In this document: in pieces, positions 1-41,969 of the stretch | How positions within the stretch are numbered: the stretch's first letter is position 1 | Layout of the letters: each line of letters starts with the position of its first letter | Virus record (IMG/VR): IMGVR_UViG_3300005466_000047 | Coordinates: 1 to 41,969 of that record | DNA: 41,969 bases | Source of the DNA: a virus | Strand: one strand, 5' to 3' | Program-made: the position numbers and the translations under genes | Notes under the pieces: model-generated | Databases searched by the model: none | Seen by the model: only the letters and a program-made list of their open reading frames with translations | Told to the model about the DNA's origin: nothing

Positions 1-105
1 AGCAGTTTCAATTATACCATCACTGTAATAACTGCGCAAATCAACTGCACAGGTATTAATTAATTCATCCAGTGAGCGGTATTGTAACTCTTTATTGGTG
101 ACCAT
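1..105 (-). CDS. Partial structural (ring/connector-like) protein, 5' end only
   Basis: The first 35 codons of a gene that runs off the left edge can be read from an ATG at 103-105. The peptide begins MVTNKELQYRSLDELINTC and continues with a segment SYYSDGIIETA. It starts four bases after the stop of the gene at 110-793, so it belongs to the same operon. A segment of the type YxSDGIIExA near the N-terminus is what I recall from a crAss-like connector/ring protein that follows the short ring protein in those genomes, and the gene order fits. This is a resemblance from memory, and the fragment is too short for firm assignment. Confidence 0.6.
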   Translation of the reverse strand, partial: MVTNKELQYRSLDELINTCAVDLRSYYSDGIIETA

Positions 106-109
106 GTAA

Positions 110-793
110 TTACTTTAATACACTGATGTTATCATTCTTTATATCTGATGGCAACTTTATTTCAATTCCGAAATCCTGCAATATGAACTTCTCTACTTCC
201 TGCAGAATGAAATCAGGCACATTCAAATCCTGGTCTTGTCTGCGTTTACATCTGTCAGGACCACAACATTTAAATACACTAATGTCCTCTTCAAATATAC
301 CTTCAATTCTCACAGCAGGGTAATCTACATTAGGGAAATATAACTTGTCATTCAGGAACCAGCAATACTTGCTACTATTGTACTTAAAGTTCTTATCTGC
401 AGATAACATATTGTAGATATCTGAGTTACGTATCATTTTAAATATTGTAGTACCGTCCAGTGATGTTATAGAGTTAACCATTGGTCCATATACACCCTCT
501 GTGAACATGGGCATATCTAACTTTGTTCTCCTGAATGTACTGTATGACTTTGGAGCACCACATTTTATAGCTTCTACTTTATCTACCTCTTCCAGTTCTA
601 CCCAATCCAGTGTCTCAAATACAGATGAGAACTTAGTCAATGTACCTTTTTCATCCAGCCTTTTCATTATAGGTGCTGAATGCTTTTTGAATAACATATA
701 TATCTCTTTATCTGTTGTAAAGGAATCTTGTTTATTGGCTTTTAACAAGTTCCTCACACGAGAGCACACATCGTTTATTAATAGTCTAGCCAT
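110..793 (-). CDS. Ring/head-tail connector protein, crAss-like type
   Basis: A 227-residue protein with no signal peptide or membrane segment. The order of its segments matches what I recall of a crAss-like phage ring protein: an N-terminal helix (RVRNLLKANKQ), an APIMKR segment, a beta-rich centre with VNSITSLDGTT, and the ending LYFPNVDYPAVRIEGIFEED. The Cys-rich stretch CCGPDRCKRRQ near residue 175 could bind metal, which is my inference. Its ATG overlaps the stop of the preceding gene by one base (TAATG), pointing to translational coupling. The next structural gene starts four bases after its stop. The role would be to build the collar between portal and tail. The family call is from recognition, not from a search. 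Confidence 0.65.
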   Translation of the reverse strand: MARLLINDVCSRVRNLLKANKQDSFTTDKEIYMLFKKHSAPIMKRLDEKGTLTKFSSVFETLDWVELEEVDKVEAIKCGAPKSYSTFRRTKLDMPMFTEGVYGPMVNSITSLDGTTIFKMIRNSDIYNMLSADKNFKYNSSKYCWFLNDKLYFPNVDYPAVRIEGIFEEDISVFKCCGPDRCKRRQDQDLNVPDFILQEVEKFILQDFGIEIKLPSDIKNDNISVLK

Positions 794-1365
794 TATTGTT
801 CAAATTTGAACTCATCATATGTTTTCAACTGTTCATTCAGTATCTCCTTTTTCTTTCTTGGAGTACGGAATACTTCATCCATAAAGCGTGTATTGTGTAC
901 ACAAATGAAATATTTCCAACTGACTTTGAATATTTTCAATACTTTGGATTTAATTGAACAGTTTGGATAGAAGCCCCAGAACTTAGCAAAGTATGAACGG
1001 GCTCTATTGTTCTTATTCCTGAAAAAGAATAATCTTGGTTCAAATCCATCTCTCTCCTGAATGTTATATACGGCAGATGTCTTCTCATTCAATGCCCTTG
1101 CCAGGGAGAATTTGTTAATCCTGGTTGGAAATGCACCAATGAACATTGCCCCTATAAAATAGGGTAATTCTATACCACCTCTATTGCTACCCATCACATC
1201 TACCAGATAACTTCCAAACTGCATCATCACCTTTTCAATATTGTATTTATCAAGTTCAGGGTATTTAGCTTTCAACTGCTTACAGAATTCAGGATTGACA
1301 ATATTGTATATATTTTTGTTCTTTCCTGATTCAATACCTACTCCATATGATTCAGTATTTGCCAT
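793..1365 (-). CDS. Conserved hypothetical protein next to the ring genes
   Basis: This 190-residue soluble protein is rich in aromatic and basic residues in its second half (RLFFFRNKNNRARSYFAKFW, then SIKSKVLKIFKVSWKYFICV). The middle carries GSNRGGIELPYFIGAMFIGA. Proteins with a GxxxGxIEL-like segment followed by a basic aromatic block occur next to structural genes in crAss-like phages. I recall them as uncharacterised and cannot give a function. It appears to be the first gene of its transcript: a hairpin terminator lies upstream at 1463-1481, and its stop overlaps the start of the ring gene by one base. A basic surface could mean DNA or RNA binding, but no catalytic motif is visible. Confidence 0.6.
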   Translation of the reverse strand: MANTESYGVGIESGKNKNIYNIVNPEFCKQLKAKYPELDKYNIEKVMMQFGSYLVDVMGSNRGGIELPYFIGAMFIGAFPTRINKFSLARALNEKTSAVYNIQERDGFEPRLFFFRNKNNRARSYFAKFWGFYPNCSIKSKVLKIFKVSWKYFICVHNTRFMDEVFRTPRKKKEILNEQLKTYDEFKFEQ

Positions 1366-1462
1366 ATAACAAGATACGATTTTTTCTTTACAAAACTATG
1401 AAAATGCAACAACAAGTTCCATTTAAACTTAGTATGTTAATAACTGAAAATGTTATAAACAA

Positions 1463-1481
1463 CAAAAGCTCCCAAAGGAGC
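1463..1481 (-). terminator. Probable rho-independent terminator after the 494-residue appendage gene
   Basis: Reading the minus strand, GCTCC-TTTG-GGAGC is followed directly by TTTTGTT. This is a 5-bp GC-rich stem with a 4-base loop and a short T tract. It lies about 70 bases after the stop at 1550 and about 100 bases before the next start at 1365. The stem is short, so confidence is moderate. Confidence 0.55.
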
Positions 1482-1549
1482 AATTGATGCTAATGCAGAA
1501 AGAGCCAGAAACTGCAGAAGGATATTAGGAGTATTAATTATAATTATAA

Positions 1550-3034
1550 TCAGAATAAAGGTAGATAGAACGGAAGTGTATTAATGATTGAAGTATCTGA
1601 CCATCTGGCTACCATTCTGAATTGGTTAGTTGGAGTTATAGCTACAGCCTGTAATGTCATTGGTATTGATGTACTGCGCAAACCTAATGGTGATGTAGAG
1701 ACAATTCTGGAACCCATTAAGTTATTTGAAGTGTCATATACCTGTAGTGTTACAGTGTCATATGGAATTGCCCCTGCACCAAACAGTGAGTCATAAATCC
1801 ATGAAACATTCAGAGTACCTGCCAAGACAGTTGTAGCTGTGCTCTGTTCAGTTACAGTGAATCTATCCAGGGTGAATGATGGCAGAGATGTAGGTGAGCC
1901 ATTCCACGCTGTTGAACCAGATGTAATGAGAAATCCAAAGTATGCAGGTGTAGATACTGGATCAAGTTGCTGGAGTGAACCACCATTATCAAATACAGGG
2001 TCTATAACAGATATCTGTACATTGGTAATTACAGAACCTGATGTACTAGGAGTTCCAGGTATAGATACTGTAGCTGATGTACTATTAGCAGGATAGAGAA
2101 TGCTACTAAATGTTTTATAACCAGATACACTATCATTGAATGAACCAGTCAGGTACATGCCATATGGATTAGCATATAGCGAGGTTATCAAACCTGAATA
2201 GGTAAGTGGGTTGGGATTGACAGATACAGACATTGATATTGGTAAACGTGCATTCACACCCCAGAGTAATGGGTCAGATATGCTATCTGAGCAGCAGTTA
2301 GCAAGTATATAACCTTCATAACTGGCAGGTGCAAGTATAGATACAGTTACAGATGTAGTACCTGAAGTTGTGCCACTGGTAGTTAATGAGCTATATGCAG
2401 ATGTAATAGATTTGGGTCTGTAATAAACATTATAACCACATGCAGGTATAACTGCAATATCAGTCCAGCTAATATGAATAATCTCACTGGTACCTGATGT
2501 CAGATATGCAACTGGTGATGTTGGTGTGCCACAGGTAGCAAATTCAGATGTAACTGCTGTATATGAAAATGCTCTGCTAATCTCTGCAGCTACAGGAGTT
2601 ATTGTCAATATGTACCTGGTAGTTGGTAACAGCCCTGTAAATGTACCAATATTAGTTGGTGCAGGTACAAGTATCTGTGTCTGTAGAATAGTACCGGGAG
2701 TAGACTCTAATGCAATAGTAACTGTGTAGCTGGTAATGAATGAACTGAGGTCAGTAAATGAATATGCAACTGAACTATTGGTAGCACTAATAATAGGGAA
2801 TGGATCAGTAAATTTGATAGCCTGTGCTATTGGACAAATAGCATTATCAAAGTTGTTAATATTTTGGATTTCAATATCATAGAGAATATTCTCATTGAGT
2901 GTCAATGTGGCAGTTGTTCCAGACGTAAGAAATGAAGTCCATAAAGAACTACCTGTAGATCTGTATAGTACCTTATAGTCAACATGTCCAGTCAAGTTAG
3001 GGGTAGTCCATGATAAATCAAATACTGCTGCCAT
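1550..3034 (-). CDS. Appendage/fibre protein with fibronectin type III-like domains
   Basis: A 494-residue, Ser/Thr-rich, nearly Lys-free beta protein. The N-terminus (FDLSWTTPNLTGHVDYKVLYR, ending in YDIEIQNI near residue 55) has the Trp and Tyr spacing of a fibronectin type III fold. Similar units appear at about 75-165 (ending TTRYILTITPV) and 165-260 (IIHISWTDIAVIPACGYNVYYR). The remaining 230 residues are beta-rich without a motif I can name. Thr-Ser-Gly-Thr tetrapeptides recur in the predicted loops (for example TTSGTTSGTT near residue 217). It is the last gene of the fibre cluster and is followed by a terminator hairpin. A role as a surface-exposed host-contact or carbohydrate-binding appendage is likely but not proven. 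Confidence 0.7.
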   Translation of the reverse strand: MAAVFDLSWTTPNLTGHVDYKVLYRSTGSSLWTSFLTSGTTATLTLNENILYDIEIQNINNFDNAICPIAQAIKFTDPFPIISATNSSVAYSFTDLSSFITSYTVTIALESTPGTILQTQILVPAPTNIGTFTGLLPTTRYILTITPVAAEISRAFSYTAVTSEFATCGTPTSPVAYLTSGTSEIIHISWTDIAVIPACGYNVYYRPKSITSAYSSLTTSGTTSGTTSVTVSILAPASYEGYILANCCSDSISDPLLWGVNARLPISMSVSVNPNPLTYSGLITSLYANPYGMYLTGSFNDSVSGYKTFSSILYPANSTSATVSIPGTPSTSGSVITNVQISVIDPVFDNGGSLQQLDPVSTPAYFGFLITSGSTAWNGSPTSLPSFTLDRFTVTEQSTATTVLAGTLNVSWIYDSLFGAGAIPYDTVTLQVYDTSNNLMGSRIVSTSPLGLRSTSIPMTLQAVAITPTNQFRMVARWSDTSIINTLPFYLPLF

Positions 3035-3040
3035 ATATAA

Positions 3041-3727
3041 TTAATTGCATAGAAAGGATTCCACAGAAACATTTCCATATTGTTTGTTAATCTGAATCAA
3101 ATTTACTTTATTGTAAAACTCTTGTTCAGTGAAATTCATTTTCATAGTATTGCATTGCTTACAACATGATACACAGTTGTATGGTTCATAACCAACACTG
3201 TTATCTAATCTGTCAACACCATTTAAAGAACCTTGATAATTCTTTAATTCATCTTCTGTAAAGTTTCTATATCTAATCGCAGAAGTGATTGATGGAGAAG
3301 GTATGACGCTCCTTTCATCGATTTCTCCACAATAATAGCATGATTGTTTAACTATAGATAACCATGTGTCTTTAGATAAGGGAGTATAATTACGACTAAT
3401 TGCGTTGAATCTATGAGAATTATATTGTTTATTTTCAAGACTTCTAGGAGTTCTCAATTTGTAATTGGGTTTCCCTTTCAATATAACAGATAACTGATTT
3501 ATACAACCACAGTTTTTCCCTCCCTTTTTAGATACTAAGTTTTTACCTTTAACTTCAATAGTATTACCACACTCACATCTACACAACCAAGTACCTCGTT
3601 TGTTAACATCGCCTTTAGATACTTCTATGCACTTTTCAACAGTTAACATACCAAACCTCCTGCCTACAAAATCTATAGTAGGACACCCTAATTTATTGCC
3701 ATTTATACTAAATCCTTTTTCCATCAT
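3041..3727 (-). CDS. HNH homing endonuclease with N-terminal zinc/AP2-like DNA-binding region
   Basis: The N-terminal part has the pattern GRRFGMLTVEKC, then WLCRCECGN, then VKGKNLVSKKGGKNCGC, as seen in the DNA-binding region of phage HNH homing enzymes. The HNH part has CYYC at about residue 131 of this model, GVDRLDNSVGYEPYNC, and CKQCNTMK, giving two Cys pairs around the catalytic Asp/Asn. I place the start at the double Met (3722-3727), because an upstream Met at 3760 would overlap the preceding gene's end. The gene fits between two fibre genes with only six bases to the next start, typical of a free-standing homing gene. Its Lys/Asn-rich composition contrasts with the Ser/Thr-rich neighbours and suggests transfer. 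Confidence 0.85.
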   Translation of the reverse strand: MMEKGFSINGNKLGCPTIDFVGRRFGMLTVEKCIEVSKGDVNKRGTWLCRCECGNTIEVKGKNLVSKKGGKNCGCINQLSVILKGKPNYKLRTPRSLENKQYNSHRFNAISRNYTPLSKDTWLSIVKQSCYYCGEIDERSVIPSPSITSAIRYRNFTEDELKNYQGSLNGVDRLDNSVGYEPYNCVSCCKQCNTMKMNFTEQEFYNKVNLIQINKQYGNVSVESFLCN

Positions 3728-3734
3728 ATTAAAA

Positions 3735-4214
3735 TTATGGATAATGTACAATAATAGCACCTAATATAGGTGTAGTACTTGAAGCAGAGCTAGGGCAATT
3801 CTGAGCTAGCTGACAGAAGGCTGAACCTAAATCTGTATCAAGTCCAATAGCAGATAATATAGTTTCAACATTACCCTTCAAGTTCAGACACATTTTGTTA
3901 ATGATAGTAGTCAGTGTATCACCATCAATAATACCAAAACAGTTAATTGGAAATCCCTCAGATTTCCTGTAGGTAACACAATTGGTAGATATACTGTCCT
4001 CACAAGGTGTACATGGAATAGCTGATACCTGATTGCCCTGTGTACCTGTGCAATAACCATTAGGCCACACAGGATTAGCTGGCTGGAAGTTACTGGTACC
4101 TTCAGGACAGCAACCACAGTTAGGTTGTACAGATGCTACTGTAAACTCCGGTGGACAATTACAGGGAGCACTATCATTACAGCTATTACAAGGTTGTTGA
4201 GTACAGTTACACAT
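3735..4214 (-). CDS. Cys-rich fibre-associated protein (anchor-like)
   Basis: This 159-residue protein has a very Cys-rich first half (MCNCTQQPCNSC, CNC, CGCC, CTPC), followed by a short helical stretch TLTTIINKMCLNLKGNVETI that could trimerise as a coiled coil, and a short hydrophobic tail. The protein at 6082-6597 has the same plan: scattered Cys pairs, a central segment ending in a helix, and location between fibre genes. I infer a small fibre anchor or adaptor stabilised by metal or disulphides. I do not recognise a named family. It precedes the inserted HNH gene at 3041-3727. Confidence 0.6.
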   Translation of the reverse strand: MCNCTQQPCNSCNDSAPCNCPPEFTVASVQPNCGCCPEGTSNFQPANPVWPNGYCTGTQGNQVSAIPCTPCEDSISTNCVTYRKSEGFPINCFGIIDGDTLTTIINKMCLNLKGNVETILSAIGLDTDLGSAFCQLAQNCPSSASSTTPILGAIIVHYP

Positions 4215-4220
4215 AATTAA

Positions 4221-4901
4221 TTAATTGGTATAGAATCCACGCATATATACATCAAAAACATAACTAACAACTCCCACAGATGCAGAAGATACATTAACTT
4301 TTATATTTGTAGAAGGTGATACCATTAGATATATTGGACTAAAATTACCATTATACGGATGGTTAATAGTAGGAGTTAGCGAGCCACCTAACATTGTTGG
4401 GGTAACTATATCGTTATATGAAGGTAGATTGACTCCCATACTAACAATTGGAGCAGATGTTAGAGTACCAGCACCTATAGAAGTTATAACCAGCTTTATA
4501 TCAGTTACAATGAAGTTACCTGTAGTAGCAGGCGTAATACAAATAGAATATGTACCCGTAACAGTAGCATCTATAGCAGTTACTTTATTCAATGTACTAC
4601 CTATATCTGAGGTAAGTGCAATGTCTCCATCCTTATCCTGTAGATATTGATTTCTACCAGCAGTCATTGTACGAGCATTCAAATTCATTTGCCCTGCAGG
4701 TTGTGCGAACTGGTAGAAGTTATCATCAGTAACTCCAGTTAAATCAGTTTGCATTCTAAGACCTCTAGGGCCACCAGTACCAGTATATACACCTGGACCA
4801 ATTGCTCCAGGAGATACATAGGCCAATACCTGACCTGTAATTGCATCTTGTGAAATAAGAGATGTGTTCAGTAATGTAATGTCTGAATCTGTCTTTATCA
4901 T
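4221..4901 (-). CDS. Phage fibre/tail appendage protein
   Basis: The 226-residue protein shows the common phage-fibre connector signature YLQDKDGDIALTSDIG at about residue 86, just before a C-terminal beta-rich domain of about 125 residues (from VTAIDATVTGTYSICITP to the end). The N-terminal third is Gly/Thr-rich and probably fibrous. Proteins with this signature usually sit at the end of tail or head fibres, with the C-terminal domain serving as the receptor-binding or tip domain. It lies in a colinear series of fibre genes (1550-10546) spaced by a few bases. The receptor cannot be inferred. Confidence 0.7.
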   Translation of the reverse strand: MIKTDSDITLLNTSLISQDAITGQVLAYVSPGAIGPGVYTGTGGPRGLRMQTDLTGVTDDNFYQFAQPAGQMNLNARTMTAGRNQYLQDKDGDIALTSDIGSTLNKVTAIDATVTGTYSICITPATTGNFIVTDIKLVITSIGAGTLTSAPIVSMGVNLPSYNDIVTPTMLGGSLTPTINHPYNGNFSPIYLMVSPSTNIKVNVSSASVGVVSYVFDVYMRGFYTN

Positions 4902-4915
4902 CGTTTAAGGTTTTA

Positions 4916-6079
4916 CTATTTAAAAGATATCCATTGATAGTTAAGTGCGGATCCATATGTAGACCCTCCTAAATTAAGTGTTATTGTACCTGGACTATAT
5001 GTTAACCAGTATTTATTATTAATTAACGCAGCAGAACTCGATATATCTAAAGAATTAATTGTAGCAAATCTTGGTGTATACGGTAGAGAAGATGTTAATA
5101 CAAATGTAGTAGCTGTGCTGCCAGAAGTATTAACATTAAATGAGCCAATATCATAACCGAGATGAGCTAAGTCATTATTTGCAGTTACTGGAAACTTAAT
5201 AATGGTTTTATTACAGGTAACTCCTAAAGTACTATTAGTAACATTTGAATTTATATAAACAGTATATGTAGAACCAGACAATAGTGATGTACCAGATGTA
5301 GCAAAGTTATATGGTATATTAGTATTGCTCTGAGTTATGATATTTATACCATTAATAGCAGTATTACCAGCACTATCTGTTATACGTATAGTAGAACCAT
5401 TATCAGTAAAACCTGTAGGTACGAATGTATAACCATCAAAATATATATTGAAACCTGTACCAAATGCTGGAAGTGTTACCTGTGCGTCTACAATAACTGT
5501 AGAACATGAAGGTGTAACAGCACCAATTGCCGTTGTAACACCGGCTCTCGCATCCAGATATGAAATCCATTGATTGTTAACAGCATCAGCTACAGTAGTT
5601 GGAGTGTTAATCCATCCAGTTAATCCAGCCATTGCACTACTTTGTGAGAAAGCAGGTAGTGTGTTAAGTACAGATGCATTCTCTGCAAGTATTGCCTGTG
5701 CAAGTGATGTAGGAGTTCCAAGTATGGTATTATAACTACAGGTATTAGAAACAAGTAATGCAGTTATAACATTAATTGGTTGACTGGTATTACCATTGAG
5801 GCAATACCCATTAACCTGTGGAATTGCAGTAGCACCAGATGTAAGTATATTATTAACTGATGTCTGTAGGTTAGTTATATCAGTATTATACGTATTCAAT
5901 ACAGTCAGTACCTGATTGTAATTATCAATCTGTGTACTGAGGTTACCACCAATATTCTCAATATAGTCATTAGGATACTGCCTGGTAACAAGAGTTCCAT
6001 TAGAATCTGTATATCTGAGATTCTTGGCAACATTCAATGGAATGTTAGGTACCGATATTGGTGGTGGAGTGAATGGCAT
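4916..6079 (-). CDS. Fibre protein with N-terminal anchor and coiled coil
   Basis: This 387-residue protein starts with a Pro-rich stretch (MPFTPPPISVPNIPL). A helical region at about 45-80 (LSTQIDNYNQVLTVLNTYNT) looks like a trimeric coiled coil. Beta-rich, Thr/Ser/Asn-rich repeats fill the rest, including TSGATA, ATSGTSLLSGST and NTSGSTATT. No enzyme motif is visible. The stop is TAG followed in frame by TAA. It begins two bases after the end of the Cys-rich gene at 6082, so the two are probably made together. It most likely forms a shaft or head fibre attached through its N-terminus, which is inferred from architecture. Confidence 0.65.
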   Translation of the reverse strand: MPFTPPPISVPNIPLNVAKNLRYTDSNGTLVTRQYPNDYIENIGGNLSTQIDNYNQVLTVLNTYNTDITNLQTSVNNILTSGATAIPQVNGYCLNGNTSQPINVITALLVSNTCSYNTILGTPTSLAQAILAENASVLNTLPAFSQSSAMAGLTGWINTPTTVADAVNNQWISYLDARAGVTTAIGAVTPSCSTVIVDAQVTLPAFGTGFNIYFDGYTFVPTGFTDNGSTIRITDSAGNTAINGINIITQSNTNIPYNFATSGTSLLSGSTYTVYINSNVTNSTLGVTCNKTIIKFPVTANNDLAHLGYDIGSFNVNTSGSTATTFVLTSSLPYTPRFATINSLDISSSAALINNKYWLTYSPGTITLNLGGSTYGSALNYQWISFK

Positions 6080-6081
6080 AT

Positions 6082-6597
6082 TTATGGGCCTGCAGGGTTT
6101 ATATTTTGTTTACAAGGGTCACAACATAAGTTTTTCATAAAATCAATCATAATCTGCAGTACACCAAGTATAGTAGTTGGTTGTGGATTAGGAGTAACTA
6201 TACTGACAGGTGCACATGTTGGATCAATTGTCATTGATGTGCTACTGCAATAACCAATACCATTTGGCGCACTTGTATCTGCTATGAATACCGGAAACCC
6301 AAAACAGTTACATTGATATGTGACTGAGTTACGTGGGTATACGCATCCCCATTGAAGTTTTGAGAAATCAATAACAGGTGAAACAGTTATACCATTGACT
6401 GTAGTACTGAGAGCGTTTAATTGTGTAATCAGATTACATAATTGTGAACCCTCAGCTAATACAACATCTGCAATTGAAGCATCTTTGCATAAATTCAGAC
6501 AGGAAATTGCAGTAGACCAGAATGGCCAGGATACACAATCTCCACTAATGCAGTCTGTGCAACCCTTGTTAATACTATTTCCGGCAGTTGGCTCCAT
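6082..6597 (-). CDS. Cys-rich fibre-associated protein (anchor-like)
   Basis: The 171-residue protein carries Cys pairs at the N-terminus (GCTDCISGDC), in the middle (QCNCFGF) and at the C-terminus (NLCCDPCKQ), together with helical segments such as SQLCNLITQLNALSTTVNG. The design parallels that at 3735-4214, and each lies beside a long fibre gene. A metal- or disulphide-stabilised fibre base or adaptor is the most reasonable reading. No known domain is recognised. There is a 39-base gap to the next gene upstream. Confidence 0.55.
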   Translation of the reverse strand: MEPTAGNSINKGCTDCISGDCVSWPFWSTAISCLNLCKDASIADVVLAEGSQLCNLITQLNALSTTVNGITVSPVIDFSKLQWGCVYPRNSVTYQCNCFGFPVFIADTSAPNGIGYCSSTSMTIDPTCAPVSIVTPNPQPTTILGVLQIMIDFMKNLCCDPCKQNINPAGP

Positions 6598-6636
6598 AAA
6601 TACAAGTTACGAAAAACAAATCAAAGTTGCAAATTA

Positions 6637-7293
6637 TTATCTGAAGAACGTAAAGAATCTGCTATTACCACCAGCAGCCGATGTATCTGACTTGAATGTT
6701 GCTATATGTGTACCACCACTACCTGCAGCATTCTGTGTCCATGTAGGATTTGTAGCTACAATAGATGATTGAATCAGGTATGCCAATGCACCGCCTCCAT
6801 TAGCTCCAGCTCCCTGTTGATCTGTAATTGTATATCCTCCATTAATAGTAACTGAAGTAGGTGCACCACCATCCATTACCATACCTGTAACTATGAGTTC
6901 GTTGGTAAACAATGGTGTAACAGTACCAGGTTGTATAACTGTCTGGTTCAGATATGATGCCCCATTATTCTGGTCAATAGCAATGATACCGCTGAATGCA
7001 GCTACAAAGAATGAAGCAAATGAACCACCAGCTATAGAGAATGTATGATTAGCGCCAACATGTACAGGATTTAGACAGTAGAACATTTTGTTGCTGACAC
7101 CATTTGCTGTTAATGTAGAACCTATTGCTGTATATGTATTAGATGCTGCTCCCTGAGAGTCAGATATAGTGAACGTTGTATTGTTTGAACCCACTGTTAT
7201 AATTAATAATGTAGAACCTGTAGTATCTACTGCAGGTGAAGTACCATTTGTACCTGCTATTTTGAATGTATGTGTTACTATAGCTGCTGGCAT
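6637..7293 (-). CDS. Beta-sandwich structural/appendage protein
   Basis: A 218-residue protein that is almost entirely beta strand and Gly/Ala/Thr-rich. It shows alternating segments such as LLIITVGSNNTTFTISDSQG, HTFSIAGGSFASFFVAAFSG and GGALAYLIQSS. Phage and bacterial surface proteins with a similar jelly-roll pattern exist, but I cannot name the family. There is no coiled coil or signal peptide. It starts five bases after the end of the long fibre gene, so it may be its tip or a decorating protein. The function is inferred only from position and composition. Confidence 0.5.
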   Translation of the reverse strand: MPAAIVTHTFKIAGTNGTSPAVDTTGSTLLIITVGSNNTTFTISDSQGAASNTYTAIGSTLTANGVSNKMFYCLNPVHVGANHTFSIAGGSFASFFVAAFSGIIAIDQNNGASYLNQTVIQPGTVTPLFTNELIVTGMVMDGGAPTSVTINGGYTITDQQGAGANGGGALAYLIQSSIVATNPTWTQNAAGSGGTHIATFKSDTSAAGGNSRFFTFFR

Positions 7294-7298
7294 ATATT

Positions 7299-9968
7299 CT
7301 ATAAATTGTTAATTTGAGCCAGACAATCCCACTTACTATCAATAGCATTATACATAAATCCTATATATAGTGTTTTGCTCAATATTGTAGTAGTTGGTGC
7401 TGCAAGGTCAGTACTGAATCTGAATATAGCATTAAATGTAAGTGCTCTTGCTGTACCATTATCCTTAATACGAAGTATCAATCTCTGTCCCTCAGTTGGT
7501 GTACCTGTAGCTGTAATAGTATCTGCATTTGCTAAGGCAGTTATAGTCCACATATCATACAGGTCTGTGTTGATAGATGTAACTGAATTATTTGTTTCTG
7601 TGCCAACTCTCTGTGATATACGTTTGTTGGTTAGTGTTTCTGCATTATTGAGTGTAGATACATTACCAGATACAGGTAATACGATACTTGTAGTACCTGT
7701 AGTAACTAATGTTAGTGGAAATGCAGATAATGTAACTGTGGCATTTGCAGGATTAGCAACACCTGTACCACCATTACCAGGTTGTAATACACCTGTAGCA
7801 CCTGAAGTCAGTGGCAGTGAACCGAATGCAGGAGTAGTGCCACCAAGTAATACCTGGCTAGTTGTACCTGAAGTAGTCTGAAGTAGTCTACCTGAACTAT
7901 TTGTGAATACAACACCACCGTTAAGTAATAGTTGCAGCATCGAGATATTGCCACTGCCATCAATTCTCATTCTCCGATTAGCAGCTAATGTACCACCTGT
8001 AAAGAAGTCAAGTACTGAATTTGATGCTGTACCAATAGCAATCCCACCAGTAGCAGTATACAGATAGCCATCCCTGGCACCATTAATTGTCCACCCTGCA
8101 CTTGAAAAACCTGAATTGTTGATACCTAAATCTATATAATTGGTACTATCTGTACCATCATCTGTAGTAGCTACCCAGTCACTGGATGCTGTTGTACCTG
8201 ATGAGAGATTACGTATATGATTCTGAATATAGTTATTCAATAATGTTTCAGAGTCATTCATCATGCCAGTTAGTGTGATTGGCGTAACTGCATTCTGTAT
8301 ATTGTTAAAACCACCATTAATGTTGAGTACTCCACCTGTGTATGTAGGCACATTCAAATTGAGTGTAGCAGCAGTTAGTGTACCTGTAGTTGTAAGGTTT
8401 TTGCTATTAATATTAATGTCTCCGGTAGCTCCTGTATATGGAACAAATCCAACAGAGGTGCCTGATGTGACATATGAAGTGCTATCTAATGTACCATCAC
8501 CTTTGACAAATTGTGATGATGTTCCACCAGATGTGATATGCCGGGTAGCAGTTATATTGAAGGTATTCAGGTTAACACTACCAGTTGCCCCAGTATATGG
8601 CACATATATACCCGTTGTACCTGATGATATAGCCTGTTGCACATATGCTGTAGATGCTGCCTTTGTACTATTATCTCCGGGACTCTGTGTACCAACTATA
8701 GGATTCAGCATTGTTGCACCTGTAGACAGAACTATAGCTCCAGTACCAGTAGTACCATTTGACAAATCAGATACAGATAGTTGTCTCCATACAGGAACTG
8801 CATTAACTCCAGATACAGGGCCAGCTAATACTGTACCTGAAGTTTGGGCTATAAATGAACCACTAAGTGTACCAGCACTTGTTACAGGTGTACCAGATAT
8901 GGTGAATGTTGATGCTGGTAGTGTTAATCCAACAGATGTAACTGTACCTGATGTTGTAGATGCAGGTACAGTAGCCCAGGAACCATCACCTCTCCAGAAT
9001 GTAAGTACAGATGCACCAGTGCCACCATCGAAATCATTAACTAATAAGTGTCTCCAGAATGGTGGACCTGCAGTTATATCAGGTGAGGCATAGAATAAGT
9101 TACCAGATTCAGATATAGGTGAGAATGCGAGATTCGGTGTAGTAGTACCACTGGTTACAATAGTTGTAAACAGAGTAGACATGCCACTACTGGTAAAATT
9201 TGTAACAGTACCAGAGCTGATTGCTACAGGTACATTGACTGCATTAGTTAATCTACCCTTGCTATCAACTGTAAATGACGGAATACTGGATGAACTACCA
9301 TAACTGCCAGCTACAACAGATGTAGTTGCAAGAGAGGGATTAGGATAGAAACCTGTCAAATCTCCACCTGCAGCACTACCTGATGTCAGTGCAGATACAG
9401 GTACATTAGATACAGATGTAATCAGACCCTTGTTGTTAATAGTCAGTTGAGGTATATTAACAGAATCACCCCAGATACCAGGTGTAGAGTTAACTACAGA
9501 TAGATGAACAGGTATAGCGGTAGTACCTGAGCCAACTATATCTCCAGTTATAGATATGGGCTGGTTACCTGTAATATATGGCTGAACAGATGCATTTGTA
9601 ACTTGTCCCTTTGCATTAACAGTAACATTGTTGAATGTACCAACTGCTGAATTGATATTAGGTAGTGTCAATAACCATGCACCTGCACTTGTAATTGGTG
9701 AAGTGCTACCTGTAATTGATATATCAGATGATGTTAAGCCAATAGATGTAACAGTACCAGAGCCTGATGGGGTTCTCCATGCTCCATTACTATACCATTG
9801 TAGTGTATTATCAGATGTCTGTATAGCTATAAGCCCATCTCTGACATTTGTAGTAGTAGATGTTGGAATGGGTATAGTAGAGAATACAGGTATAGCAAGT
9901 GCAGACAGGAAATCACCTCTCTGCCATCCAGTACCATAATTGCTATTCTGTATATATTGCTGTGACAT
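7299..9968 (-). CDS. Long tail fibre protein
   Basis: This is the largest fibre in the window at 889 residues. The first 500 residues contain phage-fibre repeats ([45 protein letters not shown] and similar). Two copies of the V-P-Y-T-G-A-T-G repeat follow, at about 455 and 505. The C-terminal 110 residues, from [16 protein letters not shown] through [19 protein letters not shown] to [10 protein letters not shown], match a domain I have often seen at phage fibre ends. Thr-Ser-Gly-Thr recurs throughout. Its start overlaps the stop of the preceding gene by one base. It is very likely the main host-recognition fibre. No chaperone domain or enzymatic motif is visible. Confidence 0.85.
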
Positions 9969-10546
9969 TAGTAACTGATTATTGTATATACCTCACCTGC
10001 ATTGAACAATCTACCCAGTAGCAAAGTTATAGTACCTGTAGTTATATTGAATGAATAATCTACTCCCAATTCAAGAAATGCTCCAAGAGCTATATCTACA
10101 GTTCTATCAATAAGTACAGGTATACGGACACTGTTTAATGGTGTAAATACATTAGTGCCAGCAGTTGGGCCATTTGAGCTACCCACCTCATACTGTGTTA
10201 TCAGTAATGGCGGAACTATAATATTAACAGTTTCAGGTACTGCAGATGCTCCTGTAATAGCTTCAATATAACATGACCTGGAATCAACAATCTGTGGGAA
10301 TGGTGAATTGCCCCATGTTGGGTATGATGTAATAACAGTTGTACCTGATGTAGTAGCTACACACAGAGTGTTATTGCAATCAGATAATAACTGCCAGTCA
10401 GCTACAGTTTTCCGCATTACAGATATGAGTAGATTTGGAATACTGTAACCAACATTTATACCCCATTGACCCTGCATGAATTTAGCAAATATCACATTTG
10501 TGAAATCACAATTAATCTCCTTGATATGTTCTGCTAAATTTCTCAT
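9968..10546 (-). CDS. Structural protein preceding the long fibre (fibre adaptor candidate)
   Basis: A 192-residue protein. The N-terminal half is mixed ([20 protein letters not shown]). The C-terminal half is beta-rich and ends in [20 protein letters not shown], the sort of beta domain that ends small virion proteins. It is coupled at both ends: its ATG overlaps the stop of the zinc-binding gene, and its stop overlaps the fibre start. This suggests stoichiometric production with the fibre and a role in attaching it. I recognise no family. It contains one ATTSGTTVI segment, like the surrounding fibres. Confidence 0.5.
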
Positions 10547-10737
10547 TACTGTTTGCGAATATGATTAGTGATTACCTGCCATGTGATATTGTTATTACTG
10601 CCCTGTTGTACCATCTGTCTGGGAGTTTGAAATCTGCCAACACAATTAGGGCACACCCACTTACCATCTAGTAATATACCTTTACAACCTTGGCACTCAC
10701 AACATGACTTAAAACAAACGGGGCATTGAAATGTCAT
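10546..10737 (-). CDS. Small zinc-ribbon protein
   Basis: The first 33 residues of this 63-residue protein hold four close Cys pairs (CPVC, CCEC, then CKG and CPNC), a treble-clef or zinc-ribbon arrangement. The rest is polar and Gln/Asn-rich. Its stop overlaps the start of the next structural gene. The start is preceded by AAGAGCCAAA with only three bases before the ATG, a motif found before several other genes here. Such mini zinc proteins in structural operons may be minor virion parts or assembly factors. Which one applies cannot be told from the sequence. Confidence 0.65.
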   Translation of the reverse strand: MTFQCPVCFKSCCECQGCKGILLDGKWVCPNCVGRFQTPRQMVQQGSNNNITWQVITNHIRKQ

Positions 10738-10740
10738 AAA

Positions 10741-10750
10741 TTTGGCTCTT
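10741..10750 (-). promoter_or_regulatory. AAGAGCCAAA pre-start motif
   Basis: On the minus strand AAGAGCCAAA lies three bases before the ATG of the zinc-ribbon gene. The identical ten bases precede the starts at 19379 and 39811, and close variants precede 27616 and 16267. It is probably a translation-initiation or mRNA-leader element in a genome without Shine-Dalgarno sites. Its function is unknown. Confidence 0.45.
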
Positions 10751-10778
10751 TATGTTTAATTTATATATTAAATTATAA

Positions 10779-11333
10779 TTAGCAGAAACATCTGCGGCTA
10801 CTCACCTTCTCCATTAACTGCAATGCATACCTGTACTGATTAATACCATCATCAGGTTTGTGTTGGTCCTCTACTGTAACTTTAGCAGATATCAATAACC
10901 ATTGAATAAACATTAGTTCAGATATCTGTTGTTGGAGTTCAGCACTTGGCAGACATGTTGGTATTGATAATTTGCATAGCAGGTTCATACACTTATTCAT
11001 AGCATGAACTATACGCATTACATCATATTCAACAAATACAATAGCATTAGGAGATACATCATACCTGAAATGCCATATACCATCAGGTAGCCCTGGACAA
11101 CTATTGGAGCATCTGCCCGGTGATAACATACCTACCTGGCATGCATTCAGTACAAGGTCAAATCCAGATACAATGTTAGATATAATAGTTGGTGTCCTAT
11201 AACCAGGAGGAAGTATCTGCAACTCTGGACAGCTAACAGCTAAACCTGGTGCATAGATGGATATGTCCTTTATGAGAAATACACCCTCATTGGTAATATT
11301 TCCAAAATCCAACTGCAGTATATGTCTGGCCAT
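10779..11333 (-). CDS. Conserved virion/tail-region protein, crAss-like type
   Basis: The 184-residue protein has a beta-rich N-terminal half with PGLPDGIWHFRYDVSPNAIVFVEYDV. The helical second half carries Cys residues and the basic/acidic motif AKVTVEDQHKPDDGINQYRYAL, ending in RRCFC. I recall proteins with this pattern (a VPDGxYxxRYSVSPNxxVxVEY strand pair, then a helix pair with a KVEYxHxPxxGxxxFxYA motif) in Bacteroidota podovirus structural regions, where they are uncharacterised. A strong hairpin (11348-11380) lies just before its start, separating it from the upstream gene. The virion role is inferred from its place between connector and fibre genes. Confidence 0.6.
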   Translation of the reverse strand: MARHILQLDFGNITNEGVFLIKDISIYAPGLAVSCPELQILPPGYRTPTIISNIVSGFDLVLNACQVGMLSPGRCSNSCPGLPDGIWHFRYDVSPNAIVFVEYDVMRIVHAMNKCMNLLCKLSIPTCLPSAELQQQISELMFIQWLLISAKVTVEDQHKPDDGINQYRYALQLMEKVSSRRCFC

Positions 11334-11347
11334 GTTCCTTAAATTAG

Positions 11348-11380
11348 TAGAGACAGGACAGTATAATCTGCCTGTCTCTA
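11348..11380 (-). other. Perfect 10-bp stem-loop in an intergenic gap
   Basis: TAGAGACAGG at 11348-11357 pairs perfectly with CCTGTCTCTA at 11371-11380. The inner CAG/CTG adds three pairs next to a bulged A. It fills the gap between the 425-residue and 184-residue genes and ends 14 bases before the latter's ATG. There is no T tract on the minus side, so it resembles an RNA processing, stability or translation-control element more than a terminator. Confidence 0.6.
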
Positions 11381-11401
11381 TAATTGATAAATTTATAATA
11401 A

Positions 11402-12679
11402 TTAGAATGTCTGTAACACTACACTGCTACCTGCTGCTGCCAGTGATGCAGATATAATGTTGGTAAGGGAGTTTGTATTAGTACCCGTTGGTACATCTAT
11501 ACAAATCATATATCTGTCATTACTGTGAACTGCTGTTGGATTGTCCCTGCGAACAGTATTGAATATGAGTATAATCTGGTCATATACTGCTGACCTGCTT
11601 GGTATAGCTAATGCAGATGTATCATTTTCAATTTCACGCATCCTCATAATATCTGTAGAATATAATGAGTCATTGAACTGCTGCTGCCTATACCTCTGTG
11701 ACATTATATAATCCCTGCGGATAAAGTCACCAGTGCCTATAGCTGGTTTGGGTACCTGTATCTCTGTGAACATGTTAGGTACACTGGTATTGATTGTTGT
11801 ATTCCATGCACATGGGTCAGGTGACTGAGATACCAGAGATGCATGTATCCAGAGAGGACTATACTCAAATCTATCCCTTGGAGTAAATGTACAATCTCCA
11901 TACGTAGTACCGATATATGCTATTGTCAACTGCAGTGATGCAATTACAGATGTTGGGTTAGCTGTATTTGGAACATATATAGGCAGAGCTGAATTCAGAC
12001 TATTATCATATGCATCAAACACTTCAGTTTTAACGCCTCCAGAGCTAATGAACACCTGTGGTAATACAAATGGAGTCATGAGAGGATTCTGATTAATCCT
12101 GTCCTTCCACTGCAACATAATATATGCTGCATCTACCGCAGTACTTGTACAACCTGAACTGCAACCTGTAGAGCAGCAACCACCCCACGCCTGAATATTG
12201 TTATAGAGTTGTTTGTTCAATGCAGCCAACGCAGCATCTCCGAGTACCTCTACTTTTAATTCATATGAAGTTGCACAATAGAATACAGGTCCAACAGTAG
12301 ATGTTGCTCCAGATGTTGTCTGGTCCCATCCAATTGATACTATCTGATTCTGTAGTGATTGCCCTATACGCTTTTCAAATTTCTGTACCTGGTTCCACTG
12401 AATAGTTTTGGAGTACTGTGGTACCTGCAGACCTTGATAGTTTGGACCTATCTGGTCAATAGTATGCCAGCTACTCATAGCCAGGGTAACATTTTGCGTA
12501 GTACCTGAGCTAATTGGACCGGTAACCATACCATTCTGATCTGTCAGCAGCAGTGCTATTGTTCCACCAGTAGCAGTTTGCAGTGTAGAAACAGTACCAG
12601 ATGTAGCAAAATTCATTACACCGCCTGTTACAGATGCTGGATAATGTTGGGGGAATAACCCAGGAAAATATTGTCCCAT
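11402..12679 (-). CDS. Structural protein of unknown family between connector and tail genes
   Basis: This 425-residue protein begins with a beta/Thr-rich region that includes ATSGTVST and SSGTTQNV. A helix follows (TIQWNQVQKFEKRIGQSLQN), then a Cys cluster GGCCSTGCSSGC at about residue 165. Later come VAVD-type helical segments and an ordered C-terminal part with SQRYRQQQFNDSLY and DRYMICIDVPTG. I do not recognise the family. Its size, its place directly after the ring protein and its isolation from the next gene by a hairpin suggest an important virion part such as a tail tube/nozzle or fibre-bearing ring. That is inference from position. Confidence 0.5.
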   Translation of the reverse strand: MGQYFPGLFPQHYPASVTGGVMNFATSGTVSTLQTATGGTIALLLTDQNGMVTGPISSGTTQNVTLAMSSWHTIDQIGPNYQGLQVPQYSKTIQWNQVQKFEKRIGQSLQNQIVSIGWDQTTSGATSTVGPVFYCATSYELKVEVLGDAALAALNKQLYNNIQAWGGCCSTGCSSGCTSTAVDAAYIMLQWKDRINQNPLMTPFVLPQVFISSGGVKTEVFDAYDNSLNSALPIYVPNTANPTSVIASLQLTIAYIGTTYGDCTFTPRDRFEYSPLWIHASLVSQSPDPCAWNTTINTSVPNMFTEIQVPKPAIGTGDFIRRDYIMSQRYRQQQFNDSLYSTDIMRMREIENDTSALAIPSRSAVYDQIILIFNTVRRDNPTAVHSNDRYMICIDVPTGTNTNSLTNIISASLAAAGSSVVLQTF

Positions 12680-12766
12680 TTTTATAAATATTTAAACTCT
12701 TTACTCAAGTTACGAATTGAGATTGATATCTCCAAATATTTCTCAAATAATTATGCAGATGTGAAT

Positions 12767-13471
12767 TTATGTATTTCTCTCATTCTCCTGCATAGTACTT
12801 TGCATGAGCTGGTAGTTTTGAATATCACGAGAGAGAATACTGACACCTTCATCAATCATCAGTTCGATTATATTATCTGGTGCTTCACATTGAATATCTG
12901 TAGCAGATACTATACCTGTAACCGGATTTGCTATACCTGTAATTTCTATATTGACAGGTACACGGTAGTAGGTCAGTGTTGGATTAACTATATCAAATTC
13001 ATCATTAGTCCATATCTTCACTGTCTTGTCAGATACAGTAGCAAATGTAGTAGCCCATTGATAACTTGGTCGCTTTCCACTATTGTTCAGATTGATGTCC
13101 AAATCTACTTCAGTTGATTCAAATATAATCAACTGTCTCGGTGGACAGTCTTTACATGCATCCTGTGCATATGCAGATACTCTATTCCATTGCAGGTAGT
13201 CTGCAGGCAGTGAACATGACCAGTATCTACCATTATCTGTCATAGTTACAGGCATGGTTGGGAGAATGAATTCAAGGTCATCTATTCTACGAGTACTACC
13301 TTCTGCACCTGCACCAGTCTGATTTATACCCTGTAACTGTCTGCGAACCCACTGTATCTGACCTTTGTTAAATGCTTCAATATACATCCACCATTCCAGA
13401 TTAGCGAAATCACTGCTGGAAAGTTTATCTAACCTCTGCTGGAATTTGATGAGTATTTCTGAATTGAGCAT
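12767..13471 (-). CDS. Ring/head-tail connector (stopper-like) protein
   Basis: A 234-residue protein whose layout I recognise from Bacteroidota podoviruses. The N-terminal helix is EILIKFQQRLDKLSSSDFAN. Next come WWMYIEAFNKGQIQWVRRQL and STRRIDDLEFILPTMPVT, then a conserved beta core with DYLQWNRVSAYA and FDIVNPTLTYYRVPVNIEI. It closes with a C-terminal helix pair starting LMIDEGVSILSRDI. Proteins of this pattern form dodecameric rings below the portal. An 87-base noncoding gap follows it. Its ATG overlaps the stop of the preceding gene by one base. The assignment rests on recall of the family pattern. Confidence 0.75.
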   Translation of the reverse strand: MLNSEILIKFQQRLDKLSSSDFANLEWWMYIEAFNKGQIQWVRRQLQGINQTGAGAEGSTRRIDDLEFILPTMPVTMTDNGRYWSCSLPADYLQWNRVSAYAQDACKDCPPRQLIIFESTEVDLDINLNNSGKRPSYQWATTFATVSDKTVKIWTNDEFDIVNPTLTYYRVPVNIEITGIANPVTGIVSATDIQCEAPDNIIELMIDEGVSILSRDIQNYQLMQSTMQENERNT

Positions 13472-13899
13472 TAGCTATTTGTAGTTGTACCAGTAGGTGA
13501 ATTATCTATAAATAGTTTCTGGAACTCAGCTATATATCCATCTATACCTGTTGGTAACTTTCCACCATGAAGTATTCGCAATACCTCAGCTCCTAACCTT
13601 TGTCCAAGCCCTTTAAGTCCTTCAGGATGATTATTAATAGCAATCATACTATTGGAAAACTTTGTAATCACCTCTACTATCTCAGGTACAAGTACTGAAC
13701 CTCCAGGTATAAGTGACTCAATAAACTGTTCTACTGTTCTTCCCTGTGGAGATGCTGCAAATGCAATTACCTGTGTACTAATAGTAGCGGCTTCATGTAG
13801 TAAAGTAGCAGCTATTGGTTTCTCTTTTTCTATCCAATGTACGAATTCTGTCTTTGTATTCTTAATAAAGTCTATTAATTTCGACATATACTTTTGCAT
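13471..13899 (-). CDS. Small helical protein of unknown function
   Basis: A 142-residue, mostly helical protein: an N-terminal amphipathic helix (LIDFIKNTKTEFVHWIEKEK), then AATLLHEAATISTQVIAFAA, and a Gly/Pro hinge (ESLIPGGSVLVPEI) before more helix. No membrane segment is strong enough to call. A second Met at residue 5 (13885-13887) could be the true start. It lies between the membrane/holin-like pair and the ring gene and is coupled to the latter by a TAATG overlap. It could be a minor head-tail protein or a lysis accessory, and nothing visible decides between them. Confidence 0.5.
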   Translation of the reverse strand: MQKYMSKLIDFIKNTKTEFVHWIEKEKPIAATLLHEAATISTQVIAFAASPQGRTVEQFIESLIPGGSVLVPEIVEVITKFSNSMIAINNHPEGLKGLGQRLGAEVLRILHGGKLPTGIDGYIAEFQKLFIDNSPTGTTTNS

Positions 13900-13911
13900 T
13901 TTATTGATTTG

Positions 13912-14289
13912 TTATTCTAAATCTTTATCGTTATCTGTTACACTCTTCTTCATAAATATTTTCATGAGACTATTCCACCCACCATTTAATAAAAATGTCA
14001 TAACATTCTCACTAAATACAGTAGCCATGGGAACCAAGATAGCTGCTTGTAGAGAATAGTGACCTTCTGTTACTGGAAAGTGTATAGCACATAATACTGA
14101 TGCCATTGCTCCTATGAACCCTGCTACAAGAACACTGCCTACTTTTTCCCATCCACTTGTCTTTTTATGAGATTGCATCATCATACCAAGTTTACCTATC
14201 ATACCTATCAGGATATAAAAGAACCATACCTGTGCCCTTACGAGCAAGTTAAATAATTCGACTAGTATGCTTCCTTGATCTTTTTCCAT
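13912..14289 (-). CDS. Small membrane protein, probable holin
   Basis: The 125-residue protein has three likely membrane segments: about 14-37 (AQVWFFYILIGMIGKLG), 49-70 (VGSVLVAGFIGAMASVLCAI) and 80-101 (AAILVPMATVFSENVMTFLL). It ends in a charged tail. Size, topology and the GW-x-loop before the second segment recall LydA-like and other three-segment phage holins. It overlaps the preceding membrane protein gene by 41 bases, a common layout for a holin with its partner. No endolysin is visible in this window, so the lysis role is inferred from topology alone. Confidence 0.55.
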   Translation of the reverse strand: MEKDQGSILVELFNLLVRAQVWFFYILIGMIGKLGMMMQSHKKTSGWEKVGSVLVAGFIGAMASVLCAIHFPVTEGHYSLQAAILVPMATVFSENVMTFLLNGGWNSLMKIFMKKSVTDNDKDLE

Positions 14290-14629
14290 GGATTTCTTTT
14301 GTCAGGTATAGTAAAATGAGTATATCCCATATCTTCTCAGCTATATGCCAATTGTATGGATTATAGAACTGATCTATTAGTTTCCCCCACGACAACCATG
14401 CTACTATTATATAGAAGAGGTATTTTGTGGTAATAGACATACGTATGAAAAGTACTGTTAACATCAGGTATACAGCTACGTAAAACTGTTTATCTGATAA
14501 GGTAGCCCCTCTAGAATCCAATACTATATCCCAATGTGCAGGTATAGGTATATCTGCTAATACGAGAGTTATACCAATTATCCAGGTACACACTATAGGT
14601 GTAAATATATATAGTAACTTCTGTCTCAT
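14249..14629 (-). CDS. Integral membrane protein, possible holin partner
   Basis: This 126-residue protein has hydrophobic segments at about 4-26 (KLLYIFTPIVCTWIIGITLV), 47-64 (FYVAVYLMLTVLFIRM), 68-84 and 99-113, and a strongly basic C-terminus (KRSRKHTSR). The basic end would stay in the cytoplasm. Its coding sequence overlaps the next membrane gene by 41 bases in another frame, so the two are probably translated together. Possible roles are antiholin or holin partner, or a superinfection-related membrane protein. No named family is recognised. Confidence 0.55.
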   Translation of the reverse strand: MRQKLLYIFTPIVCTWIIGITLVLADIPIPAHWDIVLDSRGATLSDKQFYVAVYLMLTVLFIRMSITTKYLFYIIVAWLSWGKLIDQFYNPYNWHIAEKIWDILILLYLTKEIHGKRSRKHTSRII

Positions 14630-14949
14630 TAAGCTGGTCTATGCACAGGATGCCCACCTATTAAAATACAACCCACTACTGTACCTGGAGCACTTTCCGG
14701 ATAATAAGTACCTGTATTAGACACCAAAGGGTATAAACCTTCTATAGTCTTAACTGTACATAAAACTCCTTCTCCAAATTCGTCATAACCTATAAAGAAT
14801 CCAGGTGCTACACCAGGTACATCAGATACAGCTATGCCTGCAACTGCAGTAGGAGCAAATGCAGCATTGACCCCAAGTGACAATACTACATCAGTAAGCA
14901 ATAATCCTTTGTAATAAACAATGTTAAGATTAGTTGTCATAAAGTTCAT
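14629..14949 (-). CDS. Small beta-rich protein of unknown function
   Basis: A 106-residue protein with hydrophobic strands rich in Ala/Val/Gly (NAAFAPTAVAGIAVSDVPGV) and a C-terminal half with TKXI-type strands ending GTVVGCILIGGHPVHRPA. Met4 (14938-14940) is an alternative start. It is the first gene after the terminator hairpin at 14958-14983. Its stop abuts the start of the membrane protein gene. It might be a head decoration or minor virion protein, but I do not recognise it. Confidence 0.5.
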   Translation of the reverse strand: MNFMTTNLNIVYYKGLLLTDVVLSLGVNAAFAPTAVAGIAVSDVPGVAPGFFIGYDEFGEGVLCTVKTIEGLYPLVSNTGTYYPESAPGTVVGCILIGGHPVHRPA

Positions 14950-14957
14950 TTTTAAGA

Positions 14958-14983
14958 AAAGGGAGAGTGTTAACCCTCCCTTT
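14958..14983 (-). terminator. Hairpin terminator after the 39-residue basic gene
   Basis: AAAGGGAG at 14958-14965 pairs with CTCCCTTT at 14976-14983 across a 10-base loop. The minus strand continues with TTTTCTTAAAAA. It stands 26 bases after the stop of the small gene at 15010-15129 and would end that short transcript. The symmetrical A/T flanks may let it work in both directions. Confidence 0.7.
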
Positions 14984-15009
14984 ATTTGTAATTGTTTTTC
15001 ATCAATTGA

Positions 15010-15129
15010 TTAACACATTTTCTTTCCTTTACCTGACATATCCTTTGCCATACCCTTCTTTGCACCCTTATTAATCTGAGGCATTGGTTTCGCAGTTACT
15101 GGAGCAGGTTTCTTGCTTTTAGTAGCCAT
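15010..15129 (-). CDS. 39-residue Lys-rich mini-protein
   Basis: An ATG at 15127-15129 opens a 39-codon frame that starts MATKSKKPAPVTAKPMPQIN and ends GKGKKMC. Eleven residues are Lys and there are no aromatic residues. It has its own promoter (15159-15190) and terminator (14958-14983), so it is a stand-alone transcription unit next to the capsid genes and is probably strongly expressed. A second mini-protein of the same character is at 39279-39422. Composition suggests a DNA-neutralising or packaged peptide, but this is inference. It is too short for a family assignment, though the promoter-gene-terminator layout supports its reality. Confidence 0.7.
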   Translation of the reverse strand: MATKSKKPAPVTAKPMPQINKGAKKGMAKDMSGKGKKMC

Positions 15130-15158
15130 TTTGCTGATTTTTGATTGTTATGAATATT

Positions 15159-15190
15159 CAAATGTAGTAACTTGTTACTAAATGTACAAA
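15159..15190 (-). promoter_or_regulatory. Bacteroidota-type promoter with palindrome in the spacer
   Basis: On the minus strand TTTG (15187-15190) and TACATTTG (15159-15166) are separated by exactly 20 bases, matching the Bacteroidota consensus TTTG-N19-21-TAnnTTTG. A 16-base palindrome TAGTAACTTGTTACTA (15165-15180) overlaps the spacer and the first two bases of the -7 box, so a repressor or activator could bind there. Transcription would start near 15152, some 25 bases before the 39-residue gene. Confidence 0.75.
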
Positions 15191-16267
15191 TTATTTTGCC
15201 CACTCTGCAGTACATTGTTTGATTAGGGTATCATGCAGTTTGACATTAGCTGGATTTGTCAGATATGCTATTGCATCTTCATAGTTTTTACCGAGTATAG
15301 TACTTGTTTGTACATGCCATAATTCATTCTCCTTTAGCATTATATAATTCAGAGCCATACCATCCTGCAATGCTACTCTCGCTTTCAGTTTATCTATAGT
15401 CATATCTGCATATGATATAAACTCCTGACATGCCAGTGTCTGAACCCTCTGCTTTGGAGTTAATCCTTCTATGAAGTTTGAACACTCTTCGTAGAATACA
15501 GATGTAGGTGTAGCGTTCTTTCCTGTTTTGAAGAACATGGAATCTACAGATATGAGCTTAGTTATATAGAACAGTTTGTTAGAATCATTTTCAGATATAG
15601 CAAACAGTTTTGCACCCGCTTTATCCCTGATTTTCTTGTCAACAATCTTCACATCTGAAGTATCCTGGCGTTTATCTAAATAGAACTTGTATATACCTCT
15701 ACTATCCGCCCTTGCAGTTTCAAATGAATCAGCTATCAAACTAAACCCACCAGCCTCTATGACAGATATCATCAGTAGGTGCTTGACGTTATTCTCATTA
15801 AGGATAATACCTTCATTAGACATTACAATTACAAATTCATCCCAGTATGTTAACTGACGTACACCTTTATTATCAAATACATCAGGTATAACTGATTTGA
15901 ACATAGTTACATTTTTCCAGAATTCTTTGTTGTTCTCTATACCATCTTCATCTGGATCAACATTAAAATTGCCAGCTATTTCCCTTTCTGCCCTGGCTAC
16001 CAATTGACGGATACTTTTGATTTTAGCAATCTTCTCATCACCATGCAATGTCTGTACCTCTGCAGTATTCTCATTCAGACCTGTTTTATAGGTCTTAGTT
16101 CTGCCATCAGATATACAGATAACACAATCTGTATGTTTGATGTTGTCATGCACTACCATATTGTATTCCTTCAATCCTGTATTTATGGACTGTCCTACAT
16201 ATGGTTTGATACTTAACCTTGCATGCTTTAATGCAACTGGTTCTACGAAACTGAATTGTTTTGCCAT
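15191..16267 (-). CDS. Post-capsid protein of unknown function
   Basis: A 358-residue soluble, mixed alpha/beta, highly charged protein that follows the major capsid gene after a 107-base gap. The gap contains a strong hairpin. Segments include an N-terminal KQFSFVEPVALKHARLSIKP, an acidic turn VDPDEDGIENNKEF that could bind calcium (inference) and a helical C-terminus. I see no enzymatic motif and no membrane segment. Position suggests a head-associated or head-completion protein that is produced at a level different from that of the capsid protein. The start is preceded by AAGAACCAAA, a variant of the AAGAGCCAAA motif. Confidence 0.55.
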   Translation of the reverse strand: MAKQFSFVEPVALKHARLSIKPYVGQSINTGLKEYNMVVHDNIKHTDCVICISDGRTKTYKTGLNENTAEVQTLHGDEKIAKIKSIRQLVARAEREIAGNFNVDPDEDGIENNKEFWKNVTMFKSVIPDVFDNKGVRQLTYWDEFVIVMSNEGIILNENNVKHLLMISVIEAGGFSLIADSFETARADSRGIYKFYLDKRQDTSDVKIVDKKIRDKAGAKLFAISENDSNKLFYITKLISVDSMFFKTGKNATPTSVFYEECSNFIEGLTPKQRVQTLACQEFISYADMTIDKLKARVALQDGMALNYIMLKENELWHVQTSTILGKNYEDAIAYLTNPANVKLHDTLIKQCTAEWAK

Positions 16268-16308
16268 TTTGTTTTTGGTTCTTTTTTACTTATGAATTTA
16301 TATATAAA

Positions 16309-16336
16309 TGTAGTGCAGTTATTATACTGCACTACA
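16309..16336 (-). terminator. Strong hairpin after the major capsid gene
   Basis: TGTAGTGCAGT (16309-16319) pairs perfectly with ACTGCACTACA (16326-16336) around a 6-base loop, giving an 11-bp stem. It lies 38 bases after the capsid stop. The following minus-strand sequence is TTTATATATAAATTC, with a short T run only, so it may be a partial terminator or an element that stabilises capsid mRNA. Either would make capsid mRNA more abundant than the message downstream. Confidence 0.6.
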
Positions 16337-16374
16337 AATATACACAACGTTATTATAATTATTAACTACAATTA

Positions 16375-18018
16375 TTAACTTCCGAATGGCTGTCCTGTAA
16401 CTACGTTAATTGGGACGATCTTGAGGATGCGTGTAGGATCCATCACTTGTACCCCTTTGTGATACTGGGTCATCTTTACATTGTACCCATTGAAGTCACC
16501 AACACTCAGGAAGCCTTTCTGGTCACCATTGTAATTAGCTGTACCATTCTGGTAGAACCATTTCAGACCCTTATCATAGTACCACTCCATCAGGTATATG
16601 TTATCATTACCACCATTAGCAGTTACGTCCCATATAATATAGCAATAGCTAGATGTACGATAACCATTAATGAATGGATTCTCTATATCATTTGCCAGAA
16701 CTGGGTCTAATGCTGGATTGATTACAAACTTTACATTTGCCAGGAATGGGATAACATATGCTGTATATGCGAAACCAAATCTCAAATCCATACCATTAAC
16801 CTGTGGAATGCTTGTTTTGCCAGATGCAGAACTGATTGCACCTACTTCAGATGCATTAATTACCATACCTGAATTGGTAGCCAATTGTGCAATTGCATCA
16901 TTAACTTGCTGCATACCAGCTATACCTGTTTGAACTATAACCTCATGCTTAGGATCTGGGCCAGTAAAGTCTACACGTCCATTATAGTAGTTATACAGTT
17001 CTGATTTCAATATACCCATATTCCAGGTACCAATATTGTATACACGTTTGAATGAGTTATCTAGCTGCCTCCATAGACCTACTGGTGTACGTATACCATC
17101 AGGACCATCTTGTTCAGAGTAGCCACCAAGTCCCCACATCATGTATTCTTCAATGTCCTTAATCACATCAGATAGACAGCGTTGTTCTGTTTCCAGTACA
17201 AATGAGTAGCTGATGATACCTTCTTCCATTGCCTTTAACAGACCTATCTGTGCAATCTTCGCAGCCTGGTCAGGTATATTAATGCGTGATGGATCATTAG
17301 GGTCCCACTCATTGAACTTAATCATTTCACGAATTGGAACTCCGCCCTTAGCACTCATCATGTCATGAGCACGGGAACTGATTGAATATGTTTTATCAGC
17401 TTCTGCAGTTCCAAGGAAATTATAGAATGTCCTATAACCTATGCGTGAGCTGCTATCATCCCATGATTCACCATATTCTCCCCTCATTGAGGTTTTACGG
17501 AATATTGGAGTTTGTGGTGTCAGGTACTTATTGTCCAAATATGTACTTGATGTACCATTATGGAGAGTACAAGTATAGATAACTTCACCATTGCCGGTAT
17601 CTTCAACTTCGAGCACCCTCATTTCATGCCCACTCATTTTATCATATGACAGTACTGCTGTTTTACCATATGCCCTACGATTGAGTGCAATCCTGAATGG
17701 TAGCTTATTCTGCCCCTTACGAGTATTTGTTGGGTCTATATCCCTGGTTATGTGAGGAACATCATTAACTACAGGTACATCCCATGTGTACTTACCATCA
17801 ACATCATCTACTACTTTCCTGTTCTTTCCGCCAAATGATGCAAAGTTATACAGGAATGGTTGAGCCTGTTGTGTCTGTGCCCAATATTCAATTATACCCA
17901 GTGAAGTGGGTTTCTTAGTCATCATCTGACTACGTAGATGGTAGCTATCCAGGTGTGAACCAAGGTCTACTCTGGTATCCCTGAGCAGATACCCATTGCT
18001 AAATACTGGTGTTGACAT
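16375..18018 (-). CDS. Major capsid protein
   Basis: Position identifies this 547-residue protein: it follows portal and scaffold and is the right size for an HK97-fold capsid subunit. The N-terminal part has a long polar arm (residues 1-60), then mixed beta regions (TYSISSRAHDMMSAKGGVPI at about 210), and a helix with EEGIISYSFVLETEQRCLSD. The C-terminal part, about 335-464, includes DFTGPDPKHEVIVQTG, NSGMVINASEVGA and YVIPFLANVKFVINP. It is repeated as a separate gene at 34620-35153. No catalytic motif or membrane segment is present. A strong hairpin follows the gene. The fold itself is inferred. Confidence 0.85.
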   Translation of the reverse strand: MSTPVFSNGYLLRDTRVDLGSHLDSYHLRSQMMTKKPTSLGIIEYWAQTQQAQPFLYNFASFGGKNRKVVDDVDGKYTWDVPVVNDVPHITRDIDPTNTRKGQNKLPFRIALNRRAYGKTAVLSYDKMSGHEMRVLEVEDTGNGEVIYTCTLHNGTSSTYLDNKYLTPQTPIFRKTSMRGEYGESWDDSSSRIGYRTFYNFLGTAEADKTYSISSRAHDMMSAKGGVPIREMIKFNEWDPNDPSRINIPDQAAKIAQIGLLKAMEEGIISYSFVLETEQRCLSDVIKDIEEYMMWGLGGYSEQDGPDGIRTPVGLWRQLDNSFKRVYNIGTWNMGILKSELYNYYNGRVDFTGPDPKHEVIVQTGIAGMQQVNDAIAQLATNSGMVINASEVGAISSASGKTSIPQVNGMDLRFGFAYTAYVIPFLANVKFVINPALDPVLANDIENPFINGYRTSSYCYIIWDVTANGGNDNIYLMEWYYDKGLKWFYQNGTANYNGDQKGFLSVGDFNGYNVKMTQYHKGVQVMDPTRILKIVPINVVTGQPFGS

Positions 18019-18062
18019 ATTCTATTTGTTTTTGCTTGTTGTGATTTAATCGTTTATGTGTG

Positions 18063-19379
18063 TTATTTAATTGTATCAAATGGATTGTATTTCTGTTTGA
18101 TTATACCTTTCTTCACCTGTGGTTCAGATATGGTTGAACCTCTGTCTGCTCCACTACCTTGTGTAGTTTTCAACTCCTTAGCGATTTTTCCAGTAGCTTC
18201 ATTCCTGCCCTGCTGTATTAATGCTTCACGGTATTCTTTTGGATTCGATACCAGATAATTAACTTCTGCTAACAATTTGAAATCAGGTTCAACTACCTGT
18301 ATATGTTCCAGACGCTGCCATAATTTGTTCATTGGTCTGCCGTCCCTTACAGATGGTTTGATGTCTAATAACAAATCATTGTATAGCTGTGCTTGTTGTT
18401 TCTTATTGAGCTTCAAACCATTAAGATCACCATCCTTTAATGCCTGTTCGACACTATCTGCATACCATTCAGCAGCCTTTTGCTGATCTGCTTTAACTCT
18501 CTCAGCCTGTTCTGCATATGCAGCTACCTGCTGTTCACCCATTTTATCCAACTTGGGTTTGAACTGTATAGCCTTTTTTTCTAATAGCTTGAGTTCTTTC
18601 CATTCAGATACCTGAGCTTCTATTTCATTTTGTGTTCCGAATTTGGTAGCCTGTAGATAATTATATGCTATTGCTTCCTGGTCATTCTCATCAGATGGAT
18701 CTAATGCCTGAGTTTGTTCTACTCTTGATAGTGCTGCATATATATTCTGTGGATCCAGTGTACCATCTACCAAATGCTTCACTACAAACTTCAGATGTCC
18801 TGGGAGAGAATTATAGAACTCCGACTGATAGTCTTCTTTGAATTTCTCCTGGCGAATCTCATAGTTTTTATCAATCATTTCCTGCCTGTCTTTTTCAGGC
18901 ATTGCTTCCAGGTACTCCTCTAGTGTTTGCTTTGTTTCATCAAAGTCATTATATGTCTGGAATTCACCCTTCTCAATCTTATTCTTCAGATAATTTACTG
19001 TACCTGTCCTTATCCTTAACTTTTTCTCGTCTGCTGTTTCCTGTCCTGCTATTTCTGCTGCAGGTTTATTAGTAACCAGCTTACTTGCTTCTTCAGCTAT
19101 AGTGTCCAGTGTCGGTATAGCTGCTGCAGCTTTTGGAGCATCTTCAGTACCTTCCTCTTTCTTATCTACTTTATCTACAGTTTCTTTCTTCTTGTCTTCT
19201 ACTTTCGATTGATTAGCTTTATCGTTTAACTCTTTTTTCAGAAGGTCTCCAGATATGTCATTCAGCGGATTGCTGAAGTCACTGAATATGTCCTTTTGGT
19301 TTGGAGTTACAACACTATCTCCATTGGGGAGTAACCCAATATTCTCTAGTATACTTAATGATATTTGTTCTGCTGGCAT
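18063..19379 (-). CDS. Head scaffolding protein
   Basis: The 438-residue protein is highly charged and mainly helical, with Lys/Glu-rich low complexity at 48-80 (KKELNDKANQSKVEDKKKET). A long helical central region follows (KKLRIRTGTVNYLKNKIEKG, then LEEYLEAMPEKDRQEMID) and the C-terminus is basic. It lies between portal and major capsid genes, where scaffold genes are found, and such low-complexity coiled composition is typical. No protease triad is visible, so a separate or host protease would be needed if the scaffold is cleaved. The ATG is preceded by AAGAGCCAAA ten bases upstream. Confidence 0.75.
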   Translation of the reverse strand: MPAEQISLSILENIGLLPNGDSVVTPNQKDIFSDFSNPLNDISGDLLKKELNDKANQSKVEDKKKETVDKVDKKEEGTEDAPKAAAAIPTLDTIAEEASKLVTNKPAAEIAGQETADEKKLRIRTGTVNYLKNKIEKGEFQTYNDFDETKQTLEEYLEAMPEKDRQEMIDKNYEIRQEKFKEDYQSEFYNSLPGHLKFVVKHLVDGTLDPQNIYAALSRVEQTQALDPSDENDQEAIAYNYLQATKFGTQNEIEAQVSEWKELKLLEKKAIQFKPKLDKMGEQQVAAYAEQAERVKADQQKAAEWYADSVEQALKDGDLNGLKLNKKQQAQLYNDLLLDIKPSVRDGRPMNKLWQRLEHIQVVEPDFKLLAEVNYLVSNPKEYREALIQQGRNEATGKIAKELKTTQGSGADRGSTISEPQVKKGIIKQKYNPFDTIK

Positions 19380-19389
19380 AATTGTTTAT

Positions 19390-19399
19390 TTTGGCTCTT
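19390..19399 (-). promoter_or_regulatory. AAGAGCCAAA pre-start motif
   Basis: The ten-base sequence AAGAGCCAAA is ten bases before the ATG of the scaffold gene. It sits in the 102-base gap after the portal gene, a place where a leader or internal ribosome entry signal is expected. The same motif is at 10741-10750 and 39817-39826. Confidence 0.45.
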
Positions 19400-19481
19400 T
19401 TTAAATAGAAATCTAAATTACATAACACTTTCATTATAACATTACAGATGTACAAAAAACAGGTGCAGTAATGATAACTTT

Positions 19482-22214
19482 CTATTTCTTGTTAGATTTA
19501 TCATTTTTAGCCTTTGTATGTACTGCTAACTTAGCTGTTTGTGCCTGTTGCTGAGTCCTCATATTCTCAGCTGCTAACTTCTGTTTACCCAGATCCAGTT
19601 TTTGTTTCTCTATAATACTTTTATTCATCTCCTTTTCTTTCTCCAGATTCATCTTATCATTATGCATTGTTTGTTCATGCATGAGTTTTCCAGTTGTATC
19701 TTCGATAGCTCCTGCATCTGCAGTCTTTGGTGCTATCATTACCTGCGCAACTTCTAACTTATTCTCCCTGTCTAATCTCTTTTGCTCATTCTCATTATCC
19801 AGCATTTGTTTTTGCATCTGTTGTTCATGTTGCTGCTGTTGCTGTTGTAACTCCTGCTCCTGTTGTTGCTTCTGCCTTATCTGCTCTCTTGTTTTCATCT
19901 CTATGCCTTTTGCCGTACGCTCTATATCAGCTATACTCTCTGCCATTTGCAGTCCTATCAAATCACTCATTGCTGTATCTGTGGTATTGTTCTTGAATAC
20001 CATCTTCTTTATTTCATCTAGTACATGTCTGCTATGTGGTGAATTAGTTGCAGTTACACCGATGTCTCTGCCATCCAATTGTCTGCCATCCATCATGAAC
20101 CATTGTTTCATTCCAGACGATGTACTATACTGTAGTCTGACAGATGGATTTGTTGAATTATAGAACTGTGCTGTGTCTGTTCTCATCTTGTGGAATCTCA
20201 CTAACAATTCATCGAACTGTGTGAACAGGTGCTCTGTTGTACTGAATGATGCACTCATATTCATCTCAGATGTACCTGTGGATTCCTCACGGTCTAATGG
20301 TTGTCCTAATCTCTGTTCATTCATCCCAACTGCAGCTAGTCCTTCTGTTTTGAAGAACTGATGGAGTTTCATTTTTGTCAGGAACCTTTGTGATTGTGAC
20401 AGGTCCAGCATTTTCAGATGCTGTGGATTTACACCTTCTCCTGTTTCTCTGAGTGAACTCTTTACAGGTAACATGCTGAAATCCTTCATTACCTGTACCG
20501 CTTTAGGGAATGGGTCTACTCCCCAATCCTCACCCATTGAATGTGTTGGTAGTGCATTTGGGTCAAATGTCAGAATTACGCCGAGTTCATCTATCATCAA
20601 ATCCAGTATCTGCATCATTGTCATATTGACACCTATCTGATATACTTTCAATGCATCTACTACTGACCTGCTATGTGTATTATTATCATTGAATATAGAA
20701 CCACATACAGGTAGCAGACTATTCCATTTATCGTTCTCTCCCTGGAACTGAAATGGCAGCTTTGATGGTTTGCCTCCACGTATACCAAGGTACATTGGTG
20801 AGAAGTTGTTACCATCTCCTGTCCATCCATATACCGGCAGATTTGGACCTACTTTGATACCACCCCATGTTTCATTTACCCATATACCGTCCAGGTGTTC
20901 ACCGAACACTAAATTCTCCTTTGTTTTCTCTTTATATACTAGTGTATTGTATACAGGTTTATCCGTCACAACATAGCTGTCAGATACAAGGTCTGATGTG
21001 AATTTTCCATCTGCATCTACTCTTGATAGTTCATATACATGCCTTTGTGTTTTCCAGTATATAGTTGATACACGTACTAACTGTGTATATTGTGTGTCAA
21101 TTATATCCTCACTGTCTGCAAATAACTGATTAACTATATCTCCTGTACCATCTGCATTTAATCCAAGTACAGATGTAACCTGTCTCATACCTATTCCTGG
21201 GCCTGTTCTATTGAATTCATATGACATTGTTGGGTCCCAGAAATTCTCAGGTCTCTGTCCATCCTCTGCATATGCTGCAGATTTAGCCGGGTAGAATCTA
21301 TTGAGTGCTATCTGTTGTTCCTCTGACATCATCCAACCATACATGTCCAACACATCAGGTACAGTCATTAATGTCAGGTATCCAACCCATTGCCCATTCT
21401 GTATCCACCTCTCATTTGGTGACTTCCTGTAGAACACTTGTTTTGGATTCCATCTACGTACCTCATAGTCCTGCTCCTTCATCATTATCTCCCAGAATGC
21501 CCTATCTGCAACTAATGAATCTTTAAAGCACATGCGCTTCTGTTCATCCATCATGAACCTCTCATCATCAATTTTCATTTGATGCTCTGCCCACTCCTGG
21601 TACATAGAGCGATAATTCATTGTATAGAAGTTCTGAATCTCCGGTAGACTCTTGATAGTTTCAGGGGCAACCATTTGTTTACCTTCTTCACTATCAGGCG
21701 CCAATCCAAGTTCCATCATCTTGTTCTGTTGCTTGATAGCGCATTGAGCCATTAATGTATGCTCAATTTTGTCACCCTTTTCTTGGAACATTTCATCCAT
21801 TGATTTATCATCCAGCATATTGAATGATATTTTTGATGGACGTTTGGTGAACTCATTGACCAGTGAGTTGATTATTAGCTGTGTGAATGGAACACTACGC
21901 AGTTCTGTAGCTGAGTTCTCATCAGTTAACCGGTTGAGTAAATCAGTATACTCATTATCCAAATCCTTTATGTAGTCACGCTTATCAATTTCATTATTAG
22001 CTAACTGATAATTCCTGGACATCCAATTGAGATTTCTCCTCAACTGTAACATGCCTTGCGATTCCAAAAAATTCATAGTCATGCTCGCCCATTGTAAATT
22101 TTTTTGACTATCTGAAATGAACTGTATAGGTAACATGAGGTTCATCCAAGACCCTGTATCCGACTTAGCTTTCTTTTTCTTAACAAGGATATCATATCCC
22201 GACAAAATCTCCAT
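19482..22214 (-). CDS. Portal protein
   Basis: A 910-residue protein following the terminase. The N-terminal region (residues 40-130) has the helix-rich portal start with DKRDYIKDLDNEYTDLLNRL and SLVNEFTKRPSKISF. The middle contains conserved-looking Trp/Gly segments such as DRAFWEIMMKEQDYEVRRW, FQGENDKWNSLLPVCGSIFN and YQIGVNMTMMQILDLMIDEL. The C-terminal 170 residues are an extended coiled coil, strongly Gln-rich (QQEQELQQQQQQHEQQMQKQ at about 770) and then Lys-rich. This is longer than most portals, and the tail could form the barrel inside the head. The stop is TAG. Identity rests on size, position and pattern. Confidence 0.8.
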   Translation of the reverse strand: MEILSGYDILVKKKKAKSDTGSWMNLMLPIQFISDSQKNLQWASMTMNFLESQGMLQLRRNLNWMSRNYQLANNEIDKRDYIKDLDNEYTDLLNRLTDENSATELRSVPFTQLIINSLVNEFTKRPSKISFNMLDDKSMDEMFQEKGDKIEHTLMAQCAIKQQNKMMELGLAPDSEEGKQMVAPETIKSLPEIQNFYTMNYRSMYQEWAEHQMKIDDERFMMDEQKRMCFKDSLVADRAFWEIMMKEQDYEVRRWNPKQVFYRKSPNERWIQNGQWVGYLTLMTVPDVLDMYGWMMSEEQQIALNRFYPAKSAAYAEDGQRPENFWDPTMSYEFNRTGPGIGMRQVTSVLGLNADGTGDIVNQLFADSEDIIDTQYTQLVRVSTIYWKTQRHVYELSRVDADGKFTSDLVSDSYVVTDKPVYNTLVYKEKTKENLVFGEHLDGIWVNETWGGIKVGPNLPVYGWTGDGNNFSPMYLGIRGGKPSKLPFQFQGENDKWNSLLPVCGSIFNDNNTHSRSVVDALKVYQIGVNMTMMQILDLMIDELGVILTFDPNALPTHSMGEDWGVDPFPKAVQVMKDFSMLPVKSSLRETGEGVNPQHLKMLDLSQSQRFLTKMKLHQFFKTEGLAAVGMNEQRLGQPLDREESTGTSEMNMSASFSTTEHLFTQFDELLVRFHKMRTDTAQFYNSTNPSVRLQYSTSSGMKQWFMMDGRQLDGRDIGVTATNSPHSRHVLDEIKKMVFKNNTTDTAMSDLIGLQMAESIADIERTAKGIEMKTREQIRQKQQQEQELQQQQQQHEQQMQKQMLDNENEQKRLDRENKLEVAQVMIAPKTADAGAIEDTTGKLMHEQTMHNDKMNLEKEKEMNKSIIEKQKLDLGKQKLAAENMRTQQQAQTAKLAVHTKAKNDKSNKK

Positions 22215-22225
22215 AACTATATGAT

Positions 22226-23020
22226 TTACAATTGGTTAGATAAATAGATAAAGGTTGTATCATTCTTGAACTTTCCCTTTAATTTATTCTTTAATGAGAC
22301 TACAGAGAACTTATAATCTTCAGAAGCTTTAGCTACTGATTGATATATTTTTCCAGTTTTTGTGTCAATTACTGCTTTACCTGTGAACGGTATGTGTGTA
22401 TAATTTTTAGCTTTCTCAGCTATTTTATCTTTTGTTTCTTGAGATACATAATGACCTTTTAATCTTTCACTTCTTTCTTTACATACTTTCTCAGAGAACT
22501 TTTTACCTTTTCTAGTCTTGGACATTTTCAACTTTGTCTCATCACTTACTTTCTTTCCATACATGTGATTCTTTACACCTTTTTGAGCATCACCTATTTT
22601 CTTTTTATGTTCTTCAGACAATGGTATACCCAAACCTTGGCCCATATTTTTCCTTCGTATTTTCTCTTTAGTTTCATCTGAAGGTTTCCATCCTTTAGTA
22701 GCATCTCCTCCATCTGTTAGATTAGAAAGTGTTCCTGTTCCTAAATCTATTCTTCCATACAACTTAATAAACTCTTGTTCTTTTTGTTTTGCATATTCAT
22801 AATTGTCTGTCTCAAACAGTATCTCAATATCATACTCTGTTTTACTTACAATATTATCCCATATCCTATTATTATAATGATAGACTATAGCTCTGTTATA
22901 CGGATATAGATTTTTATCTCTTCGTACCTTAGTTCCTACTCCAATGTAGAATACTTCATCCTTGTCTTTTCTTACATGTCTGTATAGATAGTGATTCCCA
23001 AGTGCTACAATGTTTTCCAT
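22226..23020 (-). CDS. GIY-YIG homing endonuclease with NUMOD3 and NUMOD1 modules
   Basis: The N-terminal nuclease has HYLYRHV and FYIGVGTKVRRDKN, the two strands of the GIY-YIG fold with Tyr pairs and an Arg. Glu occurs at about 82 in KQKEQEFIKLYG. Several NUMOD3-type DNA-binding repeats follow (KPSDETKEKIRRKN, PLSEEHKKKIGDAQKGVKN, KVSDETKLKMSKTRKGKKF). A NUMOD1-like helix-turn-helix closes the protein (AVIDTKTGKIYQSVAKASED). The gene stands between terminase and portal, a common homing site. It is Lys-rich and AT-rich compared with its neighbours. It starts 91 bases after the terminase stop and ends 11 bases before the portal start. Confidence 0.92.
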   Translation of the reverse strand: MENIVALGNHYLYRHVRKDKDEVFYIGVGTKVRRDKNLYPYNRAIVYHYNNRIWDNIVSKTEYDIEILFETDNYEYAKQKEQEFIKLYGRIDLGTGTLSNLTDGGDATKGWKPSDETKEKIRRKNMGQGLGIPLSEEHKKKIGDAQKGVKNHMYGKKVSDETKLKMSKTRKGKKFSEKVCKERSERLKGHYVSQETKDKIAEKAKNYTHIPFTGKAVIDTKTGKIYQSVAKASEDYKFSVVSLKNKLKGKFKNDTTFIYLSNQL

Positions 23021-23111
23021 ATATGTATATCAGTAGAGTGCAATATACACAATTAATATTAAACACTTGAACAAAACTTGCTATGTGTATAATTTGGCAG
23101 ATGCAATAGAT

Positions 23112-25340
23112 TTACCGGATATTGTGAAATGCACTTCTCCTGACTTTGGATGCAGGTTTATATCTGCCAATATTATTGAATGGAGACCTATTCTTTATTT
23201 GGTCATACATCTCTTTTGTTCTTTCAGATGTATCTTCTGTACGTTCTATTCTACGTTGTAAACCTCCTCTAATTGCTTTTTGTATATTCACAAATGCCAT
23301 TAATGCGCAAAATGCTACTATTCTATCGAAATTCCCCTTCTCATTATATGCCTGCATTTCACGCATTAACCATATGAATGGGAATCTCTCATAACCATTG
23401 TATGTACTTATTAATTGATTTTTATCGTCAAATTTATCTTCTGTTTCAGAAATGGCATCTATACCATATTCGATAATCTTATTCCACATAGCTTGAGTCT
23501 TAGTCCAGCCATATTCTTGGAATTCATTCTGAACTACTTTCATTTCCTTATCAAACATCATATCTGATTTCTTTGCCAGATACCTTTGCCTTCGTTTGAT
23601 TCTCATGTAGTTAATAAACGATGTTTTGTTATTTTCAGATGTAGTCCATGCATTATACCATTCTACGATCATTGATAGCATTTCATTGGTTTCATTTGGG
23701 TCATCATACCTACCAACCCATTCAGCTACTAATTTACCACCTTCCAGAAATACTTCACTTGTACCATCAGATTTTTGTTTGATTACCTCTATACTGTCCT
23801 TCCATATATATATAGATGCCATTGAATCAGATGTAACTGATTTACCTACTTCAATTGGGTCTACTGAACCATAATATGTTTTAAATGGAGCATCTTCTAT
23901 GGGTCTTTCGTGTATAACCAAACAGCCTCTTTTATCAACCTTTGTTTTGGAACTTGGATATGTATTTGGTTCTCGTGTGGCTGGCTTCTCTATAATCTTT
24001 CCATCAATTCTTTCCAGCTCACAGTTATGCAACCAGTATTCATTCTCTTCTATTTTCCTTATCTGAGCTGCAGTATACCTCAACGGGAATATACTTTCTG
24101 TCCTGGTTGCAATTGCTTCAGCTATAGTCCTTGGTCCCTGTGATATCTGTGTCTGGTAATCACTTGGTGACAACTTCTTCTTGTCTTCTGCGTACTTCTT
24201 ATCTATATATGCCTTTGCAGCTTCCACTAATGAGTTACCTGCTTCATCAATGAAATTATCATCTCCTTGTCCTGATAAGCCCCAGAATATTGGAATGAAT
24301 AGTCCTGTAACTGCCTCTTGACCTGTCTCATCCTTGAGTGTTGTAGTTACTCCATAGAAATCATTAGCTTCCGGATGTTCAATGAATTTCCTTAATGGTT
24401 CACATTGATCCAAATCACCAACTGAACCAGCTATAGCAAAGAAGCCGGTAGTCTCTGTACCTTCTTTCATTGCTTCTTTCAGATAGTTATATGTCTGATC
24501 TGCAGTTGGTGCTACTCCACCTTCCTCATAGAAGAACTCATCTATAGCTCCACCTACACCCTTCACCGGGTCTTTATCAAATGTCAGACCTACTATAGTT
24601 GCCTGTGTACCTATGATGCTATCTCTCTTTACACCATCTCTATCCTCAGTTGTATTCTTGATTCTTTGTTGCCATTTATATACAGCATCTGGGTCATTAT
24701 ATCTAATCCAGGCAGTTTTGGTATTGGTGAAATCTCTATAGTGATTCAGATACTTCCAACACCCTTTCTGTCCTTCTATATATCCCTTATCAGATGCACC
24801 AATCTTGGCAGTGAAACCTTGTTCAAATATGTACTTATTGAATATTCTTGCTATGTGCAGATAACTTGATGCTACCTGCCTTCTTTTGAGTATACATGCA
24901 TTTTTACCATGTAACTCTGCCAGTTCTTCATATAGACAGATGTGATACTGTACATCTCTGAATTGTGGAAATGCGAATCCTTTAACTTCTTTACGCTTAT
25001 CATATATCTGCAGAAAGTTCAGCCAGTGGTAATAGCTTCTACTCAGATACCAATCGTTACCATTATCATCTTTGAATATTACACCCTTCCTGCATTTCTC
25101 TTTCTCTGTATCCCAATAGTTGATATACTGTGCTGTTCCTTCCTGATACTCACAGTATATACCTTTCTTTTGGAATGTTCTGGAATGCTCATTGAACAAC
25201 TTAGATATCTCTACATCGAATTGATATCTACCAGGCTCTTTGAATATCGTCTTTAGATACTCTCTGAATTCCTGGGTAGATTCAAATTCTGTATAGTGCC
25301 ACTGTTTGCTTGGTGACCATGTAGGTATCTTATACTGCAT
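23112..25340 (-). CDS. terL: Terminase large subunit (DNA packaging ATPase/nuclease)
   Basis: This 742-residue protein has an N-terminal ATPase domain. It has a degenerate Walker A region at about 145-159 (GKNACILKRRQVASS) that lacks the canonical GKS/T. A Walker B strand ends GGAIDEFF (Asp267, Glu268). A C-terminal RNase H-like nuclease begins at the strand YYGSVDPIEV (Asp494). The region EKCRKGVIFKDDN to YYHWLNFLQIYDKR precedes the ATPase in an order I recall from crAss-like terminases, which also have a poor Walker A. It overlaps the end of the epimerase gene by 11 bases, so packaging and sugar genes share a transcript. No small subunit is recognised nearby. Confidence 0.85.
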   Translation of the reverse strand: MQYKIPTWSPSKQWHYTEFESTQEFREYLKTIFKEPGRYQFDVEISKLFNEHSRTFQKKGIYCEYQEGTAQYINYWDTEKEKCRKGVIFKDDNGNDWYLSRSYYHWLNFLQIYDKRKEVKGFAFPQFRDVQYHICLYEELAELHGKNACILKRRQVASSYLHIARIFNKYIFEQGFTAKIGASDKGYIEGQKGCWKYLNHYRDFTNTKTAWIRYNDPDAVYKWQQRIKNTTEDRDGVKRDSIIGTQATIVGLTFDKDPVKGVGGAIDEFFYEEGGVAPTADQTYNYLKEAMKEGTETTGFFAIAGSVGDLDQCEPLRKFIEHPEANDFYGVTTTLKDETGQEAVTGLFIPIFWGLSGQGDDNFIDEAGNSLVEAAKAYIDKKYAEDKKKLSPSDYQTQISQGPRTIAEAIATRTESIFPLRYTAAQIRKIEENEYWLHNCELERIDGKIIEKPATREPNTYPSSKTKVDKRGCLVIHERPIEDAPFKTYYGSVDPIEVGKSVTSDSMASIYIWKDSIEVIKQKSDGTSEVFLEGGKLVAEWVGRYDDPNETNEMLSMIVEWYNAWTTSENNKTSFINYMRIKRRQRYLAKKSDMMFDKEMKVVQNEFQEYGWTKTQAMWNKIIEYGIDAISETEDKFDDKNQLISTYNGYERFPFIWLMREMQAYNEKGNFDRIVAFCALMAFVNIQKAIRGGLQRRIERTEDTSERTKEMYDQIKNRSPFNNIGRYKPASKVRRSAFHNIR

Positions 25341-26427
25341 TTATTTTATTTTCTCTCATCTCTACAAATTCCCCTGATGGTAATTGCATGCGGGTGTACT
25401 CTATATTGTTAGTCTGATAATATACCCATTTATACGTTTCCCTTATACCATCTTCTAACTTAGTATTTGGTTTCCATTTGAGTTCCCTGTGAATTAATTC
25501 ATTGTGGCTATTCCTTCCACGCACTCCAGTTGGTCCAGGTATGTTATTAATGCTTAGGTGTTTACCAGATATGCGTATAATCATTCTGGCGAGGTCATTA
25601 ATTGATATCATCTCATCACTTCCAATATTGATTATCTCCGTACAATCACTTCTCATTAACCTGATAATGCCTTCAATGCATTCATCTATATACAGAAATG
25701 AGCGTGTTTGTGAACCGTCTCCCCAGATATCTATTATTGTTCTGTGACTTAACTCTTCTTCAGATGTATATCCTAATGCTCTTTTCTCTATAGCTTCTGC
25801 TACCTTTCTACATATAGCTGCTGGTGCTTTTGCTTTATCTCCTTGCCATGTTCCATGTGGTCCGAATATATTGTGGAATCTGGCTATCCTTACCTGTAAT
25901 CCATAGTTCCTTTCAAATGCTTTGTATAACCTTTCGCTGAATAGTTTCTCCCATCCATATTCACTATCTGGTGCTGCAGGGTATGCGGATGACTCTTCAC
26001 AGTTTGGATTCTCTGGGTCTTCCTGATTGTATGCAGGGTATATACATGCACTGCTACTATAGAACAGTTTGGCTACTTTATTCTCTACTGCTGCCTTAGC
26101 TACATTCAGATTGATTAGCGCGCTATTGTGCATTACATCTGCATCATGCTCACCTGTGAATATGTAACCAGCTCCACCCATATCTGCAGCTAACTGATAT
26201 ACCTCATGCCAATATCTACCTAGTGGTATTGCATATGGTGTCATTATGTCATTTACAAATGCAGGGTCACGCAAATCTCCTTTAACGAAATAACTGCAGA
26301 ATTCCTTTGGTTTGAAATACTCATTGTCCTTTATATCAACACCAACTACATAATGACCTTCACTCTTTAACTTTTTGCAGAGGTGACTACCTATAAATCC
26401 TGCTGCTCCTAATATTAGACAATTCAT
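25330..26427 (-). CDS. NAD-dependent GDP-mannose 3,5-epimerase-like enzyme
   Basis: A 365-residue extended short-chain dehydrogenase. The NAD site is GAAGFIGSHL (residues 7-16). The active-site region has SSSACIYP (Cys128), Tyr157-Gly-Trp-Glu-Lys161, and KAKAPAAICRK (Lys198/200). This set (Cys, YxxxK, Lys) is characteristic of GDP-mannose 3,5-epimerase (GME), and GDGSQTRSFLYIDECIEG and GPTGVRGRNSH also match that family. The reaction converts GDP-D-mannose to GDP-L-galactose or GDP-L-gulose. Its start overlaps the HNH gene by four bases, and its stop overlaps the terminase start. It is the only nucleotide-sugar enzyme in this island. Substrate assignment is from motif recognition. Confidence 0.88.
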   Translation of the reverse strand: MNCLILGAAGFIGSHLCKKLKSEGHYVVGVDIKDNEYFKPKEFCSYFVKGDLRDPAFVNDIMTPYAIPLGRYWHEVYQLAADMGGAGYIFTGEHDADVMHNSALINLNVAKAAVENKVAKLFYSSSACIYPAYNQEDPENPNCEESSAYPAAPDSEYGWEKLFSERLYKAFERNYGLQVRIARFHNIFGPHGTWQGDKAKAPAAICRKVAEAIEKRALGYTSEEELSHRTIIDIWGDGSQTRSFLYIDECIEGIIRLMRSDCTEIINIGSDEMISINDLARMIIRISGKHLSINNIPGPTGVRGRNSHNELIHRELKWKPNTKLEDGIRETYKWVYYQTNNIEYTRMQLPSGEFVEMRENKINAV

Positions 26428-26978
26428 ATATGTATTTGTTTTTGTTTACTATTTATCTCTGGATATAATTTTGTAGCCCATCCGTATGTATCCTTATCAT
26501 ATGTTTTATGACACTTAGCACATAACTCAATAAAATCATCTAACTCTCTTTTATACTCATGACTTTTATTTGCCCATTGTACATTTTCTTCAGATCCACA
26601 ATGTTGACACATAGAAGCCTTTCCTTTGTGATTACTAACCCATCTATGTAATGCATGATATCCAACATCGTCACCTTTCCAAGTAGTTGGAGTCATTCCT
26701 TTTTGGAAAGATCCTGAATTAGGTATACATAATCCTTTTGTACCTTTATTCCATGGGTCTTTTCCTTTTCTAAACCCTCCATCTTCATTATAACTAAAAC
26801 CTTTTTCAAACCATCCACTATTAATTTTTACTATATTATAAGTACCCTTTCCTCTTTTTGGCATAGTTCTATACGCATACATACACTTTTTACTACAGTA
26901 CAATCCTCTCCCTATAGCAACTCTATCTGAACTAGTTATAAATTCGTTACCACAATTACAAGTTTTCTGTATATTCAT
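26424..26978 (-). CDS. HNH homing endonuclease with N-terminal zinc finger
   Basis: A 184-residue protein. The N-terminal Cys pattern CNCGNEF...YCSKKC is a zinc finger. Aromatic/Gly repeats (GWFEKGFSYNEDGGFRKGKD, GSFQKGMTPTTW) follow, and the HNH fold is ALHRWVSNHKG, CQHCG, then NKSHEYKRELDDFIELCAKC, with two Cys pairs and the catalytic His. It fits between a methyltransferase and the epimerase, overlapping the epimerase start by four bases. Composition is AT-rich and Lys-rich, unlike its neighbours. No duplicated gene end is visible at this insertion. Confidence 0.88.
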   Translation of the reverse strand: MNIQKTCNCGNEFITSSDRVAIGRGLYCSKKCMYAYRTMPKRGKGTYNIVKINSGWFEKGFSYNEDGGFRKGKDPWNKGTKGLCIPNSGSFQKGMTPTTWKGDDVGYHALHRWVSNHKGKASMCQHCGSEENVQWANKSHEYKRELDDFIELCAKCHKTYDKDTYGWATKLYPEINSKQKQIHI

Positions 26979-26986
26979 ACGGCTAT

Positions 26987-27616
26987 TTATTTTATGTATA
27001 ATTTATCCCCCCATCCTGTATTTCCACACATTGCTGTTTCAACTCCTTTGAATCCGAATTGTGCTACATACTCATCTATCTCAGATACAAGTGCGCAATC
27101 TGTATACAAATATAGTTCATTTATTTCCAGATACAAGTAACTGACTTGTGATAGTAGTTCTCCCATACCTTTCAATGCCTTCAATTCATTACCCTGTATA
27201 TCTATATTGACAAATTGATAGTCGGATATGTTGAGCTTGTTTTGCTTGAACAGTGTGTCAACTCTCTTAGTCCTGAGCTTGATTGTATCTATATAATGTA
27301 CTTCAGGGTGTGCTATCTTGTGATGTGCCAGTTCTAACAGTGAACTGCTCTGTCCCTGATTGTTGGATATATTCAGAACTACTTCCTGATTATCTCTGTC
27401 AGATATACAGTCATTGAATATTATGTGGTTCGGATATGGTTCTAATACATTAATTGCATGTGATATGCAACCTGGGTCTGCTTCTACCCATACTGTCCTC
27501 TGTACCCCATTATTGTAGTAGTCCTGTGCTTCTTCTGCCCAGTGTGCTCCAATATGCAGTACTCCTGTTGGCTTGATATTGTATCTATTGCAAATATCTT
27601 TATATGGTATTAACAT
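26987..27616 (-). CDS. FkbM-family methyltransferase
   Basis: The 209-residue protein carries a SAM-binding fold. Motif I is GVLHIGAHWAEEAQDYY (about 18-34), the acidic residue is in VWVEADPG (about 44), and the later strands are QFVNIDIQGNEL and YLYLEINELYLYT. This order (HIGAH...E...NIDxQGxE) is that of FkbM methyltransferases, which methylate hydroxyl groups on sugars or small molecules. It lies in the sugar gene run between another methyltransferase and the epimerase, so the likely target is a glycan hydroxyl. The ATG is preceded by a variant of the AAGAGCC motif (TAGAGCCACA). The substrate is not determined. Confidence 0.85.
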   Translation of the reverse strand: MLIPYKDICNRYNIKPTGVLHIGAHWAEEAQDYYNNGVQRTVWVEADPGCISHAINVLEPYPNHIIFNDCISDRDNQEVVLNISNNQGQSSSLLELAHHKIAHPEVHYIDTIKLRTKRVDTLFKQNKLNISDYQFVNIDIQGNELKALKGMGELLSQVSYLYLEINELYLYTDCALVSEIDEYVAQFGFKGVETAMCGNTGWGDKLYIK

Positions 27617-27636
27617 TGTGGCTCTATTTTTTAGTA

Positions 27637-28191
27637 TCAGTGTTTAATGAAATATGCTCCGGCATCATTGATATCATTCTCAGGTATGACAATCAGTTCA
27701 TCTATTGTATACCCATTAGCTATACAGAATTCCTCTGCTGCTTGTTTAACCCCGTAATCAGTTACATTTAGATAGTCATGAAATGCAACAATCCCACCAG
27801 GTACAACCTTTTGGTACCACGCATTCAAATCTCTCATGACACCAGTATAGCTATGATCACCATCCAGGTATACCATACTTATATCCTTATTGTCTACCTG
27901 TTTTGACATCTCAACAGAGTCTCCTTTCAGAAACGAAGTACTCATCCTGTATTTAGATAACCTATCACGTGCATCTGAATAGTTAGTGTCATGCCATTGC
28001 TGTGGAAATCCACCATCCCCTCTCTGTGTTTGTTCACATGCCCATCTATCTACCAGATATAATTCTTGTATACCTGCCTGTAGTAGTTCCAGTGAGAATC
28101 TGCCCTCAGCTACACCAACCTCTACTGCAGATAAGGGTAGTCCTAACTCTTTCATTAACTCTACTAACTCTATTCTGTAATTTACTATCAT
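27637..28191 (-). CDS. Class I SAM-dependent methyltransferase
   Basis: This 184-residue Rossmann-fold methyltransferase has motif I AVEVGVAEGRFSLELL (about 22-37), an acidic loop LYLVDRWA, then FLKGDSVEMSK and a strand SMVYLDGDHSY (about 109-119) of the type seen in Methyltransf_24 family enzymes. The segment VPGGIVAFHDY is the usual motif after the substrate loop. It overlaps the fused glycosyltransferase by four bases and is likely to act on the same glycan. A target of a sugar hydroxyl or carboxyl is inferred. Confidence 0.85.
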   Translation of the reverse strand: MIVNYRIELVELMKELGLPLSAVEVGVAEGRFSLELLQAGIQELYLVDRWACEQTQRGDGGFPQQWHDTNYSDARDRLSKYRMSTSFLKGDSVEMSKQVDNKDISMVYLDGDHSYTGVMRDLNAWYQKVVPGGIVAFHDYLNVTDYGVKQAAEEFCIANGYTIDELIVIPENDINDAGAYFIKH

Positions 28192-29576
28192 ATTGATTCT
28201 TTATACCAATGGTTTCCCAAATTAGCAAATGATGAGAACTGTGTTATACCTGTACCTATATTACTCTGATTGTCATATTGCTTTACACAACCTGGATTAA
28301 ATGCAAATGTACTCAGGTTTGGTTGTAGCAGTATCATCAGCCAGTCTATACCCATTGACCTATATACATTAGTATCCAGACAATCCAGTATGTGTTTCAG
28401 TTTATCCTTGTTAACTATATAACTGTATGTACTCCAGCATCCATATGTCCTGACTATATTTGGATGTTCTGTTGGCTCCCAATCCTTATTTACAGTACAG
28501 TGACATTGATACAAATCTGGATGACTATGTACACTATTACCATCACTCTTGTGCCATGTAGGTTCGAGGTGATATGTACTACCTAACCAGAATATATCCC
28601 AGTCATGGTCTGTCAGATACAGCTCTGCTTCTTTCAGCCTCTCCTGTATATCATTACAGTATATCAAATCATCCTCCATTACCCATGCATGTTTACCTTG
28701 CCTGAGAGCTTCTTCCATTACAGCTATCTGACTATAGTGACAACCTATAGCACCAGGTGTGCGCTGTTGCATTATATATGTCTTATCATCTGGAATGAAC
28801 TGGGACACCTCTTCTGGTAGTAACCCTCTGGTTCTGACTGCAGATATACCAACTCTATTTAGTTCAGTTATCATTCTGTCATTCCTGTCAGGTCTGCTAT
28901 CCAGATTGATATATGATGCATACGTATTCTCTGGTGTGAATTCCAATAGCCTGCGTTTGTGGAAACAGAATGTGTTCTCTATTCCAACTTGTTCTGATAT
29001 ATTGTTCTCCTTGCTGAAATGGATAGCCAACTCTAATGGAGCATAACTGATACCATATTCCAGGAAATGATGTCTGTAGCTAACGCATATAGCCGTATCC
29101 TCATTCTGGTTATACCATTCCAGGTTTAGTTTGGATGGCAATTCCAATAGTCGTTTGCTTCTGAGACTGACACTATTACCAACTCTGATTACATTACCAT
29201 CTATATCATGATGGAGATTATCATACCATGGAGCACCTATATAATCGTAATTCAACCAATCTGGATTCCAGCTATCTGGATTAATTACATAACCATCTGG
29301 ATGAATTAACAGACAGAATTCAGTATCTACATACTTATATAGTTCATAGAATATGAACTTATTCCACTCATCTATTGAATCAAATGAATCAATATCATCA
29401 ACATGTAGTATCCATTTAACATTCTTAGGACACATTGGAAGATCATAATTAATAGGTGCTAGCAATTTCACAGCACCATATGATATACCATTACATGAAA
29501 TACTCAATGCATTAATTGCTTGTTCAACATCTATGGTAGCAACACATATCAATGTAACATTTGGTAATTGTAGCAT
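28188..29576 (-). CDS. Two-domain glycosyltransferase: DUF5672-like plus GT25
   Basis: A 462-residue protein with two units. Residues 1-210 have the DUF5672 pattern: IHPDGYVINPD (92-102), YDYIGAPW (110-117), GNSVSLRSKR (133-142) and NEDTAIC (158-164). From about 218 a second unit has the GT25 pattern of LPS-type galactosyltransferases: ASYINLDSRPDRNDRM, GAIGCHYSQIAVMEEALRQG and WVMEDDLIY (Glu-Asp-Asp at 301-303). The two catalytic units in one chain would let it add two sugars in succession, although only experiment could show it. It is coupled at both ends with neighbouring genes. Confidence 0.82.
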   Translation of the reverse strand: MLQLPNVTLICVATIDVEQAINALSISCNGISYGAVKLLAPINYDLPMCPKNVKWILHVDDIDSFDSIDEWNKFIFYELYKYVDTEFCLLIHPDGYVINPDSWNPDWLNYDYIGAPWYDNLHHDIDGNVIRVGNSVSLRSKRLLELPSKLNLEWYNQNEDTAICVSYRHHFLEYGISYAPLELAIHFSKENNISEQVGIENTFCFHKRRLLEFTPENTYASYINLDSRPDRNDRMITELNRVGISAVRTRGLLPEEVSQFIPDDKTYIMQQRTPGAIGCHYSQIAVMEEALRQGKHAWVMEDDLIYCNDIQERLKEAELYLTDHDWDIFWLGSTYHLEPTWHKSDGNSVHSHPDLYQCHCTVNKDWEPTEHPNIVRTYGCWSTYSYIVNKDKLKHILDCLDTNVYRSMGIDWLMILLQPNLSTFAFNPGCVKQYDNQSNIGTGITQFSSFANLGNHWYKESI

Positions 29577-30368
29577 TTATTCAAATTCTAACTGCGTGAA
29601 ATAATCTGGAATGAAATCCTTATTGGCACCACTGAAACAATATTTCGATGGTGGTATTATAATGTGTTTGTCTGGATTCTTATTCAACCAGCCAGCTACA
29701 AATCCGAATGTAGAGTAGCAGAGTATCTGGTGCTCACAACTTGACAGATCAGTTAGATCATTCAGTTCAGTTCTTTTTCCAGATGCCTCATATGCCCATA
29801 TTATAATGTCAGTATCCCATTTTACATTATCAAAGTATTTCCTTGCTGCAGGTACGTCATCTGAGAATATGTGAAAAGTGGTATAGCCTTGATTGATAAA
29901 ATATTTTACAGCAGATATATAATACTCATTAGGTAATTCTGGATGTTTGTCACGAAGTTGTGTAAAGTCTCCAAATCTACAGTGAATGCCGACTACACCA
30001 TTTTTGTTATAAGGTAATTGAAATTTCTCCAGTATATAATCTCTACACCAATCAAAGTATTTGAATGACTGCCAGTAACCAACAAACTTAACATTCTCCA
30101 TTACAGGTATGCTTCTGTATTCAGGTACATTGTAGTTATGTGTACCATCCCCATTTGGAGTAGCGTGTACCTGTAATTCATGATACTCAGTCATGTGCCC
30201 AAGTTCAGGTCCCATAGTCATATATGGAAAATACATTTTAGTACCATCACAATGATGGGCTATATCAGGTATATAGTGTGGTAGGTCATGTTGTTTGCAA
30301 TATGCCAGAAGCATCGCTATCTGATAGAAATTATTCCCACAGCGGCCCTGTAGTACAGTTGATATCAT
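29577..30368 (-). CDS. GT11-like fucosyltransferase
   Basis: The 263-residue protein has the N-terminal GRCGNNFYQIAM (8-19) and VGYWQSFKYF (about 96-105). The donor-site motif is VGIHCRFGDF (126-135), the family's HxRRGDY-like signature with one Arg replaced by Phe. The C-terminal motif DLSSCEHQILCYSTFGFVAG matches the GT11 pattern with a Ser/Phe-x-W region. GT11 enzymes transfer L-fucose from GDP-L-fucose to a galactose 2-hydroxyl. GDP-L-galactose is a structural analogue of GDP-L-fucose, which is relevant because an epimerase is nearby. The altered Arg may change specificity (inference). Confidence 0.85.
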   Translation of the reverse strand: MISTVLQGRCGNNFYQIAMLLAYCKQHDLPHYIPDIAHHCDGTKMYFPYMTMGPELGHMTEYHELQVHATPNGDGTHNYNVPEYRSIPVMENVKFVGYWQSFKYFDWCRDYILEKFQLPYNKNGVVGIHCRFGDFTQLRDKHPELPNEYYISAVKYFINQGYTTFHIFSDDVPAARKYFDNVKWDTDIIIWAYEASGKRTELNDLTDLSSCEHQILCYSTFGFVAGWLNKNPDKHIIIPPSKYCFSGANKDFIPDYFTQLEFE

Positions 30369-31063
30369 AATGCTGCTAACTTTTCTAATATTGATTGGTG
30401 AAAATTATGTGGTGTTCTATTTACATTATTCTGGTAATGGCTACCTGGGTGTATTCTATGCTCGTATTCAAGTCCAGGTACAAAGTAGTAGCTATTGCCT
30501 TGCTCCAGTAACCTGTATGCCATATATATACTATCACTGGTTACAGGGTCTATATCCGGATTGAATGCTCTCAGGTATGTATCTCTATTAATGAAAAAGT
30601 TCATTGCATTTAGTGCTGTAGTAAATGCTCCATCGTGAAGGTTCTCTCGTACATCAAAATCACCATAGTAGTTACCTGCAAATTTTCTGAAGTCAAAATG
30701 TGGTTTGGCAAATGACGGTTGATATACAACTATTGGATTCCATTCAGATATAGTATATATAGCGTTCAGATACTCCGGTGTAATTATATTGTCAGAGTCC
30801 AGAACTATGACCCATTCATTCTTTGCTAATGATACTACTCTCTGTTTGTTTCTATAACAGTCATAGTTTCTATCATTTTGATATACTCTGACTTTATAAC
30901 TGCAATGATTTAATAGTTGTTCATAACTACCATCTGTACTAAGGTCATCTAGTATTACTATATCAGATACACGATTATCATCCAATACTTGTGCAAATGA
31001 TTCTATAGTCATTTGATAGCGGTTATATGTTGGTATACATATAGAGATTTTCCTGTTATCCAT
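30365..31063 (-). CDS. GT2 family glycosyltransferase
   Basis: A 232-residue GT-A enzyme that opens ISICIPTYNRYQMTIESFAQ, with the nucleotide-binding strand VILDDLSTDGSYEQL (about 34-48). The Asp-x-Asp-type motif is VIVLDSDNIITPEY (about 86). The remainder carries the acceptor half with HRIHPGSHYQNN. The four-base overlaps at both ends show coupling with the GT11 and GT7 genes. Donor and acceptor cannot be deduced. Confidence 0.88.
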   Translation of the reverse strand: MDNRKISICIPTYNRYQMTIESFAQVLDDNRVSDIVILDDLSTDGSYEQLLNHCSYKVRVYQNDRNYDCYRNKQRVVSLAKNEWVIVLDSDNIITPEYLNAIYTISEWNPIVVYQPSFAKPHFDFRKFAGNYYGDFDVRENLHDGAFTTALNAMNFFINRDTYLRAFNPDIDPVTSDSIYMAYRLLEQGNSYYFVPGLEYEHRIHPGSHYQNNVNRTPHNFHQSILEKLAAL

Positions 31064-31727
31064 TCGTTATTATTTTGATGTGCATGTAGTTTGGTTCATA
31101 GTGTATATCGTCTACATGATACAGTGTATCTATTGTCGATAACCCTTCTGTGAAATCTCTCGGTGATGTACAGAGTTTTAGATTGTTCTGATAGTCTAAT
31201 GTATTGTAGAATCCTGTACCTGGTCTGATATCTGGTTTTGGATGAGCAAAGCATTCAAACTTACCCATTTTCACCTGTGGTTGTATACCCTTTTGAATGA
31301 ATGATTGATATAACCCATCATCCTCTCCACCATACCCTTTATATTGATTACTGAATCCATTCACAGCTACATAATGTGTTTTGCTGACTACTACAACTCC
31401 ACCAAAGAACTGCGAATATAATAGCTGATAATTGAACTGTGATGCTCTGCCAGCTATCATACATGGTAAATCACAGTAACTATAATCAACCTCTCCAAGT
31501 ACAGGTATAAAATCTACATCATGCAGTATTACATAATCATATGCAGATGATAACAGCTTGTAACCGATGTTATATAGCAATCCCTTATTCCATGCATTTG
31601 TATCTGCCTGTTCAATTACAGCTATAGTTAATTCAGACCAATGTTTCCTCAGATGTGTTGTTATTACTTCCAGGTGAGTGGCCCTACCTCTATACGTTAT
31701 CAATACTAACCCTGAAGCGCCAACCAT
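31056..31727 (-). CDS. Beta-4-galactosyltransferase-like (GT7) glycosyltransferase
   Basis: The 223-residue protein has the signature of the GT7 family: a NAWNKGLLYNIGY segment at about 44, VILHDVDFIPV (Asp-Val-Asp at 70-72), FFGGVVVVSKTHY, and NGFSNQYKGYGGEDDGLYQ (about 123-141), comparable to the WGWGGEDDD motif of beta-1,4-galactosyltransferases. It is short, with no membrane anchor, so it should be soluble in the host cytoplasm. Its partner genes overlap it at both ends (8 bases with the GT2, 22 bases with the next). Family assignment is strong, but donor choice in phages is open. Confidence 0.82.
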   Translation of the reverse strand: MVGASGLVLITYRGRATHLEVITTHLRKHWSELTIAVIEQADTNAWNKGLLYNIGYKLLSSAYDYVILHDVDFIPVLGEVDYSYCDLPCMIAGRASQFNYQLLYSQFFGGVVVVSKTHYVAVNGFSNQYKGYGGEDDGLYQSFIQKGIQPQVKMGKFECFAHPKPDIRPGTGFYNTLDYQNNLKLCTSPRDFTEGLSTIDTLYHVDDIHYEPNYMHIKIITNG

Positions 31728-32368
31728 GCCAGATAGTGTTGTTTATATGTACTGTATGTAGCATCTGCATTATCCAGAAAGTATTGTTCCTCTGTGGTCA
31801 TATCTGTCCAGTCTGTATTCCATGGAGTATGTGTGCATGTAAATCCATTTGCTACACGTACAGCATCATACTGGAATGGCAAATCAGTCCTTACAACACA
31901 GAATGATGTATCAATTGGAGCACTATATACATCAGGAGCTATCTCAGTTAGCCAGTAGTTGGCCTCAATTGGTTGTATAATATCTGCTAGAAATGCATTG
32001 GATATATCCAGATAGTCAATAGCGAGTCCTACTTTATCAACTCCATACCAACCTGCCATCCTGGTCATACGCTCTATAAACCCTGGAGCAGCATCTACAT
32101 TTAATGAGATGTCACTATCGGATATAGCTACCCAGGGAGAGTCAGAGAATATACTAATTATATTATCATCCCAGAATGTCATACTACCTGTATTTGTATG
32201 GTTCAGTACAGTTATGTCAGTTAGTGTTTCATACCAATCCAGTAATGGCGGGTATGTACTTCCCAAATCCAGTATGAATATATTATCATACCCAAGTCCT
32301 TGCAGTTGAGTACACAGGTTCTGTGTGGTTGTCAACCTGTTGTTGTTGAATAGTATTATCGGTATCAT
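31706..32368 (-). CDS. GT-A-fold glycosyltransferase
   Basis: A 220-residue protein with IIPI-type first strand (IPIILFNNNRLTTTQNL), then a nucleotide-binding strand NIFILDLGSTYPPLLDWY and the Asp-Ser-Asp motif VAISDSDISLN at about residue 81. The C-terminal region is acidic and aromatic (DWTDMTTEEQYF). It is a GT-A enzyme, but the family number is uncertain. It follows the displaced 3' tail at 32384-32467, and its start is 15 bases after that fragment. It overlaps the GT7 gene by 22 bases. Specificity is unknown. Confidence 0.75.
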   Translation of the reverse strand: MIPIILFNNNRLTTTQNLCTQLQGLGYDNIFILDLGSTYPPLLDWYETLTDITVLNHTNTGSMTFWDDNIISIFSDSPWVAISDSDISLNVDAAPGFIERMTRMAGWYGVDKVGLAIDYLDISNAFLADIIQPIEANYWLTEIAPDVYSAPIDTSFCVVRTDLPFQYDAVRVANGFTCTHTPWNTDWTDMTTEEQYFLDNADATYSTYKQHYLAWLALQG

Positions 32369-32383
32369 GATGTGTGGTTTTAA

Positions 32384-32467
32384 TTAATTATGGATAGTTA
32401 ATGGAAGATTTATTTTATGTGCCTTTTTGATTAACCCTCTCTTGATTATCTCCTGTATTGTATACCA
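32384..32467 (-). pseudogene. Displaced 3' tail of the GT2 gene at 33235-33804
   Basis: A 27-codon open fragment without a start codon (WYTIQEIIKRGLIKKAHKIN, then LPLTIHN and a stop) lies just after the stop of the GIY-YIG gene. It matches 18 of 26 residues of the GT2 gene's own C-terminus (YTIQEIIRKGLIKKSYKVDK, then ILTIHN). The DNA of the two copies is only about 70% alike, so this is not a recent exact repeat. It looks like the original 3' end of the gene, cut off by the homing gene insertion. Confidence 0.85.
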
Positions 32468-32468
32468 G

Positions 32469-33233
32469 TTATTTATTATTCTTATTGGATAGTGTATTTG
32501 CTATTTTATCTCTTGTCTCTTGTGACATTGGAATTCTTATTTCACAATTATCGAAATGCCATCGTTGCATAATACCAATACCTCCTTCTTTTCCACACTT
32601 TGGGCATATGATTTTTATACGCTCAACTCCTTTAGTTGTAATAACTTTATTCTTCTTCATTTTTTCTATCTGCTCTATAGTCATTTTCCTTCCTGTATTC
32701 TTTTCTTTTAGTAACTGTTTTGTTGCATCTGATACTATTCTACCTCTTAGTGCTATTCCTATTTTTAGCTTTGCTTCTTCTGACATCACTTTACCTTTAT
32801 TACCATCTCCTATTTTTCTACGAGTTTCTTCTGTTACAGTTTTTCCAATATTGACAGATTTTAACTTCTCAGCATGATCTTTAGATAACTTTCTACCTTT
32901 TCCTGCATTGCTTATTTTCTTTTTAGTTTCATCTGAGTGTTTTCCACCTCTCCCGCCTTCTTTTATGTTCATCATTTTAAATCCACAATCTTTATACTGT
33001 TGAATAAATAGTACCTCTAATTGGTCCAGAACTTCTTGTGTTATATCTTCTGGTAACTCCTGGAGTATCTCAAACTTATGATTATCCCATCCATATCTTT
33101 TTATAGATTCTATAACTTTTGGTTGATGATAACATTGACTTCTTTTATAGTTTCCAATTCTCTTCTCTATATTCCAAGTCTGCCCGATATTTACTCTTCC
33201 TGATGGAGATGTTATTCTATATATTCCTACCAT
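32469..33233 (-). CDS. GIY-YIG homing endonuclease with NUMOD3 repeats and zinc finger
   Basis: A 254-residue enzyme. The nuclease part opens VGIYRITSPSGRVNIGQTWN, where the second strand is NIG in place of YIG, with Arg at about 25. A Glu is at LDQLEVLFIQQY. Five NUMOD3-like repeats follow (KHSDETKKKISNAGKGRK, KTVTEETRRKIGDGNKGK and others). A zinc finger of the type CPKCGKEGGIGIMQRWHFDNC ends the protein. Composition is strongly Lys/Ile-rich. It sits at the 3' end of a GT2 gene. A divergent copy of that gene's end lies on its far side, so it was inserted there with a replacement tail. Confidence 0.9.
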   Translation of the reverse strand: MVGIYRITSPSGRVNIGQTWNIEKRIGNYKRSQCYHQPKVIESIKRYGWDNHKFEILQELPEDITQEVLDQLEVLFIQQYKDCGFKMMNIKEGGRGGKHSDETKKKISNAGKGRKLSKDHAEKLKSVNIGKTVTEETRRKIGDGNKGKVMSEEAKLKIGIALRGRIVSDATKQLLKEKNTGRKMTIEQIEKMKKNKVITTKGVERIKIICPKCGKEGGIGIMQRWHFDNCEIRIPMSQETRDKIANTLSNKNNK

Positions 33234-33234
33234 A

Positions 33235-33804
33235 TCAATTGTGGATAGTTAATATTTTATCTACCTTATATGACTTCTTTATTAAACCTTTCCTTATAAT
33301 TTCTTGAATTGTATAAAAGTCACTACAGAACTGCTCACCTGACACTATACCTGTCTGTTTGATATACTCAGTTTTGATAGTCCACTGTCCCCAATCCAGA
33401 TGACCAAATGCTATCTCGCCAGATATCACATTGTAATTGAACAAGTGTGATATAGCTTGCCAGTGTATCATATCTGCACCTGCGGTTATAGCATCCGCTA
33501 TTAACTGAACTGTGCAAGGTAGATAATAATCCTGGATACTGGTATTTACTACGTACTCTGTATCTACTAAATACTTGATAGCAGATGCTCTATTAGCTGT
33601 GCCCCAGTTACCTGTATCTATTGGAGAACGTTCATAGCTAATTCTTGGATCATCTACTGTATACATAGTATCTGTTATTGGACCATTATTATATATAATT
33701 GCCTTCCAATTTGGATTTGTCTGTGCTAACATACTATCTATAAACGGAGAGTTGTAGAACTCCTCATTATGAGCACAGGCAATAAAGGTAATGAATGGTT
33801 TCAT
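33235..33804 (-). CDS. GT2 family glycosyltransferase with a replaced 3' end
   Basis: The 189-residue GT-A enzyme begins ITFIACAHNEEFYNSPFIDS, has a nucleotide-binding strand WKAIIYNNGPIT and an acceptor-side helix, and ends FYTIQEIIRKGLIKKSYKVD followed by a short tail. The last 26 codons have a second divergent copy at 32384-32467. The core domain lacks a clear Asp-x-Asp, although NTSIQDYY occupies that place. It starts with ATG overlapping the stop of a small membrane gene (ATGA). The present C-terminus was probably supplied with the homing gene. Confidence 0.8.
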   Translation of the reverse strand: MKPFITFIACAHNEEFYNSPFIDSMLAQTNPNWKAIIYNNGPITDTMYTVDDPRISYERSPIDTGNWGTANRASAIKYLVDTEYVVNTSIQDYYLPCTVQLIADAITAGADMIHWQAISHLFNYNVISGEIAFGHLDWGQWTIKTEYIKQTGIVSGEQFCSDFYTIQEIIRKGLIKKSYKVDKILTIHN

Positions 33805-33908
33805 CTTTCACTACAGAATTTTATAAAGTCAATAATCCCATACACAATTATCCCTGCTATAATTACTCCTACTACTAATACTACAAATGCAAATGTACAC
33901 TCACTCAT
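33801..33908 (-). CDS. 35-residue single-pass membrane mini-protein
   Basis: An ATG at 33906-33908 begins a 35-codon frame with a long hydrophobic stretch (FAFVVLVVGVIIAGIIVYGI) between a short Cys-containing N-terminus (MSECT) and a charged C-terminus (DFIKFCSER). It overlaps the GT2 start by ATGA, so it is likely real and coupled. It might anchor or locate the glycosyltransferases at the membrane, or act by itself on the host membrane. Both are inferences. Confidence 0.65.
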   Translation of the reverse strand: MSECTFAFVVLVVGVIIAGIIVYGIIDFIKFCSER

Positions 33909-33910
33909 TG

Positions 33911-34090
33911 TTATTCTGTTATTATTTCAACAATTTTGTTCTTTCTCATATCATAGATGTCGTATATATCTATGAATCTGTTACCTATTGGTATTGTTCC
34001 ACCTACTTCATTTATTTCATACTCTTTATCTTTGAGTATTTCCAACTTGCCAGATACGTAGTAGTCCTGTATAAATTTAACTGTTATCAT
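33911..34090 (-). CDS. 59-residue protein of unknown function
   Basis: A frame of 59 codons starts at the ATG 34088-34090 (MITVKFIQDYYVSGKLEILK) and ends KNKIVEIITE. It is beta-rich and charged, with a repeated Ile-Asp-Ile-Tyr pattern at the centre (RFIDIYDIYDMRK). It overlaps the previous gene's stop (ATGA) and ends two bases before the membrane mini-gene start. Coupled overlaps support translation. Function is unknown. Confidence 0.65.
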   Translation of the reverse strand: MITVKFIQDYYVSGKLEILKDKEYEINEVGGTIPIGNRFIDIYDIYDMRKNKIVEIITE

Positions 34091-34617
34091 CCGTTATTCA
34101 TTTGGTCCATCTGATCATATGCAATCTTCTTAGCTCCACGAACTCTATGTTGTTCTGCTTTGAGTTTTATCTCCAACTTGTCATACATCTCTAAGTAATC
34201 GGGGATTTGCTTCATGAACATATTGACATCACCTGCATTACCGTTCTTACCACCTGTAGTCTTGTTATCATCCAGGAAGTCATATATATCTGTCAACTTG
34301 TTTTTACATGTTCTAAACCCTCTAACTGTTGGTGTTTCATATAATAGTTTACATCTCTCTAGAGCATTTGTTATTATTGGATCATCCAGAGAGAAATCAA
34401 TAGCAAGGTCTTGAATTATCATTTCCTGTCTTTCTTCTTCTGGTCTGTTGATATATATATTACGACTGTCCCAACATGACATGTAGAACAGATAGCCATA
34501 TACTTTTAGGTAGTCATCTGGGTATATCTCTCTGATTTTCCTCAGCCAGTCTATAAATAGCGTACACTGTTCTGGAACTACAACACCATTTACAACTTCA
34601 AATAAACAGATTTGCAT
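34087..34617 (-). CDS. Conserved phage protein of unknown function
   Basis: The 176-residue helical protein begins MQICLFEVVNGVVVPEQCTL, carries YLFYMSCWDSRNIYINRPEE, ERCKLLYETPTVRGFRTCKN and a C-terminal helix with RVRGAKKIAYD. I recall proteins of this pattern (VPxxE at the start, an xYxxCDxxSPYxNYPExxR centre, ETPTxR, then RG at the end) in crAss-like phages near terminase genes. They have no assigned function. It follows the capsid-domain gene by two bases, so a head-related role is possible. Confidence 0.6.
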   Translation of the reverse strand: MQICLFEVVNGVVVPEQCTLFIDWLRKIREIYPDDYLKVYGYLFYMSCWDSRNIYINRPEEERQEMIIQDLAIDFSLDDPIITNALERCKLLYETPTVRGFRTCKNKLTDIYDFLDDNKTTGGKNGNAGDVNMFMKQIPDYLEMYDKLEIKLKAEQHRVRGAKKIAYDQMDQMNNG

Positions 34618-34619
34618 AA

Positions 34620-35153
34620 CTACTTTAGATTTTTCAAACAGTTCATTATATATTTTGTCATTACTCCAGCATCCATATTGTATTCTTTAGTTAGATTACA
34701 ATCATGTATCAACTGACTTAACTCATGTCTGAATACAGGTCTCTTTCCTATACATTCAATAGTTGCAATGAGTTCTTTATTAACTGATACATTATATGTG
34801 TATGAATTTTTCCAGAATCCATCAATCATGTAATTTTTATCTGTAACTTCTTCATTATCATATTTTGAATTTATTTCAAATTCTACATTTGCCAGGAATG
34901 GAATAATCCATGTAGTTACTAATCTACCATCTGGTTTTTCAATATTAGATGCATTAATAACTAACCCACTATTAATTGTCATTTCTTTTATTGCATTATT
35001 CATCTGACACATTCCACCTAATCCTGTTTCTACTACTACATTTATTGATGGATCTGGTCCTGTGAAATCTATTTTACCTGCATAATAGTCATAGAGTGTA
35101 CTTTGTAGTATATCTTTTACATTATCCCCTACTTTGTATTGTACTGTTGTCAT
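34620..35153 (-). CDS. Stand-alone paralogue of the major capsid C-terminal region
   Basis: A 177-residue protein. Residues 13-130 align with residues 335-464 of the major capsid protein: LYDYYAGKIDFTGPDPSINV against LYNYYNGRVDFTGPDPKHEV, NSGLVINASNIE against NSGMVINASEVG, and IIPFLANVEFEINS against VIPFLANVKFVINP. The capsid's N-terminal 330 residues are missing here. The last 50 residues (IATIECIGKRPVFRHELSQL to the end) have no counterpart. It may be a minor capsid or vertex protein, an assembly regulator, or a decoration protein that copies the capsid surface. The gene lies directly upstream of a conserved phage gene and next to a GT4. Confidence 0.8.
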   Translation of the reverse strand: MTTVQYKVGDNVKDILQSTLYDYYAGKIDFTGPDPSINVVVETGLGGMCQMNNAIKEMTINSGLVINASNIEKPDGRLVTTWIIPFLANVEFEINSKYDNEEVTDKNYMIDGFWKNSYTYNVSVNKELIATIECIGKRPVFRHELSQLIHDCNLTKEYNMDAGVMTKYIMNCLKNLK

Positions 35154-35164
35154 ATTATATATTT

Positions 35165-36277
35165 TTATTTAACTAATGATTCAAATACTTGTTTACGTGT
35201 TACATTCCACTTTATCAAATCGTATATATCAGATGTGAGTTCGTATAATTTCTCACCCTGGTCTGTTACAAAGTTCGGGTTTTTAACACAGAACTTCATT
35301 GTTTTTATCCAGTCATCCGGAGTTTTTACAAACATAACTCCCTCATTATTGAATTCTACCACATCTGAATATGGTGGAACATATGATGCCATTATCGGAA
35401 CATGCTTGCAACCTGCCTCTATAACTTTTAACTCGCTCTTGTAACTGTTCCATTCATTTTTTACCAACGGTGCCAGTGCTACATCTGCAGAGTCATAATA
35501 GTTCAGATAATAGTCCAGGTCAACTGATGGGTATATTTTGAATGAGTTTGTTTTCCTGAATGTTGTTGCCATGAAGTCATACTCTCCATTCACTTCTTTT
35601 ACTTTATAGTTATCATTCTTTGCCAGCATGTCTTCCTTGGTGTTGTATATCTTGGCTTTAGTTGGATTATAACCACACAGTATGAACTCTGCATTTGCTG
35701 TCATGAAAGGGTCACCTCCTATTCTTGTGAACTTACCATCCAGCATTTTCACATCCTCTTTATGTGTACTTCCTGTCAGGTACATGAACCTGGTTTTTTC
35801 ATTACCTGATATCTCTCTACCTCTAACTCTATCACCTTTTACATACTGGTCTCTATTGAATGGTAGAGCATTTGGTATCACTACTGTATTCTTATTTAGT
35901 GTTGCCCTGATTTTATCCTGTAGCCTCATTGTTGTACAGATAACTACATCCGCTAACCTGATATGTTCCTCAGTTATCTCTCCAATACTATTCTCTTTGA
36001 ATAGCTGATATGATGGGTGACTCTGGGGCAGATGCCACATATCATCTACATCAAGTGCTACCTTCATGCCATTTGCTTGTAGCTTCCTAATGAACCTTGG
36101 CTCTGTCATACAGTACTTGTTGTACAGCAGTATATCACAGTCTATCTTCTGTTCATCTGTATGTTGTTGCAGTATCTCTACTTCTATACTATCATCCTGT
36201 GGCATGTATGCCAATGGGTTAACTATTCGATGGTAATGGATACCACTATTTAATATACATAAAGCCTGTATCTTCAT
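35165..36277 (-). CDS. GT4-like glycosyltransferase (GT-B fold)
   Basis: This 370-residue protein opens MKIQALCILNSGIHYHRIVN and has ADVVICTTMRLQDKI and NTVVIPNALPFNRD, as GT-B enzymes of the GT1/GT4 type do. A nucleotide-binding region (DSADVALAPLVKNEWNSYKS) is followed by ELKVIEAGCKHVPIMAS, the donor-site E-x7-E-like pattern (Lys, Glu, Gly, Cys). Related glycosyltransferases occur in phages. It is the first sugar gene of the island, with an 11-base gap to the capsid paralogue. Donor unknown. Confidence 0.82.
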   Translation of the reverse strand: MKIQALCILNSGIHYHRIVNPLAYMPQDDSIEVEILQQHTDEQKIDCDILLYNKYCMTEPRFIRKLQANGMKVALDVDDMWHLPQSHPSYQLFKENSIGEITEEHIRLADVVICTTMRLQDKIRATLNKNTVVIPNALPFNRDQYVKGDRVRGREISGNEKTRFMYLTGSTHKEDVKMLDGKFTRIGGDPFMTANAEFILCGYNPTKAKIYNTKEDMLAKNDNYKVKEVNGEYDFMATTFRKTNSFKIYPSVDLDYYLNYYDSADVALAPLVKNEWNSYKSELKVIEAGCKHVPIMASYVPPYSDVVEFNNEGVMFVKTPDDWIKTMKFCVKNPNFVTDQGEKLYELTSDIYDLIKWNVTRKQVFESLVK

Positions 36278-36505
36278 TTAATTGTCTTTAGCTATCATTA
36301 TACTTTGAAACCTTTCCATTTTGCATTTCTGTGCTGCCTCATTACCTTCATTGATGAATACTTCATCCAGTCCCATTTTTATATTCTTGAATGTCTGGTC
36401 AAGTACACTCAATACCTCTATGGCATTATTTTCATTCTCTGTATTGAATTTCAATATTGCCTGGTCTGTATCTTCGTTCTTTGTGAACTCTATGAATATC
36501 TTCAT
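36278..36505 (-). CDS. 75-residue hypothetical protein
   Basis: A small acidic alpha/beta protein (MKIFIEFTKNEDTDQAILKF, then AIEVLSVLDQTFKNIKMG). The likely beta-alpha-beta layout is common in small phage proteins. It ends immediately before the GT4-like gene and begins 13 bases after the nuclease gene. No motif is recognised. The operon position supports it as a true gene. Confidence 0.6.
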   Translation of the reverse strand: MKIFIEFTKNEDTDQAILKFNTENENNAIEVLSVLDQTFKNIKMGLDEVFINEGNEAAQKCKMERFQSIMIAKDN

Positions 36506-36518
36506 CTGTTAATTGTAT

Positions 36519-37313
36519 TTACTTTGATTTTAACCATTTGATTATTGACTGTACTTCAGCTTTCAGATATGGTACATTTATTTTCTCTACACTCTTTACT
36601 ACAGGTTCGCCGTCTATCATCTTTGTTATTGGGTAACCGTATTTATCTTTACCTGCTTCTTCAAACTTTACGTGCTCTATTGTCAGTCTACCCAGTTTCA
36701 GGGATGGATTGTGCTGCAGTATCATATATGCATACATACTCAATTGCAATGAGTAGTGGTTGAACTCACAATCATCTAAATGATTAACAGGTGCCAGCAT
36801 CTTCTTTGTTACACCTTCCCAGTTAGTGAACCCTACTGTTTTGATTTCTTTATTTGTCTTGTGGTCAGTTATATCCAGTATACCTGCAGTTACAGATGGT
36901 AGATCAACCTGGCCACATATACCTGCTGATTGCAGATACACAATGTGTTCCGGATATATACCTTCGGTTAGTTTCTGACTGCTTGCTATCTTTACACCAT
37001 TACTCATTACAGGTTGACAGACATTATCTATACCTGACTGATATAGCTCATTCTCCTTCTTGCTGTGATACCAGTGACCTAATTCTGTGCTCCTGTTATT
37101 CTCACTATCCCAGATACGGAGTATCTCATCCACTGAATAACCAAACCATTTATTTGGATACTTACCTGGTCTCTTTGTAGAGCATTTAGTTGCCACAGCT
37201 ACTTTATCAAATGGCTCACATAAATCGTGAATGATACCAGTTACGGATTTCCATTGAATACCATCTGGTACAATACTTGTATAACTGTGGTCTGATTCTC
37301 TGAATTGTATCAT
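36519..37313 (-). CDS. PD-(D/E)XK family nuclease
   Basis: Starting at the ATG at 37311-37313, which overlaps the previous stop (ATGA), this protein has 264 residues. An upstream ATG at 37391 is in frame but lies inside the previous gene and is unlikely to be used. The fold is visible: Glu122 in YPEHIVYL, GQVDLP (Asp137), DITDHKTNKE (Asp150-His-Lys152) and a later HYSLQLSMYAYMI with the Gln/Tyr pair seen in RecB/Cas4-like nucleases. It may process phage DNA ends or recombination intermediates. Proteins like this are frequent in large Bacteroidota phages. Confidence 0.8.
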   Translation of the reverse strand: MIQFRESDHSYTSIVPDGIQWKSVTGIIHDLCEPFDKVAVATKCSTKRPGKYPNKWFGYSVDEILRIWDSENNRSTELGHWYHSKKENELYQSGIDNVCQPVMSNGVKIASSQKLTEGIYPEHIVYLQSAGICGQVDLPSVTAGILDITDHKTNKEIKTVGFTNWEGVTKKMLAPVNHLDDCEFNHYSLQLSMYAYMILQHNPSLKLGRLTIEHVKFEEAGKDKYGYPITKMIDGEPVVKSVEKINVPYLKAEVQSIIKWLKSK

Positions 37314-37498
37314 TGATGAAATATTATTATTCTCTTTGCTGCTATAAATCCGCCACACTTTGGGCACACTACATAATCTCCCTCTCTCCAATCTGGTTGT
37401 ATATCTATATTATTGTAACTGAATACTGTTCCACATTTGTGGCATGTTTCTTCTTTCTCTACAGTATTTGGATCTGTACCTTCTTGTATTATTTTCAT
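37310..37498 (-). CDS. Zinc-ribbon protein
   Basis: The 62-residue protein has two Cys pairs, CHKCGTVFSY and CPKCGGFI, separated by a short beta region, as in a zinc ribbon. It overlaps the nuclease start by four bases (ATGA) and the preceding gene by four bases. A role in nucleic acid binding alongside the nuclease is possible. No specific family. Confidence 0.75.
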   Translation of the reverse strand: MKIIQEGTDPNTVEKEETCHKCGTVFSYNNIDIQPDWREGDYVVCPKCGGFIAAKRIIIFHQ

Positions 37499-37878
37499 AT
37501 CTTTGGTTTGAATTGATTTTCCCAGTTCTTTTGTGCAATTACTTTCTCCATATCATTATCCATCAATGGTTTCCATAATGCCTTATCCATCTGTAATCCT
37601 GTTTCTGTATCTGCCAGTGTACAGTAGCAACTCATGCAGTGTGTCTTCATATCTATATTACAGGTACACTTACTGCATGTTGGAGTTCCTGGTAGCGATG
37701 ATGTTTCTGGTTTACCGTCTTTATCGTAGTACCCACACTCATTAGTTTCACAGATAGCCTTTCTCCTTTGTGCCTCTTCATCTATTTCAGGTATGTGATT
37801 CAGGTATGTGTTGTAGAGTCCTTCAGCTATAGATTCTCTATTGTCCCATGCCTTTTTTAGTGTCTCAATCAGATTCAT
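37495..37878 (-). CDS. Cys-rich zinc-binding phage protein
   Basis: A 127-residue protein with a helical N-terminus (NLIETLKKAWDNRESIAEGL) and a Cys-rich centre (RRKAICETNECGYYDKDGKP, then CSKCTCNIDMKTHCMSCYC). The pattern resembles a small phage zinc protein seen in crAss-like genomes beside HU-like genes, with no known function. The C-terminal part ends in a short helix. Overlaps of four bases with the downstream zinc-ribbon gene and 14 bases with the upstream HU-like gene show tight coupling. Confidence 0.65.
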   Translation of the reverse strand: MNLIETLKKAWDNRESIAEGLYNTYLNHIPEIDEEAQRRKAICETNECGYYDKDGKPETSSLPGTPTCSKCTCNIDMKTHCMSCYCTLADTETGLQMDKALWKPLMDNDMEKVIAQKNWENQFKPKI

Positions 37879-38284
37879 GTTGTGAATTGTTATTATCTTT
37901 ATTAGCTTCTTTCTTTTTATCTCTCTTCATTTCATCTGACTTTCTCTTTGCTTCATTCTTTCGCCTGTAGAACACTTCCTTCATTCTTACCTCAACTGTC
38001 AATATTTTTGTATACAGCTTTTTCTTTTCTTTCAGCAGATTCTTATTTACAATCTTGTCACTCTTTATCGCCTTTTCCAGTGATGTTCTCTCTCTGGCAA
38101 CTGTCCATATCTTCATGAAAAAGTCTCCGAACCCTCGTATTCTCAGATAGTCATACTTCATTACTTCCATCTGTATATCTAACTCCTTGAACACACTCAT
38201 CACTATCAGCTCAACATGGTCCTCATTGATATTCTTTTCCTTTGCAAACTCTGATATTATATCTTTGAATTTCTTTGTCAGCAT
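37865..38284 (-). CDS. HU/IHF-like DNA-binding protein
   Basis: The first 65 residues have the HU/IHF start: a helix pair with KKFKDIISEFAKEKNINEDH and ELIVMSVFKELDIQMEVMKY, then YLRIRGFGDFFM, like the F-x-G-F-G region after which the beta arms begin. The C-terminal half is a long Lys/Arg/Glu-rich helix and a Lys-rich tail (RDKKKEANKDNNNS), unlike normal 90-residue HU. IHF-like genes near the head module are typical of crAss-like phages. A job in bending or compacting phage DNA is likely. Confidence 0.7.
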   Translation of the reverse strand: MLTKKFKDIISEFAKEKNINEDHVELIVMSVFKELDIQMEVMKYDYLRIRGFGDFFMKIWTVARERTSLEKAIKSDKIVNKNLLKEKKKLYTKILTVEVRMKEVFYRRKNEAKRKSDEMKRDKKKEANKDNNNSQHESD

Positions 38285-38291
38285 GTGTCAG

Positions 38292-38660
38292 TTATCTGTA
38301 TATACAGTTGATAGTGAGTTTGGTATTCTTCTGTGTGTGCAGTCCTACAGTGTCAGATAGTACTATTGATTTCTTATGTCCCCCAGTCTTACTGATTAGT
38401 TTATTGTCTTCCATTTTGCCCAGAGCATTCCTGACACTCTGTACACTCATGAATATCTTTCGTGCAACTAGTTCCTGGCAGAATCCCAATAGAGGTTGTT
38501 CACCTTTCAACCCTAATAGTGTCAGCGCATTCAACTCTCTCCTGGACAGAACTATACCCTTGACATATGAGTAGAACATCAGTTGGAATTTGATGAACTG
38601 CTCACATGTCAATTCTACTGTGGATATAGTTGTATATACTGGCTCTATTTCCTGTCCCAT
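38292..38660 (-). CDS. Winged-helix DNA-binding protein
   Basis: The 122-residue protein has a helical core with a winged-helix look: LSRRELNALTLLGLKG, then a recognition helix in MSVQSVRNALGKMEDNKLIS followed by a beta wing (KTGGHKKSIVLSDTVGL). The pattern is common among phage transcription regulators. It is between the coiled-coil gene and the HU-like gene, with an end overlapping the former by one base. It may regulate the neighbouring operon. No binding site is shown by sequence alone. Confidence 0.65.
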   Translation of the reverse strand: MGQEIEPVYTTISTVELTCEQFIKFQLMFYSYVKGIVLSRRELNALTLLGLKGEQPLLGFCQELVARKIFMSVQSVRNALGKMEDNKLISKTGGHKKSIVLSDTVGLHTQKNTKLTINCIYR

Positions 38661-39112
38661 TAATCCTTTACTATTGTATCTGTAGTTGCTTTTGATTGCT
38701 TATCAGCTTCTGATTTCTGGAGCTCTTCCAGCTTTGCTTTTTCCTCTGTGGCTTTCTGTATCATTTCATTCTGTGCCATCATTAACCTAGCCCATGTTTG
38801 CTGGTCATTCATTGCCTCTATCTGCAACCTCTTACCCAACATGCCAGGTATCTGCTGTGGATTAACCCTGCCCATCTTGCAGTCCATTTCTGTGAGGTCC
38901 ATTTCCAGCCTCGTAGCTTCAGCTTGTTTACGCAGATATGGCAGTACAGCATCTAGCTTTTCTTCCTCCAGTTTCCTGCGCTCATTTATTTCTGCTTCAG
39001 ATAACTGTGGAGCTTGGTTAGCTTGCTTGTTCATCTCTGCATACTTCTGCTTGATTTTGGATGGGTCAATTGCTTCCTGTGTCTGACCTCCTGGTTTCAT
39101 TTCCTTTGTCAT
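38660..39112 (-). CDS. Charged coiled-coil protein
   Basis: A 150-residue, almost entirely helical protein with many Glu/Lys/Gln (NKQANQAPQLSEAEINERRK, then RKQAEATRLEMDLTEMDCKM) and a C-terminal low-complexity tail. There is no globular domain. Its own promoter (39135-39167) makes it the first gene of a long transcript that goes on to the HU-like and nuclease genes and possibly the sugar island. A structural or scaffold-like role is possible. Confidence 0.65.
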   Translation of the reverse strand: MTKEMKPGGQTQEAIDPSKIKQKYAEMNKQANQAPQLSEAEINERRKLEEEKLDAVLPYLRKQAEATRLEMDLTEMDCKMGRVNPQQIPGMLGKRLQIEAMNDQQTWARLMMAQNEMIQKATEEKAKLEELQKSEADKQSKATTDTIVKD

Positions 39113-39134
39113 ATTTGCTATGTGTTTAACTTGT

Positions 39135-39167
39135 CAAATGTACAATAATTTTTGTGTTACAAACAAA
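39135..39167 (-). promoter_or_regulatory. Bacteroidota-type promoter for the 39112-side operon
   Basis: The minus strand has TTTG (39164-39167) then 21 bases and TACATTTG (39135-39142). A second TTTG gives a 17-base spacing. Transcription would begin about 39128, some 16 bases before the ATG at 39112. This sits just after the terminator at 39233-39251 and so starts a new transcript. Confidence 0.65.
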
Positions 39168-39232
39168 TCTATTTCTCACTATTGTTATATATTTGTTTAT
39201 GTCATCTATTTACACACTTGCTATATACAACA

Positions 39233-39251
39233 AATCCCCATAACGGGGATT
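39233..39251 (-). terminator. Hairpin terminator of the GroES/mini-protein unit
   Basis: AATCCCC (39233-39239) pairs with GGGGATT (39245-39251) over a five-base loop, a perfect 7-bp stem. On the minus strand it is followed by TGTTGTATAT, T-rich but not pure T. It stands 28 bases after the stop of the 47-residue gene. Confidence 0.65.
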
Positions 39252-39278
39252 CATTTATATCAGTTGTGTGGAAACTAC

Positions 39279-39422
39279 TTATTTCTTTTTCATTGGCGTC
39301 TTGCCACCTTTCTTCATCATTGGACTACCTTGTGGTGGAGCTTGCATTGCTGGACCTTGGTGTGCTTGCCTGGGAATCATTTTTGGTGCTGTCTTTTTTG
39401 GACTACCTGCTTTCTTCATCAT
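39279..39422 (-). CDS. 47-residue Lys-rich mini-protein
   Basis: An ATG at 39420-39422 opens a 47-codon frame (MMKKAGSPKKTAPKMIPRQA ... TPMKKK). It has 11 Lys, many Pro/Met/Gln and no acidic or aromatic residues. The composition resembles the mini-protein at 15010-15129. It follows the GroES-like gene by 23 bases and is closed by a terminator at 39233-39251. A DNA- or RNA-neutralising role is suspected. The operon and terminator support the gene, but the function is not known. Confidence 0.7.
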   Translation of the reverse strand: MMKKAGSPKKTAPKMIPRQAHQGPAMQAPPQGSPMMKKGGKTPMKKK

Positions 39423-39445
39423 ATAGATTCAATTTAGCTTGTGAC

Positions 39446-39811
39446 TTATTTATTATTCACTATCTTGTTATACCCTTTGATATTATATTCTGCTATTGAC
39501 AGGTACAGTTCATCTGCACTGCGTACCATCATCTCAGATGCAGATTTGTAGTAGTACACTTCCATACCTGGAATTATTTCTGCTACACCACTTCCACATG
39601 TTACAGCTATACCTTTCTGTATCAGACCTCCTCTGACTTTGTCCACATCTATACTACCACCATCTCCATCCGGACCTGTTACTCCTGTGAGTATTATCCC
39701 GCCCTTGGATTTGATAACTTCTACACGGATTGGCTTTACCAGTATCTGTTGTCCAGTCACTGTGAATACATCTATGTCTACCTCCGGTACTAAATCTATT
39801 AATACATCCAT
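39446..39811 (-). CDS. GroES-like co-chaperonin
   Basis: The 121-residue protein has the family pattern GQQILVKPIRVEVIKSKGGI (about 20-39), with KSKGGIILTG matching the GroES mobile-loop start KSAGGIVLTG. A loop insertion (VTGPDGDGGSID) follows, then VRGGLIQKGIAVTCGSG and PGMEVYYYKSASEMMVRSAD, ending LYLSIAEYNIKGYNK. It is longer than the host GroES (about 95 residues). Phage co-chaperonins like T4 gp31 alter the host GroEL so that large capsid proteins can fold, a likely role here given the 547-residue capsid protein. The ATG is preceded five bases upstream by AAGAGCCAAA. Confidence 0.85.
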   Translation of the reverse strand: MDVLIDLVPEVDIDVFTVTGQQILVKPIRVEVIKSKGGIILTGVTGPDGDGGSIDVDKVRGGLIQKGIAVTCGSGVAEIIPGMEVYYYKSASEMMVRSADELYLSIAEYNIKGYNKIVNNK

Positions 39812-39816
39812 ATTAT

Positions 39817-39826
39817 TTTGGCTCTT
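39817..39826 (-). promoter_or_regulatory. AAGAGCCAAA pre-start motif
   Basis: AAGAGCCAAA lies five bases before the ATG of the GroES-like gene. It is the third exact copy in the window. The other exact copies are before the scaffold gene and the small zinc-ribbon gene. Confidence 0.45.
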
Positions 39827-39852
39827 AATTGGTTACTTGATTTGTCCTGCTT

Positions 39853-39969
39853 TTATGCCATTGATATATCGTCACTGTCATCATCACTATCCTTATGTGT
39901 ATATTTATACACTGCCCAGATACAGAGTATCATTAATGCAGATATAATGTATGTTCTTGCTTCTATCAT
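39853..39969 (-). CDS. 38-residue single-pass membrane mini-protein
   Basis: An ATG at 39967-39969 starts a 38-codon frame (MIEARTYIISALMILCIWAV) with one hydrophobic segment, then an acidic Asp/Ser-rich C-terminus (KDSDDDSDDISMA). It lies just after the promoter at 39976-40007, so its start is within a few bases of the expected transcription start and the mRNA may be nearly leaderless. It leads the unit that continues to the GroES-like gene. Function is unknown. A role at the host membrane is possible. Confidence 0.6.
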   Translation of the reverse strand: MIEARTYIISALMILCIWAVYKYTHKDSDDDSDDISMA

Positions 39970-39975
39970 ATTTTG

Positions 39976-40007
39976 CAAACATACAACATTGATATGGTAT
40001 ATCCAAA
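39976..40007 (-). promoter_or_regulatory. Bacteroidota-type promoter of the GroES unit
   Basis: On the minus strand TTTG (40004-40007), exactly 20 bases, and TATGTTTG (39976-39983) match the consensus TTTG-N20-TAnnTTTG. It comes right after a hairpin terminator at 40015-40036 and before the membrane mini-gene and the GroES-like gene. Spacing equals that of the promoters at 15159 and 41053. Confidence 0.75.
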
Positions 40008-40014
40008 CAGAAAA

Positions 40015-40036
40015 CCCCGGTATGGAAATACTAGGG
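40015..40036 (-). terminator. Probable terminator after the 105-residue gene
   Basis: On the minus strand CCCTAGTAT-TTCC-ATACCGGGG is followed by TTTTCTGTTT. The stem pairs GTAT/ATAC and CCC/GGG with one internal mismatch region. It lies 30 bases after the stop at 40067. It is imperfect, but the T tract supports it. Confidence 0.5.
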
Positions 40037-40066
40037 CTATAGTCTGAGAATAGAAAAGAAGTGATG

Positions 40067-40384
40067 TTATACAGTTGGAGCTATAGTAGCTGCCAGTGCA
40101 GTTAATGATGCTGTTGCTGAGTCGATTGCAGATACAATACCATCTGCCTCTGTAGCAGTAATGTCACCTGAATGAGCTGTGGTGAATGTTGTAATAGCTG
40201 CTGATAATGCAGATACCTGTGTAGTTAGTCTGTCTGTTGATGCCTGTACATCTGAAAGTTGTGCCATAATTTTGTGTTGATTTTGATGTTGAAGATATAT
40301 TAAGTCCTTGATGTCCTGATGCTGTGTTAGAATGAGTTTAGTCAATTCATGCACTAATTCGTGTACTGATATATGCTCACTCAT
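40067..40384 (-). CDS. Coiled-coil protein, tail or fibre-related candidate
   Basis: A 105-residue protein with His-rich helix at the start (ISVHELVHELTKLILTQHQD), a coiled coil of Ser/Thr/Ala heptads (QLSDVQASTDRLTTQVSALS) and an Ala/Thr/Ser C-terminus. Small proteins with this coiled-coil sort of repeat are common in phage virions. It follows the tRNA genes and ends at a terminator. The sequence CAAAGTTA at 40416-40423 is a -7-like TAACTTTG without a clear -33 box, so it may also be read from the tRNA promoter. Confidence 0.6.
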   Translation of the reverse strand: MSEHISVHELVHELTKLILTQHQDIKDLIYLQHQNQHKIMAQLSDVQASTDRLTTQVSALSAAITTFTTAHSGDITATEADGIVSAIDSATASLTALAATIAPTV

Positions 40385-40441
40385 ATTGTAAAGATATGCA
40401 GTAAAATTGTACCAGCAAAGTTAAGTCAATAATAATTATAG

Positions 40442-40514
40442 TCATCTCACCTGAACTCGAATCAGGACTCATAGATTCGTAATCTATTGTACTATCCAAT
40501 TATACTATGAGATG
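40442..40514 (-). tRNA. tRNA-Arg (anticodon ACG)
   Basis: The 7-bp acceptor CATCTCA/TGAGATG, a 5-bp anticodon stem ATAGA/TCTAT around loop TTACGAA, and a T-stem CCTGA/TCAGG with loop TTCGAGT form a complete cloverleaf of 73 bases. The loop gives anticodon ACG (Arg, CGT). CCA is not encoded. This is the last of the five tRNA genes in the direction of transcription. Confidence 0.93.
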
Positions 40515-40518
40515 TATT

Positions 40519-40591
40519 GGTGACTAAGGAGAGTTGAACTCCCTTCTCCTGATTCACAGTCAGGCACACTAACCATATGTGCTATAGTCAC
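40519..40591 (-). tRNA. tRNA-His (anticodon GTG)
   Basis: Acceptor GTGACTA/TAGTCAC, anticodon stem CCTGA/TCAGG with loop CTGTGAA, T-stem GGGAG/CTCCT with one G-T pair. The discriminator base is C, as is usual for tRNA-His. The extra 5' G is not encoded (T at that place) and must be added. CCA not encoded. Confidence 0.92.
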
Positions 40592-40593
40592 AG

Positions 40594-40666
40594 TAGAGAT
40601 AATAGGACTCGAACCTATGTATGCAGAGTCAAAGTCTGCCACACTAACCAACTGTGTTATACCTCT
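40594..40666 (-). tRNA. tRNA-Gln (anticodon TTG)
   Basis: Acceptor AGAGGTA/TATCTCT with one G-T pair, anticodon stem GCAGA/TCTGC around loop CTTTGAC, T-stem ATAGG/CCTAT with loop TTCGAGT. Anticodon TTG is normal Gln. It is not the CTA suppressor type found in crAss-like phages that read TAG as Gln. Confidence 0.93.
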
Positions 40667-40672
40667 ATGAAG

Positions 40673-40747
40673 TCTAGGTGACAGGATTCGAACCTGCGAA
40701 CACTTGATTCCAAGTCAAGCCAGTATAGCCATCTGCAGAACACCTAG
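40673..40747 (-). tRNA. tRNA-Pro (anticodon TGG)
   Basis: Acceptor CTAGGTG/CACCTAG, anticodon stem CTTGA/TCAAG around loop CTTGGAA, T-stem GCAGG/CCTGT with loop TTCGAAT. Anticodon TGG decodes CCA, a common Pro codon in these genes. 75 bases, CCA tail not encoded. Confidence 0.92.
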
Positions 40748-40756
40748 ATGCTAATG

Positions 40757-40836
40757 TGCCAGTAGAGAGACTTGAACTCTCAATCCGTTAGGCGGTAGTT
40801 TCTAAGACTACTGTGTATGCATTCCACCATACTGGC
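40757..40836 (-). tRNA. tRNA-Leu (anticodon TAG)
   Basis: Acceptor GCCAGTA/TACTGGC, anticodon stem GTAGT/ACTAC around loop CTTAGAA (TAG), a long variable arm as required for Leu, T-stem GAGAG/CTCTC with loop TTCAAGT. Anticodon TAG reads CUA and is not a stop suppressor. First tRNA in the transcript. Confidence 0.92.
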
Positions 40837-41052
40837 ATAAAACAAACATCCCCGGTAGTTAGCCGAGGTCAGATAAAGATTGTAGTAATGAAATACTTTA
40901 GAAACAACCATCCACCTCAGCTATAATAGCTGGCAATTGAGGGAGACGATGTTGTAACCTAATGTTGTTCATAAAATAAAGTATCAGGTAACAAGTAGAG
41001 AAAGTATATGTTTCATCCAAAGAAGTAACTCTCTCAAACGACACTGATGGTG
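40837..41052 (-). other. Noncoding leader between promoter and tRNA cluster
   Basis: About 215 bases without a convincing gene. Near the tRNA-Leu gene a hairpin forms from CCCCGG (40850-40855) and CCGAGG (40863-40868), six pairs with one G-T. It could be a processing stem. Weak reading frames on both strands are shorter than 30 codons, apart from a doubtful 82-codon frame that contains the promoter. I see nothing else in it. Confidence 0.5.
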
Positions 41053-41084
41053 CAAAGGTAATAACAGATAATGAAACTACCAAA
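41053..41084 (-). promoter_or_regulatory. Bacteroidota-type promoter for the tRNA operon
   Basis: On the minus strand TTTG (41081-41084) and TACCTTTG (41053-41060) have exactly 20 bases between them, as in the promoters at 15159 and 39976. Transcription would begin at about 41047, giving a 210-base leader before tRNA-Leu. Confidence 0.75.
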
Positions 41085-41153
41085 ACAATCTGAAAATAAA
41101 CTCTAACACATTTCAAGTGCAAGAGTTTGAAATAATTGTTGTACATTTGTCAG

Positions 41154-41771
41154 ATGATAGTAGTGTTTATAATTATAATGCTGGCAGTATTCAGCAAGCA
41201 GATGGGTATAGCTGTAAGTAGAAAAGTCAATACAGAGAATACACGTATACTGAGAGAGCAGGAGAAACTATGTGTTAGAACTAATCTGATTGAGTATATT
41301 AATGCGAATAAAAGTAGCCAGGTACAAGAGTTGGCACCAGATATAGAACCAGAGAAGGTGGCTGATATACCAATTGAATATAACAAGTCATTTGTAAGTC
41401 CGTCATGGTTCATAGATAGTTGGGTAAAGAAACTAACAGTATCCCCTGCGGAACAACTAATAGTAAATGAACTGCAGAAATATCAATTAGTATGGTACAG
41501 GGAAGTATCATTCAGGGATATGCAACTGTCACCAAAAGGTGCTCCATACAGGTATGACTTCTACTTACCAGTATATGGGATAGTAATTGAGTACCATGGA
41601 AAACAATGGCACAGCACACCTGAGAAGTTAGCTATAGATGAATTAAAGATGAAGTTCTGTAAAGCCAATAACATCAAAGTAATCACATACTCAACAGAAC
41701 ACTACTATAGACTATCATGTGAGATAGAACAACTAATGGATGAACTTGGAGTAGATGTTATGGTCTCGTAA
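41154..41771 (+). CDS. PD-(D/E)XK nuclease-like protein (DUF559/Vsr-type), possibly membrane-anchored
   Basis: The only gene on the plus strand (205 residues from the ATG at 41154). The C-terminal half has the VSR/DUF559 pattern: SPAEQLIVNELQKY, GAPYRYDFYLPVYG (Asp135), VIEYHGKQWHS (Glu146, then His-Gly-Lys) and IDELKMKFCKANNIKVITYS. If the first ATG is used, residues 1-14 (MIVVFIIIMLAVFS) form a membrane segment. Starts at 41178 or 41202 would shorten or remove it, and a TTG at 41136 is also open. TACATTTG at 41142-41149 resembles a -7 box, which would make the first ATG unlikely. It is flanked by minus-strand genes, ending one base before the next stop. Confidence 0.7.
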   Translation: MIVVFIIIMLAVFSKQMGIAVSRKVNTENTRILREQEKLCVRTNLIEYINANKSSQVQELAPDIEPEKVADIPIEYNKSFVSPSWFIDSWVKKLTVSPAEQLIVNELQKYQLVWYREVSFRDMQLSPKGAPYRYDFYLPVYGIVIEYHGKQWHSTPEKLAIDELKMKFCKANNIKVITYSTEHYYRLSCEIEQLMDELGVDVMVS

Positions 41772-41969
41772 TTAGTAGTGATGAAAACCTTTATACTGGC
41801 AGAAATAATTATACATACGTGTTGCCTTATCTCTACTACTGAATGCAAACTGGATAATATTATCAATACCCTTTACATAAGTTTTTACCATCCATAGATT
41901 GATGTCATTAGTATATACAAACTCTACAGCACCTATTGCACATCTCTCTATTGTGTATTTCCAACAATG
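41772..41969 (-). CDS. Partial gene entering from the right edge
   Basis: The last 65 codons and stop of a minus-strand gene are present. The open frame runs from the edge to TAA at 41772-41774. The peptide includes RCAIGAVEFVYTNDINLWMV and QFAFSSRDKATRMYNYFCQY, with mixed polar and aromatic residues. No family is recognised. Its stop and that of the plus-strand nuclease gene are adjacent, so the genes converge with no space for a terminator. Confidence 0.65.
   Translation of the reverse strand, partial: HCWKYTIERCAIGAVEFVYTNDINLWMVKTYVKGIDNIIQFAFSSRDKATRMYNYFCQYKGFHHY

Follow-up and report, generated by a model that had tools for sequence, protein, structure and literature searches.

How can a homing endonuclease gene (HEG) come to lie inside the end of a coding gene that is still whole? 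The question arises at a locus in a virus record of 41,969 bases, the whole of which (the window) was analysed here, whose terminase is distantly related (~25%) to the terminases of crAss-like and Flavobacterium phages. In a minus-strand cluster of glycosyltransferase and methyltransferase genes, a GT2-like glycosyltransferase gene (GT2) is followed by a HEG, and the end of GT2 is found again, in diverged form, behind that HEG. The layout and coordinates given for this locus in an earlier note were borne out, with every feature on the minus strand (Table 1).

Table 1. Features of the GT2 locus and its surroundings (positions in the window).
Feature	Position	Strand	Details
GT2-like glycosyltransferase gene	33235..33804	-	189 aa, complete with substitute tail; ORF and translation
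Substitute tail	33238..33318	-	last 27 codons of GT2 and C-terminus of its product, FYTIQEIIRKGLIKKSYKVDKILTIHN; then stop 33235-33237
HEG	32469..33233	-	254 aa; GIY-YIG, NUMOD3 and C-terminal zinc-ribbon-like motif
GIY-YIG catalytic domain	32988..33230	-	PF01541; second motif NIG for YIG
NUMOD3 DNA-binding motif	32811..32948	-	residues 96-141; PF07460, 43.9 bits against a cut-off of 20.4
C-terminal CPKCGKEGGIGIMQRWHFDNC motif	32544..32606	-	common to many phage HEGs
Right junction	32465..32471	-	HEG stop TAA 32469-32471, one base C, first displaced codon TGG 32465-32467
Displaced tail	32387..32467	-	27 codons, WYTIQEIIKRGLIKKAHKINLPLTIHN; stop 32384-32386; presumed native GT2 end
Next cluster gene	31706..32368	-	ATG at 32368, 15 nt past the stop of the displaced tail

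The duplication of the gene end is real and far above chance. When GT2 was searched against the whole 42-kb record, the displaced tail was the only second match (E = 3.7e-7), the tail pair reached a local score of 97 where shuffles reached at most 45, and a search for repeats, run unsupervised, independently listed the same pair as a direct repeat of 87 nt at 72% (family D5). The substitute and displaced tails are identical at 18 of 27 residues and 58 of 81 bases; the earlier note gave 18 of 26 residues and about 70% of bases. Of the 27 codon pairs, 8 are identical, 10 carry synonymous differences and 9 encode different residues. The similarity sets in at the very codon next to the HEG stop and runs up to the stop codon of each tail. 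Packing is equally tight on the other side, the HEG ATG standing 1 nt past the GT2 stop. The displaced copy lies in an open frame of 38 residues with no ATG, GTG or TTG upstream in it.

The product of the intervening gene matches the profiles PF01541 and PF07460, both above the Pfam curated cut-offs, and the homing endonuclease family PHROG 314 (E = 1.1e-28). Judging by these domains, the gene is by descent a free-standing homing endonuclease of the GIY-YIG class. A search of positions 31700-34100 for self-splicing RNA gave no Rfam match up to E = 1, hence the locus holds no known intron and the HEG is free-standing. Within the catalytic domain, the tyrosine of the YIG motif is replaced by asparagine (codon AAT); 11 of 12 aligned relatives carry tyrosine, and the twelfth (L020) is without a recognisable motif at this position. 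Since NIG replaces YIG, the activity of the enzyme is doubtful, and this one-codon change may mark an inactive or decaying enzyme.

GT2 itself has no match in Pfam or PHROG. Its only full-length relative found, in LR756511, is 25% identical over 92% of the GT2 length and ends in ...ADWSYINAIM...KVKKVLFVHN. Because this relative ends likewise, the GT2 tail is a genuine C-terminus of the protein family; GT2, with its substitute tail, is therefore complete, and the orphan copy behind the HEG is what was left over. The next cluster gene, for which neither Pfam nor PHROG gave a family match at E <= 0.001, follows that leftover at operon-like spacing. At the locus no terminator-like sites were found, and promoter-like sites occur at chance level only.

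Which of the two tails is native can be approached from position and composition. The orphan is presumably the native end of GT2, because it adjoins the next gene with operon-like spacing and breaks off precisely at the HEG stop. GC content falls from 38% in the GT2 body to 21% in the substitute tail, and is 30% in the orphan and 32% in the HEG; the departure from the body is larger in the substitute tail than in the orphan, which leans weakly toward the orphan as the native end. Codon usage did not separate the two tails, and the tail motif, searched for as degenerate DNA, returned unrelated matches only. Relatives of the GT2 locus, with or without the HEG, were absent from the sets of viral contigs, genome contigs, phages and plasmids that were searched, and the contig of the closest relative (L026, TerL 46% identical) stops short of the locus. 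We therefore infer the native tail from its position and from sister cases elsewhere, described below.

The surroundings of the locus show further features. Beside the glycosyltransferase cluster, a 177-aa gene (34620-35153, minus strand) encodes a partial capsid-protein paralogue, its product matching the major head protein (16375-18018, minus strand) in the middle and C-terminal regions with 42% identity over 134 residues. By inspection, we also noted three further putative HEGs (22226-23020, 26424-26978 and 3041-3760, all on the minus strand), each tightly packed between genes, one of them between terminase and portal; among these, only 22226-23020 has a Pfam match (NUMOD3). No duplicated gene end was found at any of these three in the 41,969-base record.

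The arrangement at GT2 recurs elsewhere. In loci of HEGs sharing the C-terminal CPKCGKEGGIGIMQRWHFDNC motif, we looked for sequence that recurs on either side of the HEG, and found the end of the invaded gene on both sides at six other phage loci, whose HEGs carry the same motifs as the one at GT2. Two involve the 3' end, as at GT2: in L078, a SLOG-family gene ends VIAFPGGKGTANMVNISKKAGIPI... and IVAFKGGNGTAHMIKIGREAGVPV... is found 13 nt behind the HEG, and in L112, the tail of a SegE-like gene (..LKPLWIK..) is repeated directly at the HEG stop with 25 identical bases. The other four (L008, L057/58, L110 and L089-91) involve the 5' end; the head copies of L057/58 are identical at 12 of 12 residues and 35 of 39 bases, and the gene invaded in L110 is rtcB. 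Relatives of the SLOG gene in L078 did not show which of its tails is native. A second HEG in L078 (4925-5638) has a 7-residue gene-end copy (NLDYIIK/NMDWIIK) right at its stop, which is too short to judge.

When position is taken into account, 6 of the 67 HEG ORFs have a gene-end copy beside them, as do 12 of the 1153 ORFs used as controls. The odds ratio is 9.4, and the p-value of 2.4e-4 is indicative only, because the GT2-locus HEG is among these 6 and the thresholds were set after this index case had been seen. Those control matches that were inspected were mostly repeats or gene families sharing heads, and those in L001, L012 and L043 were set aside as such by their appearance. The L012 match (3118-4462) is a head, RAYEFITEQ/RAHEFVSE, common to three consecutive genes, which could reflect related genes in tandem or a common leader and is unrelated to homing as far as seen. 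We also rejected the high score of L071/L072, which is due only to two NUMOD3 repeats matching each other.

The most informative of the sister cases is a pair of contigs from two different metagenomes, L089 and L090, in which the invaded gene end is the 5' end. The two are identical over exactly 1,016 nt, a tract comprising the HEG and the replacement head, with an upstream flank that is ~40-65% identical (82% in the last window before the tract) and a downstream flank that is mostly ~60-95% identical. On the left, the tract begins after codon 31 of the stranded head (..WVTF-R/KE, the slash marking the edge); on the right, it ends in codon 44 of the substitute head (..WVTFSKEG/V), so that both edges correspond to one position in the invaded gene. 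Within the tract is the substitute head, which the two contigs have in identical form; outside it are the stranded heads, MQERYHNYISRKLKEERTMTEASRSVWVTFR and MYEQENYHNYILRKIREERTMTEPTKSIWVTFR, which differ from each other. Here it is thus the cassette that carries the substitute end and the native end that is left behind. The comparison shows one cassette, a HEG with a substitute gene end, to be present in two diverged phages, each of which retains its own stranded native end. This sister element thereby shows the mechanism suggested in the earlier note in mirror image, at the 5' end. The case rests on the comparison of L089 with L090, because relatives of the gene in isolates have short or different heads, which did not settle the native one.

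From these observations, we propose that the HEG very probably entered the end of GT2 together with a diverged copy of the last 27 codons, and that the native 27 codons are now a relic. In the predicted course of events, the endonuclease would cut inside the end of its target gene, and double-strand-break repair would copy in both the donor HEG and the donor version of the gene end. The resident GT2 body would be joined in frame to the 27 substitute codons, leaving GT2 whole, and its own last 27 codons would be pushed behind the HEG, where they persist without a start codon. Divergence of the substitute end would also remove the recognition site. The earlier note saw in the new tail a recoding that guards it against being cut again, but synonymous divergence, present at 10 of the 18 conserved codons, would be expected of any diverged donor gene. 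The earlier note had claimed a replacement tail delivered with the HEG and a stranded native tail, and the anatomy of the locus, the recurrence at six loci and the L089/L090 cassette speak for this; at GT2, we infer the identity of the native tail, the way the right side was joined and the loss of the cut site through divergence.

Other histories could leave a similar trace. An accidental likeness between two unrelated stretches might be entertained because they are short (27 codons), but it is refuted by the E value over the record and the shuffle scores given above, with both ends of the similarity falling on gene boundaries, and its probability is negligible. A history with more to recommend it starts from two tandem GT2 paralogues, between which the HEG landed and of which the second was deleted save for its last 27 codons; several glycosyltransferase-like genes do stand side by side in the cluster, and the remnant has an ordinary stop codon ahead of the next gene. 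The deletion would, however, need its endpoint precisely at the HEG stop and at the codon with which the homology begins. Nothing else in the cluster is similar to GT2, and recurrence at either end of unrelated genes (L078, L112, L008, L057, L110 and L089-91) would go unexplained. We therefore disfavour tandem paralogues and consider them quite improbable.

A closer alternative is that the duplication was a one-sided accident, in which a donor HEG lying downstream of a GT2 homologue was copied, along with the 3' end of that homologue, into a break in the resident gene and its right side was joined illegitimately, making the tail a by-product and no part of any standing cassette. One-sided illegitimate repair, with junctions at microhomology, is among the events reported for T4 intron homing in the review drawn on here (PMC2988022), TTAACTATCCA is present at both tail ends, and the junction on the right is made directly at the HEG stop. 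Against this, the same cassette boundary occurs in the two diverged phages L089 and L090, which looks like a standing unit. We give such an accident a real chance, though one clearly below even; as it is a variant of entry with a diverged gene end, the two estimates overlap.

Entry of a HEG together with a diverged gene end, the reading we prefer, has close parallels in fungal mitochondria. In atp6, atp9, cox2 and nad3 of Glomus sp. and in atp6 of Allomyces macrogynus, a mobile endonuclease ORF is described as bringing a foreign C-terminus (Beaudet et al. 2013, PMC3630166). According to the parts of that paper considered here, the diverged native C-terminus lies behind the endonuclease (63.5% DNA identity in atp6), hybrid transcripts were shown, and the atp9 enzyme is of the GIY-YIG class, three of the four Glomus cases being LAGLIDADG. 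As far as these parts describe them, the fungal ORFs are like the GT2 locus in having an endonuclease gene that follows the 3' end of its host gene, an in-frame substitute C-terminus upstream and a diverged copy directly downstream. Unlike them, the GT2 locus lies in a phage, has a GIY-YIG enzyme with NUMOD3 and a zinc-ribbon-like motif, and is known here from sequence alone. The 5'-end mirror image was seen only in the related phage loci and is not described for the fungal ORFs in those parts of PMC3630166. The arrangement is a phage form of the fungal principle, seen here at both gene ends; in the openly searchable literature, a scope that leaves most subscription journals outside, we found no phage report of substitute gene ends.

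Among phage elements, the HEG resembles segA-G of T4 and SegD of KVP40-like phages in being a free-standing gene with GIY-YIG and NUMOD3 that belongs to PHROG 314. For HEGs of the T4 Seg kind, the T4 review, as far as it is used here, reports cleavage sites hundreds to thousands of bases away and long co-conversion, and its section on the effects of HEGs on gene structure treats gene-splitting insertions only (PMC2988022). Like mobE in nrdA of Aeh1 and mobA in gene 60 of T4, two examples from the same source, the HEG at GT2 lies inside a coding gene whose function survives (for GT2, a prediction). In those two cases, however, both halves are kept as separate polypeptides (PMC2988022), whereas GT2 is full length and the displaced part, lacking a start codon, is redundant. 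A further likeness, by analogy only, is to engineered systems. In cleave-and-rescue or recoded-rescue gene drives, a nuclease is linked to an altered copy of its target that restores target function.

How general such entries are can be judged in part from loci at which no second end is seen. Unlike at GT2, none of the 12 HEG loci of isolated phages tested has a duplicated gene end, so the visible layout is a minority. In L057, L058, L094-L096, L100-L103, L107-L109 and L111, GIY-YIG HEGs lie directly 5' of one and the same gene (MTTSG..FN..), and a stranded head was found only in L057/58, which suggests that the native end decays with time as part of a HEG life cycle. We tentatively extend this to many free-standing phage HEGs that now look intergenic, which may have entered coding genes in the form of cassettes that bring a new 5' or 3' end, the native end having since decayed; this generalization, which fits the L057 family because only L057/58 keep the stranded head, we place a little short of an even chance.

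For phage biology, the arrangement shows a way in which a HEG that has neither a self-splicing intron nor an intein can enter coding sequence and leave the gene intact. If this is true, the cut site of these enzymes is predicted to lie inside the replaced end, which could explain the resistance of their own genome to cutting, and the habit of HEGs of sitting tight against start or stop codons would be explained as well. The ends of phage genes would then become marks of past homing events.
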